Source: Siphonodentalium dalli
Lineage: Eukaryota; Mollusca; Scaphopoda; Gadilida; Siphonodentaliidae
DNA: 64,000 bases
NCBI GenBank assembly: GCA_032622095.1
Contig: CP136061.1
Location: 55,005,762 to 55,069,761, forward strand
Reading direction: 5' to 3'
In this document: positions 1 to 64,000 of the stretch, piece by piece
Numbering within the stretch: the first letter of the stretch is position 1
Layout of the letters: each line of letters opens with the position of its first letter
Program-made: the position numbers and the translations under genes
Notes under the pieces: generated by a model
Database searches by the model: none
What the model was told of the DNA's origin: nothing
What the model saw: the letters and a program-made list of their open reading frames with translations, nothing else

Positions 1-393
1 TTAATATGGGATAAACATGCTGCCTGGTGTTAATTTGGGATGTTTATCGGTGGGTTTTACGATGGGATATGCAGATATTTTTCATCGGAAAACAAATGGA
101 TAAATGTCCTAAAACCATGTTTATTCCCATTCTAATTCACATGAACAGAAAAATAGTGATTTACGGTTTCTTGGTTTTCTTTCGGTTTTATAAACCAAAC
201 GGCAACCAATATATTCTACAAAACCAATTCTTCCGGTTTCAATTAATTGACACCGCAGGTCGCTGAATGTTGCTTTTACATGACTTGTGGTTAGCGCACG
301 CTTTTGTCAGCTGCTATTTGCCATCATTACTGGCAGCAATTTGAAATTTGGAATATTTGGGTGTCATATGAGGGATAATGGTGGCACATATTG

Positions 394-1276
394 CAGGGAC
401 CAGCCTAGACCAGATTTTCAGGGCGAAATGACTTCGCCCTACTATAAAAATAAGGCGAAGTGGCCGTTCTATAGGGCGAAGTGAGTCTACAAAATTTAAA
501 TTGATCAGTACTACGACAGGAGTCGCTATAGAACGAAAATAGGAGAGATGAAATATGTCAATTAAACTTATGAAACAATGGTTGAAATATGGAGTCATTA
601 TGTTCACTTCATGACCCTAATAACTATTAATAATACCCAAACATAATTGTGAGAGGATAGCAGCATTCTATATCGTAATTGTGAGAGAATAACAGGATTT
701 TATTTCATATTTTTCGGGTTGTTAAAAATGCCAACAATATTTATCAAACAGAAACGAAACGAAATCATGAACACTTTTACTGCGCTCTGTTAGTAATCCC
801 GTTCGAAATTTTAATATGCTTCACAAATGAATTTGTTTTAAAATTTCTTTAACCAAACTCCATAGAGGGAGTGATGAATTGACACATTGTGAGAGGTGTG
901 AGTTGTAATCTTCATTGTAAGGTGTGGTAATCATGGTAATCTAAAAATAACAACAACCAGATTAACACTTGAGGCCCGACGATGTTTTCACAGCTGCCAG
1001 TAATCAGACTCCGTTGTCAACATGCTTCCAGATTGGAGCATTACAGGTGTTAATTGTTTTATAACACCATGATACACCCTGATAGTGGAGTATTGTGTGC
1101 AATCACAGTTGACAGTTGTAAATTATCATAAATTATTTGGGGCATTTTGCCGAATTTCGTCAGTCAACTTTGGAATTTTTAGGGCGACTTGAACTTCGCC
1201 CGACTGCAAAAATAAGGCGAAGCGGACGGCGCTAGGGCGAAGAAGTCGCCCACGTCGCCCTCACGGCTGGTCGCTG
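394..1276. mobile_element. hAT-type element, 883 bp, non-autonomous
   Basis: Termini CAGGGACCAGCC and GGCTGGTCGCTG are inverted repeats, flanked on both sides by ACATATTG (386-393 and 1277-1284), an exact 8-bp target-site duplication. The subterminal blocks at about 415-485 and 1178-1260 are inverted copies of each other with a GGGCGAAGT/AAAATAAGGCGAAG core, so the element can fold back. No transposase reading frame is present. Confidence 0.8.
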
Positions 1277-1284
1277 ACATATTG

Positions 1285-2492
1285 CCACATAGTCTATGAA
1301 AATGACTGGAAATATTATACCATCTGCTCTATGCATATAGTCATTGGTGTATTGAGTAATTTGTGTAAAACAATAACGAAACCAAAACCTGGCTTTTCTA
1401 CAAATACCATACCGAATCCAAAACAGAAAGGAAATTTTAATGCCGCAAATCACTACTGAAAAATCATGCTATAGCAACGAGAAGCTGACATAACCCTCCG
1501 AATTAGACACAGTTAAAGTCTCTGTCACTTCCTCCTATAATTTGTGCTCCGCTCCATGACGATATATTTCCATATTTCAGATAGAAATTATCTGAGCCTT
1601 CAAAAGATATCAGGGAAATTCATTGACTTCAATTCCATACCATGCCAATTTGACATCGGATATGCATAAATTATGCAAGTTTTGTGGCCAAGTAACACCA
1701 ACATATTACACTACTGACATTGCATTGAATCAGTGAACATCAAGCTTCATAGTATACCAAATAACAGTGCTCTATAATTAGAATTTCCCATTGTTAACAT
1801 TGTTGTCCCTAGGAACGAAAGGTACATCTGGGGAACAAGATTTATTTATCAGTGAGCAGGTCTCTAGCTCATATGCATTGTCAAGCTACGAAAATTCATA
1901 TCATTTTGCGACAGCTACATCTGGGCGACTGACCAATCAGGGCCGGTGAAATTGGATTTATTTGTTGGGAAGCTGAACGAGAATATTAATTTTATAACAA
2001 GAAATAAAGACATCAAGATTTTACACATACTAAATGGTGGTCAATATTCAGTCTGACCCCTTATCTCCAAAAATAAAACATTCTTAGGCCATCTTTAAAA
2101 GATTTTATGTTTGTCCTCTCTCAGCCCTATATTTTTTGTAAGTGGGTAGGATGGTAGCTAAAATCCTTTATTTTTTATTTATATGGACAATTTTGAATAC
2201 GATGAAACATTTATTTCTCATATCACATATACAATCACGATACCAGTCTAGTTAGTTAAAGACTAAATGTGTATAGACCAGGGCTTTTGTTAAATTGACA
2301 TTATTATTATTGTTCTAGCTAGCATTGGATGCGGACAGTCCATATTCTTGAATAAATCACTTGTATAGGTCAGTGTTTTGGTGGAGGGTTATTGATATGT
2401 TAACACATTAAAGAATTTTATTACAGAAAATTGAAATCTGAACAAAATATTTTTGAAAATAAAAATAAAAAAATAAAAATATATGGTAATAA
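1285..2492. other. No gene recognised
   Basis: AT-rich sequence without a convincing exon or complete repeat in either strand. If ArfGAP exon 11 were here it should accept phase 2 on the minus strand; none was found. Confidence 0.4.
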
Positions 2493-3932
2493 GGCCAAAA
2501 AAAAAAAGGGTTTTGATTCTCGGGCATAGCCGCGTCTGGAAAAAAGGCCCGCGTTGAACCATTTTATTACGATTTTCAAATGATAACACGAAAATAGGAA
2601 ACTAGAAGAGAGAAATTAGTTATGTTTCAAACATCGAATATGATAGACATACAATGGTGTATGTGTTGGTATTCAAAAATAGACACTAGGCAACGATAAC
2701 TACCAGGTATATTGTCACCACAAGCTGCCCAAACCCCAAGTTTATTAAGTCAAATGCGTTTCCGCGAGGTAAACAATATTATGATATTTCCAATTTCGGG
2801 AACGCAAACCGGAAAGAAATATGGTGCGTATTGGCAATGTGTATGCTGGTTTAGTATAATAGTTTTTATGGCTAGCATGTATAGTAACTATAAATGGATA
2901 ACTATTAAAGTATATAGATAGATATAAAATTTATAATCCCGATTTAAACTTTTTGTTTGTTTTAGTTCCGTTTCCATCTTTGTGGTATTCCGTGTTTTAT
3001 ATATACGCAGTAACATAACGCGAATCGAACAGACCTCAAACAATTAAGTCCATGCGTATTCGGGCGTATTCTCTTTAAATTCACCAATGTTACTGAATAT
3101 ATTTGGCTACAAAATTATCCGAGAGCACCATTTTATAGTGTGCAAATATATTTTTAATCATTGTATTTTGGCTTGTTGGAAATAAAGCATGATCCATAAC
3201 CGAAAAATCGTAATTTTATTCGCAATGATTCAGTGATTTTAGAAATTAGAGACACTGGGTAGTCGGTGTCAAGGCCGTTAATTGTGCATAGATGTACTAA
3301 ACTGTGAATACTACCGAAAGAGTGTGCCTTTGAATGCAGAAAAACAAGAAACAGGTAACTGAGGTGTAGCAGATGCAAACCAAATGCAACAAACAGTCTA
3401 TGTAAATGCCATAGACTGTTTGTTGCATTAAAAAAATATAAAGTGTTTTCCATGTTACTGACATTGAAAAAAATCTCCCTATTTTTCAGTGTTTTTCACT
3501 AAATCTCCCTATTTCCAATTATGAAAGTAAACAGGTCTGATATAAATAGATATATACTATAAAAAGGTACATACATATATCAAATATATCAACAATGGTT
3601 CAGTAAATTGAAATATACATTGTACTAGTATATATACATCATTCTGGTTAATCCCTACATGATGTACGGATTTATTTATGTCATTCTTTATTTCAGATTT
3701 GATGTACAGGTAGTATAATGTGATAATTGGTCATTCTTTATAGTGGAATACATTAGTTTATATCAAAACAATGTTCTCCTTAGATTTTCTTAACCTGGGA
3801 AGGTATAATAACCCATGCTAACTATGGGCATTATCCCCATAACAAAAATAAAAAATAAAAATAAAACCCTCGCTCCCTCATCGATTCTCAAAAAAAAATT
3901 CCCGAGAATCAAAAAACTTTCTTTTTTTGGCC
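2493..3932. mobile_element. GGCC-A(n) inverted-repeat element, 1.44 kb
   Basis: The left end reads GGCC, then a run of A, then GATTCTCGGG; the right end is the inverse (CCCGAGAATC ... TTTTTTTGGCC). The element at 39594-41267 has the same terminal layout. No coding sequence is recognised inside. It contains a perfect 21-bp-arm hairpin at about 3383-3429. Confidence 0.55.
3383..3429. repeat. Perfect hairpin
   Basis: AATGCAACAAACAGTCTATG and its exact inverse are separated by a six-base loop. It could form a stable RNA stem if transcribed, but no small-RNA gene context is visible. Confidence 0.6.
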
Positions 3933-4050
3933 TAGACGACCAGTCGGTCGTGCGAGGACAAACACACATTCAATTTATTATGGCCTTATGATCACAACCT
4001 TATGACAATGATACTATCAGCCATAGTAAACTAATCATCAGCTGTAATAC

Positions 4051-4239
4051 CTGTCTCTATCTTTTGTTGGGCCGGAGATGACCTCGCTCTGTTTGTTATC
4101 AAATCTGTCAGAGTCCCATGAACTCGCTTTGTTGCCGAAGGCGCTGTCCCACGAGGTTTCTTTGGATTCCCATGAGCTCTTAGAACTTCCCATACGTCCA
4201 TAGTCATCATTTTTAGATGAGAACGGGCTGTCTTTATAC
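4051..4239 (-). CDS. ARFGAP2/3: ArfGAP exon 10, last exon visible
   Basis: Begins [12 protein letters not shown] after the split Lys and is rich in Ser and Trp: [14 protein letters not shown] and SSWDSDRF, spaced tryptophans like those of the ArfGAP2/3 C-terminal region. The donor GTATTA in phase 2 shows that the gene continues. Read through the donor, the frame reaches a stop five codons later, so intron retention would truncate the protein. Confidence 0.92.
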
Positions 4240-7200
4240 CTGAAATTGTACATCATCAATATTACAAAAGGCAGAATATATAATATCAGGCCAAATAAAT
4301 AAATATACTGTGTTTTCTCGTCTATATCCCTCATCACAATATCATTCAAATTTTGTGTGTGCAAATTTATCAGTAATTTTCAGAGTTTGAAAATCAATTT
4401 TGAATTTATCCACAATTAGAAATTTAGATACGTTTCTTGTAATGGCTATAGAATTGAAGTGTAGATTCTATAGCTCAAGATAAAGTTACATTTCTTAAAT
4501 TAATTCAGAGGCAATATACAGGTTTGTTGCTATATCGGTTGCATATAACTTAATTCAAGTTAATTCTCCAAAATAATGTATGTGGTCCCAAGAGACTTAA
4601 CAATATATTTGTGTTGTCCCTAGATAGAGCAAGGTTGAGTGTAAGAGTGAATATATCCATCTGTGATATTAACATTGCCAAGCCTGCAAATAGTGTGTCT
4701 GTCATTTGCAGAATGAGATCCCCAGATGGTGACTTCAGTGATGCTATCCCGCACAGAGGGCTAGCACCACCAGATGCACCTTCTTGTGACCTCATTCTGC
4801 TTAGGCCTCATCTTCTGAGAAGTATGTATAGTCTCAAATTAACATTGTTTTCAGTTACATTTTCCCTACTGTTTCTATATCCCCTAATTTGCATAAGATA
4901 AAATGCATTACCAAGGAGACTAATGGGCGAACATCACCAACTTCAACAGGGGAAATTCAATCTGATCCTAGGTCTCCCATAGCAGTTGAGGCCTAGGCAG
5001 ATTGAGGTTCCCAGAGGGTGCATTTGGTGATGCTAGCCTGCTTTGTGGGATAGCATCACTAAATTTACCCTCTGGTCCTCATTCTGTAAATGACAAGACA
5101 CACTATTTGCAGGCTTGAAAATTGCATCTAAGGATGAACATGGGTGTGGTCCCTAACTAGAGGAACGGATCAGAGGGTGAGTGTTCAGGTTAACACATAC
5201 TTCGGTGGTCCGGAGAACATCGAGTCCAGCTCGTCTTCAAAATAGTTGTTCTTCTTGGACCTGTCTGAGTATCTATCACTCGGTCGATCAGAAGAGAATC
5301 TGTCATAACTGGAAGCTTTGTTTGGGGTCTGTTGCTCTATCGTTTTCATATCACTAACAGCAGAATGGCTTATCTCCCTGTAAAAGCAGTCATGTAGAAT
5401 AAAACAAATTCTTAACGACTGACATAAATTAGGTCAACCATCGGCTCTTTGAACATTGTGACACATGATGTTGTCCACTCAACACTCATCAGAGATTTAT
5501 ATTTAGTTTCTCACTGTGGTGTAATATGAGACAGCATGTCTATTCATTAATCAACAATAAAAAGTGTCATTTCAATAAAACTGATAAAAATTCATACTTG
5601 AACTCTCTCAAAATGGTTAACACCCATTCAACTTGATATCGACAACCATAGAATTAAGAATATCCAAGATATAATGGTTAAAAGGCTTTGGAGGATACAT
5701 TTCATACATTGCTTGGAAAATTATATGATTTTTTACCATAAAATTACCCATATGTCCATTAATTTCTAGAATTCTTGGAAAAAATAAAAATAAAAAGTCT
5801 CACTCCCAACTGATGCAATTGCCTGAGAACACAGGTATTAATTTTTAAGTTATGTATTTACCTATTTCCGAATCCTATACCAGCACCCATGCCTAATCGT
5901 TCTAGCTGTTCAGCTTTTTTTGGATCTGTGGCTTTCAACTTATCTTCTTGTTTTTTTCTATCCATACTCATATCTTTGTATGCTAGTCTCATCTGAGCCC
6001 TGAGAGAGAGAGAGAGAGAGATGATTTATTAGCAAAAGTGCATACATTATACAACAAGTGCAACTCCAAGCGTGGCATATGCCCCTGATGCTCAGTTTAA
6101 AGAGAGGGAAATATATAAGCATATATAAGTGCAAAACAGGGGCCACAGGTCCCTAATGCACAAAGCTCTTTGTGCAGGGGCCACAGCCCCCCCCCCCCCT
6201 CCCCCGATGCTGAATAAAGGCTCCCAAAGGGAGCCCATTTCAGCTAGTTTATATATAGAAGTCATGAACCAAATTTCATCAAAATTAGATAATATTTGTT
6301 GGATTTACCACGTTTACGGTGTGGCAAAACGGATGGAAACCTACTGCTATTCATCAAACCACAGATGAAGATTTCTCTTGACACATTCCAGTGGTCTAAA
6401 GTATCTTTCTAAATAATTTCCGCCAGCTGCCACGGCGGCCTGGAGGAATTTGAGAAATGGATAACATGTCACCAGAAAATGGCTGAGAATTTTTTTTTAT
6501 ACAGGTATCAAGCTAAAACATGCAATGGTGGCTTAGCTGCCATACTAATGCAAATCAATTTACACTTACACATTTTTCTCCTCCTCCTCTTTTGTGAAGA
6601 TTTCCTGTTGGGCCACATTGGCAGTGAATTCTTCTCTCTCTTTATCTATTTGATTGGCCCTATTCTCAATCTCATTAAAGTTGGTCTTAACTTTCTGTGC
6701 ACCAAATCCTTTCTATAAATATAGAAGATAAATAAAAGTCAATAATGCTCTTGCACAGCTTGCCCCTAAAAACTTAAAGTTGGATTATATCCCTCAGACA
6801 ATTAGGCCTGTTCTCAAATTATTATATAATATATGAAGGTGTCAATAACACTGTAGATCAACTTGGGGAGGGGATAATTCATATGTCATACACTACAGTC
6901 AATGGAGTGATAAGGAATGTGGAACATTGAAATGTTTAAGTGATACTAGAGGTCAACCCGGAGGGCCATACAAATTTAGGATCAATTGGATAAAAAATGT
7001 AGACTGTAGGTCATGGCAAAGGATTTAGTCATATGGTGAGATATGTGGCCTGTAGAATACAAGTAAATCCAACATGGTTGTCAGCAGCCATGCTTTTCAA
7101 CGAAATTCAGGAAAAATTGATGGCTCCCATGTAAATTCTCAAAACAATTCTCCAATAAATGTGGGCAGCAGGGTGTGCCGATGAATTGACATGTGAAATC

Positions 7201-10200
7201 CAAGATGGCTGCTGGCGACCATGTTTTAAAAATTTCGGAAAATATTGATAGCTCCCATCTATAGGTTACCCCGAAGATCCATATGAAGATTGGTGATGAT
7301 CGGATTAGAGATGTGGCCCATGTGTGTTCTGAAAAAAATTGTTGATGGATGCCAACCCATTGTAATAGCTCAAAATTGACATTTGAAATATCTATATAAA
7401 TATTTGTCAAGAATTATAGAAAATTAATTAAAAGTCGTGATAAATTTAGATAGTTTTCAAAGAAGTCTATAGAATCCCTCTTTAGTGCTGTGCGGTTCTT
7501 TCATTTTGATTTTTTGTCTTTTTTCGGTTTCATTTTATTTTGTGACAAAAGAGTTTGGTTCCGGTTTTTATTTCCACAAATCCCCAATTGGACCCCAGAT
7601 GCCAATGTAATGTGTTCACTTTAAAGGTACAAGATAAAACATGTTTTTGTATATACTAGCAGGGACCTGGAACAGTGCCTACACTGCATAGCCTATCCAG
7701 ACGATCCACTGCAATGACTGCATACACTATGCAGTATACAGCCACTCCTGATATACCAGATTGCCGATAGACACAAAATGTTGCAGTTAGCCCCCACATT
7801 AGGCCCTACTAGTCAGTCAAGCAATGACTTCGCATGTGGACTGATTGTCTGTTGAGCTGATTTAGGGACAACCAGGAGGATTTATTTAACAAAGGTTGGA
7901 AGCTTAAACAAGTTGTTTTGTTCCCAGTTCGGAACTTTGTGTGGAAATCCCCAGGGACAACCAGATATCATGTGGTTGCATTCCAAGCAAACATTTATTT
8001 CGTCATAATACGTCATTCTCATGCGTAGATATGTAAATCAAATTTAATGATTGTGGGCTTCCGATTGGCAATCGGACACATTGTCAACAAACTGATACAA
8101 ATATACATGTAGCACCATAAAAACACACGGAATGGACCTCATCAAGAGTTTTTTAATAACTACTTCTTCAACAGAAAGCTATCAAAGTTTCTAATTGTAA
8201 TTATATGGAGACTGAGTTTTGAACTCTCAAAACATTATGGGTAAATTTGGTAAACTTGTCGGGGGAGATGCCTGAGAACGAAGTATTTTTATTTGCATAA
8301 ACTTAAATGTTACTCTAGTCATTGTTCCACACAGCTGAGAAACCATTTGGCATCAAAGTTTGTTGTGGAGAATATATTGTTGTAATTTATCATATAGGTT
8401 ACAAATACCCTGACAATCTATGGCAAACCAAAATTAGCCATATCTACGAAAGTCCAACTATCACTTACCTTTTTAGCTGAAGATGCAGGTTTTTTAGATC
8501 CTATGAGAGCTTTTCGTGGTTCCTGGAGTGTTTGAGCCTCAGTTGGGGACATACTCAGGGCATGTTCTACGCTTGGTCCCACATCAGGATCAAAATCTGA
8601 AGCAGATAAACAAATGTAATTAAAGTTGAATATTTGTCGCTAAAACACATATTCCGATAGGCAGAAAGCAGCTAACTTTTTTTGCAATTCACCAGTATAA
8701 GCTGCTGATTGGAGAAAAAATTTTGATTGGCAGAGAGCTGCTAACTTTAGTTTTCGATTCACCAGCAACAGCCGCTGACCGGATAATCAATTTTGAATAG
8801 CATGGTGTCATTGACAATGTGCGTAAAGTACATCACCTTGCTGCAAGGAGTCGTGTAAGATTTGAGTCAACTGGAAAGTTGTTTGATGTAGAAATGGTTA
8901 ACAGGAAGTTATTCTGGCACTGTTCCAAGAAACCCCATGAAACGTACCCAGATCACGGAAAAATGATACCTTACTTCATAGCATGTTATGTCCATAAAAG
9001 GTGATTATCGTGCAGTTTCCTTTAATTTTTTTGGTGGATTGGATTACAATGGAGATAAATATTCTCTGTTTAATTAACATTTCTGATTGTAATTTATGGT
9101 ATATCAGTCTGAACTTTTGAATGAAATTAGGATAATATTCTTGGTCTCACAATGAAATCTAATAGTAAATATTGTTTGTAAAATTAAAATGTCTAAACAA
9201 TCTCAATCTATTTTTGGTATAAAATTAATAATAAATAAATATTAATAATTAATCCATTTATTACACGCATTCTACAGCAGTTAGTGTGGAGCATTTATTA
9301 CCCTGGAACAGACATGGTGCCAGCATGGGTGCAACTTCGGATAGAGAATTTTTGCTCTAATCTAAGTCTAGGTCTCCTATGGCAGATGAGGCTATGCAGA
9401 ATGAGGTCCCCAGATAATAAATTTGGTAATGCTCAGACTTTCATTTTTGAGGCGTGCGATCGCTCTTGAGCACCATCGCGCGGCTAAAATTGAAAACCAG
9501 CGAGCGATTGCGCACCTAGGCCAAATACAGAGAGCGAATCTGATACGCTATTTTCAGTGTCTACCCAGACGAGATTGGTTAATAATGTGTCCCATTTTCC
9601 GTTTTATTACCGCGTTGCGAGAATGCCTGTATGATGTGTCGCGAGATCAAAGGTGCCGTGACCTAGTTACCAATTCAACAACTTTCACAGTGCGAATTCT
9701 CCGAAACCAACATTCATTGTCGGCATACATCAAAAGGTGTGTCCCTCCTGCCACGATGATTGGCAGTTTAAGTTATTTGTGGTCACACGGTGTGATATGT
9801 CGAATGCACTATCTGTCTGAGACTGAATGATTCGAAGCTAAAAATACATTTCTATGTATGGCTTATGACGTCACATAAATTCCTGGAAAATCAAAGCGAG
9901 ACCACGTGGCCGGGAGATGTTGATATTTATTCTGTCAGCATGGAATCGGAGTATTAAATTGATTCCTTATTAATAATTATGAATTAATTACAATTAATAT
10001 AGGAGCATGTACAATATAAATCATAGTGTGTAACATTCACTTGTGCTTATGGATAGTGTATTAAGCAGTGTTAAACCATCAAAGAGATTCACTGGACATC
10101 GATCGTGAGTAAACTAATTCAATTTACGCGGCATTTATGAATGTATTTCCGCTGTTTATTTTATCTTGATAGAAACTGCGCGCCTGGCCAAAACCCAGCG

Positions 10201-13200
10201 AGCGGGACTCTGCGTGCCTACATTTTCTAAAAATGAAAGTCTGAATGCTAGCCTGCTAAATTCACCCTCTGGGTCCCCATTCTGCAAATGACAGGCACCA
10301 TATTATCCGGCCTGCATATCACAGATTTAAATATGAAATAAATACCATTATCTGCAGGTTTTCTGAGGTTCCCGTTCTTTATTTCTTTTGGCTGTGATGC
10401 CACCAGTCGCTCATTATCTGTTATCGTGCCATTCTCAGTGACATGCTCATTAACATGCTCGGCAAAGAAATCTACATCTTTTACTGTAGGTGACTTTACA
10501 TGGTCTCCATGGCCACTGCTAATGTTTACCTGTAAAACAAAATCAGATAAAACTTAAGTTTAAAAATTCCTCAAAAAATGCCCTGTCTGTTTGACAACCC
10601 TAAATATACAATTTCTATAGCTTCAGACATACAAATATATTTATGAGTCGAGGAAGTAACCTTTCAAAGCTATGCAATGTTAGATTATGATTTTTGAAAC
10701 ATCTTTATTTTATACACCTTTTTGTCAGACCAGAAAAAAACTCCACATGTGGACATCTTCACGAGATTCGAGATGTCATGTATAACGGTGGCTGCAGTGA
10801 CAAGAAACTAATATTCGGAATAAAACATCTAAAGGATAAGGAAAATCATCAATTGAAATCAATTATGATAGATGTGCGGTGTATGTATATATATATATCC
10901 CTGAATCCAAGACTGCAAATAGTGTGTCTGTCATTTGCAGAATGAGGTCCCCAGAGGGTGAATTTAGTGATGCTATCCCACACAGCAGACTAGCATCACC
11001 AAATTCACCTATGGGGACCTCATTCTGCTTAGGCTTCATCTTCTGCAAAGTATCTATAGTCTCAAATTAACATTGTTTTAGTTACTTTTTCCTTTCTGGG
11101 AAGTTTCTATATCTAATTTGCAGAAGATAAAAATCATAATCGAGGTGACAGAGGAAAATCAATCTGATCCAAGGTAGTTGAGACCTAAGCAGAATGAGGT
11201 ACCAAGAGGGTGAATTTGGTGATACTATCCCGCTGCATAGGATAGCATCACTAAATTCACCCTCTGGGGACCACTTTCTGCAAATGACAGACACACTACT
11301 TGCAGACTGGGATAGTTGTGCGTTTACATACATGTATACATATACCTGAATCAATAATCGTCTATGCATGAAAATAGAGAAGTGATAATACTTCACACCG
11401 ATTATCAGGATACAGATGCAGATTACATGCAGTTGTTTGTTTTCAATTCTAGTTACACGTGACTGGGGAAATTCCCCAGTTCAAACTGTGAACATGTGCT
11501 GGGAGCAGGCAATGGGATAGTCCCTAATCGGAATCCGAAAGACAACATTGTGTGTGTGTGTGTGCATCCGATTTTGTGAGATGTCATTGCTGTTGTATCT
11601 GGATGTTACATCTGATGATGGGTATCTTTAGAAAGTTTAAACATGATTCAAAGCTAATTTTAATGAAAATTATTTAATTTTTTATTTTAATTTGAACTAA
11701 GTGCCGCATATAGAAAAGATGATCAAATTATATATACCAACGCTTTAGGGTATAATTTTACATACACCCCACGACTCAAAGCATCAACTTCATCATAGTG
11801 GTTTCAATGTTGCCACAACAACAAACCAGGCCAGAAATAAAAGATGCCATGTTAACCCTTTACCCAACAAAACGGCCAAAAACGCCCAAATAAAGCTTCA
11901 ACAGCCTAAAATACCCTGTGCCAATGCATTCTCTTATATATGCGAGTCGACCATAGGTCGCCTCACATATATAAGAGAATGCATTGGCCTAACAATTTTT
12001 TTTAAATAAATGTTTCTTACAATTTTTAGGACATAAAATAAAAAAACATCCATTACCCTGCAGGGAGCCCCACACATATATAGAAGCATATAGAAGAGTG
12101 TCGTCTGCTCATGTTTGACTGGGGCTCTGTATGGGTAAAATTATAAAATTGTTAAAGAATACAAGAAAAAATTATTAAAATTGTAAAAAATTGTTAGGCC
12201 AATGCATTCTCTTATATATGCGAGGCGACATATGGTCGACTCGCATATATAAGAGAATGCATTGGCACAGGGCCGTTCTGTTGGGTAAAGGGTTAAACAA
12301 TTACAGCTGCATGTATCACAGCCAGTATATGTGACTGATATCAGCCATAATTACCTTTAAGGCATACTCTCAACACAGGGATTTTATGGAAATTCATAAA
12401 TATTACCATCATACACCGCTAGTAGTGGATAAATATCTGCAACTTTAATCATCTTCAAAACGTTCTGATGCAATGGGCATACATGTGAAAAATGTATTCA
12501 CATCATTCACATGCCCCACATATTTAACAACATGGATTACATGAACTTCAAATTTGCAAAGATGCTTGCATAGTTTGTTATTTTCATCAAAATCTTGGTA
12601 TACTACCGGTAACTGCATATATTATTACTAGTAATGACTTAAATCACAATGAAGTGAACGGATAAAGAAAGTCCATTACCCTTTCATGACTGGAGCTTCC
12701 AGAAATTTTCACTCTCTAACTGGTATATATTATAGGAGACTCGCATATGTAAGAGAATGCATTGGCCTAACAATATTTACCTTGACCTTGTAAGCCAGTG
12801 CATTCTCTTATATATGTGAGGCTACATATGGGAGACTCGCTTATATAAGAGAATGCACTGGCACAGGATCTTTAATGCTGCACAAGCACAGTTCTTGTCA
12901 TGAAAGAGTTAACCCATTCACTCCTGAATAGATTAATTCAGATCTAAAAGTATACAACTACCCTATTGATACCCGTTCATTCATAAATACCCTATTGATA
13001 CCCGTTCATTCATTTGTAACAATCTGCAACATAAACTTTAGAAGATACAGTGATGCCCTAAGTAATCGACTCTTTAACTACAGCAGAATTATGGGTAACT
13101 TTTCAGGATTTAGTCGGAAATATGGCTTGTTGCCATTCATCAAGCCATATTTCCGACTAAATCCTGAAAAGTTACCCATAATTCTGCTGTAGTTAAAGAG

Positions 13201-16200
13201 TCTATTACTTTGGGCATTACTGTACATACATGTACAATACTCAATGCAGACCTGTTTCTTTAAAATATGTTATTAATATACTAAACATTAAAATAAAAAT
13301 AAATACACCAAAAAAACAGTCCTACAGTAGAATTGACATGCAAATAAAAACACCACATGCAACAGAAAATCAACCATGCATGAAAATAATGGAAATACCA
13401 GAATGAATTAAGATTGTGTTAAATTGTATAGTCTCCTGTTACAACAGAAATTCACCACCCCACACCTCCCCCACCAAAAAAGTCTAGCCATTTAAAGCAC
13501 GGTTAATATTCCTAGATTATCATCAGCCATTTGTTCGATACTTTTAGCTCGGTCTTAATTTTTTTTTCCATTTCTAATTTGGACCCAAAGATGTCAGAAT
13601 TAATACTCGTAGAGATTAATCCCTTCTATACTAAATGGATTCTCCCATTCAGTTATAAAAGTGTACATTGGAACGGCCTATTATTCATTAAGGCGTTTTC
13701 AGGAAAAACAAGCAGTCGCAGATGGCGGTATCCCCCGCCGAAGTGTGCAGTTGGGGAAGTGCATTGTCAATAATGTTTGCGTTCTCTGACGAAATGTGCA
13801 GTTGGGGTAGTGCATTCTCAACAAAAGGTGGGATTTTGTCAAAAAGCCTGGTTTGCAAACTGATTTTAGGACTGACATTTGTGGAAATTAGCCATATGAC
13901 GTCGTCCATTTGCATTAAAACTAATAAACAAAGTCCAATAACTCTGCTGAAAATATCCGGGCAGACCTGGTTTGCGAAATCGTTCTAGATACTGGTCATG
14001 TGAACTCATATACCAAAAATCTTTGAAATCCGTTGACATTTGTGGAAATGAGCCCTGTGACGTCGTCAATTTGCATGCAAAATAATAAATAAAGTCCAAT
14101 AACTCTGCTGAAAATATCCGGCCGGACCTGGTTTGCGAACTCGTTCTAGATACTGGTCATGTGAACTCATATACCAAAAATCTTTGAAATCCGTTGACAT
14201 TTGTGGAAATGAGCCCTGTGACGTCGTCTATTTGCTATTTGATAAATTCTACAAAAATAATAAACAAAAGTCCAATAACTCCGGTAAAAATATCTGGCCA
14301 GACCTGGCTTGCGAACTCATTCTAGGTAATGGTCAGGTGAACTCATTAACCACAAATCTTTGAAAACCATTTACATTTGTTCAAGTTATGACGCTTACAA
14401 ATTCGGGACAGACGGACGGACTGAACCCATTATTATATTCCCCGCAAATTTTAAATTTGGCGGGGGATAATAAGCAGACGACTGATAATACATTACAAGT
14501 ACAAATGTACACAATGAGTCATTTTTATTGCAGGGAAATGTTCAGACAATAAGTTCAACAAATGACCGATGGTTGTTTGTTGAACTTATTATCTGAACAT
14601 TTCCTACGGCATAACTACTCGTCAATGAGTATTTATTATTAGAAATTGTTAATCCCTGTGCAGAGTTTAAAACCAATTTACAAGAAAACCAAGAAACACA
14701 AGCTTGGAAAATACTGTATCAATGCACAGTGTTGCAGCAGTGTATTTAGAGTCAAACATATAAGGTAGATTACAATACTAGTTACAAGATAAATGTATAT
14801 GTCAGTTAATTAACAGGAGAAACAAGCAGAGTGACTTTTGTGACAGCAACATTATGCTTGATGTATTTTGAATTTGAAAACTTTTGTGCTTGTATGATTG
14901 AGAAACTTTCCTTGGTCTGTGATTGTTTGGAGTCTCAAATTTTACCTTGTAATTCTTGCTTTTGTCAACATTCCGACTCAGTTCCAGGGCTCAAAATACA
15001 CTGTAGGTTTCTAAAAGACTTTAATATTAAAGTCCTAGCTTTAATATTAAAGTCCTAGCAATTACCATTTCAGAGACAAAAAGGGACCCTTTTTACAGCC
15101 AGTTGACTTCAAAATGTACTTCATCTATATGTATATGATTTTTGAATCGCAAAGTATATACAAAGTAGGCGATTATTATGGCCACATAATATGCTCGGTT
15201 TCTCCGATCTTAACCCTTTCATGATGAGAGTTGCGATGGCCCAGCACTAAAGATCCTGTGCCAGTGCATTCTCTTATATATGCGAGTCTCCTGTAGTGAG
15301 CCTCGCATATATAAGAGAATGTACTGGATGTCAAGTAAATATTGTTGGGCCAATGTATTCTCTTATATATGTGAGGCTACCTCTGAGAGAATACATTGGC
15401 ACAGGATTTTCACAAAATTACAGGAAGCTCCAGTCATGGAAGAGTTAACAGTAGCATGTTTAGTGAATAATTAACGTTAGATGTCAACAACTGACCTTTT
15501 TGCCTGCTGAGTCGACTTTATCGATCAGAAGCTGGCAGAATAAATGAGCCAATTTAAACTATTAAGTTTATATATTACATGTATATTACAGCAAAATATA
15601 GCATGCCATTCTTTGTGCTAACCTAAAGCTATTGTATGCAGATCATAGCCCACGTTCAAATTATTCAAAATATTTAAAACATCACTAGATTCCAAGCCTT
15701 GAAATAGTGTGTCTGCCATTTGCAGAATGAGGTCCCCAGAGGGTGAATTTAGTGATGCTACCCCACATAGCGGGCTAGTATCACCAAAATTCACCCTCTG
15801 GGAACCTCATTCTGCAAATGACAGACACACTATTTCAAGGCTTGCTAGATTCATGTGGATTTAGAGTGCAGAAGCCCTAATTGTTGGAAAAATATAATTT
15901 ATCTCAAGCAATCACACATCGATAGGGTTCATAAATACTGGATTTGCAGTCTTGATCTGAACTGGTTCTTTTTTTTCAAAAATTTTTTAACACAGTTTTT
16001 ATTACATATTGATTGCTCAAATAGAAAGAAAAGAGGTTTTGAGTTTTGTGCACTAAAAATACTAGCATTGGGTTCCTAAATTATAAAATGTTCAATTCCT
16101 GGTATTATAGTCCTGAATGAAGCTTCTTGAAGGACCCTGAATATCCTCCTAAATACTAATCGTTCGAATGAGAATTAGCTATACATCAAAGGATTGATAA

Positions 16201-19200
16201 TATAACTTACTAGTTTAAGACAATAGTAAATTTCGCAAATTAAAAAATTATCTTTATGTTATAAATCAAGTCTGCAAATAGCATTTCTGTCATTAGTGTC
16301 ACTAACTTCACCCTCTGGCGACCTCATTCTGCAAATGACAAGACACACTATTTGCAGGTTGGATTATATTTATCTTAGACTATTCACAATATTATAGGAT
16401 AGCACAGATAGCATAACAAATATATTACAGATCAAACTTCAAAATCAGGAAACAATGTCACCATGCTTTACAAATAACATGTTATTCTTTATGCACAGGT
16501 GTCTGTATAAATGGTTGAATACATCAAACTAGGTTAAGAAGATTTAGAAGGAAGAGATTCAGGGAACAAAATGACTTGATATCAGGGTAAACATGCAATG
16601 CAATCATGCTTTCTCGAATTTCTTCCAAAAAAAAAACACCCACCAAGAAGTAAGAAAGCATATGCTGCATTATGTGGAAGACGAGGAAGTGAGGGTTCAT
16701 GCTGAAGTTGCTATATCTTAGGTGTGCCACAATCAATTGTATAATCGATGAACCATTGATAAAGCTAATAAATGATTACCATTTCTGTCGTCGATTAATC
16801 TGTGTTATTTCGGACGTTGGAAAATGTCTGGTGTTATTGAATACCGTGTATGTTTTACACAGTTTAATCTACAACCGAGGGGTTAACAACCTTTGATCGC
16901 ATATCAAAGAGATTCTGACAATATGACTACTACTAATATGTTGCAAACAGTCAGCAGTATAAACAAAAATTTGACAATCACTATCTGTGCATGTTCAGTC
17001 CTTCCCAGGAGAAGATGCAATTGTTCCCACACCCATCTGTGCCCGTAATTTTCAAATGGCAGGTGCTAAAATCTGCTCCTATCAGTTCTGTCAAAATTGA
17101 CAGTGTGTACTTTAATTATTGAACCAATAAGGCAATATTTAAATATTGAGTATTTTTTATAGATCCTTTTCAGTATCAGTTTAATTAAGGTCATTTTTAA
17201 ATATAAGTGGGCATTTATGGTATCCCATAATGACACTTTGTCTGAGGGAAAAAAAAATATGAATATATCACAGGTGTATTTACACACGTATCCTGAACTG
17301 CGAGAGTAATTAGGCTGTGTTTTGCTCATGGAAAGAACTGCATGCTGAGCACTAATAATAATAAATCAGATTTCTACCACCAAAATACTTAAAACTACTA
17401 TTCAGAATAATGTCAGTGCACATATAACACGCAGTCTAAATAATACACAAGAGATTAAGATAGCCACTCAAACAGGTAGATACCAACAGATGAATGTTAG
17501 ACACAAAAGGACACCAGAGATGAATCACTATGTTTGACACACACTAAGCACTGGGGGACCTAAGATCTGACTCTACACCCTTCCCCTTTAAAGAACAATA
17601 TCAAACTTCAATAAATTTTATATGCCCCCTCGTGAGTTGCCTGTCAACAAAATTTCACAGTAAATACCCAATACATTCTCTTATATATGAGAGGCTCCCT
17701 ATGGGAGACTCACATATATCAGAGAATGCATTGGGACAGGGTTTTTGCAATATTTTGGGAAGCTCCAGTCATAGAAGGGTTAAATGCTGCCATAGATTAC
17801 TGGTTTCTTTTGGCATTTCTGTCATTGATAATCAAATAAATTGAAGTCTGTCACAATGGCAGGTACAAAAGAATTTCAGCCTGTCATTACAATTTTCAGT
17901 ATGACATGTTGACAGGCCAGTTATTTCAAAGTTTGTTTTTAATCATTGAAAAATTCCCAAACAAATACCCTCTGCCACCATGGTTGGATATTTTCCAAAA
18001 GGGGAATTGCAGTATAAAATTTTACAAAATTCAATTTTTTTTAATTTAAACCAATAGTTGGGTTTGCTGAGTGAGTACCTCAGTGCTCAATTTCTACACA
18101 AATGGAGGGCTTAGACCAATATAAATTAATTACTAGACTATCATCCAACTTTTTCAGCAATTTTGGGCACGTGGGCGAATTGGATTTTTTTATTTTCCTT
18201 TCTTGCTAACATAAATGATCATGATCAATTCTAGAAATTGAAACAGTATCCTACCTTATACAATACAACATGATTAAATTGCCCAATTTGATAAAAAATA
18301 AATAGACTGACTAATGGGTAATGGCACTGTACATTGAAGGTTAGGGAATGAGAAAACAAATTTACATCAAAATCATCCAACTATAAACAATTTTAGGGAA
18401 TCAAAAATAGGGTTGGGATGTGATGAGAATCTTGCATTTTTTATATTGGTCTTTTGGAGATTTTTATGACTTTATGTTAATATCTCTTGAATTATTTCTT
18501 GATTAATGGAGTGCATATTTAACCAAGGTTTTGCTGCTATTTGAACTTTCATAGAAATCAATCCTAACTTTTCATCTCTAAAATCTAAAAGAAAAGACCT
18601 GTTTTGAGAGGTTAACTGTATAGTGGACCAGATGAATGATAAATACACTATATCACATTATACCTTAGTTCCATGAAGCCTGCATGCAGCCTGTGCTTGG
18701 GATAGTAACTTCTCTTTGTACAATTTGGCCGCTCGACTGTGGTATTTCTGTTGTGAATCATTGGATGTACATCCATGTTGTCTGAAGAATGTAGTCTGTA
18801 GGAAGATAAACACATTACTAGTAAGTATATAAACCTACACACAATCACCTAACCCTTTCTTTATTAACACTCTGATAATGGGGGCAGCAGTGGTGCAGCA
18901 TTAAAGATCATGTGCCAGTGCATTCTCTTATATATGCTAGTCTCCCATAGGGAGCCTCACATATATAAGAGAATGCACTGGCTTACAAGGTCAAGTTAAA
19001 TATTGTTAGGCCAATGCATTCTCTTATATATGCGAGGCTCCCTATATATATGGGAGACTCACATATATAAGAGAATTCACTGGCTTACCAGGTCAATGTT
19101 AATATTGTTAGGCCAATGCATTCTCTTATATATACAAGGCTCACTATGGGAGACTCGAATTTATATAAGAGAATGCTCTGGCTTACAAGGTCAAGTTAAA

Positions 19201-22200
19201 TATTGTTAGGCCAATATATTCTCTTATATATGCAAGGCTCACTATGGGAGACTCGCATTTATATAAGAGAATGCATTGGTACAGGGTTTTCGCAAGATTT
19301 CAGGAAGCTACAGCCATAGAACGGTTAAGTGGATTAACCCATCAGTTATAAATGTACAGTTGTATACATTGGAATGGAATAATATTCATCAGGAAATAAA
19401 AGCAGACAACAGATAATAGAAAGTACACGATTCCAGATCATTGGTGGGAAATGTCAAGATAATAAGTTCAACAAACGATCTATGTTAGTTTGTTGAGTTT
19501 ATTACTATGAACATTTCTAAAGGGAACCACTCATAAATGGGTATTTAGTATAGAAAGGGTTAGTATATAAACCTGTATATAATCACTTAAAATCCATTTT
19601 CGATTGAATGATCTAGAACATTTCAGTGCCAAGTTGGCATGACGAAACATACATGTACCATAAAACAGAAAACTGTGTGATGTTAATCTGTAATAAAAAG
19701 CTTTTGACATTTTTCAAAATCCAATGACAAACAATATCAAGATTTCCCCAAAACATTTGAGATTAAAAAATTGGTAAAGCAAACTATGCAAAGTGAAACT
19801 GATAAGAGCAGCGTTCAGCTGAGTGTGCTGGGTTGGTCAGTTGCAATGACATGGTCTCTTATTTGCTTTCTATTGTTCAGAGAGGCGATTTGTGTTATAT
19901 CTAAGATGTGATAGCTCTTATAAATTAAATATTTGAATAAATGCAATATTGCAGATCAATCTATCTGTTACTGGCAAAACCCAACTTTTAAATCTTTATT
20001 CAGACAAAAAATTTCCTCTTCAAAGACCAAGCGGTCACCTTTGATCGACATACATGTATGGTATGCATTTGAGATTGTGCTGCATTGAAAATAACATCTC
20101 TCTATTGGATGCATTAGCGGATACAACGTAATGGATGTATTGCAGCGATATGAATGCCTTAGGTTATAAAAATAAAAAATATTCCGCTGATGGGCTGAAA
20201 AACATTAGGGTCCGTAGGCAGGTAAAACTTGTTTTTTTATATGTATTTTTATTTTTTTAATAATGCAGTCCCTCAGCCCTAACCCTCCAAATATCACCAC
20301 CCTATAATCTTAGGCAAGTAGTCTTAGATTATAATATTATATAGTATTTTCCATAAAAGCCTCAGTGGTTATTCTTATCAGTTGTAATGAGGCCCAGCCA
20401 CACATTGTTTAGCTTCGAAAATCTGCTACGGTAACCCTTTGTCTTGGCCCAGTTTGCTTCAGCAAAAGACTTTGGCATTGCTGATTGCCATAGCCAAATA
20501 TGAGGGCTGGAGGCCAGACACTTAGCATGCCTAAAGAGTAATTATTCAGAGGAAGGACTAAAATGTTCTATTTTTCTGTCATAAACAGGAACATCTAACA
20601 TAAAGTTCCAAAATTGGTCATCCCTTGTGCGACTATTTTATATAAGGTGGCCCATCTTTTAACAATTGCCATATAAATTTATAGATCTCAATAAATGTAC
20701 AGACCAGGGGGTTTGAAATAGGGTCAGTATAAATCAGAAACAAATGTCGTTTTTAGGCCTCAGTGGTGTTGCCAATATTCCAATTTCAATGCCACGTGCA
20801 ACATGAAATATAAAGGACAATTGTCTGAACACTCCTAATGAGATAGGAGAATGCTTATTTTCCTATGTTGATTCAAGAGTTTAATTAATTAAGACAAAAA
20901 TGAATCTCATCAAGGATTGCAGTCCACACCTTTTCTTAGCAAGAAGTTTATAAATGCTAAATATTGCCCTATAAAAATAGAATTTTAATCATAGTTTTAT
21001 AAATATATTTTGATTGAAACAATAATTAACCTCATGGGAGAATGTATATATTTAGTCAGATTTATAGATTGAAAAAAATGTGTACTAGTATATCAATAGC
21101 ACAAGATAACAGCTGCTAACTACATGTTGCCTAACTATAAGATGTACTTATAATAATAATCAGGATAAGAGCAACTGTGCACAGTGACGTTATTGTCTTT
21201 TTTAATATACATTGTACATTACATTATGACAAATTGTAACAAAAAGAAATAGAGATATAATCATATAAAAAAAATGAGATTGGAGAATTTTATGTATCTG
21301 AGATTGAATTGGGAGTGTTGGCATATAACAATTAATAACTTACTGCATTTAAAAATTAAAAAATTAAAAAACATTCTAAATACAACTAGCAAAAAAAATG
21401 TATATAAGATAATGATCCCATATGAAAATCAAAGCAAACAAATAGCTAAATGGGAGGATAAACTAAACAAAACATATAGCATGGAATGGTGGAAAGAAGT
21501 TTTTAAATGTCCCTTTTACAATGTTACAGATACAAAACTTAAATGGTTTCAATATCGAATTAACACACATATACTATGTACAAATAAATTTTTGAAAATA
21601 ATAGGCATCCAAGATGAAGATACATGTACATTCTGTAAAAACAAAATCGAAACAATACTTCATATCTTCTGGGAATGTCATGTCATAACAAAATTTTGGC
21701 GGACTGTAGAGATGTGGGTATACAATCTAACAAGCCAAAGAATTAAACTAAATAATATAATAGCTATTTTTAGCAACACACCAGAGAAAAACCTTGAACC
21801 GTGGATACAATTTTTACTTCTATTTACCAGATACCATATATATAGGTCAAAATTAAATGAACACATACCAAATTATCTATGCTTGCAAAGAGAACTAAAG
21901 GCATACTACCTTGCTGAACATATATGTTATTATAACCAAGGCCGATATAAACAATTCACAGAAAGATGGTCATACTTCAAATATTTAATTGAATAATCTA
22001 TTATTCAGCCAATAGTTATAATAATAACAAGGTTTAAAATGGAACTATTCCAACGAAATACATATCCAATCTGCCTGCAAACAAATTAGAACGTTGTTTT
22101 TCTTTATCTATTTAAGTCTTTGATAGAAAATTACATACATATGGTTAACATATATTACATATATTCAAAGAAACAACACATTTCTTGATAATTTTAAGTT

Positions 22201-25200
22201 CAAGCCAGCCCAATCCCCTCCCCTCCCCCCAAAGAAAAAAAAAATCCCAGACAATATGAGACAATGATGCTTTAATTAATTTAGTGTAACAAGTTTATTG
22301 AGATAATGTATCTACAATGTGTACTGTATAAATGATTTTGTCTGAATAAAAATATATTTAAAAAAAAAAAATAACTTACTGCATTAGCATTTCCTCCAAC
22401 TTGCATGGCACGAAGCTGAAGCCATGACCAGTTTATGTCAAGATTGGTGGATTTGATAAATGTGAGATGAACACCAAGATGTCTGTGATTGGCTGAACAG
22501 TCGATACACAAGAAGGTGCCATAGGTTATAGTCGCCCACGTCGGATTCATGCTCCCACAGTCGAAACATTGCTACAAAATATGCAGTAAATATATGAGTT
22601 CAATGAACTATCAGGGGTACATGTATTTCTATTAAATCAATTGGGCCTGAACAATCTTCCTGGAATTATATGAGGGGATTTGAGATCAAGGAGATTCAAA
22701 ATGCGACTCCAAAATAGTGTTTTCGTTAACCCTTTCTATACTAAATAGATTCTTACATTCAGTTATAAAGTATACATTGGAATGGTCTATTATTCATTTG
22801 GAGGGATGTTAAGAATATATGAGCCGATGACAGCCAGACGAAATGATAATACAAGTGCAGAAGAATTCATATTAATTGGTCGGAAATGTTTAGATAATAA
22901 ATTCAACAAAATGACCTATTTCCTAAGGGAACTACTCGTTAATGAGTATTTAGTACAGAAAGGGTTAAATATTTGTTTGGCCTTAATAAATTAAGTACCG
23001 TAATCACAATATCTTGACAGTCTGCCGTCAGTACTTTGATTCTTGTTGTAAACATTCAATTGAACTGAATTAATCACACATACCGTCCTATTATCGAAGT
23101 CAGACAGTAAAGGAAATGTATCTTGTACTACAGAAGGGTGAAAATTTCAGAAAAATTTAATAATAGTGCAGGGCGGAACAGAAGTGTGGTGGAAACATAA
23201 CAAATAACTTGAACAATAATTTTGTAGACTTGAGTGTAAAGCAAGTTATCGCAATTGACATACTTAAATTGTTACATGCACAGGAAAATGTGAACCCTGT
23301 TGTCTACATGTCCCATGTGTGCAACGTCTGGAATAAAAAATCAACATTGATTTGTAATTAATTCAAAATAAACTAATTGTGTAGCATTTCCTAATCAAAT
23401 TTAGAGCTGAGCCATCAATCTTTTTAAAATGTGCAGACCTGAATAAGCATCTTGCAGTGCATATTTTTCTCACCAAATCAATAAACGTACAGGTTCCTTT
23501 ATTTGGCATGCAAGAGTACCAAGCAACTAGGTAGAATTGGTGACATTTCTATGATGGGACAACGCGATTACTGAACATTTCAAATACAGGGATGAATACA
23601 ATTTGGGTGGTAAAAAAATTGCAGTCAAATACAAACTGGATCGGAGGCAACAATCATGCCATATTTGTAAATTAACTACAGTTATGTCCTAAATAATCAA
23701 CCCCTAAACCACAGCAGAATTATGGGAAATTTTTCAGGATTTAGTCGGAAATATGGCTTGATGCCATCCATCGGAAAGCTCTCACCGAGAGCTTTCCGAT
23801 GAATGGCATCAAGCCATATTTCCGACTAAATCCTGAAAAATTTCCCATAATTCTGCTGTGGTTAAAGGGTCATATCCTTCGGCCATTACTGTATATGTAC
23901 ATTACATAGAGTAGAGTCCTTCATTTTATCCACCAGTCTTTAATAAAGTAACACGTATTATCAGCCCTCTTAATTCAGATTGTTTGGCTTCGGCAATCCG
24001 CTACGGCAACAGTATGCTGTGGCCCAGTTTGCTTCAGCAAATTGCTTCGGCAATGCTGATTGCCGTAGCCAATTATGAAGGCTGTATTATACATGTAATA
24101 CATAACACCTTACTTACCACCATCCAAACTCATCCCCTATTGGACATACCAAGGATATTAATCACCCCATTTGAATCAATCATTATAATATAGAAGTCAT
24201 ATGAATAAGATAGTAGTAGATGTGGCAAATAAATAGCTCAAGTATGAGATTTTAGTATTGAATTACAATCGGACACCACTTGTCGGTATTGCTCCCGTCA
24301 TGCCAATTTAGGGGAGGTACTCGCCGCTTGCCTAGGGTCCCTCACATATGCAGCTTACATTACATAAGGAAAAACACACACAATGCTCCGTTTTATTAAA
24401 TTATAGATTTACCAATCAGTGACAATGTATCATTTGTCTGCATGCATGGATCTCAAATATGGGTGATAATTATGAGTTATGCTGTAGCATTATTCAGCCT
24501 GATACATCCAAGATCTTTGAAATAACCCCACTGACTCCCACAGATCACATGCTGTGACGTTGGAAATTGGAATGTTCCGCTGGGTGTAGGGCTGGGCGAT
24601 ATTGGCCCCAAAAAATATCGCGATATTATGGTGACAACATCGCGATACACGATATTATCGCGATATTATTTTGGTATATTACAATTGGTAAGTACAATGT
24701 ACAATATATGCAGTATTTCATGAATAAAGTTTGCACAATAATACATCCCTACGTTTTATTTACAATTTGTGGGTCATGAGAGGTCGAGTAAATGTGTATT
24801 GAACAATTATCAGTAACATCACAGTATACATGTATATAATGACCACTCGTCTGCAACAATTGACAGTTTGTCGACGGAGAAATAATAACTTTGAAACAAA
24901 GGGATATAATCATATAACACGGCCCACGTGCGTTTTCGCATACATTTTTTAGAGTTATATCCCTTTGACCATAGCGCTCAACACCATGCACACATTAAGC
25001 ACCGCATTCGGTTTCAAATTTCCATTTTATTAATTCGTGAGGAATTGGTTGTTTGTGAGACTATTTATCAGTGGTATTTGGTAGTTGGTAGCACCGTGGG
25101 ACTTCAATGTCCATATACGGCAGCCCTGGAAATTAGCGTCGACAATGCCACAATGGGCAGTGCCGAGGCAAAAGCCGACGTGAAATGAATTTGCGTCGGC

Positions 25201-28200
25201 ATTTTTTTAGCTGAGGAAAATAAATATAGACAATCATGTTCAATTAGTTTGTGAATTTGACATTTGTTGAAGCGATAGCAATGCCATGATCCGTACGGCA
25301 CATGACCACAAAATCATTTTACTCGCAATTTGCACACATTGAGACGATCAAATCTGACATCGTAATCCGTCTCCAAGCAACCGGTTACTGTTGATAGAGC
25401 AAGCTGCCCAACTTGAAATGAGGTCATTGTGCCAGTCGCATGCGCGCGACATACCAATCTCACAGTGTAGCCAACTGATGCTACTATATAGTATCTCTTT
25501 GATGTTTCTGACGAAGCATATCCAACTTGACAGGCACGTGCTCCGATGTTTTAAAACGTTTTCGACTGCGTATTTCCGGGAAGTTTGCGACTATTATACT
25601 TACTCTAACTTCGCTGTTTGTTGGGACCATATGATGGGTTTCAACCTACATGGAGAATATTACAACTTGGGACGGTATTACGATATTTTTATTTCAGACG
25701 ATATTGTTGACAATATCAAAATTAAAACCGGGTATACCCGATATATCGTCATACCGCCCAGCACTAGCTGGGTGTGAAATATTATATTAAATGCTTTTAT
25801 TGAATGCTGGCAAATAAGGTGTATTACTTTCAGCCCTTTTAATTCAGATTGTTTGGCTTCGGCAATCTGCTACGGCAACCCTTTATCGTGGCCCAGTTTG
25901 CTTCAGCAAATGGCTTCGGCATTGCCGATTGCCGTAGCCAATTATGAGGGCTGATTACTTTTAAAGTATTTAACTTACTAGTATAGAATTATTATTCACT
26001 TCCCGGTTTAATTATTATAAATCATAAATTTCAATCCAAGTTTATGAACGTGATCAATCATTCCCATTCGATAACACCCCATGAAATAACGAGCTGTCCC
26101 ATGGTTTCAGTCAGTTAAAAATAGTGCAGAATGATAAAATTTGCAATATAATATTGGGCTGCATTTTCAATAAATGATAACAACATGGGATGAATCCACA
26201 ATTATAAAGGGCGATGCATAAACTTGCACATGCCAATCATAATCATTGAAACAGACTAGTCATTTTTAAGTTGTTGATCAGTGCATGCATGGCGCTATAA
26301 GTCTTGAAATACATTCGCCGGGTGACCAAATGAACCAAAGCCACAACACAGAATAGGAGCTATTCCAGCCCAATTTACAACAATGCCCCACATATTTCCT
26401 AACACTTACTCACTGATTGTGTTTCTGTTTTCAACGAAATACGGTGTAAAGAAACCAAGTAGTTTCTTCATATCCCGATAAAGGTAAACCACAATGTACC
26501 CGGTAATGGGTCGGTATAACTTGTAACCGCGATAATACCGATAATATTCAAAGTTTACAGATTATGAAAAAAATTACAGTAAAGAAAATCTTACCAATTA
26601 CATTCAAGTTGAATCAGACAACAACTATTTCTACAACAATTCTATCTCACGCAGAGCATGACTAGTGTGCATTACTGAATACATAAACAGCCTTAAAATC
26701 CGACTATAATCATAATCATGATTCTCATTTTGATCTACTAGTCGGACCCTTCTAAGAGTTCCCGTTTCTATGCCCATATATGACGTATAACATGGGCCAT
26801 GTGGCATCGCAGTTTTGAGTGTGGCATCGCAGTTTTGAGTATCCAACTCCTCGTTTCAGAACGTTCAAACGGAAAGCACGTGAACTATATAATCTCCCGT
26901 TTTGCCCGTGAGTCTCCCAATTTGATGTCTTAAAACCGGCTCTCTTGCAACCTCCATATAATCTCACGGTTTGGGCAAAATTTATACAAAATTGTCGCCG
27001 GTAACCAGGAATTAAATAGGAAAGTGTCGTTCGTAAGTCTCGCTAACGAGATGTCGGGTGTATTCTATTGTCTCTCTGAATTCTGAATAGGCGCCTCATG
27101 TCTCCGCGGGGGGGGGGGGGGGGGGGGGGGTATTAGAATCCAATCAGTTACTCAGTTGACTTTACCAGCTTGACTTGTCATGAATTATGTTTCGAATATC
27201 ATTGAAGCCATTTTGTTGCCATCATTACTCTAGTATTACACTAGTCCAACAAATTAGACTATTCGGGTTAAGATATATTTTAATATTTGGACATTTACGA
27301 TTATCTTAACCCTTCTTAATTAGTTTTATTTGTATCATTAGACGTGAACAGTGAGTTAAAGGGGCATGTCCTTGCCAATCGAATTATCGGGTTCTACGTG
27401 ATCAAAGTTTTCACGTCTTTTGTTGGACAATGAGGAGTAAGGTAACATAAATGTCAAAATATTAAAATATACCTGAATCCGAATCGTCTAATTTGTTGGA
27501 CTAATATTACACATGCCACAGTGTCGTGAGTGAGAAGTTATCACTGGTCAATTGCTTCACATCGAACTAGACAGTGTTCAGTTGGCAGTGACACTTCATG
27601 TCTTTGATGATCAACATAAAAGGAACCACGCCTACATGTGCATACATTGGGTTCAGTTCAGGTCATGGAGTTCACCATCCGTGCATGACTGATGGCAGTG
27701 GCATTGTTAAAGGAACAATGCAATAAGGCTTTAAGAAGTTAATATGTGTTAACTGTTACAGATTACGTGATAATATGGCCGTGCAATGGCACTGCTGTCA
27801 TGATAGCACATACTAGTAGGTAGTGCTATTTCCCCGACTAATCGACTAGCAGATTTCGGGATCGACTAATTTAATAATCGCGTCGACTAGTCGATTAATT
27901 GTTTCAACACAACATGAATCAAATAATCAATGACGAAGTCATTTATTTCTTGAACAGAAGCAAACTGGCCCTACATCAAGGATTGCCGTTGCGGATTGCC
28001 GAAGCCAAAAATTCGGAATTAAGAAGGCTGTTTGGCTAGGGCTTTCAAAGTTTTAGTGTCAATGACTGAGTCTGACGTGATGGGGTCGTTGTTGTAACAC
28101 TAACGGTCTTATTTGGATACAAATAATGTAATTCACAATTAGCAATAGGTCGATATCCTTTCCGTAATCATTACAATCCAATATCATATCATGATCAATT

Positions 28201-28911
28201 ATCACACCATTACTCCAGGATGAATAATGCTCAGCCGTAGTTTCATTGGTCTTATTCGTGTGAGTAGTAATTAAAAGTTTCACTGTGGCTGGATTTCGCG
28301 GGGATTTCTTGAGTTTGACTTCACAAGAGCTGGACCAACTGTGATTTGAGTTTGAATGGCTTAAAGCCAAACGAGGATCAAAATGAGAATTACCTCTGGC
28401 GACCAGTCGATTCCTTAAAATAATTATGGTTTCAACACTAGTCTACTCTAGATTGCCATACTGCCCATACTGGCCATAGCCTAGGCTGGCCAATTAATGA
28501 ATTATGACGAGGGCTGTGCCTGTAGTGTAAATTGTAATCCGTTATCGTAAACATAAACATTGGGAGTGTGTATCTAAATTCTAAACTGATACACTGCCAT
28601 TGTCCGATTGAGCTGCAACACATAACATTAGTGATGTTGGTCTGACATACAATGATTTGACAGAAACTATCGTTGCCAACTTGTTTTGTTTACTTTCGCA
28701 TTTTTCGGCTTTTTCCACGGTGGCGAGGCGTGACACATGGATGGGAATAAACGTTTAACTAATGTGTTTTATTAGAAAATAATTAATTTTCTCGCATTCT
28801 CTTGTCATCTCCGTTATATTTCCAACAAAAAAATGTTACCTTATTCGTTGGATTTGACCGTAGTCTCTTGAAAATCGTGTTAATATCTGGCTTCGAAGGT
28901 AGAACTTCCAT
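4051..28911 (-). CDS. ARFGAP2/3: ArfGAP2/3-type ADP-ribosylation factor GTPase-activating protein, 10 exons, 3' end outside window
   Basis: The protein stimulates GTP hydrolysis on Arf1 at Golgi/COPI membranes (family knowledge). The exons join without phase conflict into 463 codons: 28840-28911, 22380-22571, 18664-18795, 15496-15531, 10346-10529, 8469-8596, 6570-6712, 5862-5999, 5201-5377, 4051-4239. Residues about 15-140 form the ArfGAP domain: a zinc finger CFDC-x16-CIDC (Cys 26, 29, 46, 49), then the catalytic arginine at about residue 54 in HRHLGVHL, then FFRQHG. Downstream, [27 protein letters not shown] and FSGPPKYKDSPFS match the ArfGAP2/3 branch rather than ArfGAP1 or SMAP. Vertebrate members have about 515-520 residues, so the last 60-100 are missing; I found no matching exon in 1-4050. 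Introns total more than 23 kb and are full of MITEs. Paralogue 2 and paralogue 3 cannot be separated; many invertebrates have one gene. Confidence 0.95.
4681..5119. mobile_element. Two-hairpin MITE of the CAAGCCTGCAAATAG family (ArfGAP intron 9)
   Basis: Ends CAAGCCTGCAAATAGTGTG and its inverse; flanks AACATTGC and AAAATTGC agree at 7 of 8 bases. Two internal palindromes are built from TTTGCAGAATGAGGTCCCC-like arms. Same family as 15693-15844. Confidence 0.7.
5201..5377 (-). CDS. ARFGAP2/3: ArfGAP exon 9
   Basis: One base completes an Arg codon, followed by 58 codons beginning [18 protein letters not shown] and ending MFSGPP. This matches the SHSVLSEMQVIEQETP and ASGPPKYKDNP landmarks of the family. 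The donor AA|GTATGT leaves a Lys codon completed in exon 10. Confidence 0.94.
5862..5999 (-). CDS. ARFGAP2/3: ArfGAP exon 8
   Basis: Encodes [20 protein letters not shown] and then [13 protein letters not shown], both hallmark ArfGAP2/3 segments. The polypyrimidine tract of its acceptor is a pure (CT)n microsatellite (plus strand 6002-6021). An AG seven bases downstream would cause an immediate stop and is therefore unlikely to be used. Donor GTAAAT, phase 2. Confidence 0.95.
6002..6021. repeat. (GA)n microsatellite forming a polypyrimidine tract
   Basis: The dinucleotide run ends directly at the exon 8 acceptor; on the minus strand it is (CT)n followed by CAG|GGCTCAG. Length variation could change splicing strength (inference). 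Confidence 0.85.
6189..6206. repeat. C homopolymer
   Basis: A run of C interrupted once by T, in ArfGAP intron 7, within an otherwise unrecognised stretch. Confidence 0.8.
6570..6712 (-). CDS. ARFGAP2/3: ArfGAP exon 7
   Basis: Starts [20 protein letters not shown], the conserved GLGAQKV/F-x-E-I-E region, and ends in an acidic EEEEKN run. Forty-seven codons plus two bases. The donor GTAAGT was chosen over the GT two bases upstream because only it restores the frame into exon 8. Confidence 0.93.
6834..7405 (+). mobile_element. Diverged, truncated Helitron-like element
   Basis: Begins TGAAGGTGTCAATAACACTG after an A, matching the constant 5' end of the family described at 30857-35137. The core 'AAATCCAAGATGGCTGCTGG' unit has diverged to a different spacing. 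No 3' CTAA end is found. Confidence 0.6.
8469..8596 (-). CDS. ARFGAP2/3: ArfGAP exon 6
   Basis: Two bases complete the Asp codon, then 42 codons: [20 protein letters not shown] followed by a lysine-rich [12 protein letters not shown], which corresponds to the IIGKKKPAAAKKG stretch of the family. Donor GTAAGT, phase 0. Confidence 0.93.
8655..8800. repeat. Tandem duplication, about 75 bp
   Basis: Two imperfect copies of a segment containing GGCAGA-AGCTGCTAACTTT and ATTCACCAG, in intron 5 just outside exon 6. Confidence 0.55.
9434..10243. mobile_element. 810-bp TIR element inserted in a CAAGCC-family MITE
   Basis: Terminal inverted repeats CAGACTTTCATTTTT are flanked by AATGCT on both sides (9428-9433, 10244-10249), a 6-bp duplication. 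The split host MITE is readable on either side (about 9345-9433 and 10244-10320). The interior has higher GC and repeated GCGATCGC-like words. No transposase; the 135-codon open frame in it has no recognisable domain. Confidence 0.75.
10346..10529 (-). CDS. ARFGAP2/3: ArfGAP exon 5
   Basis: This exon has 61 codons plus one base. It encodes a hydrophilic linker that includes [11 protein letters not shown], equivalent to the KDSDFFxEHT motif of vertebrate ArfGAP2. Acceptor TTTTACAG; donor GTATTT in phase 1. The split codon G|AT (Asp) is completed by exon 6. Confidence 0.93.
10909..11310. mobile_element. Two-hairpin MITE, CAAGCC family (intron 4)
   Basis: Starts CAAGACTGCAAATAGTGTGT and contains two palindromes around GAATGAGGTCCCCAGAGGGT-type arms, as in 4681-5119. 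Outer boundaries are uncertain at the right end. Confidence 0.65.
11856..12292. mobile_element. TTAA-flanked MITE with two cruciform hairpins
   Basis: TIR CCCTTTACCCAACA at both ends, TTAA on each side (11852-11855, 12293-12296). Inside are two near-perfect palindromes (about 11919-11985 and 12200-12268) of the form CCAATGCATTCTCTTATATA ... inverse. TTAA targeting is typical of piggyBac-type transposition; assignment to that superfamily is inference. Confidence 0.8.
12676..12917. mobile_element. Related TTAA-type MITE, degraded
   Basis: CCCTTTCATGACTGG at the left and TCATGAAAGAGTTAA at the right, with one full and one partial copy of the ATTCTCTTATAT hairpin. The left target has become TTAC. 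Confidence 0.6.
13046..13224. mobile_element. Fold-back MITE, TACAGTRATGCCC family
   Basis: An almost perfect palindrome: TACAGTGATGCCC ... GGATTTAGTCGGAAATATGG ... inverse ... GGGCATTACTGTA. Other copies are at 23677-23893, 44816-44971, 45190-45741, 46194-46303 and 57905-58040. Confidence 0.8.
13610..14655. mobile_element. TTAA-type MITE (CCCTTTCTATACTAAAT family) split by another element
   Basis: The left end CCCTTCTATACTAAATGGAT and right end GAGTATTTATTATTAGAAATTGTTAA match the intact copy at 22730-22964. The middle is occupied by the element at about 13730-14472. Confidence 0.6.
13730..14472. mobile_element. TATCCCCCGCC element with about four tandem units
   Basis: TATCCCCCGCC at the left and GGCGGGGGATA at the right form the TIR. 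The interior repeats a unit of 150-175 bp containing GGTTTGCGAACTCGTTCTAG, TTTGAAATCCGTTGACATTT and GTGACGTCGTC. Confidence 0.65.
15214..15444. mobile_element. TTAA-flanked hairpin MITE (intron 4)
   Basis: CCCTTTCATGATGAG ... TCATGGAAGAG between TTAA duplications (15210-15213, 15445-15448), with two ATTCTCTTATATATGCGAG hairpins. It ends only 51 bases downstream of microexon 4 (in the direction of transcription). Confidence 0.75.
15496..15531 (-). CDS. ARFGAP2/3: ArfGAP exon 4, a 36-nt microexon
   Basis: Twelve codons ([12 protein letters not shown]) lie between acceptor CTGCCAG and donor GTCAGT. Both ends are phase 0, so the protein stays in frame with or without it. The residues suit the HGTDLWID-like stretch that follows the ArfGAP domain in ArfGAP2/3. 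Support is splice-site geometry and family position only; RNA evidence is lacking. Confidence 0.72.
15693..15844. mobile_element. One-hairpin hAT MITE, 152 bp, with intact target duplication
   Basis: TIR CAAGCCTTGAAATAGTGTGT on both ends and CTAGATTC duplicated exactly at 15685-15692 and 15845-15852. The 8-bp duplication identifies the CAAGCC family as hAT-mobilised. Confidence 0.85.
16265..16364. mobile_element. Deleted copy of the CAAGCC-family MITE
   Basis: Left arm CAAGTCTGCAAATAG and right arm GACACACTATTTGCAGGTTG survive; the loop and part of the left arm are lost. Confidence 0.6.
16365..17640. other. Intron 3 interior, nothing recognised
   Basis: AT-rich, no exon on either strand with matching splice sites, no complete repeat family identified. 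Confidence 0.4.
17641..17779. mobile_element. 5'-truncated TTAA-type hairpin MITE
   Basis: Contains the ATTCTCTTATATATGAGAGG hairpin and the right end AGCTCCAGTCATAGAAGGG before TTAA; the left TIR is missing. Confidence 0.55.
18664..18795 (-). CDS. ARFGAP2/3: ArfGAP exon 3
   Basis: This exon has 44 codons, phase 0 to phase 0. It begins [13 protein letters not shown] and continues through [14 protein letters not shown], the end of the ArfGAP domain. Acceptor CCTACAG, donor GTATAA. The residues after NANA match the family order exactly (A/T-FFRQHG). Confidence 0.96.
18850..19325. mobile_element. TTAA-type MITE with four hairpins in tandem
   Basis: Four successive palindromes (about 18915-18981, 19012-19083, 19110-19180, 19207-19279) are separated by GGTCAAGTTAAATATTGTTA spacers. 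Other copies have one or two hairpins, so this one has expanded by duplicating hairpin plus spacer. It begins about 55 bp upstream of exon 3 (in the direction of transcription). Confidence 0.7.
19330..19565. mobile_element. TTAA-type MITE copy (CTATACTAAAT family), degraded
   Basis: Retains CAGTTATAAATGTACA, the AATAAGTTCAACAAAC hairpin and the right end TATTTAGTATAGAAAGGGTTA. Confidence 0.5.
19930..21333. other. Intron 2 interior, mostly unrecognised
   Basis: Holds one decayed copy (20385-20515) of the CAGCCCTTTTAATTCAG hAT MITE. Otherwise AT-rich sequence with no supported exon. Confidence 0.4.
21335..21349 (-). other. Duplicated exon 2 splice donor (decoy)
   Basis: On the minus strand this reads AATGCA|GTAAGTTAT, identical over 15 bases to the true junction at 22371-22385: six exon bases plus nine intron bases. 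It lies 1,036 bp downstream of the used donor. Confidence 0.85.
21350..22370 (+). mobile_element. 5'-truncated LINE, antisense in ArfGAP intron 2
   Basis: The element encodes the C-terminal end of a non-LTR retrotransposon polyprotein (stop at 21994-21996), with [20 protein letters not shown] and a [18 protein letters not shown] zinc-binding motif typical of the region after the reverse transcriptase in CR1/L2-like LINEs. A 370-bp 3' UTR and a poly(A) tract (22360-22370) follow. ATAACTTACTGCATT occurs exactly at 21335-21349 and 22371-22385, a 15-bp target-site duplication. The open frame continues left of 21350 to an ATG at 21274, but by this reading those codons are host sequence. The target was the exon 2 splice donor, so the junction now exists twice. 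Confidence 0.9.
22380..22571 (-). CDS. ARFGAP2/3: ArfGAP exon 2 (zinc finger and arginine finger)
   Basis: This exon has 64 codons, phase 0 to phase 0. It carries the complete C4 zinc finger and the invariant catalytic arginine, and ends QVGGNANA. The acceptor is TTTTGTAG and the donor is a perfect GTAAGT. A LINE poly(A) tract abuts the intron only nine bases past this donor; the donor itself is duplicated at the far end of the LINE (see the LINE entry). Confidence 0.97.
22730..22964. mobile_element. Intact TTAA-flanked MITE, 235 bp (intron 1)
   Basis: Inverted ends CCCTTTCTATACTAAAT and ATTTAGTACAGAAAGGG lie between TTAA at 22726-22729 and 22965-22968. Confidence 0.75.
23677..23893. mobile_element. 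Fold-back MITE with about 95-bp near-perfect arms
   Basis: The arms meet at CTCTCACCGAGAG (about 23780-23792). This is the best-preserved full copy of the TACAGTRATGCCC family. Confidence 0.85.
23962..24084. mobile_element. hAT MITE, CAGCCCTYTTAATTCAG family, 123 bp
   Basis: CAGCCCTCTTAATTCAG ... CAATTATGAAGGCTG, with TATTAT directly on both sides. Near-identical to 25831-25953. Confidence 0.75.
24587..25766. mobile_element. hAT element, 1180 bp, nested
   Basis: TAGGGCTGGGCGATAT ... ATACCGCCCAGCACTA ends, with GCTGGGTG duplicated exactly (24579-24586, 25767-25774). No intact transposase. The 128-codon open frame inside has no recognisable domain. Confidence 0.85.
25831..25953. mobile_element. 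hAT MITE, 123 bp, nested
   Basis: CAGCCCTTTTAATTCAG ... AATTATGAGGGCTG with ATTACTTT duplicated exactly (25823-25830, 25954-25961). Confidence 0.88.
27108..27130. repeat. G homopolymer, about 23 bases
   Basis: Uninterrupted G run in intron 1. The exact length is prone to sequencing error. Confidence 0.8.
27242..27503. mobile_element. MITE with TAGTCCAACAAATTAGAC ends
   Basis: Long inverted ends (about 55 bp, imperfect), with TATTACAC on both sides (27234-27241, 27505-27512) and one extra A at the right junction. Probably hAT. Confidence 0.7.
28034..28839. other. Intron 1, promoter-proximal part, nothing recognised
   Basis: A half copy of the CAGCCC hAT MITE lies at about 27975-28033. The remainder shows no supported exon or repeat. 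Confidence 0.35.
28840..28911 (-). CDS. ARFGAP2/3: ArfGAP exon 1 (start codon)
   Basis: This exon gives 24 codons beginning [19 protein letters not shown], equivalent to the N-terminal helix of ArfGAP2/3. The ATG context is AAG-ATG-G, a good Kozak match. It ends in phase 0 at donor GTAACA. The 5' UTR boundary is not defined by the sequence. Confidence 0.92.
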
Positions 28912-29040
28912 CTTGCTGACGTTCCTTAAAGTCACATGACCAAAGATCCGGATAAAACGTATCGCAGCCAGTCATTGGTCAAAAAGGAAAGGCGTCTTCT
29001 AAAAGATCACATATTGATTTATATCGTACTCACTTGTATT
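28912..29040 (-). promoter_or_regulatory. Probable ArfGAP 5' UTR and promoter
   Basis: The sequence immediately upstream of the ATG contains a GTCACATGAC E-box-like word (28931-28941) and an inverted CCAAT box (ATTGG, 28974-28978). There is no clear TATA box. Position relative to exon 1 is the main argument. A hAT MITE begins at 29082, so the compact promoter probably lies between these points. Confidence 0.4.
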
Positions 29041-29081
29041 GTCTTCGTACCCTGCTAAAATTATAATCAATCTCTTGAACA

Positions 29082-29317
29082 CACAGGGGCCTGTACGTAA
29101 CGCGCTCCGCCCCCCTTTTGCGCTGCCCATATACGCCGCTTATATATATACGCGCCTGCTTCACGCTAATGGTAGTATGATAGACATTATAGATATTATA
29201 CTAAAATAATGTCTATATTATACTACTATTAGCGTGAAGCAGGCGCGTATATAGCAGCGGCGTATATGGGCAGCGCAAAAGGGGAGCGGACAGCGGAGCG
29301 CGTTACAGGCCCCTGTG
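29082..29317. mobile_element. Fold-back hAT MITE upstream of the ArfGAP promoter
   Basis: Ends CACAGGGGCCTGTA and TACAGGCCCCTGTG, arms about 95 bp, GC-rich (ACGCGCCTGCTTCACGCTAA). CTTGAACA is duplicated exactly at 29074-29081 and 29318-29325. Confidence 0.88.
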
Positions 29318-29582
29318 CTTGAACATCATAACAGAGAAATCCCGCAACCATCAATCATCAAGGAACTACTGAAGCTCTACGACATAGGGTGGCTCACCCC
29401 TCCCCAACTTTGGTTTTCAACAATTGGAAATTGCATTCCTTACACAGCGGGGAGCGGGACGATTCAGCACAGGGCAGATTCGGGCTTTTCGGTCCAGTTA
29501 GATTCGGCGCGGCCTTAAATGTTGATTACATCTTGGGGGTTTTGACATAGTCTATGGTTTTGATTGCCTTTGATGTTGGGAC

Positions 29583-29838
29583 TATGGGAAGCCAAATTGA
29601 CATTTAATAAATAATTGAGCTTTTTATAAAAGCGAAATAAGGATTTTCTAATAACGCTTAAGCGCAATAGGGGAAGATATAATTGCGTTAAAAGTGCAAT
29701 AAGGAAATATCCGATTTCGCTTTTAAAAGCGCAATAAGGAATATCTTATTGCGCTTAAGAGCAATAAGAAATATTATTAGAGATTCCTTATTGTGCTTAA
29801 ACTCAATTATACATTAAATGTCAATTTGGCTTCCCATA
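29583..29838. mobile_element. TATGGGAAGCC element with GCGCTTAA-type array
   Basis: TIR TATGGGAAGCCAAATTGACA on both ends, with TGGGAC duplicated at 29577-29582 and 29839-29844. The interior consists of tandem words of the form TTAAGCGCAATAAGGAA. Confidence 0.8.
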
Positions 29839-29844
29839 TGGGAC

Positions 29845-30761
29845 CGGTCTTTTGATGACAATCATGGGGATTATATTATTATGTACTTAACGTTTTACTG
29901 GCAACAATATTAACGGATATATGTATATAGTAATAAAAACACATCAACATATTCAAATAATATGAATATATACATTTTACATGATAGAACATCCGAAAAT
30001 TCATTGATTAAAAACAGTGTACATATTAAACATAGCCTATATGTACAACTTTATTATCAACTTTCTCACAGACAAATCACGGGTAAGAAATTATATAGCA
30101 TATTATATATAACAAAACGTTCAAATCATAAGATCAAAATATAATATAAACTAGAGCAATGATACCCTTTAAACACTTTAATTAAAATTTAAAATGTTCT
30201 ATTATAATAATAAAATAACATACAACAGAAAAATATATATAAACATCCAAATATCCTACTGATAAAAACATTTTTAGGTGAGAAGATTCGGTCCAAACCA
30301 TGGGCCGAATCGTCCCTGCGTGCCGACTCTTCCCCGACCCAACATTAGTCACAGGTGACGCTCCATTTGGACACCCGTTCGTTGGTTTTTACGAACGGGC
30401 GTTGTAATGTTTTGGTTAAAAGTAGTGCAGGGCCGCTATATTTTCTAGAGAACAGACTGTTGCGTTTGCCGAATCGGCGAATGGGGTTCCAATCGAATGC
30501 ACCGCTGGCTCAACAATGGCCGAGGATGAAATTTGTGCTTGCGAATTTCGCGTTATTTACACCCTAAATAGTTATTATTACACAATTATTTCTGCGATAG
30601 CTATTGCAGGAATATGCGAGCAACATACTGGCATAAACCGTTGTATCATTTCGACTGATGGAGGTTTTGTGAGTCGTTGCAATTCTAATTCTGTTCACCA
30701 AATTTCGAGTTACGCAGTTAGAAATAAAAATTAGCTGATTAGAATTCAATTAGATTCACAA
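29845..30761. other. Intergenic, nothing recognised
   Basis: AT-rich to about 30280, then a moderately GC-rich stretch (30280-30560) without an exon that I can support. Confidence 0.35.
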
Positions 30762-30856
30762 TTTGGGTGCGTCGAAATACCAAGCTGAAGAAATATAACG
30801 CAGAAAATGACACTTAAAGCATGTTTTGTGGTGTGTAATGAAGAAATAAACCATAA

Positions 30857-33800
30857 TGAAAGTGTCAATGACACTGTAGCTCAACTTGGAAAGGGAATAA
30901 TTTAATGTATTACAGTCAATGGAGCGATTAGGAATGTGGAAAGTTGAATGTCTAATACTAGTTTATAGACATGAAGAGAAAAGTAAAATCCAAGATGGCT
31001 GCTGGCGGCCATGTTTTCGGCCGAATGACCCCAAAATGATTGTATCCCATCTACATGTCATCGTTAACATCCATGAGAAATTTTATGACGATCAGACTAA
31101 AGGTACGACCTGTAGCCTATGCTAAAGGATTTAGTCATACAAAGAGTAAAATCCAAGATGGCTGCTGGCTAGTGCTGGGCGGTATTTCGGTATACCGATT
31201 ATAATCGGTAAGATTTTCAATACCGTTACCGTTACCGTCATTCTTTTCCATAATCGGTAAACCTTGAAGACGGTATTATCGCGGTTACATGTCATACAGG
31301 CACATTACGGAGTATATTGTGGTTTTCCTTTGTCGGGATACAAAGAAATTACTTCGTTTCTATACACAGTATTTCATCGAAATCATAATTAAGAGGTAGC
31401 GAGTTTGTGTCAGGAGACAGCGTTGCTGTAAATTGGGCTGAGGTAGCTACTAGTGTTGCGGATTCTGTTTACCAAGTCATCCGCGAAATTGGCGCGAATA
31501 TATTTCAAGATTTACGTTGTGTACCCCATGCACGTGCTCATCGACAATTTTAAAATGACTAGTCCATTTCAATGATTGGCGTGTGCAAGTTTATGCAACG
31601 CCCTTTATGTGTATTCATCCCATGTTGCATTATCTTTTAGTTGGAAAAAACTGTTCAATCTTCACTCATGTCACTTCTTTCCCCATGTCATTTCCAAACA
31701 AAATGTATTCCTTCGCTACCTGGGACAAAACCCAGCCCAACATTATATTGCAAGGTATGATTGCATCATTCTGCGCTATTTTTTATCGACCGAATTTATG
31801 GGGCAGCTCATTATTTCAAGGGTGTTATCGAGTGGGAATAAATGATCACATTCATAAACCGGGATTTAAAAGTATGATTATAATAATTCAACGGGAAGTC
31901 AATAATAGTTCTAGAAGTTAAATACTTTGGAAGTAATAAACTTTATTTCCCGGCATTTAATAAAAGCATTGTACTTATTCTTAAGTTATTCACACCCGGC
32001 GGAACATTCCAATATCAACATCACAGCACGTGCTCTGCAAGTCGGCACTGTCAGTGGGGGATTGTTTCAAAGCTCTTGGGTGTATCCGGCTTCGCTGAAT
32101 GATGCTTGCATTAAGTTGCATAAATCGCAATTATTACGTGTATTTAAGATCAGCTCATGAATCCATGCTTGCAGATAATGATACATTCATTGATTGCAAT
32201 CCATAATTTAATAAAACGGAGCGTACATTTCCTTATTTTATGTAATCTGTAGCGATTAGATTTTCCTCCATAAACAGTCGATCTGTGCACCAAACGAATG
32301 CTACTAAACGGGGGTTTTAAGGAATTAGTTTAAATAATCGGTAATACCGTATACCGCGGTATTATTTTAGGATTACCGCGGTATTTTTATGCTTAAATAC
32401 CGCCCAGCACTACTGCTGGCGGCCATGTTTTTTGGCCGAATGACACCAAAATGACTCGTTCCCATCTACATGTCATTATTAACATCTATGACAAATTTTA
32501 TGACGATCAGACTAAAGGTACGACCTGTAGCCCATGCTAAAGAATTTAGTCATACAAAGAGTAAAATCCAATATTAACAACCATGACAAATTTCATGATG
32601 ATCAGACGAACAGTACGACCTGTGGCCCATGCTAATGGATTAAATTTTGAAATCCAAGATGGCCACTGGCGGCCATGTTTTTTGTCCGAATGACCCCAAA
32701 ATGACTCGTTCCCATTTACATTCCAATTTCAACAGCCATGACAAATTTTATGATGATCAGACTAAATGTACGACCTGTAGCCCGTGCTAAAGGATTTAGT
32801 CATACAAAGAGTAAAATCAAAGATGGCTGCTGGCGGCCATGTTTTTCTGCCGAATGACCCCAAAATTACTCGTTCCCATTTACATTCCAATTTCAACAGC
32901 CATGACAAATTTTATGATGATCAGACTAAAGGTACGACCTGTAGCCCGTGCTAAAGGATTTAGTCATACAAAGAGTAAAATCAAAGAGGGCTGCTGGCGG
33001 CCATGTTTTTCTGCCGAATGACCCCAAAATGACTCGTTCCCATCTACATGTCATTATTAACATTCACGACAAATTTTATGATGATCAGACTAAAGGTACA
33101 ACCTGTAGCCCGTGCTAAAGGATTTAGTCATACAAAGAGTAAAATCCAAGATGGCTGCTGGCGACCATGTTTTTTGGCCGAATGACCCCAAAATTACTCG
33201 TTCCCATCTACATGTCATTATTAACATTCTTGACAAATTTTATGATGATCAGACGAACAGTACGACCTGTGGCCCGTGCTAATGGATTAAATTTTGAAAT
33301 CCAAGATGGCCACTGGCGGCCATGTTTATTGGCCGAATGACCCCAAAATTACTCGTTCCCATCTACATTCCAATTTCAACAGCCATGACAAATTTTATGA
33401 TGATCAGACTAAAGGTACGGCCTGTAGCCCGTGCTAAAGGATTTAGTCATACAAAGAGTAAAATCCAAGATGGCTGCTGGCGGCCATGTTTTTTGGCCGA
33501 TTGTCCCCAAAATGACTCGTTCCCATCTACATGTCATTATTAACATTCTTGACAAATTTTATGATGATCAGACTAAAAGTAGGACCTGTAGCCCGTGCTA
33601 AAGGATTTAGTCATACAAAGAGTAAAATCCAAGATGGCTGCTGGCGGCCATGTTTTTTGGCCGAATGACCCCAAAATGACTCGTTCCCATCTACATGTCA
33701 ATATTAACATCCATGACAAATTTGATGATGATCAGACTAAAGGTACGACCTGTAGCCCGTGCTAAAGAATTTAGTCATACAAAGAGTAAAATCCAAGAAG

Positions 33801-35137
33801 GCTGCTGGCCGCCATGTTTTTTGGCCGAATGACCCCAAAATTACTCGTTCCCATCTACATGTCAATATTAACATCCATGACAAATTTCATGTTGATCAGA
33901 CGAACAGTACGACCTGTGGCCCGTGCTAATGGATTGAATTTTGAAATCCAAGATGGCCGCTGGCGGCCATGTTTTTTGTCCGAATGACCCCAAAATGACT
34001 CGTTCCCATCTACATTCCAATTTCAACAGCCATGACAAATTTTATGATGATCGGACTAAAGGTACGACCTGTAGCCCGTGCTAAAGGATTTAGTCATACA
34101 AAGAGTAAAATCCAAGATGGCTGCTGGCGGCCATGTTTTTTGGCCGAATGACCCCAAAATCACTCGTTCCCATCTACATGTCAATATTAACATCCATGAC
34201 AAATTTGATGATGATCAGACTAAAGGTACGACCTGTAGCCTGTGCTAAAGAATTTAGTCATACAAAGAGTAAAATCAAAGAAGGCTGCTGGCCGCCATGT
34301 TTTTTGGCCGAATGACCCCAAAATTACTCGTTCCCATCTACATGTCAATATTAACATCCATGACAAATTTCATGATGATCAGACGAACAGTACGACCTCT
34401 GGCCCGTGCTAATGGATTCAATTTTGAAATCCAAGATGGCCGCTGGCGGCCATGTTTTTTGTCCGAATGACCCCAAAATGACTCGTTCCCATCTACATTC
34501 CAATTTCAACAGCCATGACAAATTTTATGATGATCGGACTAAAGGTACGACCTGTAGCCCGTGCTAAAGGATTTAGTCATACAAAGAGTGAAATCAAAGA
34601 TGCCTGCTGGCGGCCATGTTTTTTGGCCGAATGACCCCAAAATGACTCGTTCCCATCTACATGTCATTATTAACATTCATGACAAATTTTATGATGATCA
34701 GACTAAAAGTACGACCTGTAGCCCGTGCTAAAGAATTTAGTCATACAAAGAGTAAAATCCAAGATGGCTGCTGGCGGCCATGTTTTTGGGCTGAATGACC
34801 CCAAAATTACTCGTTCCCATCTACATGTCAATATTAACATCCATGACAAATTTCATGACGATCAGACAAACAGTACGCCCTGTAGCCCGTGCTAATGGAT
34901 TGAATTTTGAAATGCAAGATGGCCACTGGCGGCCATGTTTTTTTACCGAATGACCCCAAAATTAATCATTCTGGTCTAAATGTTGATGTCAACAGCTATG
35001 ACAAATTTCATAATGATCCGACCAAAGGTACGACCTGTAGACTGCATTGTTGACGCCTTACGTACACACGCACACACGGACGACGGACGACAAAGCCATG
35101 GCAATAGCTCAAACTTTACAAAGTAAAGTTGAGCTAA
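30857..35137 (+). mobile_element. Helitron-like element with a 164-bp tandem core (about 17 units), 4.3 kb
   Basis: The 5' end is A|TGAAAGTGTCAATGACAC; the 3' end is a hairpin (CTTTACAAAGTAAAG) followed by GAGCTAA|T. The core repeats a 164-bp unit (spacing measured between 33465 and 33629) in two alternating variants: one with ACTAAAGGTACGACCTGTAG, one with ACGAACAGTACGACCTGTGG. There is no flanking duplication, and an empty-site paralogue (35890-36070) shows clean insertion between A and T. The hairpin-CTAA end and AT target are Helitron traits; the tandem core recalls bivalve pearl/HINE elements. Open frames across the units are an artefact of the repeat, not proteins. No Rep/helicase is present. 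Confidence 0.75.
31170..32412. mobile_element. hAT element, 1243 bp, inside the Helitron-like array
   Basis: TAGTGCTGGGCGGTATTT ... AAATACCGCCCAGCACTA ends; CTGCTGGC duplicated exactly (31162-31169, 32413-32420) within one array unit. It therefore inserted after array formation. Transposase is absent or decayed. Confidence 0.9.
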
Positions 35138-35245
35138 TAATGCAACATGACGTGATTTTATTTGAGTTTTGATGACATAGCGAGTGTAAAAGTAGAAAAC
35201 AGTGTGGCGATTGCGAAAACTTCAGCTTGGTATTTCGTCATTCAC

Positions 35246-35889
35246 AGGTACTGCTTGGTTCATCAGTGATAGGTGATAATTAATTTTCGTGAACATAATT
35301 ACAGCACTACGCGGCAGAGCCTTTGTTTCTGATTAATTACCGATGTGCGATCGCGGATTACTCTGGTTTACCGAAAAGATTTCAGGGATGTTTTGACAGT
35401 GATATTCAAGCAACGTACATGATTCTAATATATACTCCTAGTTTTTGTGTGAATTGATCGCCTAGGAAGTTCCAAATGTCGATCTAACTCAATTTCAATC
35501 TGTTTTACTCCATTTAAACCAATTTTCCAATTTCAATAATTAAACAATTTCAATAATCAATTTTACTCAATGATGATAGAAACGCCCTTTATTCCGTGCA
35601 CCATATCAGACATTTGTTTTCAAATCAAATAAGAAACGCACTTTGTAAATTTAATCAGTTTTCCAAATCAAATAAAAAAATAAATAAATATTAAATGATA
35701 ATATGAAACGATCTTTATTTCTACCATACAAGGCAATAATAAATAAAGCACAAAGTCACATAACTCCCCCTTAAATGTGGGTAAATGCGCCAAGAAAACT
35801 GATCTCAAGTGCAAAATAAGTGTCAAGAAGGCACAGCACTATAAACTTATATCAGTGCAAAATAAGTGCCAAGAAGGTACAGCACTATA
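35246..35889. other. Spacer between two Helitron-like elements
   Basis: AT-rich; a short direct repeat (CAGTGCAAAATAAGTGCCAA and relative) occurs at about 35810-35890. No gene. Confidence 0.4.
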
Positions 35890-36070
35890 CATTGTTTTCT
35901 ACTTTTAGTCTTTTACGCTCGCTATGTCATCAAAACTCAAATAAAATCACGTCATGGTGCATTATTATGGTTTATTTCTTCATTATACACCACAAAACAT
36001 GCTTTAAGTGTCATTTTCCGCCTTAGTTTTATTCAGCTTGTTTCTGCTTGGTATTTCGACGTTCCGCACA
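35890..36070 (-). repeat. Empty-site paralogue of the 30857-35137 insertion site
   Basis: The reverse complement matches 30765-30856 joined directly to 35138-35205, including GAAATAAACCATAATAATGC across the junction, without the Helitron-like element. Confidence 0.8.
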
Positions 36071-37070
36071 ATTTGAGCAGGTCGGGGAAATATGAAAATT
36101 CAGCTGCAATAGCTGAAATCAGCTACATGTAACCAATCTGAATGAAGCTATATATTCAGTCGTCAAAATGGCTTCTGGACGATTGGTACCTTTGACTTTA
36201 GTACATGTACCGGTACCTGGATGTGTCGTACCCATGGGACGATTGGTACCTGGACGTTTCGTACCCTGTGGACTATTGGTACCATTTCAGTGTGAATGAT
36301 TGGTACCACATAAAATTGTGTTGGGTTATTAGCTCAACTTTACTTTGTAAAGTTTGAGCTATTGCCATGGCTTTGTCGTCCGTGTGTGTGTGCATGTTTG
36401 ATGCGTCAACAATTTCCTTTAGCACGGGCTACAGGTCATACCTTTGGTCGGATCATTATCAAATTTGTCATAGCTGTTGACATTGACATGTAGATGGGAA
36501 CGAGTCATTTTGGGGTCATTCGGGAAAAAAACATGGCCGCCAGTGGCCATCTTGGATTTCAAAATTCAATCCATTAGCACGGGCTACAGGTCCTACCGTT
36601 CGTCTGATCATCATGAAATTTGTCATGGATGTTAACAATAAAATGTAGATGGGAACGAGTCATTTTGGGGTCATTCGGCAAAAAAACATGGCCACCAGCA
36701 GCCATCTTGGATTTTGTTCTTTGCATGACTAAATCGTTTGGCATGGGCTACAGGTCGTACCTTTGGTCGGATCATTATGAAATTTATCATGGCTGTTGAC
36801 ATTGACATCTAGATGGGAACGAGTCATTTTGGGGTCATTCGGCAAAAAAACATGGCCGCCAGTGGCCATCTTGGATTTCATAATTCAATAAATTAGCACA
36901 GACTACAGGCCGGAATGTTCGTCTGATCATCATAACATTTGTCGTGGAAGTTAATATTGACATGTAGATGGGAACGAGTCATTTTGGGGTCATTCGGCCA
37001 AAAAACATGGCCACCAGTGGCCATCTTGGATTTCAAAATTCAATTCATTAGCATGGGCTACAGGTCGTAC

Positions 37071-38420
37071 TCTCATGTCTGGAATAAACGTGCATGCACG
37101 TTTATTAAATTTCAGATGATTTTCCACCCTGCACAAGGCTTATTCCAATCTGCACGTATAATTAATTTCGTGTATTGTACTACTAGTAGTAATTTTGGAA
37201 GACAGGTCTTGACAGACCAATTTTGTTTTTTCCCCCAACAAATCTTGATCGAGTGTTGTTTATCAAATCCTGTAGGTGTCAATATACTAGTAATATTGTT
37301 GACCGGGAGTCACATGTTTGAGACAAAATAACGAGACTTCCGAAACACTGTGGGAACATGGATTTAAAATCTGATATTAACCACATGCGGCTTAATTGTG
37401 TATAAATATATCTATATTATTTGTATCTAGCATATATAAGTACCAAGGTAAATAATTTTAGACCTCTTATAACTACATGGGAATAAGAGGCAACCTGTGG
37501 TGTCTCTTCGGTCAATGCTTCAGTACATGTAATTAATTTGATAAAAACATGATTGACTTTGCTGAATTTCTTGACTGGCCATGTGATGAACTTACGATAT
37601 ATGGCCGCTCTACTAGTATATAAGTGACTTTGCTGAATTTCTTGACTGGCCATGTGATGAACTTACGATATATGGCCGCTCTACTAGTATATAAGATCTT
37701 TAAATCGCTGCACTTAGCTTACCCATGGAAGAACATTGGTATTTACTATTTAGGGTGGGAGTTTAATTTATGGTATATAAGAAGCAGTAATACCACAGTA
37801 GTACCAGACTACTAGCAGTCCTTCCCATGAGGAAAACACAGTAAGAGCACTTATTTGCTCACGCAATTCAGAAGACGGGTGTATTAAATGCGCCCATGAT
37901 ATAATGATAAGTTTGGTTTTGCTCAAACAAAATGTCTGTGGGATAGACCCATGTCTAGTTACACTTTCACATGCCCATAATTTAACTGAGATGGGAAAGG
38001 TTCTAAATATACATTCAAATATTTGAATATTGAATCAACGATTACAGTGACCAAGAACATTTTGACAAGAGGGACGACTCTCTGGACGAACTCGTGCAAA
38101 TTTCAGCACCCGTGAATTAAAAATTGCGAGTGCATACGGGTGCAAGAGCAATCGCTCCCATCTCCTGGGAAGGACTGACTACTAGTAACACCTTGAAACA
38201 GAACCTCTGTTTTCAAAAGCATATTAGGACTAGTATATAGTATCCACCCCCACTCTATTTGGTCAGGTACCCATTCAATGCCACCGGTAAAGTGAAAGAC
38301 TGTATTTCGATGAAAATATCCACCCTGCACTTATATTCCAGCCTGCACTTATATTATTTCTGGTCGGTTTTTCCACCCTGCACTTATATTCCAGACTGCA
38401 CTTTTATTCCAGACACCAGA
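37071..38420. mobile_element. TGTCTGGAATAAA TIR element, 1350 bp, nested
   Basis: Ends TCTCATGTCTGGAATAAA and TTTATTCCAGACACCAGA, with GTAC on both sides (37067-37070, 38421-38424). No coding sequence recognised. The right end repeats CCCTGCACTTATATTCCAG-like words. Confidence 0.65.
37554..37695. repeat. Perfect 71-bp tandem duplication
   Basis: 37554-37624 and 37625-37695 are identical, beginning TGACTTTGCTGAATTTCTTG. Zero divergence implies a very recent event or an assembly artefact. Confidence 0.9.
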
Positions 38421-39402
38421 GTACTGTTCGGCTACAGGTCGTACCTTTGGTCTGATCATCGTGAAATTTGTCATGGATGTTAATATAGATATGTAGATGG
38501 GAACGAGTAATTTTGGGGTCGTTCCGCCAAAAAACATGTCCGCCAGCAGCCATCTTGGATTTTACTCTTTGCATGACTAAATCATTTGACACAGGCTACA
38601 AGTCGTATCTTTTGTCGGATCATCATGAAATTTGTGATGGATGTTAACAAAGACATGTAAATGGGAACAAGTCTTTTTGGGGTCATTCGGCAAAAAAACA
38701 TGGCTGCCAGTGGCCATCTTGGATTTTACTCTTTACATAACTACTAGTAGGCCTTTCAACTTAACACATTCCTAATCACTCCATTGACTGTAACACAAGA
38801 AATTATTCCCTTTCCAAGTTGAGCTACAGTGTCATTGACACTTTCATATTTAAAATTACTTGTGATATGATAAGATACGTTTGAATGGTCTTTAAGGCAC
38901 ATTGGTGTAGGACAACCCACATACACATAGATAAGAATAAACAGGAATACATGGTATATATGTGATATACATGTACATGTAACAAGTAACAGATTAACAG
39001 AAATGGTAAAGATGTAGAATATCAAATTATTTGATTTATTACTGGACATAGGTCACCTGAGGAAGGACATGGTACATCACCACTTCCGCAGTTGGCCAAT
39101 GCCCAGCATGAGTATGGCATTTATACAGGGTATGAGACAGTTTAGGAGTTGTACGGCACTAACAGGTGACCAAAAACCATTGGTGATAGCATAAGAAAAC
39201 AGTCCGAAGACCATTTATTTCCATTATGGTCCCCAATGGATTCAAGCCACATGAGAGACCGGAACACACCCATACACTTCCTACCATCACAAACCACTGG
39301 ATTAAAAATATATTATGTTTTATTTAACAAATGAAATGTATATCTGGTCAGTTGAAATTAAAGTCACGATAGGTGACAGTGAGCTAAACAGCAAATATTC
39401 CA

Positions 39403-39593
39403 CTAGATATATGGTGAAAGTGGCCGTTTCCCCCTTAATATCACTATAGATTTGCGTATTATCAAGTATTGGCTGAAAGTGAGGAACATGACCGACACTA
39501 GATACTGTAAGATTATGTACTTGTTGGCATTGCAGCTCAGTGAAAATGCATCCGCGAAGTTCGAATGGATTGAGAAAGTGAATACAGTGCTAA
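39403..39593 (+). pseudogene. LINE fragment, left part
   Basis: The frame reads YGESGRFPLNITIDLRIIKY and on to ASAKFEWIEKVNTVL, matching the GELGRFPL...W region between reverse transcriptase and zinc motif of CR1/jockey-like LINEs. An in-frame TAG lies just upstream, consistent with a 5' truncation near 39400. Confidence 0.7.
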
Positions 39594-41267
39594 GGCCAAA
39601 AAAAAAAAACGTCTCTGTTTCCGGTACCTGGCCTGGCTGAGATTTTCTTGCCGGCCTCAATTTTTTTTTTTTTTTTCACGAAGTCCAAAGTAACCTTTCT
39701 GTCTGAGTTAATGGCTATGGTTTTCCCAATACCAACAGCAGAACTAACCACCAATCGCATACACACCTGACGCATGTGTTACGATGTGTAGGCCATGTGC
39801 GCGATCGCGCTTTCTTGATATAAATAAGACAACTATAGGTCGGCCATGCTACGCAGTGAATACCGTGGCTTAAATCAAACTCTACCCTGACGAGTCACTA
39901 CGGAAATCCCCCCGTATTTTGTGGGCTGTCTACACTGCTGTATATTTTAAAAAGTACAATGTATTAATTATACCGGTAGCTCCCTTAACTTCTTCGCCTA
40001 ATTGGGGCAAAACTTGCCCGAAAGACCATCTGTTCGCGACAAAACAGTGAAAAGCATGTGCGTTTTTGGCGGGAAAATGACAGTCCGTATTACGTAATCA
40101 GTCCTGGAAATTAGCGTCGTCAAAAGCCGAAATCACCATCAACATTGACATGACGAAATCGTCATCAAAGATTAAAATGCATTGGCATCCTTGAATATTC
40201 ACATAAACCCGATTTTAACCCACTTTAAATAAACAACTGTCTGTTATGAATGACACAACAACTGGGTCACTGTGTCACCAACCAAACGCATCAGTGGGTC
40301 ACGTGAATAAACTCTGTAACTATTTACGACAGACTCTCTTTGATGTTTTCCGACCAAGTAGCAGATACAATGTACCACTGATAGAAACAACTCGCACTGT
40401 ATGCAAGTATCAAACACACATTTCTGATCATCTGATGTGCATACATGTACTGCATGTAAGGATTATTTGATAACTTGCTGTTAATTACACTGAAAGTTGG
40501 CAGGTAATCAATTCTGCTATTTGAAACTTTCCGGGATTGAAACAAAATAAATCGGAAATAGGTGACTTTAGAGTTAGTGATTTTGGTAATATGGACAAGT
40601 TGTCACTGAAAAATAATGATCATCTATGAAGAGAAATAAGAGGGGATGAAAATACAATAGGTTTTATTGAAATGGCAAGTATTTATTCCATAAAACGATC
40701 TCTGTCAACACCAACACCTGGAAAATTTCGTCGGCAGTGATGAATAGAATGGCATAAAATGTGTAACCTCAGGCCCAATCTACACCAGAGATATTCAGGG
40801 GAAGATTGGAACAAAACATGTTTATTCCTGCATATCCAAGAACAGTCAGTAACATTGTTCTGGTCACATGTAATTTGTAAATAAAGGTATCAGATGCTAC
40901 TGTTGCATTGTGGGCTGGTATCTGCATGGACTACATGTATGTAAGAGGAATAACTCTAAACCCATGGCCATAGTCTAATACATTGAATTTTCACACTGGA
41001 GCACATACTAGAGCTAGAAAATATCTTTAACACCTAAATACATGACATAATAGTCCAGCAAGCTGCATAATATATTACCAGTTAGCATGTATAAAAGCAT
41101 GCCAATTTTATAATACATGTTAAAAGGGTGTACTACACTATTTTATCACTTTCAAATAACCGGTTAAAAAAAAAAAAAAAAAAGCGTAAAAAAAAAAAAA
41201 ACCCTGCCTGCCTACCTGGAAAATTTTCCCCATGTTATCGGAAACAGACATGTTTTTTTTTTTGGCC
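39594..41267. mobile_element. GGCC-A(n) TIR element, 1674 bp, inserted in the LINE
   Basis: GGCCAAAAAAAAAAAACG, TCTGTTTCCGG and a T-tract at the left are mirrored by the inverse at the right (41160-41267). Joining 39593 to 41271 restores the LINE frame exactly, implying a 2-3-bp target duplication (TAA/CAA). Same terminal layout as 2493-3932. Confidence 0.75.
40246..40396 (+). other. Exon-like open frame inside the TIR element
   Basis: An ATG at 40246 opens MNDTTTGSLCHQPNASVGHV and continues through YLRQTLFDVFRPSSRYNVPL to a possible donor AA|GTATCA. Composition is protein-like, but no family is recognised. It could be a captured host exon or chance. Confidence 0.25.
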
Positions 41268-41791
41268 CAACCCAATGTGGCCAAGGGCATCTTCTTTACA
41301 CCGACACACGTTTACGTTCGGAAGAAATAATCACATATGTTAAATGCAGTCTCATTAATCAATATAGGGCCATTTGGAAATCAGCTATAGACAAATCCAG
41401 TAGAGGTAATATATACAAGATTTTTAAACACAATATCTGTTTCAAAATGTATTTGGACTGCCTTGACAACAAAAACAGAACATTTTGCCAATTCCGAACA
41501 TGTAATCATAGACTGCCCATAGAGAGAGGAAGATGGAACGACACTAATGTAATGGAACGAACATGTCCCTTGTGTAATAATTATAAGCTTGGCGATGAAC
41601 TTCATTACTTGCTCGAATGCAACCACTTTATAGATGTTAGAAATCGTTTTCTCCCGGCTAAATATATCAGAAAGAGACATGCGACCATCGATATTCTTGA
41701 CGACTTATTTGATGATGATGATGATGACGACGACGACATTCTTCTCTGGCTAACGCCCATAGAGATCATATTCCATCCGTACAAAACATGA
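41268..41791 (+). pseudogene. LINE fragment, right part with zinc motif
   Basis: Continues the frame of 39403-39593 with SRGNIYKIFKH, RTFCQFRTCNHRLPIERGRW and a CPLCNNYKLGDELHYLLEC motif, then an aspartate run encoded by GATGATGAC repeats and a stop. This is the C-terminal end of a LINE polyprotein. It is a different element from 21350-22370. Confidence 0.8.
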
Positions 41792-41807
41792 GAACTTTTT
41801 TGTCCCT

Positions 41808-42190
41808 CGAAAAATTAATTTTCGGGGGACTATAGAAATGGGCTCCGTCCGTTCGTCTGTCACACTTTTGAGTATTTTCATGGTGTAATCAACTCCTCCT
41901 ACAGTTTTTATCCTAGAAATTTGAAACTTCAGAATATTATTGCCCATATATTGAAGATGTGCAACATGTCTATAGATGACGGAAAAATTATGTTTGACAA
42001 AGATATTAACCCTTTTCGACTTTTCTGTATGAGGGTACCTTCATGGTGTAATCGACTCCTCCTACAGGTTTTAATCGTATATATTTGAAACTTCAGAATA
42101 GTGTTACCCACACATCGGAGATATGCAACATGTATATAGATGAGGGATTTTTTTTTTTTTTACGGAGTTATTAACCCTTTTCGACTTCAA
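41808..42190. repeat. Two tandem units, about 170 bp
   Basis: TTCATGGTGTAATCRACTCC, TTGAAACTTCAGAATA and TGCAACATGT recur at that spacing; it opens with a CCCTCGAAAATTAATTTTCGGGGG-type palindrome. Confidence 0.6.
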
Positions 42191-42205
42191 CAAATTTCAA
42201 CATTT

Positions 42206-43311
42206 TTAGCTCAACTTTGCTTTGTACAGTTTGAGCTATTGCCATGGCTTGGTATCCGTCGTGCGTGTGTATGTGTGTGCGTGATTCGTCAACAATTTCC
42301 TTTAGCACGGGCTACAGTTCGTACCTTTGGTCCGATTATTATGAAATTTGTCATGGATGTTGACATTGACATGTAGATGGGAACGAGTCATTTTGGGGTC
42401 ATTCGGAAAAAAAACATGGCCGCCAGTGGCCATCTTGGATTTCAAAATTCAATCCATTAGCACGGGCTACAGGTCGTACTGTTCGTCTGATCATCATGAA
42501 ATTTGTCATGGATGTTAATATTGACATGTAGATGGGAACGATTACTTTTGGGGTCATTCGGCCAAAAAACATGGCCGCTGGCAGCCATCTTAGATTTTAC
42601 TCTTTGCATGATTAAAACTTTTAGCACGGGCTACAGGTCGTACCTTTGGTCAGATCATCATGAAATTTGTCATGAATGTTAACAATGACATCTAAATGGG
42701 AACGAGTCATTTTGGCGCCATTCGGACAAAAAACATGGCCGCCAGCAGCCATCTTGGATTTTATTCTTTGTATGACTAAATCCTTTAGCACGGGCTACAG
42801 GTCGTACCTTTAGTCTGATCATCATAAAATTTGTCAAGGCTGTTGAAATTGGAATGTAGATGGGAACAAGTAATTTTGGGGTCATTCGGCTAAAAAAATG
42901 GCCGCCAGCAGCCATCTTGGATTTTACTCTTTGCATGACTAAATCCTTTGGCATGGGCTACAGGTCGTACCTTTGGTCGGATCATTATGAAATTTGTCTT
43001 GACTTTTGACATTGACATGTAGATGGGAACGAGTCATTTTGGGTTAACCGACATTAAAACATGGCTGCCAGTGGCCATCTTGGATTCTACTCTTTGCATG
43101 ACTAAAGCTATCAAATGTTTTTGAATTGTTGGAAAACATAGCCGCCAGTAACCATCTTAGATTTTACTATTATATACATGTATATATATCTCTTCATGTT
43201 GATAAACTAGTATTAGACATTCAACTTTCCACATTCCTAATCACTCCATCGACAGTAACACATTAAATTATTCCCGTTCCATGTTGAGCTACAGTGTCAT
43301 TGACACTTTCA
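42206..43311 (-). mobile_element. Helitron-like element, inverted, about 5 core units
   Basis: The minus-strand 5' end A|TGAAAGTG is at 43311 and the 3' end GAGCTAA at 42206. The core units match those at 30857-35137. Confidence 0.72.
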
Positions 43312-43632
43312 TTTTTATTTCTTTAACAAAGCGGCATCGACTTGCCACATTTTCGGGGGACACTGTGGTCTGTTGACCTTTTATTAAGTTTGGCAGAGAA
43401 CCTTATAAAGTCAAAAAGCTAACGCAGGGAATATATTCCTTAGTTATTAGCGCCACAGGTTTGGTATATTGTATATACCTTTTTCATGTATAATATGAAG
43501 CACACTTATATAGAAGGAAAACACCGGAAGTAGATTAAATTTCCAGTGAGGAATTTAGAATTTCTTTCGTTGTGATACTACTTACCCAAAATATGTTAAT
43601 TAACAATCGCATGTTCATACAAATATAATTAT

Positions 43633-44362
43633 ACCCCCCCCGCAACGAAGTTAGGGGGGGGGGTATACTGGAGTCAGCTTGTCCGTCGTCCGTCCGTCCG
43701 TGGACACAAATTTGTCCTGAGTTTTTCTCAGTCGTTTTTTGATCAATTTCCGTGAAACTTGGCACAGACATCAACCACCATGGGAACCTGTGCACCTGCG
43801 ATTATGACGTCTGTCAGACTTTTTTTTTTGTAGTTATCCACCCTTTTTCGACTTAGAAATTTTTCGCAACATGTATACTTTTGTCCAAACTTTTATTCCT
43901 ACATTTTTGTTAAAACGTGGCACAGATATTTAGTACCATGGGAACTTGTGCACCTGCGATTATGACGTCTGTCTGACATTTTTTGGTGGAGTTATCCCCC
44001 CTTTTTCGACTTAGAACCTTTTTTTGCAACATGCATAATTTTGTCCGAGCTTTTATTCCTACATTTTTCGGTCAATGTTTTTTAATCTTGGCACTGATAT
44101 TTAGTACCATGGGAACCTGTGCGCCTGTGATTATGATGTCTGTCCGACATTTTTTGTGTGGAGTTATTCCCCTTTTTCGACTTAGAAATTTTTTCGCAAC
44201 ATACATAATTTTGTCCAAGATTTTATTCCTACATTTTTCGGTCAATAGGTTTAAGATTAGGGTTATGGTTGTACACCTGCAATGGGAACTGTTATTTTAT
44301 TATTTTAACTAAATGTTTACTGACATGTGAAACATCTTAGTATTTTAAAAACAGGGGGTATC
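43633..44362. mobile_element. ATACCCCC-ended element with tandem units
   Basis: Starts with a CCCCCCCCGC/GGGGGGGGG hairpin and ends GGGGGTAT. Three units contain TTTATTCCTACATTTTT, ACCATGGGAACYTGTGCRCC and ATTATGACGTCTGTC. Confidence 0.55.
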
Positions 44363-44380
44363 TCTAGTTAACACTAGTTT

Positions 44381-44825
44381 TTAACTCAACTTACTTTGTA
44401 AGTTTGAGCTATTAATAGCCATGGGTTGGCGTCCTTCGTCCGTGTGTGAATCTGTGTCTGTATGTCGATGTGTCAGTCAGCAATTTCCTTTGGCGCGGGC
44501 TAGCTACAGGTCGTAACTTTGGTCTGTTCTTTATGAAATTTGTCATGGATGTTAATATTGACATGTAGATGGGAACGAGTCATTTTGGGGTTGTTCGGCC
44601 AAAAAACATGACCGCCAGCAGCCATCTTGGATTTTACTCTTTGCATGACTAAATCCTTTGGCACAGGCTACAGGTCGTACCTTTGATCAGATAATTATGA
44701 GATTTGTCATGGCTGTTGACATTGACATTTAGATGGGAACAAGTCATTTTGGGGTCATTCAATTATACAAATAATCGTTGCACCCATACTCTCCAGACTG
44801 AGCTTCGTTATCATTGACACTTTCA
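44381..44825 (-). mobile_element. Short Helitron-like element, about 2 units
   Basis: A|TGAAAGTG at 44825 (minus strand) and a degraded GAGTTAA end at 44381. A TACAGTRATGCCC-family fold-back fragment abuts it at 44826-44971. Confidence 0.65.
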
Positions 44826-45189
44826 TTATGTAATCGACCCCTTATGGGTAACTTTTCAGGATTCAGTTGGAAATATTGCTTGTTGCCATTCAGCGGAAAG
44901 CTCTCGCCGTATTTCCGACTAAATCCTGAAAAGTTACCCATAAGGGGTCGATTACTTAGGGCATTACTGTATTCAACACAAATATACATTGGGTCATAAA
45001 TTGAATTATGATCAGAGCCTGGTGGAAATGCTACTGCGTGGTGAGTCATACTCGCCTTCGAGCTAGTGATGACATGTATGGTGTTATTAATGGTTTGTAT
45101 TGTGCAGAGGTAAAATTTGCTCGTAGCCTCCGCAGTAAATAATTTCACACCAGGTTCTATTCATAATCATTAAGATTTCTTAGTCAAGT

Positions 45190-45741
45190 GTAAATGGCTT
45201 GTTGCCATTCATCGGAAAGCTCTCGGGGGAGAACTTTCCTATGAATGGCAACAAGCCATATTTCCGACTAAATCCTGAAAAGTTACCCATAATTCTGCTG
45301 TGGTTAACCCTTTACCCAACAGATGTTTACAGTTATGCCCTGTGCCAATGCATTCTCTTATATATGCGAGTCGACCATAGGTCGCCTCGCATATATAAGA
45401 GAATGCATTGGCTTAACACATTAAAAATTATAAAATTGTTAAAGAATGTAAGAAAAAATGGTAAAAAGTGTTAAAAAAAGTTTTTTTTTTAGGCCAATGC
45501 ATTCTCTTATATATGCGAGGCGACCTATGGTCGACTCGCATATATAAGAGAATGCATTGGCACAGGGCATAACTGTAACTATCACAATGTGGTCAAGGAG
45601 CCGGTTCCAATGATATCCATATTTGTATGGTTCTATTGAGACAGACCGAAGATATTTTAGGCTGTTGAAGCTTTATTTGGCCGGTTTTGGCCGGTTTGTT
45701 GGGTAAAGGGTTAAAGGAGTCGATTAATTTGGGCATTACTG
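45190..45741. mobile_element. Fold-back MITE interrupted by a TTAA MITE
   Basis: Left part 45190-45303 reads GGCTTGTTGCCATTCATCGG ... CATAATTCTGCTGTGG; right part 45715-45741 resumes AGGAGTCGATTAATTTGGGC. The gap is filled by 45308-45710. Confidence 0.8.
45308..45710. mobile_element. TTAA MITE nested in the fold-back MITE, 403 bp
   Basis: CCCTTTACCCAACA TIRs with TTAA at 45304-45307 and 45711-45714. Uninterrupted copies of the host (e.g. 57905-58040) have a single GTGGTTAA here, so TTAA duplication is directly demonstrated. Contains two ATTCTCTTATATATGCGAG hairpins. Confidence 0.9.
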
Positions 45742-46193
45742 TACCTCAAATTTGGCATAGAGAACTGTAGTAAATATTTTATGTCTGTCCACCTATCTGC
45801 ATGACTTTTGGTTACTTTTAAAAATGGATAATCTGATTTGATGCCCCTAAATTACTTTTTCTTCGACTTTGGGGTAAATATATTTTATTTCAGTCCAGAA
45901 ACCCACCCTCAAAACTTATCAGATTTTGATTTTTGAAATCTGTTAATTTTGTCAACCTTGAATATTTGACACCCCAGATATATACAAACATGATGTTACA
46001 AGAGTTTGAAAGGTCGTGCAATTTGTGATGCAAGATCGTTGTTAGCATTGACTGCATGGCAATCACAAATTATTTTTCAGGTATCTTGTGCCACATTTGC
46101 AGTTGGCATGTGGATACATACATCTACTAGTACTTTATACTACTTATCTAAGAATCAGTAATCTTGTTTTATTCATGAAAAACAGACATGTTA

Positions 46194-46303
46194 CAGTAAT
46201 GCCCTTAATAATCCGACTCCTAAACCACAGCAGAATTATGGTTCATTTTTCAGGATTTAGTCAGAAATATGGTTTGTTGCCATTCATTGGAAAGCTCTCG
46301 ATT
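46194..46303. mobile_element. Half copy of the fold-back MITE
   Basis: TTACAGTAATGCCC ... GGAAAGCTCTCGA; the second arm is missing. Confidence 0.7.
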
Positions 46304-46596
46304 ATTTTGTTTGTATTTAGTTTCACATAACCTAATTCCACCTGTTTGGTGTTTATGTCACATATATATATACACCGATAGTATTGGAGCCTGATACTGA
46401 GAAATAACCTGAGTAAAAGATTCTCATATCATTATCATAACTAATACCAGTATGTCAGCTTAATGTGCATCATTGATGGCCAGAGGCTAATCCACACCAG
46501 TGTCGACACCAGTGCTATCAAAACAATATGTGATACATGTACCAGACTTAATTATTGGGATATCAGCTATCACAATCTTAACTGAAACAATTATAG

Positions 46597-47190
46597 GTAC
46601 TCAATCTGAATTAACGTTCGCATATTGGTTTAAACAATATTTTATTTCTTCCCAAAAGTATATAATTATAAAACATGACACATGAATAAATAGAAGACTA
46701 GAAGGGAGGAATAGGATTTGACAATAAGTATCCGATGCTTATATAGAGCCATCTCCTCAGAACGTTCGCATGTTACTATTTCCTTGGTTTTGGGGTTAAC
46801 AAATGTTTGAATAGAGTCTATGAACGCGCACCCATCAAAGCTCAGAGTGATCAGATATCGATGTTTTAAATCTATTTATTTTAATTTTATGTGGCCCAGC
46901 AAACAGTCTACGAGAATAATTTCTCTGACCAAGTTGCAGATAAAAGATGGATAACTCTAAAATCAAGTGGCTTTTTTGTTTCAGATATTTGACAAAGCGG
47001 CAAAATTTTGTTGAACTAAATGTGGTTGAATCAGTTGAATAGCAGGTTTTGGGCAATTTTGTACTATAGTTGACTGTGGTTAGAACTATTTTTGGGCAAA
47101 TAATCGATTCTGATAACTGAATCAGTATTTCAAAAATGTTTGTTGTTGGAATCTGATGACCCGAGGATCATCGAATCTGATTGAGTACCT
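46597..47190. mobile_element. AGGTACTCAATC TIR element
   Basis: AGGTACTCAATCTGAATTAA at the left and the inverse AATCTGATTGAGTACCT at the right. Shares internal blocks (TTTGACAAA, AGAGTTATCCATC inverse, CCCATCAAAGCTCAG) with 53729-54170 in opposite orientation. Confidence 0.65.
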
Positions 47191-47850
47191 TCAAGTTTTG
47201 AAGATGTCAAGATGTAATATTTGTATACATCGTTTTGATATACATGTACATGTAAATCGTGGCTGCTCATTAATTTGTTATCGGCTTCAGATAAAAATAT
47301 CAATGAAAAATACTCTTTATATGATGGAACAAATTGTTGATGTGTTCATTTTTTATCCAGTGGCCCCATTCAAAGATGTTTTTCTCACCTTTCTGCAAAA
47401 TAATCTAGTCATACTTTGGTAAGATGTAATTAAACATATTCAAAAATTATTTGAAAATATTGTTTACAATCACAATACTTTGGATTCTAGAATTCCTGAT
47501 TACAAATACAATACTCATACTTCTAAATTTGTAATCATTAGAAATACAGAATATGATTAACCCATCCTTGCTTTGATGGGTGTTGTTCATAATATATCTG
47601 ATTCAGTTGATACATGTACCTGTATAAGCTGAAACATGAAAAGTACACATGCTAATTTGTTTATTGAAACAACCAGATACAATAATGTACATGCAATGAT
47701 GCAGCAATGGATTAATCATTAATGTAGTCTTACAACATGTGTACATACCAGTAGAATTTATACTGCTATACTCAATATAAGTGAAGATAAAAAAGACATG
47801 GTGGCCTGTATGATAGATTCTGCCCAGATAATATATACCTCGACCCATTT
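47191..47850. other. Intergenic, nothing recognised
   Basis: AT-rich, no supported exon or repeat. Confidence 0.35.
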
Positions 47851-48529
47851 TTAGCTCAACTTACTTTGTAAGTTTGAGCTATTGCCATGGTTTGGCATCC
47901 GTCGTCCGTGTGTGCGTGTGTCCGTCAACAATTTCCTTTGGCGCGGGCTACAGGTCGTACCTTTGGTGTGATCTTTATGAGATTTGTCATGAATGTTAAC
48001 ATTGACATGTAGATGGGAACGAGTCATTATGGGGTCGTTCGGCCGAAAAACATGGGATACTGGTGGCCATCTTAGATTTCAAATTTCAATCCATTGGCGC
48101 GGGCTGCAGGTCGTACTGTTCGTCTGATCATCATGAAATATGTCATAGATGTTAATATTGACATGTAGATGGGAACGAGTGATTTTGGGGTCATTCGGCA
48201 AAAAAAAACATGGCCGCCAGCAGCCATCTTGGATTTTACTCTTTGCATGACTAAATCCTTTGGCACTGGCTACAGGTCGTAGCTTTGGTCGGAACATCAT
48301 GAAATTTGTCATGGATGTTAACAATGACATGTAGATGGGAACGAGTCATTTTGGGGTCGTTCGGCTGAAAAACATGGCTGCCAGCAGCCATCTTGGATTT
48401 TACTCTTTGCATGACTAAATCCTTTGGCACAAGACATTTCAATTAGCACCTTTCCTATTCCTCCATTTACTGTCAACCATTAAATTATTCCCCTACCTAA
48501 GTTGAGCTACATTGTCATTGACACTTTCA
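47851..48529 (-). mobile_element. Helitron-like element, inverted, about 3.5 units
   Basis: GAGCTAA end at 47851 and A|TGAAAGTG end at 48529 on the minus strand. Confidence 0.72.
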
Positions 48530-48886
48530 TTATGCACACAACCCACTTATATGCACAGTAGGACTGACTACATGTATACTACTAGCATCCACACAATAAA
48601 TTATCAATCAGACTATTGGACGTTGGGGTCTCAAGCATAACTACCCCTTCACATTAGAAGAAAAGTTGAACTATAAATTGTGCCATGAATTTATGCTGTA
48701 GCGGCAGGTTCAACTTTCCAATTGAACCATTTTTATACAATTTAAAATTCCATCATGACAATCAATGGTGGTTGTGCGGTTTGCAAACACATGAACCATA
48801 GGCAATAACTCCTTTGTTTCACAAAGTTTTACATATGTACATGTAGCTGAGTTCTCAAGACAAAACCCAATGACCTATGGGAGGTT

Positions 48887-49035
48887 GTTTTCACATTTAT
48901 TCCCTAATCGTGCTTAAGCGCAATTCATTTGCACTTAAGCGCAATTCATTTGCACTTAAGTGCAAATCATTTGAGCTTAAGCACAAATCCAATATTTGCA
49001 CTGAAGTGCAATTCATTTGCACTTTAGTGCAAATA
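48887..49035. repeat. Array of GCACTTAAGCGCAATTCATT-type words
   Basis: Related to the interior of 29583-29838 and 57411-58507; the terminal repeats here are degraded. Confidence 0.6.
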
Positions 49036-49916
49036 GAGGTTGACACTATCACTCCCAAAAGATTTGTATAAAGGTAAAGTTATCATTTTCATCAGGAATA
49101 AATTTTTCCTCCTTTTTTCCTTTGAACTCATTGTGACAGCAGCTAGATGTAAAATGTGAATTTCATTTCTAATTCTAAATAATTATGAATCCCGCTCAAA
49201 TTGATAAAATTCTGACCACAATGAGTTGATTGTCAGGAATTGCAAATGTTTTTATACGCCCTTTTGAATAAAGGTTGGCCCCATTAGACCCTTTCGATCC
49301 CCTCCAACTCTCCACCCAATCCAAATGGCCACTGGTTCAAAATAGGGCAACCATGTGATTTCCCAGTCCCTTGACCAATTTAGGTCAAATGATGGGTGTT
49401 GTAAGAGTGGCCATAAAGACTCCCTCCTTTCTAACGACTCCCAATATCCCACTCTCCACAATCTTATACATCAGGATGTGTTCTATCACCGGTATTGTGA
49501 TGGTTCAGGAATGATTTGTTACAGTTACTTATGATTAAAAATAATTATATTTGGGACAAAATCACCTATAATCATATATATCTTAAATACATTAACATTC
49601 CTGACAGATACATGTACAGAGGCTGCATAAGTGCCGTTTTACCAAAACATGAACTTTATATCACAATTAACTCGGAAATAGCGAGTTAACGTGTAAATAT
49701 CAACATGTAATCACTGAAAATTAAGTCAGGTAAATGTAATTCCTTCGTTTTCGGTGTCATAGAGTGTGAACCACATTCTGAAGAAGAAACACTGAGTACC
49801 TGTCTTATTCTTATGTAAAATAGCTGATAAAATATACCGATATGGGTTGATAAATTGGAGCATTAGCCTCATAATCACTATGGAGGGTTATTAGGGTCAC
49901 AATCCTAACTACAGAT
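49036..49916. other. Intergenic, nothing recognised
   Basis: No supported exon. A slightly GC-richer block at 49255-49460 has no protein-like reading that I can defend. Confidence 0.35.
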
Positions 49917-50205
49917 TTTAATTCCAACTTTAATAACATTTTAATTCTTATATTTTAATTCTAACTTAATATTTTAATTCTAACTTAACATTTTAATTCT
50001 TATATTTTAATTCTAACTTAACATTTTAATTCTTATATTTTAATTCTAATTTAACATTTTAATTCTAACTTAACATTTTAATTCTTATATTTTAATTCTA
50101 ACTTAACATTTTAATTCTAACTTAACATTTTAATTCTAACATTTTAATCCTTATATTTCAAGTCTAACTTAACATTTGAACTCTAACTTAATCTTTTAAT
50201 TCTTA
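49917..50205. repeat. AT-rich satellite
   Basis: About 16-17 tandem copies of a 15-18-bp word ATTTTAATTCTAACTTAAC / ATTTTAATTCTTAT. Three to four kb beyond the nearest exon candidate's upstream neighbour; no sign of coding. Confidence 0.9.
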
Positions 50206-50746
50206 CTTATTATCTGCCGGTCATACGCGGGGGAAGTTCTCAGTTGTCGATCGAATAATGCAACTTCTGCTGTCCAGTCAGTAGCGGGGTTAATATGTGT
50301 GGCTTGGGCGAATATCGGCCTTTCGTTAGACACCAAAAGGAGCCCTCAACGTGCTGTATTCCTCGAGATATCGACCGTTTCACGCAATTTGAAATTCTGT
50401 TCCGCAGATTGTCGTTCTATTCCATATTCCATCCCATCCCGCAGATTGGCATATCCCGCCGCCCGATCGCAGCGACACCTTTCGTTACAATTATTATAGA
50501 AGTGCAGGCGCGTTATTAGGGCCTTTGATGACCCAAAAAAGTCTTTCAAGGATATGAAAAGAGAGGTACATGTATATGTATGAGATATATTTGAAAATCT
50601 TGAAATGGGAACTCTAGGAATTATTGAAGTCATTTGTCTGAAATGACAAAGAAAAGGGATAATAGATTTATGAAGATGCTATTTCCATGATGTGTATAAT
50701 TTAATTATGTTTGAATTAATACATATACATGTATAACAGCTAGAAC

Positions 50747-50779
50747 TCATTCTTCTGGTGTTACAGCTGGTGCAGTAAC
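50747..50779 (-). CDS. Alternative candidate last exon
   Basis: Acceptor CTATTCCAG is followed in phase 0 by VTAPAVTPEE and a TGA stop. The short acidic tail looks like a genuine C-terminus, but the exon at 55574 ends in phase 1, so an unseen exon would be needed between them. Chance occurrence is quite possible. Confidence 0.22.
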   Translation of the reverse strand, partial: VTAPAVTPEE

Positions 50780-50828
50780 CTGGAATAGAACAAACAATTT
50801 TCATGGGTGTGAAGCATATATGTAGAGG

Positions 50829-50960
50829 ATCTACAACGAGTTCCCAGTTTATAGCGGAATTTACAAAATGAGTCCAATAAATTAGGAAAGGCTCGTCCCA
50901 GACCTAATTTACTGGATGAGTTTTGTTAACTCTGTTATAAACTGGGATGAGTTGTAGATT
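50829..50960. mobile_element. Short fold-back MITE
   Basis: ATCTACAACGAGTTCCCAGT and the inverse ACTGGGATGAGTTGTAGAT bracket a second palindromic pair (AATTAGG / CCTAATTT). Confidence 0.65.
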
Positions 50961-52015
50961 CTATTTATTACATGATCCAAAACCTCGACAAAACATACAT
51001 AAATCAACAAATGGGATGCGAAACTAACATCGGCTTCTATATAAGACCTGCGATGGAGTTTCATGTAACTATGAGTTGTTTGCCTCGTAAAGAAATAGTC
51101 CCAGACAAATAAAGTCTCTTTGGCGTAAATAATTGCGTATATTTAATGATATAACTTTTCAAACTCTTCATTCATTATAGTTTATTGGAAAAAATATTGC
51201 AAACCATATTATTCTGAGACATAGCGTACGGAATGTATAAAGACGACAAACCGGAAGTCAAAGGTCACCTGGCACTATTTCCTGTTATTAAACAAACGTT
51301 TAATATCACAATTTATAGAATGGGTTTATTGAATGGAATAAGGGTAGGATCATGTAATAAATCTTGATAATATATCTTGATATAATTTAAACCTCTATTT
51401 TAGTATTTACTGTCTCATTTTCCTTGATTCTGATTGGACAAGTCCTAACAACGCCTTAGTTAGTTGTTGCTTGTATTTCTCGATAAAGATGTAAGTGGCC
51501 CATGACTGGTGTAGTAAATCTAGAAGGGTTAAAAATTAACATTTGGTGAGTCGATTATCCCTAAGGCAAATTTACCTATTGTGTATCCTTGGTTAATGAT
51601 CCTTTCTCAGTCAAAATCTCAGTGAATGGAAAGAGTTTGCTGCCAAGTAAAAACTTGTATCTTTCACCATCTCTAATGTCAGGGTACACAAAACCTCCAT
51701 TTAAACTGATACAAGTGTTGATGAGAACATGGAACATGATTTCAAGTGACCTCACCTTTTTGTTATGGCACCTTGCATTGGTGATCTTCAGGGATAACTT
51801 TTAATGCCGAGCTTTTGGAGACAGCTCCTCCCATCTGCACTTTCGGAAAAATGCCTTGGTGTACTCTGAAATGAAGAAAGCCTATTCACATGTCAAACAG
51901 TGCAGGTGAAATAAACAATGAGGACAAATGAATGGATATTGACTTTGTTCAAGAATATACTAATAGTATAGTATAATGATAGTATTAAACAAGAGATGGA
52001 CTGTCGTCCGGTGCA
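50961..52015. other. Between candidate terminal exons, mostly unrecognised
   Basis: Apart from the exon candidate 51801-51865, no coding or repeat structure is supported. Confidence 0.35.
51801..51865 (-). CDS. Candidate terminal exon of the unidentified gene
   Basis: Acceptor TTCATTTCAG is followed by a reading that accepts the phase-1 end of the 55574 exon, runs YTKAFFRKCRWEELSPKARH and stops at TAA. Phase compatibility and residue composition are suggestive only. Another frame through the same acceptor is open to 51763 but does not match the incoming phase. Confidence 0.3.
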
Positions 52016-52492
52016 TACCCCCTCGTGGCATACCGCCTCGTGTGGGCATATCTATAACTTATGAGGGCTATACTCAGACAGATGGACCCAAACACCAGCA
52101 TTTTCATATAAACAAAGAGTAACTATAGAACAATAAAAACAAAACAAACATTTGAATGTGCCATTAAATGTCCTCATAGTGGTGAACATCCATACAAAAT
52201 TTCATTGAGATCCGAGCATTACTGTTCAAGTTATGAGCTGAACAGACATTGGATGGACCAAACAACCAACATTTCCAGATAAACAAAGATGAATAACTCA
52301 GAACAGAACAGAACAATGGAGCCCTCTATTGAATGTCCTCATAGTAGTGAACAGCCATACAAAATTTCATTGAGATCCGAGCACTACTGTTCAAGTTATG
52401 ACATGAACAGACATCGGACGGACGGATGGATGCACGGACGGACAGACAGGTGCAAAAACTTATACCCCCTTTTTTTTTATTAAAGGGGGTAT
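52016..52492. mobile_element. ATACCCCC/GGGGGTAT element with two tandem units
   Basis: Two units of about 165 bp carry GAACAGACATYGGAYGGAC, CAGATAAACAAAGA and AAAATTTCATTGAGATCCGA; the right end is TTAAAGGGGGTATAAT. Confidence 0.6.
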
Positions 52493-52896
52493 AATTATGA
52501 GTGTGATATTAAACACAAAACACTGCATGTGTGAGTCAAGCGTTTATTTATATACAGCACGTAAATAGTGAGCAATATGCAAAACATTCAACATTTTTTT
52601 AGCAGATTGATTCACAGTGACCCATTCAACACCAAAATTTTTAAAGGCAATGATTAGCAAATGCTATACCGGTACATGTATGTTCTAAACAACTTGGTGA
52701 CATTTCTAAGTGGGTCTCCTCAATGTTTTTTTTTTTTTGCTTATCACATATTTTTTACGTACTGTTTGTTTACATAACATGTTGTTTGTTTACATAACAC
52801 AGAGTACTAGTACGCCAATAACATGCAATCAACCCAATATTTATGATTGGTATAAGAAAAATATTTGTTTATACTATTACATTCTTTCTAATTATG

Positions 52897-53705
52897 CAGG
52901 GTTTCCGCTATACCGGCAAGTTTTCCCCTCCTGCCATACCCCAGGACATACTGCATGTCTATAAAGGTATAAAGATGTTTAAAACTTCTGAATTTTGTTG
53001 GAATAGTACTAAGGAATTTTAAAAGGTGAATTTATTTGATATCTTGTGAGTGTACACACTCTAAACGCGTTGTTAAATTGAAACATGAAGTGATCGGAGC
53101 TGACATCACTAGAAGCTATGCCTTTGAGGCTGGTTAGTTACAATGCGGTTAGTACCCGGTTATGTTATGCAAAAGAACAGTATTTTAATCATACCTGTCA
53201 TGTTTTATACTGCAAAATATATCATTCACTTTGTAATAGAGCGAGAGAAAAATGTGGGAGTAGCCGCACCGGACATCAAGGCATCTTACCACTGCCCACA
53301 ATGAATACTCGTCGGCCAGATATGTAATCAGCCTTAACATATTCCGATTACGTTATGCATCCAAAATATCTGCTGGGTCTTCAACAGTGAGTCTTTTAAC
53401 ATTAACGAGCATGTTTAACTCAGGATCCGAATTACTGGTGTTCTGTACATGTACTTCGTAAATTAATTTATATCTAATAAATTTACTAGTTTTAAAGTTA
53501 CAGGTACGTGTATAAGGTTTGATAGCTTGGCACTTGGGCAGAAATGGAACAAAACAATCTGCCATTTCTACTCTCACACGATTCTATTGGTCGATATAAC
53601 GAAAGTAATTCAACCAGTGCTGAAAGTAAAACAGGTTACTTCTACCTGGATTTTTCCCCTTGATGGCTACAGGCCCCATTCCCCTAACCCCTAGCGGAAA
53701 CCCTG
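52897..53705. mobile_element. hAT-like element, 809 bp
   Basis: CAGGGTTTCCGCTA and TAGCGGAAACCCTG ends, AATTATG duplicated at 52890-52896 and 53706-53712 (7 bp). No transposase. Confidence 0.78.
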
Positions 53706-53728
53706 AATTATGGCAGTTTTAAAAGTAC

Positions 53729-54170
53729 TAAATCCGATTCGATGGTCCCCATATCATCAGATTCCAACAACAAGATTTTTTTAAATGCCTTTTCAGTTGT
53801 CAGAATCGATTAATTGTTCAAATATATCAATACTAACCATAGTCAACTATAGCATAAAATCGACAAAAACCTGTAATTTATCAAGTTTTTGTTCAATGAA
53901 TATTGCCAGTTTGTCAAATATCTGACAAAAAAAAAACTTAATTTTAGAGTTATCCATCTTTTTCTGCAATTTGGTCAGAGAAAGTATTCTCGTCTGCTGT
54001 TTACTGGGCCACTTAAAATTAAAATAATAGACTTATAAAAATTTATATCAGATCACGCTGAGCTTTGATGGGTGGGTTCCTCGACCCGGATCAAATATTT
54101 TTTACCTCCGCAGCAGTCCGAAGTCAAGGAAATAGTAATCTGCGAGGGTTAATTCAGATTGAGTACCTTT
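53729..54170. mobile_element. AGGTACTCAATC element, inverted copy
   Basis: TCAGATTGAGTACCT at the right end and long reverse-complement identity to 46740-47150 (e.g. CCCATCAAAGCTCAGCGTGA). Confidence 0.65.
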
Positions 54171-55573
54171 AACAGATGTGACTGTTTTATGCATCGATAA
54201 TGACATTGATTGCTTATTAATTACAACAATCTGCATAAATACGTTTTATGGAGAAAATATATTAAAAACACTAAAATAATAAATCTACCCAGGTGATACT
54301 TAAAGTGATATGAAACACTCCGTTTGTGTGATCAAATAGAAATGGAGAATAATCTTGCTCATGGTAGTTATTTTTACGAATATTAATAAAAATTTATAGC
54401 ACACATCGTCATTCTTATATATTAATTAAATGCAATGACTCTTGGTGGCGAAATCATTTGTGTTAGTTTATCGCCGATTGTTGCGTCCCGAATTGAGATG
54501 TAAATATTTACAATTAATCGTAGTTCAGACGATGCTTTCTATGGAGTGGTATGGCTGATTTCTTTGAGTTTTTCGGCGATGTTAGTATAATACTACATTC
54601 CCACAGTTGGCATAGCGCCTGGGTACTAACTTGTCAGTTCTACACACTTGAACAAGTCCATAATATGTCTTTAATATGTCTGGACATCATCTGCTCTTTA
54701 AACGGAAAATTTGGGTGTTAAAATATTTATACCATAGTAAAACTACATCGTAGTTAGGAAAATAGTTCTTATGTAACATTCATTTAAAATTGAAGTTGTC
54801 ATAATTTCAATTAGTTATGAGGAAAATTGCTTGCATTTCATTCAAATGTAGCTTGCTAGTGTTATATGATCTTGGACAAATATGAATGGGAATATCAAGT
54901 GACTGATGGCTTAGAAACAGGTTGACATGACGAAATGTTCACATCACTATGCGTGAAGCAAATTCCTTATTGCGCTGTGTGTGTGTCTGTGGTGAGAATA
55001 TACATCCCAAGCCCTGAATGCAGATTTTTTCTGATATCATGCCATTTTTTTTCAAAATCATTTCTAAGACAAATTACAGCTTCAAAATGAATTGAAACAA
55101 TCAGATTCATATAGTGGTGCATGATATAGCCTCATAGCCTATATTCCAGTATCTCACTGTGACCATGTATGAGGTAAATCCGGTATTCACTCATGACACA
55201 AAGGTTTTCTTTTTATTATATTATATACAGAAAGACCATGTGGTTCAATAAAATACTGTCGATAACTCAGAATACACATGCTTCAAATGTGTGTAATCTA
55301 TCTTCTGTTGACCCAATATTCTTTGCCGATTGAGCTAAATACATATGATGTCATTTACGTTACCATTGACTTATTGGCCACCTTTCTACTTATTGGCCAA
55401 CTTTTTCACTTATTGGCTTTTGTTACTTATGATACAGGTAGCGTTCTACTTATTGCAGCCGATAACCTACAGCTAATTAATGATGGTGTGTATGTAAATG
55501 TACCTTCTGCCGCAGTCCATCTGTTATTGTCAAGACTTGGTTTTTTCATTGTTTTTTTTTCTTAGCCCAAGAC
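54171..55573. other. Intron of the unidentified gene, nothing recognised
   Basis: AT-rich; no further exon matching the phase-1 end of the neighbouring exon was found here. Confidence 0.35.
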
Positions 55574-55760
55574 CTGAGCTAATACTCAGCTCTTCCTGGC
55601 TGAACAGCATGTCAATGTGTTGGTTGAATAAGTATCCTGCTGGATCAGGTTTGCTACTCGCAGCAGCTTGTGCCTTGGACAGGGTTGTTATATTCACCAA
55701 AAGATCCGCAAATCTCTCTGGATGGTTGGCGTCCACCAACAATTGTCCCAAGACAATAGT
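55574..55760 (-). CDS. Internal exon of an unidentified gene (helical segment)
   Basis: Acceptor CTCTTTTAG is followed by 62 codons, beginning TIVLGQLLVDANHPERFADL and containing GYLFNQHIDMLFSQEEL. The frame continues that of the exon at 58778 without a phase break. Two donors are possible, both phase 1: after TCAG (GTCTTG, used for these coordinates) or 11 bases earlier after CTGA (GTATTA, left end 55585). The alternating hydrophobic pattern suggests a helical-repeat or alpha-solenoid protein; no catalytic motif is visible. Identity is unknown to me. A homology search with the two exons would probably name it. Confidence 0.65.
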
Positions 55761-56026
55761 CTAAAAGAGAATAGAAACATATAATGCTGTATTAGGATGA
55801 TCAATTTTTATAAGCCCGTTTTGAAAAAAAAAACATATTGAAAATGTATGTTATTGGTATGTCTGTCTGTTTGTTTGTCTTTTTTTGTTTCTGGATGATA
55901 ACTTTAGTAAGTTAGCTGAACTGAGTCTGAACTTACAGCCCTGGGAATTAGCCTAGGTCTTAAGCAGAGACAACATCAGTTTGCCTAGGCGGCAATATTT
56001 AGGCAATAATATACGTTCATTACCTG

Positions 56027-56168
56027 GGGGGGGGGCGGAAATAAACTGCAGACACAGGGTGGAAAAAACTGTTTTCTTCGGTTTGGGTACCCCCCCCCCC
56101 CCCCCCCCAAAACAGCAAAAACTGCAGTTTTTTCTACTAACCATTTGCCCCCCCCCCCCCCCCCCCAT
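56027..56168. repeat. Cluster of C/G homopolymers
   Basis: Runs of G (56027-56035) and C (56091-56108, 56149-56166) occur within 140 bases, separated by CAAAAACTGCAGTTTTTTC-like palindromic sequence. Glycine- and proline-rich open frames over them are artefacts. Confidence 0.85.
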
Positions 56169-56786
56169 CAAATCTACCCCAGCCGGACAACAACTCGGTT
56201 TTGCCGGAAACCGAAAAAAACACCGGAGCATACAATTCACGAGAAGGTGCTTGGTAACTTAGTTTAGATTATTATGACTAAAATGGTCATTGTCTACCAG
56301 TAGAACGCAGATTTGTACCTCGTGATGTCATGACATGTACAAACATGTATATTGGTGATCGCAACGCTTTGTATGCACTTTAAAAAATGACAACTAGTCA
56401 TTACCTCGACTTTGAAAAAGATGCAAATGAGATGAGTGAGATACCAGCATATAACTGTTTTCTGATACCATTGGAGGAGAAATTGTTTAATACATGGGAT
56501 AGTTCTGCAGTAAAATTTTGCCAGATAAAGCGATCGCAGGGTAGAATTCTGCATTCGACTGGTAGACACTGACATAGTCGGCATTATTAAGAGGGTTAAT
56601 GGGGTCAATATCGCATGTAAACCAAGACAGTGGTTATCCAAAATTGTTTTAGGTGGATTGTACTACTCATGTATATATGATTTGGATATTAAGGTTAATC
56701 CATATTCTATAAAATGAGAGAAAATTGAAGTTGTGAGTCTGAAAATACATATTTGGAAAAAAATTACATGCAAATTTTTTCCGACA

Positions 56787-56919
56787 ACCCCCCCCCCCCC
56801 CCCCCCTAAATGAATAAGGAAAAAATTTACGTGTAAATTTTTGACGCCTAGGTACCCCCCCCCCCCCCACCCGGTACGTTGTGTCCCGCAGTTTTTTTCC
56901 GCCCCCCCCCCCCCCCCCC
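56787..56919. repeat. Second C-homopolymer cluster
   Basis: Three C runs, each preceded by related AT-rich words (AAATTTTTTCCGAC, GTAAATTTTTGACG), so the C runs are part of a duplicated unit. Confidence 0.85.
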
Positions 56920-57410
56920 TGTTCATTATGTTACTAACTTTCATGCTGTCAATCAAAATTAAAACCTCTTTACTAGTGTCCAAACTGACTACCTTTCACT
57001 CTTCTTTACATACCGGTATATTATTCTGCTATATCATCTATACAGTGACATTGACTTAATTTGACTACAAGGACACTGTTCGGGAGATGGTTGGGAAATT
57101 GTACATATATGTTGAGTAGTGGCCTGGAAAAAGTGTTTCCAAATTTAACTAAGAATTTAGTGTTGAAATTGTCCACAATGTCTTATAACTAAAAGTAACT
57201 CCTCAGTTTGTTTTTATTTGGATATCTTTTATCAAATTGGACAATCTAAATCACCTAGAGGTAGAGCTCATTTTAAACCGAAACGAAGTTTAATTGTTAG
57301 CTACCGTAGCTGAGTCAAATACACATATATGTACATGTAAAACTTGACAACATTAAAGAAGGTTGCTCTTTTATGCATGCCTATCATGTTCCTATATCGT
57401 GATAGGCATG

Positions 57411-58507
57411 TATGGGAGGCCAAATTCACATTTAATAATTAATTGTGCTTAAGCGCAATCAATTGCGCTTAAGCCCAATCATTGCGCTTAAGCCCAATTA
57501 ATTAATAATTGCGCTTAAGCACAATTAATTGCGCTTAAGCGCAATTCATGGTTATATGTAACAAAACACCCCTGGTGAATAAATAGGTTTCTCCATAACT
57601 TAGCATTAACTCCTATTGACACGTCACTTCTTGGTTTCATTGGTTTGGATGGGTAGGGAGCTAGCCCAACTTCTTTATCAAAATGGCTAACTCGCAATAG
57701 TATCACCTTCTGTTTTAGTTGGAGCGATTCGTGATAGCATTATATTATCTTCGGTATATATTAGTTGGGGCTACTTGCAATAGCATTACTTTCTGTATTA
57801 GTCGGGGCGACATTGATTTACTTCAATTTTCGAGTATACAGGCACACCATATGAGGGAAGCAAGCCCTCGGTGACACCACATTCACACTATATGATCATG
57901 GAAATACTTGTTGCCATTCATCGGAAAGCTCTCGAGAGCTTTTCGATGAATGGCAACAAGCCATATTTCCGACTAAATCCTGAAAAGTTACCCATAATTC
58001 TGCTGTGGTTAAGAAGTCGATTAAATAGAGCATTACTGTATGAGGTAAGAAAGCCCTCATGCAGTGACACCGCATGCATGTATAGGATATTACCATAGTA
58101 AAGGCTAAAATCTGTGCAAAAATACATTAAAAACATCTTACTAAACATTACTAGAGTTCCGGGAAGGCGACATCAATTCTTTGGATAGAGGGATGCTGAT
58201 AATATGTAATTAGGGGATTCTCCTTGTTGAACACATACTCACAGTTTGACTGTTGAGTACAGGTCAAAATTAGCCCAATGCTCATAGTTTATGGGTAGGT
58301 TAGATAGTAGTCACAATTACGCTTAAGCGCAATTAATTGCGCTTAAGCGTAATTAATTACGCTTAAGCGTAAATGCCCTATTTGCGCTTAAGCACAATAT
58401 GTGGTATTTGCGCTTAAGCGCAATTGATTGCGCTTAAGCGCAATTATTTGCGCTTAAGCGCAATCAATTGCGCAATTCATTATTAAATGTGAATTTGGCC
58501 TCCCATA
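57411..58507. mobile_element. TATGGGAGGCC element with GCGCTTAAGCGC arrays, 1.1 kb
   Basis: TIR TATGGGAGGCCAAATTCACA at both ends; GGCATG duplicated at 57405-57410 and 58508-58513. Both subterminal regions (57440-57548, 58318-58475) are arrays of GCGCTTAAGCGCAATTAATT-type words. The middle contains a fold-back MITE at 57905-58040. Confidence 0.82.
57905..58040. mobile_element. Fold-back MITE copy
   Basis: TGTTGCCATTCATCGGAAAG ... inverse ... GAATTCTG-type arm ... GCATTACTGTA; the left arm is partly lost. It shows the uninterrupted GTGGTTAAGAAGTCG junction. Confidence 0.75.
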
Positions 58508-58777
58508 GGCATGGGCACGATATGATACAGGCATTGTTTTAAAGTGTACCCCAATACAATGAAATCATGATCAGAATCACTACAGGCATATTTCAGACTA
58601 ACAAATTTGTCCACAACATCACACTGAAGTTGACTGAACATCATAAAGATTTATAACATTTTATCAAATTAGTAGGACAAAACATAATAAATTTGATCAG
58701 ACTAAGTTTTTGAATTTTTCACCAACAAGTCCACAATATGTCTTGAATAAGTAGCTTTTCTCTGAAGAATAATTTAC

Positions 58778-58851
58778 CTGTTTAAAAGGCTTTCCCAGCA
58801 AAGCAATTCCCAATTCCCTTCCAATATATGTCAATTGACGCTGTTGACTGG
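58778..58851 (-). CDS. Internal exon of an unidentified gene (upstream exon)
   Basis: A 24-codon reading (SQQRQLTYIGRELGIALLGK followed by PFKQ) lies between acceptor TTCTTCATAG and donor GTAAAT. It is the only frame of the three that stays open. It enters in phase 1 and leaves in phase 0, matching the next exon at 55760. The residues look helical with a buried face. I do not recognise the family. Upstream exons are not visible in 58.9-64 kb and probably lie to the right of the window. Confidence 0.62.
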
Positions 58852-59060
58852 CTATGAAGAAAATACAAAATTAATGTTTGAATACAGACATGTAGGTCTG
58901 TAAATCAAATTTAATGTGGGCGATTGATCCAAATGTGAAATCTAAGATGGTCACTGGAGGCCATGTTTGTTTTTATCAAATATGGGGGAAAATCTGTGGT
59001 TCTCATCTAGAGGTCATACCTGAGATCTATTTAAAAAAAAGATGTTGATTTGCTTGCGTT

Positions 59061-59129
59061 CCATAGAGTATGGATGCAAGTTGGTCGACCAACTTGCATC
59101 AACCAACTTGCATCCATACTCTATGAAAC
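59061..59129. repeat. Palindrome
   Basis: CATAGAGTATGGATGCAAGT and its inverse surround GGTCGACC; a second CAACTTGCATC copy follows. Confidence 0.7.
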
Positions 59130-59130
59130 A

Positions 59131-60999
59131 AAATCAACATCCATTACTTATATTCACATTTAATCAAGTCAACTGGCAGACTAAAAGAGTTTTAAGCGCC
59201 CATTTCCAACATTATTATCATGGCTCGGTGCAAGTTGCGTCTACACAAAAATGGTGCAAGTTGGGGTCAGCATGCGACGTCATGTGACATAATTTCAACC
59301 AACCAATGTCCTGCATTTATATTCCACAATACAAATGCATGTGTGAGTGTAAATATATAACGAGAGGCCGATCACGATCGGCAGATGTTTAACCCATACC
59401 TTGGCGATAGCGACTAGCCATAACTGATAATTTGTCAAAGATATGATGATCACAGGAATTAATCCATATATCAGTACCCAACTTGAAATCAAAAGCTCAA
59501 ATAATTTGTCTTAAGAAAGGGTTAAAGTATTTGGGTTGGGGAGGAGTAGTTTTAAATCTCATAACTCTGTCCCTATTCACACAAGGACCTCTCACTGTGA
59601 GATCCAATGGTTTAGTGATTTCGGAAGACATGTTTAGGAGTTTAAGTTAACTCATTAGAAGCAAAAGTGATAAATCCCTATCTTTGCCACTTTTGACATG
59701 CCAGATATTCAAAATTTATTATTCACTTCTAAAGAGAAATTATAATTGCTTAGAACGACATATATGTAGGGGATTCCATCTCGTATTTAAATGGTACTTT
59801 AATTACCCCCCCTTCCCCCATTCTCCCCAGTTATTTGTTTATCAAATATGGACAGATATAAGATCAGATCTGACCTGTGTATTAAATAAGATTAAGTGTT
59901 TCATAACAGGGGTGTATGGTTTTCAAAAATATATGTAGTTTATACAATTCAAAAGTATTATCTATATAATGTTATACAGACATAATATGATGGGGATGCT
60001 GGCCCCTATGACCACTAAATCGTTCATATAAAAGAAAGTAAGTTAGCCCTCATTTGAATGGTTTCACACATTACAATGTTTTACAAGTAGCTTGGGCACT
60101 AAAAGCCACAACCTTCAATGTTAATCTTCTAAGTGCTCTGTGGCCCCTAAAATTCAATCAACCATGAAAATGTGAACAAATGGGAAAATAAAGTTCATGG
60201 AAATACTAACATCTACCATATTGATTTTCAAAACAAGTCATCACTTACAATAGTCATGTATATTTATCTGCCTGTTTCCCATTGCATAGATAAATCATAT
60301 TGGCTATCAGCTGTTGTTTTAATTTCAAATTGAAAGCACGTGTCTGAAGGGTTAATATATTTTTCAAAAATCAATTAATCAGTCAATACCAAAATTGATG
60401 GAAGTGAATAGTGTGCAAAGATACCCAATAGATATTAAGAGATATGAGGAAGAGTCCATGTACATTATAGCATGTTGTCTATGGAAACCTTGGAAAGGGT
60501 TAATTATTTTTGAAGCAAATTAATGGAATTTAGAAGACACTTATATAGGTGAGGGGGGCCTTACATCACCCTGTAATGAAATTTCAAGAATAGGAAAAAC
60601 ACCATTCTTGTGCTGCCATTAATCAATTTGACAGTTAGAATAAACAAACAGCCAGCCACCAGTGTTGTTTATCTTGCTTGACCCACCAGAGCTCTGTATC
60701 ATATGTCATCACTCATTTCATAACAGATTTCACTTGGAATGACAACATCTATAAAAATCCTCTCATATACTCTGGATGTTGGATGATCACATGGTAATTT
60801 ATTGATATCATTATATTACATGAAACTATTGCAATAAAATCTTCATATATTCAAAACAGGATATCACACCTAATTAATCGTATAAAACTAAAATAAATGA
60901 AAGTGCCAATTTTTTGTTATTATTTAAATTTTTTTTTATTGTTATTTAAAGTTCAAACAAAATTTAATATTTGTATATGCTAAATTTAGCAAGGAGCTA
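59131..60999. other. No gene recognised
   Basis: A GAGAGGCCGATCACGATCGG word at 59359 recurs at about 61582 in the same orientation. Otherwise no supported exon. Confidence 0.35.
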
Positions 61000-61029
61000 A
61001 ATCTAAAAAATATTTAATTTAAAAAAAAT

Positions 61030-61520
61030 AAAAATAATAATTCTCGAAAAAGGGTCATAACTCCTTTAAAATTAATCGGATCAAACCCATATTCGGAATC
61101 GATCTGTATTTTGTGCTGTGAAACTCACATCCCAAATTTGATTCCAATCAGATAAAAAATGATTGAGTTATGGCAGAATGCGTGAATTATAAGTTGAAAA
61201 AGGGCCTTTAAAATTAATCGGATCAAACCCATATTAGAACTCGATCTGTATTTTGGGCTGTGAAACTCACATACCAAATTTGGTTCCAATCAGATAAAAA
61301 ATGTTTGAGTTATGGCAGAATGCGTGAATTCTAAGTTGAAAAAGGGCCATAACTCTGTAACAAAATCTCGGATCAAACCCAAATTCGAACTCGATCTGTA
61401 TTTTGGGCTCAGAAACCCATATACAAAATTTGGTTTCGATCGGATAAAAAATGTTTGAGTTATCGCATTACTCGTAAAGTGTCTACGGACAGGCAGACGG
61501 ACAGACAGACGGCCCAACGA
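61030..61520. repeat. Three tandem units, about 145 bp
   Basis: Each unit contains AAAAAGGGCCATAACTC, TCGGATCAAACCCA and GATCTGTATTTTGGGCT. The array ends in ACAGGCAGACGGACAGACAG and a GTTTACCATACTATGGTATG palindrome; a one-unit relative lies at about 62490-62700. Confidence 0.7.
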
Positions 61521-62976
61521 CGAGTGGTCAATCCGGGCAATGACACTATGTTTACCATACTATGGTATGGGTAAACATAAAAAAGAGAGGCCGATCATGA
61601 TCGGCAGATGTTATCCCATCCCTTAGCGATAGGAAATTACTATGATCGGAATCATAAATGAGAGTTTTGGTGTTGAATTAGAGTATACTGTTATGTACTA
61701 TTATAGACAAATGTCCATAACAAAAAACTTATTGGAATTTATAGGTCACTCACATTTATATAAGAGAATGCACTGGTACAGCTAAACCACCACAGCCTTG
61801 GGTTAAATGTGAAAGGTGGCCTGGACATGGAATACTTGGGTTAAGAGAGTCCAATTTAAGTTTACAATAATAATGTATCAAATTCTAACAACAATATAAT
61901 ATACAGATAAGCCACCTGACTGCTGACCCATTAATATCAATTATATGGCAGAGCTGTCAACAAATCACAAGAATTGTTTATGTTGAACACTGACCTCTCT
62001 ATTAAACCAATAACAATTATAATGACTTCAGCCCATCTGAAGATATCACTCTGCAGCACAAATGTCCAAGTCTAATGTTAATACCATGTGATGTTTATTG
62101 CTTTCTTTATCAGATTATTTGCGCATCAATTGGCATAAGAGACATCAGAAAATAATATAGCCTTATCAATAGCTAAGTAATTCAAAGGCATGGGTTGGAA
62201 TTTGTGAATTGGGTTTAAAGTCGCTCCAAACAAATTTACCAGTACATAACACAAGATTATGGACCGATTTAAACCAAATTTGGTGTGGTGACTCGGGGTA
62301 CCCTTAGCAGAGTTATAATGGTGTTAGTTTTTCAAAAAATTTTACTTTAATTTTTTTTTTTTTATTATTTAAACAAAAAATATTTTATTATATATTATTT
62401 TAATTTATTTATTTATATTCATTTTTTTATATATATAAATTGAGTAAGGAAATCAATCTAAACATTTTTTTTTTTAGCAAATAATTTTTTTCAAAAAAGG
62501 GCCATAACTCAGTTAAGTAGTTTGATCTGTATTTTGGGCTGAGAAACTCACAGTCGCACATACCAAATTTCGTTGCGATCAGATAGAAAATATTTGAGTT
62601 ATCGCACCATGCGTAAAGTGTCTACGTACAGACAGACGCACGGCAAGTGGTCAATCCAGACAACGACACTATGTTTACCATACTATGGTATGGGTAATCA
62701 TAAAAACAAAATGTAAAATCCAAGATAGTCATGTATTTTAATGAATTTTCCACAAAAAAATGATGGCTTACATCTATTTAAGCTCATCCGAAATATCCAT
62801 AGAAATTTTTTGACAAACAGATGAGGGATGTGGCCTGTATGCACTGGGGGGAAACTGTTTCACAAGAATCGATTCTATCGCCTATCGGGTTCCGTCTCTA
62901 TCGAATTAAGTCCCGTCTCTTTCGCAACTTGAAACAAATGTTTTCAATGTGTTGACCTCCATTTATACACTAAATG

Positions 62977-64000
62977 TTAAAACAGAACGTATTTTACAAA
63001 AACTATCGCTAGATTGTGTCTTTGTGTGTAATTATTGGTGATAATAATGCGAAGTCGGCTATTTTTTTTGCACACTTAGAAGCGTAATGTGTTTGTGTGC
63101 ATTTCCTTTGTAAATTAAGCAGCATTTTGATGCTCCTTTTATCGGCCTTTTTACCTTTTAATTAGACTGAAATATGTCTTCTTGTATGATCGAACATCAG
63201 AACACGATTACAGCACATGGCTCCTCGATGGCTCCTCACAGTAAAACACCCTCAAATTAATCCATCAAAAGAAGCAACGCAATGTTCCGATTCTAATGTG
63301 ATTTTTATGTTCACGATCGGTTCTTTCGCCCCCCTATTTAATGCAATATTATATTCGACCAGATAGTTCATTTGTGTTTCTAGTTGCCATATTACCATAT
63401 ATGGTTCAAACTATAGTCACAGCAACACCAATATGAGGTTTTCAGTAGTCCCAAAGCATCATAGGTTGGATATTAAAGATTATCGGTCGATCATCTTTAA
63501 TATCTGACCTATGATCGTTTGGGACCACTAAAACTCATCTATTGATTTACTTTGGCTACATTTTAAACCATATATGACCATGTATTGTCATTGGGCAACT
63601 ATAGATGTACAATCAAATAATCTGATCGAATATGAATGTACTGTAAACAGGAACGAAAGAACCGATCGTGAACATAAACATCACAATAGAATCGGAACCT
63701 TTTGTTGCTTTTTGAGGCACTAATTTGAAGGACTTGTACGGCGAGGAACCGTCGGGAGGTAGTGTGTTATAATTATCTAATGTTCAACCATAAAATTTGA
63801 CAAGTTTCAGTCCAATTTAAAGTTGACAAGGCCGATAATCTGAGCATCAAAGTGCTGCTTAATTTGCATGGGAAATGCACCCAAATGCACTAAGTCTCTA
63901 ACTGCGCACAACATGCAGCCGATTTTGCATTACTGTCACCAATAAACACGTATAAAGACATAATCTGTCGATTGTTATTGGAGAATACATTCTGTTTTGA
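62977..64000. mobile_element. Large fold-back element, cut by the window edge
   Basis: Arms of about 500 bp are imperfect inverses centred near 63482 (GATATTAAAGAT ... ATCTTTAATATC). Landmarks are ATGTTCACGATCGGTTCTTT at 63308 and its inverse at 63657. The left arm probably starts further left (near 62850), with its partner beyond 64000. Confidence 0.85.

Follow-up and report, generated by a model that had tools for sequence, protein, structure and literature searches.

In a 64,000-nucleotide stretch of the genome of the scaphopod Siphonodentalium dalli (contig CP136061.1, positions 55,005,762 to 55,069,761, hereafter the window), a 5'-truncated LINE sits on the splice donor of the second coding exon of an ARFGAP2/3-type gene, and the whole donor is found at both ends of the element. 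The best explanation as a whole, with a probability of about 0.82, is that the LINE inserted onto the donor and duplicated it, that the insertion is probably heterozygous, and that its predicted effect on splicing is nearly neutral.

The interrupted gene and the LINE copy

When joined, three coding exons on the minus strand, at 28911-28840, 22571-22380 and 18795-18664, encode 132 amino acids in an open frame that matches the Pfam ArfGap profile over positions 2-115 of 117 (E 8.3e-32). The exon numbers used here count coding exons only and leave non-coding 5' exons aside. Exon 1 encodes MEVLPSK...NPTNK, and the region around it (28600-29000) has a single match in the genome; exon 2, with 64 codons, carries the Pfam ArfGap match, and exon 3 (TTFFRQHG...) continues the joined open frame. 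Regarding the type of gene, the best PDB matches of exon 2 are 2crw (ARFGAP3), 2p57 (ZNF289) and 5nzs (ARFGAP2). In addition, both copies of the locus have open minus-strand frames with ISSDQYFG and ISSADLFG, located beyond the left edge of the window, and C-terminal ISS motifs are typical of ARFGAP2/3. The gene is thus classified as ARFGAP2/3-type (a Glo3-type ArfGAP), having a zinc-finger domain nearest to ARFGAP2/3 as well as the ISS-motif frames. Elsewhere in the genome, two ArfGap-domain matches with equal scores lie in opposite orientation 320 kb apart, at C3:123400500-123400634 and C3:123720379-123720513.

The exact 15-mer ATAACTTACTGCATT occurs at 21335-21349 and 22371-22385, with 1,036 bp between the starts. 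Read on the minus strand, it is AATGCA followed by GTAAGTTAT, that is, the last six bases of exon 2 and the first nine of the intron, spanning the donor from -6 to +9, and both copies contain the donor entire. The proximal copy is joined to exon 2 and holds the native donor (GT at 22379-22378), while the distal one holds the duplicated donor (GT at 21343-21342). The repeat reaches 16 bp if the ambiguous A at 21334 and 22370 is counted. When up to two mismatches are allowed, the window still yields only these two matches; in a shuffle control at the same tolerance, two or more were reached in 9 of 100 shuffles (mean 0.46), so the weight of the repeat lies in its exactness and its position. The first-pass annotation had described a 15-bp target-site duplication across the exon 2/intron 2 junction, with the donor present twice, 1,036 bp apart, and both statements are borne out by these positions and by the empty site presented below, the length being perhaps 16 bp.

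The element between the repeats is read on the plus strand, antisense to the gene. LINE sequence occupies 21362-22359 and comprises the end of a coding frame with a zinc-knuckle region, its stop at 21994-21996 and the 3' UTR, followed by a poly(A) tract at 22360-22371 whose last base is common to the target-site duplication. The window copy matches zf-RVT with E 1.8e-6 and a score of 29, above the Pfam cut-off of 27.5; in a longer copy, L012, the same domain scores 26.3, slightly below that cut-off, and an open frame of 710 amino acids contains RVT_1 (E 2.2e-30). A genome search with the LINE gave at least 43 matches, itself included, with scoring limited to 40 of 202 candidates. The nearest copy, on C5, is 99.5% identical, and this identity, together with the open frame of L012, makes the family look young.

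Concerning the 5' end, the best 7 of the 42 other copies share coding sequence that runs 5' of 21362 and is absent from the window copy; thus, the LINE in the window is 5'-truncated, and the 12 bp at 21350-21361, TAAAAATTAAAA, are filler. These bases are covered by none of the 42 other matches listed, and in all of the best 7 the sequence at this position differs from TAAAAATTAAAA. An antisense, 5'-truncated LINE had been proposed beforehand with its start at 21350: orientation and truncation hold, and the start moves to 21362, after the filler. It had also been supposed that a coding frame continuing upstream in other copies would count against this reading; the frame does continue there, with different DNA, and this is what shows the truncation. 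The filler possibly arose by slippage of the reverse transcriptase on the adjacent AATTAAAA.

Among three other short copies, L030 has a target-site duplication of 11 bp and L027 and L029 have none; the 5' flanks of the latter two are themselves LINE sequence, so these copies look internally deleted and are no test of duplication. In two further copies, L028 and C3:97252081-97253569, the LINE sequence appears to be broken by inserts, of about 420 and 480 bp respectively, with overlaps of 6 and 4 bases at the breaks, as if another element had inserted.

The features of the insertion are consistent with target-primed reverse transcription, by which a poly(A)-tailed LINE would have entered the exon 2 donor. 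The first nick would have fallen on the gene strand after GTAAGTTATT, a site that reads TATT/AA if the repeat has 16 bp, one base off TTTT/AA. The second nick may have lain in exon 2, at a distance of about 15-16 bases, and repair would then have copied the whole donor, from -6 to +9, to both ends, leaving the LINE 5'-truncated with its 12-bp filler.

Predicted consequences for splicing

When donor 22379 is joined to exon 3, the frame stays open and the ArfGAP domain is kept. When donor 21343 is used, the exon is lengthened by 1,036 nt and runs into a stop after 32 codons; the three-exon version has 20 in-frame stops. The spliceosome would be expected to use 22379, aided by the U12 run next to it, so that the LINE would be removed within intron 2 and the insertion would be close to neutral. 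The gene has probably been left working. The gene-strand run has 12 U (22371-22360), occupying intron positions +9 to +20, with its first U inside the repeat; the first-pass annotation had placed it correctly after the working donor, at a length of about 11.

This run may favour the exon-attached donor 22379 through TIA-type proteins, by analogy with human Alu exons. There, a U tract between two donors promotes the upstream one via TIA proteins, even against a stronger downstream donor, and more so when it is closer (PMC2766253). However, the same study reports that depletion of TIA proteins by siRNA gave no donor shift, which goes against the simple reading (PMC2766253). Both systems have two competing donors and a U tract just past the upstream one. 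The tract of the Alu exon lies 18 nt from a weak donor, whereas here it begins 8 nt after a donor whose rival has the same sequence, and a similar effect would be a prediction from the DNA. ViennaRNA duplexes with the 5' end of U1 fell into an uninformative pairing register, and their energies are left out of account.

The second donor, at 21343, would then remain in reserve, and splicing from it would introduce a premature stop into the mRNA. It is conceivable, if unlikely, that this site is in use, either by splicing from 21343 or through a LINE-derived cassette exon, and that it lowers the ARFGAP output of this allele in the manner of a poison exon. The distal donor is an identical copy from -6 to +9, and a cassette exon of 289 nt containing a stop can be predicted on the minus strand at 21344-21632, bounded by an acceptor AG at 21634-21633 and by the duplicated donor. 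On a crude, home-made scale, this acceptor scores 3.7, a value that 14 of the 3,077 AGs on the minus strand of the window reach, against 3.2 for the acceptor of exon 3. Moreover, all five cassettes tried carry stops, so that such exons would lower output and not add protein. Nevertheless, the acceptor score is home-made, one such site per 1 kb is not improbable, and the published U-tract effect favours the upstream donor (PMC2766253). Exonization of the LINE in frame is rejected for the five cassettes tried, given their stops.

Somewhat less probable is that the insertion damages the allele, by skipping of exon 2 or by premature polyadenylation in the antisense LINE, and persists only as a recessive heterozygous variant. 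The LINE does contain AATAAA (22299) and ATTAAA (22276 and 21989) on the gene strand; however, the donor was copied intact and is still joined to its exon, and antisense LINEs are harmless in many introns. In support of damage, LINE-1 insertions in or near MET exon 14 affect its splicing and cause skipping in tumours (PMC12934576). Those insertions are somatic, whereas in the present case the entire donor is duplicated and exon 2 is predicted to be spliced normally.

The LINE-free copy and the empty site

About 69 kb are present twice around a gap of 100 N, at C1:54889646-54959002 and C1:54964426-55033865, the second copy reaching position 28104 of the window. This is the single 100-N gap in the 184 kb examined; it is sited between the two copies, and the homology of the downstream copy begins at the first base after it. 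The copies were compared over 23 alignment pieces, leaving out alignments off the 71.0-75.5-kb diagonal, those of 90% identity or less or of 150 bases or less, and those whose start fell short of an earlier alignment's end by more than 400 bases. Together, the pieces amount to 61,696 aligned columns, of which 831 are mismatched (1.35%). Ten differences in length exceed 200 bp, this LINE and nine others. At L017 (C1:54948609-54949325), the LINE-free copy has a 42-bp-period array and about 1 kb more than the window copy at 16214-16285. Further along the window, at 32567-35040, about 14 units of some 164 bp each form a tandem array, and related units occur at other places in the window.

Exon 1 is missing from the LINE-free copy, whose contig continues beyond the homology with other sequence and then ends at the gap. 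The last 5.1 kb of this upstream contig have no counterpart in the window, which speaks against a simple overlap. A 2,001-base piece of them, taken from outside the final 2.6 kb, has 52 genomic matches, itself included, so that the stretch is repetitive at least in part; the piece is read as an element on one haplotype only. Overlap that begins at a contig end, with allele-like divergence, is what two haplotypes kept in the same assembly usually look like, and retained haplotypes are a known assembly problem. From the arrangement of these sequences, the LINE-free copy is very probably the other haplotype and not a tandem gene. It follows that the insertion is probably heterozygous, and the LINE is probably a young insertion.

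The alternative, that about 74 kb were truly duplicated in tandem, with the assembly gap at the junction, and that the LINE later entered the downstream copy alone, is improbable. It would account for collinear, near-identical copies on one scaffold, each of which has exons 2 and 3 along with both ISS-motif frames, as well as for homology that ends 5.1 kb short of the end of the upstream contig. However, the second copy begins with the very base that follows the gap, the first lacks exon 1 and passes beyond the homology into other sequence, repeated where it was searched, before the gap, and the pattern is the one usual for two haplotypes kept in an assembly. In addition, exon 2 is identical in both copies: the interval 22371-22573, exon 2 with the repeat, occurs twice in the genome with 100% identity over 203 bp. 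If the LINE-free copy is the other haplotype, as preferred here, gene counts in the 69-kb region may be doubled, and "two ARFGAP genes" may be one.

Within the LINE-free copy, a near-identical locus 73.8 kb away, L001 (C1:54954357), has one 15-mer and no LINE. When the LINE flanks are joined with a single 15-mer and compared with it, 415 columns align with no gaps and 8 mismatches, all of which fall 36-81 bases to the left of the repeat, with none inside it or to its right. Thus, the repeat is directly proved to be a target-site duplication. The first-pass annotation had taken a 15-mer locus without the LINE as something that would refute the duplication; this was worded backwards, as L001 is just such a locus and is the empty site that proves it. 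That the two 15-mers coincide by chance has a negligible probability: the genome of 2.23 Gb has 8 copies of ATAACTTACTGCATT, no more than the 8 (3+5) of a reversed control, but two exact copies abutting both ends of one LINE by chance are implausible, and the empty site, with exactly one copy at the predicted place, rules it out.

The LINE-free copy already has the donor of intron 2 and exon 3. Intron 2 therefore predates the insertion, which rules out that the element is an introner.

Relation to known systems and meaning

The insertion resembles L1-type insertions in its poly(A) tail, its target-site duplication of 15-16 bp, its 5' truncation and the extra bases at its 5' junction. The likeness also includes the RVT_1 domain of the longer copy. 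The putative nick site, TATT/AA if the repeat has 16 bp, would differ by one base from the L1-type TTTT/AA, a departure that counts against the explanation given here. Unlike usual L1-type insertions, the duplication covers a whole splice donor. In kind, the event is ordinary for a LINE; what is unusual is the place where it landed.

Literature searches for a target-site duplication that contains a splice site gave few papers, which need not mean that no such case has been published. In maize, Ds insertions reportedly include cases with splice sites inside the duplication. A related situation is that of introners, mobile elements whose target-site duplication carries a splice site and whose host gene can still be spliced (PMC9860276). 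The present insertion has in common with them a mobile-element target-site duplication that carries a splice site; in contrast, no intron was created here, and the element is a LINE and not a member of an intron-making family.

A wider and rather speculative proposal, which we consider doubtful, is that the target-site duplication acts as a built-in repair for LINE insertions on donors: the donor would be kept on its exon, the antisense poly(A) would supply a U tract favouring that donor, and the spare donor might seed a LINE-derived (poison) exon. With an empty allele that is probably heterozygous, those three effects would be measurable in one animal.

The locus is a natural experiment, with a donor duplicated letter for letter, a U tract after one of the copies and an uninterrupted version in the same assembly. 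What gives it value is that the same animal probably carries an empty allele as well. If the LINE-free version is the other allele, allele-specific RNA would test the choice between identical donors, and also whether the poly(A) of a LINE protects the gene that it hits. The locus also illustrates why an insertion on a splice site need not harm the gene.
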